This document shows positions 1 through 7,412 of a stretch of DNA of 7,412 bases, piece by piece; position 1 is the first letter of the stretch, and each line of letters begins with the position of its first letter. The stretch comes from Nitrospinota bacterium. GTDB lineage: Bacteria; Tectomicrobia; Entotheonellia; J063. The notes under the pieces were generated by a model. The model saw only the letters and a program-made list of their open reading frames with translations, ran no database searches and was not told the DNA's origin. Both the position numbers and the translations under genes were made by a program. The DNA is taken from the NCBI GenBank assembly GCA_003696125.1, contig RFHZ01000318.1, positions 1 to 7,412 of the forward strand. The letters are read 5' to 3'.

Positions 1-12
1 GATTTCTCTGTA

Positions 13-97
13 TGCCGGAGGTGGGAGTCGAACCCACACGGGCGCAAGGCCCACGGGATTTTGAGTCCCGCGCGTCTACCAGTTTCACCACTCCGGC
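13..97 (-). tRNA. tRNA-Leu (anticodon CAA)
   Basis: A class II tRNA with a long variable arm, read on the minus strand. The 7-bp acceptor stem pairs 91-97 with 14-20, with A73 at position 13. The anticodon stem CGGGA/TCCCG encloses the loop CTCAAAA, so the anticodon is CAA, which reads the leucine codon UUG. The variable arm forms a GGGC/GCCC hairpin, and the T arm is GTGGG-TTCGACT-CCCAC. The D-arm sequence is typical of bacterial leucine tRNAs. After A73 the minus strand reads TACAGAG, so no CCA is encoded and it must be added after 3' processing. It lies 63 bases downstream of rnz in the same direction. No strong promoter of its own is visible in the gap, so it may be co-transcribed with rnz (inference). 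Confidence 0.97.
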
Positions 98-104
98 GCT
101 TGCA

Positions 105-124
105 TGGAGGAGACTCAACCTCCA
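105..124 (-). other. Short hairpin between rnz and tRNA-Leu
   Basis: A perfect 6-bp inverted repeat, TGGAGG (105-110) and CCTCCA (119-124), with an 8-base loop. It lies in the 63-base gap just before the 5' end of the tRNA. No T-run follows on either strand, so it is not a normal terminator. In an rnz-tRNA transcript it would form a stem shortly upstream of the RNase P cut site. The role is unknown and chance occurrence is possible. Confidence 0.3.
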
Positions 125-160
125 CTTCTATATTGTTTGTACCACGTTTCCCCTCATTCG

Positions 161-1096
161 TCAACTCCTTTTCGCCTCGACCTCTGGTTCCTTGGGAGGG
201 ATCTCCCAGCTGGCGAGATCGGCAGCTACCTCCACGGCTGGAAAGCGTCGACGAAGCATAGAGAGGGCTTTTCCCCGCACGTTGTACTGGGAGCCGATAT
301 GGGTGAGGATGAGACGTTTGGCCCCGGCCCGCAGCGCCACCTCCACCGCCTCCTGGGCGGTGGAATGCCCTCGCTCTGCCGCCTTGGCTTCATCGCCAGG
401 ACCGTACGTGCTGTCATAGATCAGGAGATCAGCCCCTTGGGCGAGCTTTTCCGCTTCCGGACAGGGTCGGGTATCCAGGCAGTAGGCGATGCGCCTGCCT
501 GGCCGGGTCGGACCCAGGACCTGCTCCGGGTAGACCGTATTCCCGGCAGGGGTGACTACCGGGAAACCGCGTTGCAATTGCCCGAAAAGGGGACCGGCTG
601 GAACCCCGAGTTGCAAGGCGGCCTCCACATTGAAGCGACCAGGCCGGTCCTTCTCCTGTAAGGCATAGCCAAATGTTCGCCCCACATGCCGGAGCGGCAG
701 TGCTTCGACATAATACCGCTGCTCCTCACAGACGAGGCCAGGTCCCACCTCATGAAAGAGGAGCGGATAGGAGAGGGTAAGCCGCAGGAGCTTTTGTGAG
801 GTCTCCACATACTCCTGCACCTCGGCCGGCCCGTACAGATGAAGGGGAGCTATGCGGCCAGAGATCTCGTAGGTAGAGAGCAGGCCGGGGAGCCCCAGCA
901 CATGATCACCATGCAGATGAGTGATGAAGATCTTGGTTAAGCGACCGATACGCAGACCGGCCTTCCGCATCTGGATCTGGGTTCCTTCCCCACAGTCGAA
1001 GAGAAGGATCTCCCCTTCCCAGATCACGGCGGTCGCCGAGGGGTTCCGTTCTGCGGTCGGGGTCGCGGAACTGGTCCCCAGCATCACGATTTTCAC
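161..1096 (-). CDS. rnz: Ribonuclease Z (tRNA 3'-processing endonuclease)
   Basis: A zinc-dependent endonuclease of the metallo-beta-lactamase fold that cuts CCA-less tRNA precursors just after the discriminator base in the cytoplasm. The 311 residues match the short (homodimeric) RNase Z form. The HxHxDH motif is H60-L-H62-G-D64-H65. Other metal ligands fit H137, D208 (YCLDT) and H266 (LTHI), with a constant spacing offset from the well-studied Bacillus enzyme. The region around residues 150-180 (PGRF, LGVPAGP) corresponds to the flexible exosite arm that grips the tRNA elbow. H244-S-T is the conserved HST motif. The usual LTHxSSRY appears here as LTHIGSQY. The start is GTG, preceded by AGGAGAAG at good spacing. 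It is transcribed towards tRNA-Leu and divergently from the lipoprotein gene. The family call is secure. Confidence 0.96.
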   Translation of the reverse strand: MKIVMLGTSSATPTAERNPSATAVIWEGEILLFDCGEGTQIQMRKAGLRIGRLTKIFITHLHGDHVLGLPGLLSTYEISGRIAPLHLYGPAEVQEYVETSQKLLRLTLSYPLLFHEVGPGLVCEEQRYYVEALPLRHVGRTFGYALQEKDRPGRFNVEAALQLGVPAGPLFGQLQRGFPVVTPAGNTVYPEQVLGPTRPGRRIAYCLDTRPCPEAEKLAQGADLLIYDSTYGPGDEAKAAERGHSTAQEAVEVALRAGAKRLILTHIGSQYNVRGKALSMLRRRFPAVEVAADLASWEIPPKEPEVEAKRS

Positions 1097-1151
1097 TGCC
1101 TTCTCCTCTTGTGCTCAATGCCCGCTCAGGGCCATCCTATCCAGTTTTTCC

Positions 1152-1180
1152 TTGACCAGGACACAGAAATTTGCTAGAGA
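1152..1180 (+). promoter_or_regulatory. Candidate sigma-70 promoter for the lipoprotein gene
   Basis: TTGACC (1152-1157), a 17-base spacer, then TAGAGA (1175-1180) preceded by TGC, an extended -10 arrangement. The -35 box is good and the -10 box is weak. Transcription would begin near 1187, giving a leader of about 57 bases to the GTG start at 1244. This would leave almost no leader for the upstream alternative start at 1190. Confidence 0.4.
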
Positions 1181-1243
1181 TTCTGTAGCGTGCGATTCGT
1201 CTGGTGTCTGCCCCGGTTTCCTCTGGCTTGGGAGAAGGGAAAA

Positions 1244-1813
1244 GTGGTCTCCTACCGTGGGTTACCTCTGCTCTGGTTCTGCCTCTTTGTGGGAGTATTC
1301 TCCGGGTGTATCCAAAAGAAGGTGTTACCTCCTCTTCCCGGCCTCTCTGCCTCCTCCCAGTTATCCACGGCAGCCGCCCTGGCCATGGCTTCAGAAACCC
1401 TGCGTTTTCGAGAGCTGAGTGCCAAGAAAGTCTTCCTCCATGTGCATACCCTGGCCTCCTTTTTATCACGGGAACAGCACTCGGAGGATTTTTTGCAAGC
1501 CTGGCTCTGGGAATTGCTGGTGCGGGATGGGGTCTTCCCGGTCTCCTCTCCCGAGCAGGCAGAGATTGAACTCGCCGTCCAGGTCAACGTCTTGGGTATC
1601 GATCGCTTCCGGCGGGATTTCCCCCCTCTATTCTATACCGAGTATACCGATGGGAAGGTCGATATGCACCTTGTCGCCTATCAGCGGGGAGCCCCCCCTA
1701 TGATCCGTTTTACCAAGGATGTTCGTGTCACGGTGCGTTACCGCGAAGCTTTTTGGTTCTACTTCCTCGGTCCCTATCCCTCGCTGGAGATTCTGGACAC
1801 GCTTCCACGCTAG
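1244..1813 (+). CDS. Predicted lipoprotein of unknown function
   Basis: I do not recognise the family. The frame is open from a GTG at 1190, but I choose the GTG at 1244 because GGAGAAGGG (1231-1239) precedes it at good spacing and because it puts the signal peptide at the N-terminus. The resulting 189-residue protein begins with a short polar stretch containing Arg5, then a hydrophobic core (about residues 7-20, LPLLWFCLFVGVF) ending in FSG-C. Cys22 is a plausible lipidation site, although Phe at -3 of the lipobox is unusual. The mature part is mixed alpha/beta with no membrane segment. It includes a helix rich in Leu and Trp (around FLQAWLWELLVRDG) followed by beta-like strands (AEIELAVQVNVLGI, KVDMHLVAY), and it ends soon after an aromatic patch (FWFYFLGPYP). 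This layout recalls small outer-membrane assembly or accessory lipoproteins, but no function can be assigned. It diverges from rnz and converges on minE. Confidence 0.75.
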   Translation: MVSYRGLPLLWFCLFVGVFSGCIQKKVLPPLPGLSASSQLSTAAALAMASETLRFRELSAKKVFLHVHTLASFLSREQHSEDFLQAWLWELLVRDGVFPVSSPEQAEIELAVQVNVLGIDRFRRDFPPLFYTEYTDGKVDMHLVAYQRGAPPMIRFTKDVRVTVRYREAFWFYFLGPYPSLEILDTLPR

Positions 1814-1870
1814 CGTGCCTGGAATCCCATGCCGCTCTGTTTCTCGCAGAATCCTTGTCCGCCGGCTGAG

Positions 1871-1919
1871 AAAAATCGGGTAAGGGAGAACGGAGAGAAA
1901 GGGAGCAGACCGCCTTACC
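1871..1919 (-). terminator. Possible terminator of the minCDE operon
   Basis: On the minus strand GGTAAGG (1919-1913, overlapping the minE stop codon) can pair with CCTTACC (1885-1879). An inner CGG/CCG pair extends the stem past a small bulge. The right arm is followed by CGA and five T residues (1875-1871). The loop is long and the T-run is short, so this is a weak candidate. It sits in the 101-base convergent gap between minE and the lipoprotein gene. Confidence 0.35.
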
Positions 1920-2190
1920 GTTCTTGCCTGCCCGCCAGCTTGCTTCGTTTGAAGGGAAGATTGACCACCAGGGCCGATGTTGTCTTGTGACGCTGCACTT
2001 CGATCTCCAGTGCCGTCCTGTCGACCTCAAAATATTTGGAAACCACTTCGATCAAATCGATTTTCAAGGCATCGAGGACTTCAGGAGACACATGGGTGCG
2101 ATCATGCACCAGGACAAATTGGAGACGATCCTTGGCAATCCTCTTGCTGTTCGATTGGGTCAAAAGCTTCCTGAGAAATGCTCCAAACAC
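1915..2190 (-). CDS. minE: MinE, cell division topological specificity factor
   Basis: MinE stimulates the ATPase of membrane-bound MinD and drives the Min oscillation that confines the division inhibitor to the cell poles. With the GTG start at 2190 the protein has 91 residues, close to the usual length. The N-terminal FGAFLRKLL is the amphipathic membrane-binding segment. It is followed by KDRLQFVLVHDR, the conserved anti-MinCD region that switches between helix and beta strand. The rest (SPEVLDALKIDLIEVVSKYFEV to ALVVNLPF) is the topological specificity domain. The GTG begins one base after the minD stop codon, and an AAAGGGG ribosome site lies inside the end of minD, which suggests translational coupling. 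A GTG at 2220 would add ten residues overlapping minD, without family resemblance. It is the last gene of minCDE. Confidence 0.93.
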   Translation of the reverse strand: MFGAFLRKLLTQSNSKRIAKDRLQFVLVHDRTHVSPEVLDALKIDLIEVVSKYFEVDRTALEIEVQRHKTTSALVVNLPFKRSKLAGRQER

Positions 2191-2191
2191 G

Positions 2192-3004
2192 TTATGACCC
2201 CTTTCTCTTCCATCCTGCACTGAGGAAGTTTCCCAGTCTGCTCAGTAAACTGGTTTGATCTTGAAAGCTCGGGAGGGGAACATCTTCGCCGAGCAAACGC
2301 CGGGCAATGCGACGAAATGCCGCTCCCGCCGCATAGGTATTGTTGAGGGCAATCGGAACGCCTCGATTGCTTGAAACGATGATCCCTTCATCCTCCGGAA
2401 TAATCCCCAGAAGCGGAATGCCTAAGATATCGATGATGTCTTCCCGATCGAGCATGTCCCCTCGCTGTACCATGGCCGCAGAGAGTCGATTGATGATGAG
2501 CTGCGGCTCGTTGGCCGACGCCTGGAGGAGCCCGATCACCCGATCAGCATCCCGGATGGCCGACACCTCAGGGGTGGTGACCAGAATGGCTTCGTCGGCA
2601 CCGGCCACGGCATTGCGAAACCCTTGCTCTATCCCGGCCGGAGAATCGAAGAGGATAAAGTCAAACTCCTTTTTCAACTCGGTACTGACCTGCTGCATCT
2701 GCTCAGGGGTCACGGCGGTCTTGTCATCGGTCTGCGACGCGGGCAGGAGAAAGAGGTTTTCGATGCGCTTGTCCTTGATCAAAGCCTGGCGAAGCCGACA
2801 GCGACCTTTTATCGCATCAACCAGGTTGTAGACGATCCGGTTTTCTAGTCCCATCACCACATCCAGATTGCGCAAACCGATATCCGCATCTACAACCACG
2901 ACTCGCTTTCCACTTTGCGCAAGCGCGACCCCGAGATTCGCCGTGGTGGTGGTTTTGCCCACTCCCCCTTTCCCTGAGGTAATAACAATGGCTCTCCCAT
3001 CCAT
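2192..3004 (-). CDS. minD: MinD, septum site-determining ATPase
   Basis: A membrane-cycling ParA/MinD-family ATPase that recruits MinC to the inner membrane and is released by MinE. It has 270 residues, the usual family length. The deviant Walker A motif is GKGGVGKTT at residues 11-19, with the signature lysine K12 and catalytic K17. VVVVDADIGLRNLD (35-48) is the Walker A'/switch I region. FDSPAGIEQGF (from about 119, with D120) is switch II. The C-terminal 20 residues (SLLSRLGNFLSAGWKRKG) form an amphipathic membrane-targeting helix. The ATG is preceded by GGAGAAGGA at good spacing. It lies 31 bases after minC and one base before minE, consistent with a single minCDE transcript. Confidence 0.98.
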   Translation of the reverse strand: MDGRAIVITSGKGGVGKTTTTANLGVALAQSGKRVVVVDADIGLRNLDVVMGLENRIVYNLVDAIKGRCRLRQALIKDKRIENLFLLPASQTDDKTAVTPEQMQQVSTELKKEFDFILFDSPAGIEQGFRNAVAGADEAILVTTPEVSAIRDADRVIGLLQASANEPQLIINRLSAAMVQRGDMLDREDIIDILGIPLLGIIPEDEGIIVSSNRGVPIALNNTYAAGAAFRRIARRLLGEDVPLPSFQDQTSLLSRLGNFLSAGWKRKGS

Positions 3005-3035
3005 AGTGTGTCTTCCTTCTCCCTACGCACCCGTT

Positions 3036-3785
3036 TTACGGAAGCTTTCGTTTTTTCTCCAGGGTATCGATGACGATATGTTCGCCCATGATCCGAGCGA
3101 TCTCCGGTACAGCCTCACGCTTGGAATCCCGATCAGGAGGGCGGCCAATGAAATGGGCAATGCGTAGTTGGGTCGGCTGCAAATTAAGCGCAATGATGAC
3201 AGCAGCAGTGTTATCCGGCATGCCAGCATGGGCGATTCCCCGTAAGGTGCCGAAAACGATCACATCACCCCCGGCTATCACTTCGGCTCCTGGATTCACG
3301 TCGCCAATCACCACCAGGTTCTCTTCAGCCACGACTCGTTGCCCAGAGCGCAACGTCTGTTTGACCACTAAGGCGTTGTTCTTCATCGCCTTGTTACGTG
3401 AGCGGGGCCGGATGAGTTCCCCTTCCTGCTCCGTACCAGGGGAAGAGGCCAGAGGAAGGCCGTACTGACGAAAGAAGCTCTTCATCTCCTCGTGTTCACA
3501 GTAAACCTGGGCAATGGTAATCCCGGCCTGATCGGCAAGCATCTGCTGGAGGAGGAGGAATTCCTCCTGTTGCAGGACTCGTTCCCCTAAATGGAGCGTA
3601 ATGGGGGCACCGGCGAAAAAGGTTCCGGCTTTCTGTAGGTGATCGGATAGGTCTTGCTGGATCTCCCGAAACGGAGCCTCACCATCCAGGATAAGGTGGA
3701 TACCGTTACGAAAGCCCTTAAAGGTAATCGTTTCCTTTCGTGTCCCTAAGACATGACCGGCCAAGGTGTGATCCTCTCCCCCCAT
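3036..3785 (-). CDS. minC: MinC, septum formation inhibitor
   Basis: MinC blocks FtsZ assembly away from midcell and is brought to the membrane by MinD. The 249-residue protein has the two-domain family layout. An N-terminal FtsZ-inhibiting domain (about 1-105, including FKGFRNGIHLIL) is joined by a polar linker (about 115-140) to a C-terminal beta-helix domain. The latter carries the hallmark run RSGQRVV, then GDVNPGAEVIAGGDVIVFG, then LRGIAHAG, the part that dimerises and binds MinD. The ATG at 3785 has an AGGA ribosome site five bases upstream and sits just downstream of a clear promoter. It is the first gene of minCDE. The tail after ARIMGEHIVID is short and basic (KKRKLP). Confidence 0.96.
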   Translation of the reverse strand: MGGEDHTLAGHVLGTRKETITFKGFRNGIHLILDGEAPFREIQQDLSDHLQKAGTFFAGAPITLHLGERVLQQEEFLLLQQMLADQAGITIAQVYCEHEEMKSFFRQYGLPLASSPGTEQEGELIRPRSRNKAMKNNALVVKQTLRSGQRVVAEENLVVIGDVNPGAEVIAGGDVIVFGTLRGIAHAGMPDNTAAVIIALNLQPTQLRIAHFIGRPPDRDSKREAVPEIARIMGEHIVIDTLEKKRKLP

Positions 3786-3808
3786 TTTTCCTACATCTCT
3801 CCCCTTTT

Positions 3809-3837
3809 ACTGTAGGGCTTTTCTCTCGTCTTGTCAA
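3809..3837 (-). promoter_or_regulatory. Promoter of the minCDE operon
   Basis: On the minus strand a perfect TTGACA (3837-3832), a 17-base spacer, and TACAGT (3814-3809, four of six consensus bases). The start would fall near 3802, giving a leader of about 17 bases that still contains the minC ribosome site. The -35 box sits inside an 11-base odd dyad, TCTTG-T-CAAGA (3829-3839 on the plus strand). The AT-rich run just upstream (AAATTTTTT on the minus strand) could act as an UP element. Confidence 0.65.
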
Positions 3838-3919
3838 GAAAAAATTTAAAGTGTTGGATACCCTTTTTGTGAGATCAGCTCTCCCCGCGGGATAGGCAGG
3901 CCCTTCCTCTCACGCAAAT

Positions 3920-4753
3920 TTAGGGGAGCAGGGTGTTTAGAAGATCCGGTCGATCCGAGGTCAGGAAATCGACTCCAAGCCCGGCAAACTCCCGGATGAG
4001 GAAGGGGACATTGACCGTCCAGACCCCAACCTGGAATCCCTGGGTATGGAGCGCCTTTAGCAAGGGTGCTGTCAGCCAGGTATGCTTGATCCCGACACAG
4101 CGGAAGCCATGCTGCTGGAGATCGGCAACCACCAGGGCCGGATCGGGGTGCCCGCCCAGGCGACGGAAATAGTGCGTGGAGACCAGGGCACAGGTGCGTA
4201 TCTGTGGTTCCAGGACTTTGATGCGCTGCAGGGTAGGAAAGTCGAAGGAGATGATTACCACATCCTCCAGCATGTCTCGGAGCCGTACCGCCTCGAGAAC
4301 CTTCTCTTCGATCCCTGCATACCGGCTTTTGTCGCTTCGCCGCTTGATTTCTATCTGGACCTCAGCCTTGCCCTTGACCAGATCGAGCACTTCGTCTAAG
4401 GTGGGTATACGTTGCGGTGCCGTTTCCTCAGAAAAACGGGCCGCCGCATTCAGGGTACGCAGCTCGGCCAGGGTCAATCGACCAATCTCCCCGGAACCAT
4501 CTGTCGTGCGGGATACCTCGGGATCGTGCATGACCACTACCGCCCCGTCTTTACTCAGATGAACGTCGAGTTCCACCGCATCCACCCGGAGCTCTAGAGC
4601 CTTCCGGAAGGCGGCCAGGGTGTTTTCAGGAGCCAGGCCAGCCCCGCCGCGATGGGCCACCTTCAGCGGACGATGTACCGGTTGCCCGGCGCTCACGCCG
4701 GAGAAGATGGTTCCCAACAACAGCAGAATTCCTATTAGATGAAAATGCAACAT
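3920..4753 (-). CDS. Secreted glycerophosphodiester phosphodiesterase (GDPD family)
   Basis: It hydrolyses glycerophosphodiesters to sn-glycerol 3-phosphate and an alcohol (known family reaction). It has 277 residues. The N-terminus is a Sec signal peptide with hydrophobic core IGILLLLGTIF and likely cleavage after VSA (residue 22), so the enzyme should act outside the inner membrane. The GDPD TIM-barrel motifs are complete: AHRGG (33-37, catalytic H34), PENT (42-45, E43), ELDVHLSKDG (61-70, metal ligands E61 and D63), HDP (76-78, catalytic H76), and a later EIK strand (in VQIEIKRR) supplying another ligand. The C-terminal VGVWTVN and VDFLTSDRPD motifs are typical. The ATG at 4753 has a strong GAGGTGAT ribosome site. 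It is divergent from the ABC importer operon and 134 bases upstream of minC on the same strand. The exact substrate is unknown. Closest named types are GlpQ/UgpQ. Confidence 0.94.
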   Translation of the reverse strand: MLHFHLIGILLLLGTIFSGVSAGQPVHRPLKVAHRGGAGLAPENTLAAFRKALELRVDAVELDVHLSKDGAVVVMHDPEVSRTTDGSGEIGRLTLAELRTLNAAARFSEETAPQRIPTLDEVLDLVKGKAEVQIEIKRRSDKSRYAGIEEKVLEAVRLRDMLEDVVIISFDFPTLQRIKVLEPQIRTCALVSTHYFRRLGGHPDPALVVADLQQHGFRCVGIKHTWLTAPLLKALHTQGFQVGVWTVNVPFLIREFAGLGVDFLTSDRPDLLNTLLP

Positions 4754-4802
4754 AGATCACCTCTCTTTCCTCACCCCTTCCGGCTTTACAGAAGATACCT
4801 CC

Positions 4803-4821
4803 TACTTGGATGGTTCAAGTA
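4803..4821. promoter_or_regulatory. Candidate operator dyad in the phosphodiesterase leader
   Basis: A perfect 6-bp inverted repeat, TACTTG (4803-4808) and CAAGTA (4816-4821), separated by 7 bases. It lies just downstream of the proposed -10 boxes for the phosphodiesterase gene, where a bound repressor could block transcription. It could also form a small RNA hairpin. No regulator gene is visible nearby. Confidence 0.35.
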
Positions 4822-4847
4822 AGAGATCTCCCTTGTAGTATAGGGAA

Positions 4848-4877
4848 AGTATAGCATGGGGTGAGTTCTCGAACCAA
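4848..4877 (-). promoter_or_regulatory. Candidate promoter for the phosphodiesterase gene
   Basis: On the minus strand TTGGTT (4877-4872), an 18-base spacer, and TATACT (4853-4848) preceded by TGC, an extended -10. A second TATACT follows 11 bases downstream (4842-4837). Transcription from the first box would start near 4841 and leave a leader of about 87 bases. Confidence 0.5.
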
Positions 4878-4909
4878 AGGAAATAAGGTCTGCAGGGGAG
4901 AAAATATTT

Positions 4910-4946
4910 TTTGCTTGCAAAGAGAAAAGAAGAAGAATATACTTCT
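4910..4946 (+). promoter_or_regulatory. Candidate promoter for the ABC importer operon with overlapping dyads
   Basis: TTGCAA (4915-4920), exactly 17 bases, then TATACT (4938-4943, five of six consensus bases). The -35 lies inside the dyad TTTGC-TT-GCAAA (4910-4921). The -10 lies inside a 16-base near-palindrome, AGAAG-N6-CTTCT (4931-4946). The AT-rich palindrome AAAATATTTT (4901-4910) lies immediately upstream and could act as an UP element. A dyad over each promoter box is what a repressor-controlled uptake operon would show (inference). Confidence 0.5.
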
Positions 4947-4983
4947 CAACCAAATAATGGGTGAAGGTTTAGCTCTCTATTCT

Positions 4984-5021
4984 CCTGGGTCCAGGCGATT
5001 GTTCCGACTCTGGTAACCAGA
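4984..5021. repeat. Two related dyads in the importer leader
   Basis: CCTGG-GT-CCAGG (4984-4995) and TCTGGT-A-ACCAGA (5009-5021) are both perfect inverted repeats sharing a CTGG...CCAG core. Their centres are about 25 bases apart. They could be paired protein-binding sites or two small RNA hairpins in the leader. No known family site is recognised. Confidence 0.4.
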
Positions 5022-5293
5022 TCTCCTGTGGTGCTCAAAAAATCCTACAGTTCTCCTGATTCATCTCCAGCCTAGCTCTGAAATCTCGCGGGCGACCAAG
5101 TTCATCCTGGACGTATTCAGCAGGCTCATAGAGATAGAGATTCAATTGTAGAGGGTGACGAATTCCTCATCTCCACCTCTCATGACGCCGTGGCTGGGGT
5201 CCCTGGAGAGGGTGAAAAACGATTTGGGAGGCCAGAAGGGGATCAGGGGAATAGAGGAGAAATCGATCTGGTTGAAAAAAAGGAGGTGTTCCC

Positions 5294-6643
5294 ATGCGTA
5301 CTCTCCCAATAGAACTCCGTGAGCAGGCTATTACCAGACGGCAGTTTCTTAAGACGACTGGATTCACGACCGGTTTGGTGGTCTCTGGGCTCGGGTTGGA
5401 GGGGATCATAGCGAGTAAACAGGCTCCCGTCTATGCCCAGGAGCGCGCCATTCACTTCCTGCTTTGGAAGAATTTCTCTCCTCCAGCGGATAGAGAGATT
5501 ATCCGGCAGGGAGAGGAGTGGGGAAAGGCCAACCGGGTCAAGGTGCGCATTGAACAGATCAACGCCAACGATATCCCGGGTCGAGCCAGCGCGGCTGTGG
5601 AGAGCCAGACCGGACCAGATATCATCCAGTTCTTCCACAACTGGCAGGTCCAGTATGCGGACTCCCTGGTCGATGTGACCGATATCTGTGTCGATCTGGA
5701 GTCGAAATATGGTGGGTATCTCGATTATGCCAAAGAGCATGCGATGTACAAAGGTCGATTCACTGCCGTACCCCATACCATTGTGCCCAATATCTACGTA
5801 GCGCGAAAATCGTACCTCAAAGAGGCGGGTACCGAAGCCTGGCCAGCCACCTGGGATGATCTCCGTCGTGAAGGGAGGAAGTGGAAAGAGCGGGGGCATC
5901 CGATCGGTCAGACCGTGGGTCACACCTTTGGCGATGCGGTCAATTTTACTTACTCGTATTTTGCGAGTTACGGTTCCAAGGAACGGCATCCGGATGGGCG
6001 AGTCGCGTTCAACAGCAAGGAAACGCTGGAGGCGCTTAAGGCCTTTAAGCCGATGTGGGACGATGCCTTTGATCCGGCTGGCCCAGGATGGGACGACTCC
6101 AATAACAACCGAGCCTTCCTCTCCGGAGCCATTGCCGCCACCCAGAATGCCCCAAGCATCTATCTGAAAGCTTCGAACGAGCTACTGTTAGATACAAAGG
6201 GAGAACCACTGGTGCTCGATATCGCTCATTATCCTGATCCGGCTGGCCCGGCAGGCGTCTTCCACTACCACTACACGCAACAGTTGGGGATTATGAAGTA
6301 CTCCAAAAATATCGATATCTGCCGTGAGTTCCTCATCTGGCTTTTAGACAAGGAGCAGTATGCCCGCTATCTGCGACGTGGACAGGCGTATCAATCTTCA
6401 CCGTTGCGCGCCTATTTGGAAGATCCGATGTGGGAGATGTTCCCCGCCCTTAAGCCGTATCGAGACTGGTTGCCCAAAGGTCTACGAGTCGGACTCGATG
6501 GACCGGCAGATGAGAAAGCAGCCCGCGTGGTTCAAAACTACGTGCTGATCGATGTGCTGGCAAATGTGGCTACGGGAAAGATGAGTCCAGAAGAGGCGAT
6601 GCTCTGGGGGGAGAAGAGGTTGAAGGAGTTCTATGAAGCCTGA
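5294..6643 (+). CDS. Tat-exported ABC transporter solute-binding protein (family 1, sugar type)
   Basis: It captures a solute in the periplasm and delivers it to a membrane ABC importer. It has 449 residues, normal for family 1 sugar-type binding proteins. The N-terminus is a twin-arginine signal: TRRQFLK (residues 14-20, R15 R16) precedes a hydrophobic stretch, with likely cleavage after VYA (48). There is no lipobox cysteine, so the mature protein should be soluble. The mature part has the family look: an early FLLWKNFSPPADREI strand-helix, then VESQTGPDIIQF, WPATWDDLRREGRKW (typical ligand-lobe motif) and DKEQYARYLRRGQAYQSSPLR near the C-terminal lobe. The ATG follows a strong AGGAGGTG site (5281-5288) at five bases. 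It lies 42 bases ahead of the permease gene, clearly an operon. The ligand cannot be read from sequence; sugars, polyols or glycerol phosphate are all possible. Confidence 0.9.
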   Translation: MRTLPIELREQAITRRQFLKTTGFTTGLVVSGLGLEGIIASKQAPVYAQERAIHFLLWKNFSPPADREIIRQGEEWGKANRVKVRIEQINANDIPGRASAAVESQTGPDIIQFFHNWQVQYADSLVDVTDICVDLESKYGGYLDYAKEHAMYKGRFTAVPHTIVPNIYVARKSYLKEAGTEAWPATWDDLRREGRKWKERGHPIGQTVGHTFGDAVNFTYSYFASYGSKERHPDGRVAFNSKETLEALKAFKPMWDDAFDPAGPGWDDSNNNRAFLSGAIAATQNAPSIYLKASNELLLDTKGEPLVLDIAHYPDPAGPAGVFHYHYTQQLGIMKYSKNIDICREFLIWLLDKEQYARYLRRGQAYQSSPLRAYLEDPMWEMFPALKPYRDWLPKGLRVGLDGPADEKAARVVQNYVLIDVLANVATGKMSPEEAMLWGEKRLKEFYEA

Positions 6644-6685
6644 TCTGGACAGGGATCGATGCGGGAAACAGATGGGGAGGGGCAT

Positions 6686-7412
6686 ATGAAACCATCGGAG
6701 AAGACTCGCCTCCGGACTCTGCTGGACTACGTCGAACGAGAACATGTGCTCGGGTACCTGATGCTCCTCCCGGCCGGAATCGTGATCCTCTTCTTCATCG
6801 CCTATCCATTTGGGTGGGGGGTCTATCTCAGCTTCACGAACAAAACGATCGGGATGCCGTGGTCTGAGGTCTCCTTTGTTCGTCTGAAAAACTATATCAA
6901 CCTGTGGACAAGGGATGGGATCTTTTGGCAGACAGTCTCCAACACCTTTCTCTATACGGGCGTGGCGACGGTGATCAAATGGTCACTCGGCATCACACTG
7001 GCAATCCTGCTCAATCGGGAATTCAAATTCAAGCGTTTGATTCGGGCTGCGGTACTCCCCTGGATTGTACCCACCGTGTTAAGTACGCTGGCCTATCTCT
7101 GGATCTTTGACCCGGATTTCAGCATCGTCAACTGGACCTTCCGGCAGGTGTACTACACAACCCCTGTGTACCTCTCCCTCTTTTCCGCCGCTGTGGATCT
7201 GGTGGGTCTGGGGATCGTGCTGGCCATTCTGCTCCACTATACCCGACGGCTGGACTCTTTGCTTCTCGATCTCCTGGTACTGGCCGCCTTGCTTGCCCTC
7301 CTGCTCGCTTTTGCCTCCCGACACGACTTCTGGTTGAGTCTCTTCACCGTGCTCGGGGTCTTGCTTACCTTTCGCCTCACCCGCTCCCATCGACTCTTGA
7401 CCCTGGGGGTAC
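6686..7412 (+). CDS. ABC transporter permease, MalF/UgpA type, with extra hydrophobic insert (partial)
   Basis: An inner-membrane permease of a sugar-type ABC importer, partner of the binding protein upstream. It is open to the window edge, so only 242 residues are seen and the C-terminus with the EAA loop is missing. The ATG has GGGGAGGGG just upstream; an in-frame ATG at 6659 is less well supported. Residues 22-141 match the family: helix 1 (LGYLMLLPAGIVILFFIAYPF, then SFTN), helix 2 around 86-109, then a basic cytoplasmic loop, and helix 3 (RAAVLPWIVPTVLSTLAYLWIF) ending in DPDFSIVN. Family members then have a short outer loop and helix 4 (often FFAI...LAGLQ). Instead residues 161-183, 192-210 and 216-229 are three further hydrophobic stretches, and no EAA motif appears by the window end. 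The other reading frames show no normal continuation, so a simple frameshift is unlikely. Confidence 0.9.
   Translation, partial: MKPSEKTRLRTLLDYVEREHVLGYLMLLPAGIVILFFIAYPFGWGVYLSFTNKTIGMPWSEVSFVRLKNYINLWTRDGIFWQTVSNTFLYTGVATVIKWSLGITLAILLNREFKFKRLIRAAVLPWIVPTVLSTLAYLWIFDPDFSIVNWTFRQVYYTTPVYLSLFSAAVDLVGLGIVLAILLHYTRRLDSLLLDLLVLAALLALLLAFASRHDFWLSLFTVLGVLLTFRLTRSHRLLTLGV

Follow-up and report, generated by a model that had tools for sequence, protein, structure and literature searches.

The window analysed here, i.e., the whole stretch of 7,412 nucleotides, ends inside a gene for a MalF-type permease, and the P3 loop of that permease is probably (we put the probability at about 0.6) interrupted by a genuine membrane insert, a reading that is favoured over a chimeric contig end or a decaying gene. 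It is supported by the insert itself, which is in frame, adapted to the codon usage of the genome and hydrophobic, and by the abrupt end of homology to three orthologues that share the operon. The strongest support comes by analogy from a paralogue that this genome encodes on contig C959, in which a predicted two-helix insert occupies the same site and is flanked by permease sequence on both sides. Against this reading stand the contig end, which falls inside the insert, the lack of any second genome with the insert among those searched, the failure of the insert to align with that of C959, the low confidence of the AlphaFold model in the insert and the loss of one residue from core helix 3.

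Genomic context and the permease gene

The window comprises contig C641 in full, one of 990 contigs in an assembly of 4.18 Mb (7.98% contamination), hence the permease can be read only into the insert, and helices 4–6 with the EAA loop would lie beyond the contig end. The source bacterium is kin of sponge symbionts; among the genomes searched, Candidatus Entotheonella and a Candidatus Tectomicrobia genome stand closest to it within its class. The features of the window are as follows:

minus strand: genes for tRNA-Leu, RNase Z-like protein, minE, minD, minC and a glycerophosphodiester phosphodiesterase-like protein (names from sequences)
5294–6643, plus strand: sugar-type extracellular solute-binding protein, 449 aa, in the same operon as the permease, with a twin-arginine-like signal
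6689–7411, plus strand: permease of the MalF/UgpA type (CUT1), truncated by the end of the contig after 241 readable aa
6740–6832, plus strand: core helix 1, aa 18–48 (AlphaFold2 helix, hydropathy), aligned with MalF TM3 in the profile alignment
6917–7015, plus strand: core helix 2, aa 77–109 (hydropathy, AlphaFold2, profile alignment)
7031–7105, plus strand: core helix 3, aa 115–139 (AlphaFold2, alignments)
7106–7153, plus strand: last part of helix 3 plus the conserved beginning of the P3 loop, FDPDFSIVNWTFRQVY, where similarity to all relatives stops
7154–7411, plus strand: hydrophobic insert, aa 156–241, incomplete (at least 86 residues), with no counterpart in 137 related permeases
7166–7243, plus strand: insert helix a, aa 160–185, predicted out-to-in (hydropathy, AlphaFold2; orientation from the YTRR that follows the helix)
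7256–7312, plus strand: insert helix b, aa 190–208, predicted in-to-out (hydropathy, AlphaFold2)
7331–7384, plus strand: insert helix c, aa 215–232, weaker, predicted out-to-in (hydropathy, AlphaFold2)

The tRNA-Leu (CAA) lies at the contig start (13–97, minus strand), and the open reading frames listed over it are probably spurious. MinD fragments are also present on two other contigs of the assembly (C186 and C652), with 77% and 85% identity to window 2192–3004, which makes it probable that the assembly includes sequence from one or more related organisms.

The binding protein matches Pfam families SBP_bac_1 (E 6e-25) and SBP_bac_8 (E 7e-22), has a weak model score for the twin-arginine signal and is 69–71% identical to the binding protein that adjoins the orthologous permease in three genomes. 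The permease frame is open from the ATG at 6689 to the last complete codon, and residues 3–156 share 65–67% identity with three full-length permeases (L095, L192, and L193). Together with a match to SugA among PDB structures (E 3.6e-12), this bears out the preliminary description of the gene as encoding a MalF/UgpA-type subunit, and homology over core helices 1–3 places it in the CUT1 family. Core helix 3 departs from the family in one respect: in a segment of conserved length, RxxxVLLPW (window 7031–7069), one residue is missing and the sequence reads RAAVLPW, a loss shared by no other properly aligned complete permease in a set of about 130, which hints at relaxed constraint.

The insertion site

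All local alignments to the three orthologues stop at residue 155, and the similarity of the closest relatives ends at residues 155–156. The orthologues continue with an ordinary loop of 32 residues (NWTLRQFY-VWMGWGYVKGPLWLGDP). A loop of 20–50 aa at this place was found in essentially all of the 137 related permeases (a few partial alignments give shorter values), the sole longer one being that of C959, with 100 aa; the expectation that ordinary relatives have a short loop here thus proved right. The second longest loop of the survey, enlarged to 50 aa and non-hydrophobic, belongs to a MalF-type paralogue on contig C196.

When a profile of 36 relatives was aligned to E. coli MalF, with loops placed according to the published MalF topology (PMC2246101), the insertion site fell at about residues 350–360 of MalF, i.e., in the P3 loop between TM5 and TM6. 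The large soluble P2 loop (about 102–260 of MalF) falls after core helix 1 in the same profile, and therefore the earlier comparison, in which the P2 loop was placed at the insertion site, was wrong in position. The window gene does not belong with the P2-type permeases, which have a large soluble insertion at TM3–TM4, since its insert is hydrophobic and located at TM5–TM6.

Properties of the insert

The three hydrophobic stretches noticed earlier in the open frame are confirmed by hydropathy where they had been placed, with Kyte–Doolittle maxima (19-residue window) of 2.50 (aa 164–182), 2.86 (aa 191–209) and a weaker 1.44 (aa 213–231). AlphaFold2 predicts helices at 160–185, 190–208, and 215–232 with low confidence (pLDDT about 33–58); helix c is followed by TRSHR and by the start of a possible helix d, from residue 234. 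The frame follows the codon preference of the genome (mean log score +0.26, against negative scores in each of the five other frames), its GC3 is 0.73 vs. 0.72 in the rest of the permease gene, and T occupies 49% of second codon positions, as in membrane genes. An equally hydrophobic open frame arose in 0 of 20,000 composition-preserving shuffles of the insert, which, with the codon preference and the second-position T, argues that its hydrophobicity is not due to chance. The earlier claim that core helix 3 is followed by a hydrophobic insert in the same frame is supported.

The C-terminal half of the family was resumed in no other forward frame and nowhere on the reverse strand, so the insert does not result from a frameshift. 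An antisense gene at 7079–7390 was considered and rejected; it has a negative codon score and represents the hydrophilic frame that commonly lies opposite a membrane gene. No direct or inverted repeats were found at the insert within the window.

Relatives of the insert, which would have counted as support in the preliminary description, were found neither in its own genome nor in the phylum, in 386 further genomes or in IMG/VR; matches at E 0.002–1 were scattered over unrelated membrane proteins. Nothing in Pfam or NCBIfam exceeded the threshold. Assignment of the insert to GT-C or O-antigen-ligase-like proteins, suggested by eye, was rejected, the hits being below threshold (WsfD, E 0.063; DUF6064, E 0.009; Wzy_C, E 4.2). 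A structure search with the model of the permease returned weak matches to SugA and MalF on top (E 0.005–0.03) and no match for the insert.

A paralogue with a complete insert in the same loop

Within the assembly, contig C959 begins inside another MalF-type permease. There, NWVLRWLWQM precedes a stretch of about 62 additional residues that contains two hydrophobic helices (nt 180–370 of that contig), and then comes GLVLKENWGYFKGPLWLGDP. This insert is complete, lies in the same loop as that of the window and agrees, with its two helices, with the even number put forward in the preliminary description; after it the permease proceeds with normal helices 4–6 and an EAA-type loop with LAGLQTVPPDLYYAGDIDGA. 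An assembly join is very unlikely here, given that the reading frame continues across both ends of the insert. At this place the closest orthologues from Entotheonella have no more than a few residues (EISVF). In our view the C959 permease is a better documented case of an insert than the window itself. Within this genome, the protein most similar to the binding protein of the window (a paralogue, 39%) is likewise encoded in the C959 operon. Ahead of the insert, the contig shows poor conservation and an in-frame TGA in its first 50 nt (within nt 1–60), which is either an error of the contig edge or a sign of decay.

By sequence similarity, the C959 insert and the C-terminal membrane hairpin found in GT2 polyprenyl-phosphate glycosyltransferases are homologous: against seven proteins the insert reaches 33–43% identity over 55–58 aa (z 11–18, E values down to 5e-8). 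The Pfam domain Glycos_transf_2 is present in both of the matches that were scanned, and a representative of the matching proteins resembles the structures of DPMS, ArnC, and GtrB. In GtrB the hairpin enters the membrane from the cytoplasm and forms part of a tetrameric bundle of membrane helices (PMC4728340); an insert in the P3 loop would need to begin outside, so the hairpin would be inverted in C959. One apparent match across the C959 insert, a permease from Treponema saccharophilum, turned out to be an ordinary permease of 295 aa.

For the insert of the window there is no detectable relation to the GtrB/ArnC/DPMS-type hairpin, in contrast to that of C959. Scores against the hairpins stay in the range of shuffled sequences for six of the seven proteins (best z 2.0), and a GtrB-type source was rejected; a common origin with the C959 insert was likewise rejected (no alignment signal, z −0.16). 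Since they cannot be aligned, the two inserts are independent or too diverged to tell.

Likely continuation of the operon

Neither the rest of the window permease nor an overlap with the contig end was found on any contig of the assembly. Contigs C685 and C959 both start inside permeases and were considered as the missing half; both overlap core helix 3 and represent different genes. Contig C893 starts inside a MalG gene with an open frame from about residue 43 as far as the stop; the product is 74% identical to the MalG of the orthologue, and a lipoprotein gene follows in the order seen at L095. The base composition of C893 fits that of the window. The MalG gene, the syntenic lipoprotein gene and the matching composition argue that the window operon continues on C893, which would give the permease the operon context of a CUT1 system, with a binding protein and a MalG-type partner; the link between the two contigs consists of synteny and composition, with zero overlapping bases. 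As estimated from the coordinates of L095, the gap between them should hold the rest of the insert and roughly 600 nt (at least about 600 nt).

Proposed topology and alternative explanations

The gene encodes a MalF-type subunit, part of a CUT1 sugar importer whose binding protein is also encoded in the window and whose MalG and lipoprotein genes would be those on C893. On the outer side, between core helices 3 and 4, the P3 loop would be interrupted by at least three and probably four membrane helices that are specific to the lineage. With the N-terminus inside, core helix 3 would exit outside; helix a would then lead inside, leaving YTRR there, helix b outside, with RHDF on that face, and helix c inside again, next to TRSHR. 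The chain must return outside before core helix 4, hence an even number of helices is needed, and by the positive-inside rule the basic YTRR and TRSHR fit the inside positions that such a number requires. A fourth insert helix would presumably lead out before core helix 4, followed by normal helices 4–6 and the EAA loop. The extra helices would most likely form a lateral bundle in the lipid beside the core and leave the sugar path and the ATPase contact unchanged; their role may be accessory, in stabilising the complex or in docking to a partner or to lipid.

The insert could instead be an artefact of assembly, in which the last about 260 nt were joined from another membrane-protein gene of the mixed sample onto a permease with a true loop of 32 aa. 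Its position within 260 nt of the contig end, with no second junction, would fit such a join, as would the three orthologues without the insert and an assembly as fragmented and contaminated as this one, with extra MinD sequences on two contigs. We nevertheless regard it as less likely, because a random join preserves strand and frame in about one of six cases and must also strike a membrane-protein gene, the insert agrees with the remainder of the gene in codon usage and GC3, its sequence occurs on no other contig, and the C959 paralogue, likewise from this assembly, carries an insert at that loop with permease on both flanks.

A truncated gene, broken by a real chromosomal insertion or rearrangement and giving no functional protein, would account for the shortening of core helix 3 in a segment of conserved length, and the in-frame TGA of the C959 paralogue points in the same direction, though it lies at a contig edge. 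Such decay appears less likely still, given that the frame stays open and codon-adapted through the insert, the binding protein is of full length and as similar to its orthologues as stated above, and the MalG gene on C893 is open to its stop. A genuine membrane insert thus remains the favoured reading.

Comparison with known permeases and significance

The window gene resembles the CUT1 permeases SugA (7cad/8ja7), MalF (2r6g), and AlgM1 (4tqu) in core helices 1–3 and in an operon with a binding protein and MalG; it differs in the P3 loop, which is short in these proteins and is interrupted here by mostly hydrophobic residues. In the literature consulted, variation in the size of CUT1 permeases is ascribed to soluble loop domains or to two extra helices (MalF has eight instead of six). 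Like the window gene, E. coli MalF is enlarged in an outer loop (PMC2246101), but its P2 loop of about 180 aa is soluble and follows core helix 1, whereas the insert of the window is predicted to span the membrane and follows core helix 3. Lineage-specific insertion into a loop of a CUT1 permease is also known from MalG1 and MalG2 of Thermotogales, where the insert, in contrast to the present one, comprises roughly 500 aa of hydrophilic sequence and is placed between the first and second helices (PMC2246101). A limited search of the open-access literature revealed no precedent for membrane inserts in CUT1 permeases.

If the inserts are genuine, membrane hairpins were spliced into the middle of the permease core on the side of the binding protein, which would mean that the six-helix core tolerates whole membrane modules, and such places would be natural fusion sites for engineering. 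It is conceivable, as a tentative extension, that the P3 loop of MalF-type permeases in the Entotheonella-related lineage repeatedly accepts unrelated membrane-helix modules (the GT2-type hairpin of C959, the three- to four-helix module of the window), which would make standard sugar importers into larger membrane assemblies, docking to lipid-linked sugar enzymes or to further partners. The C959 permease in particular would be a visible case of a transmembrane hairpin common to glycosyltransferase and transporter families.
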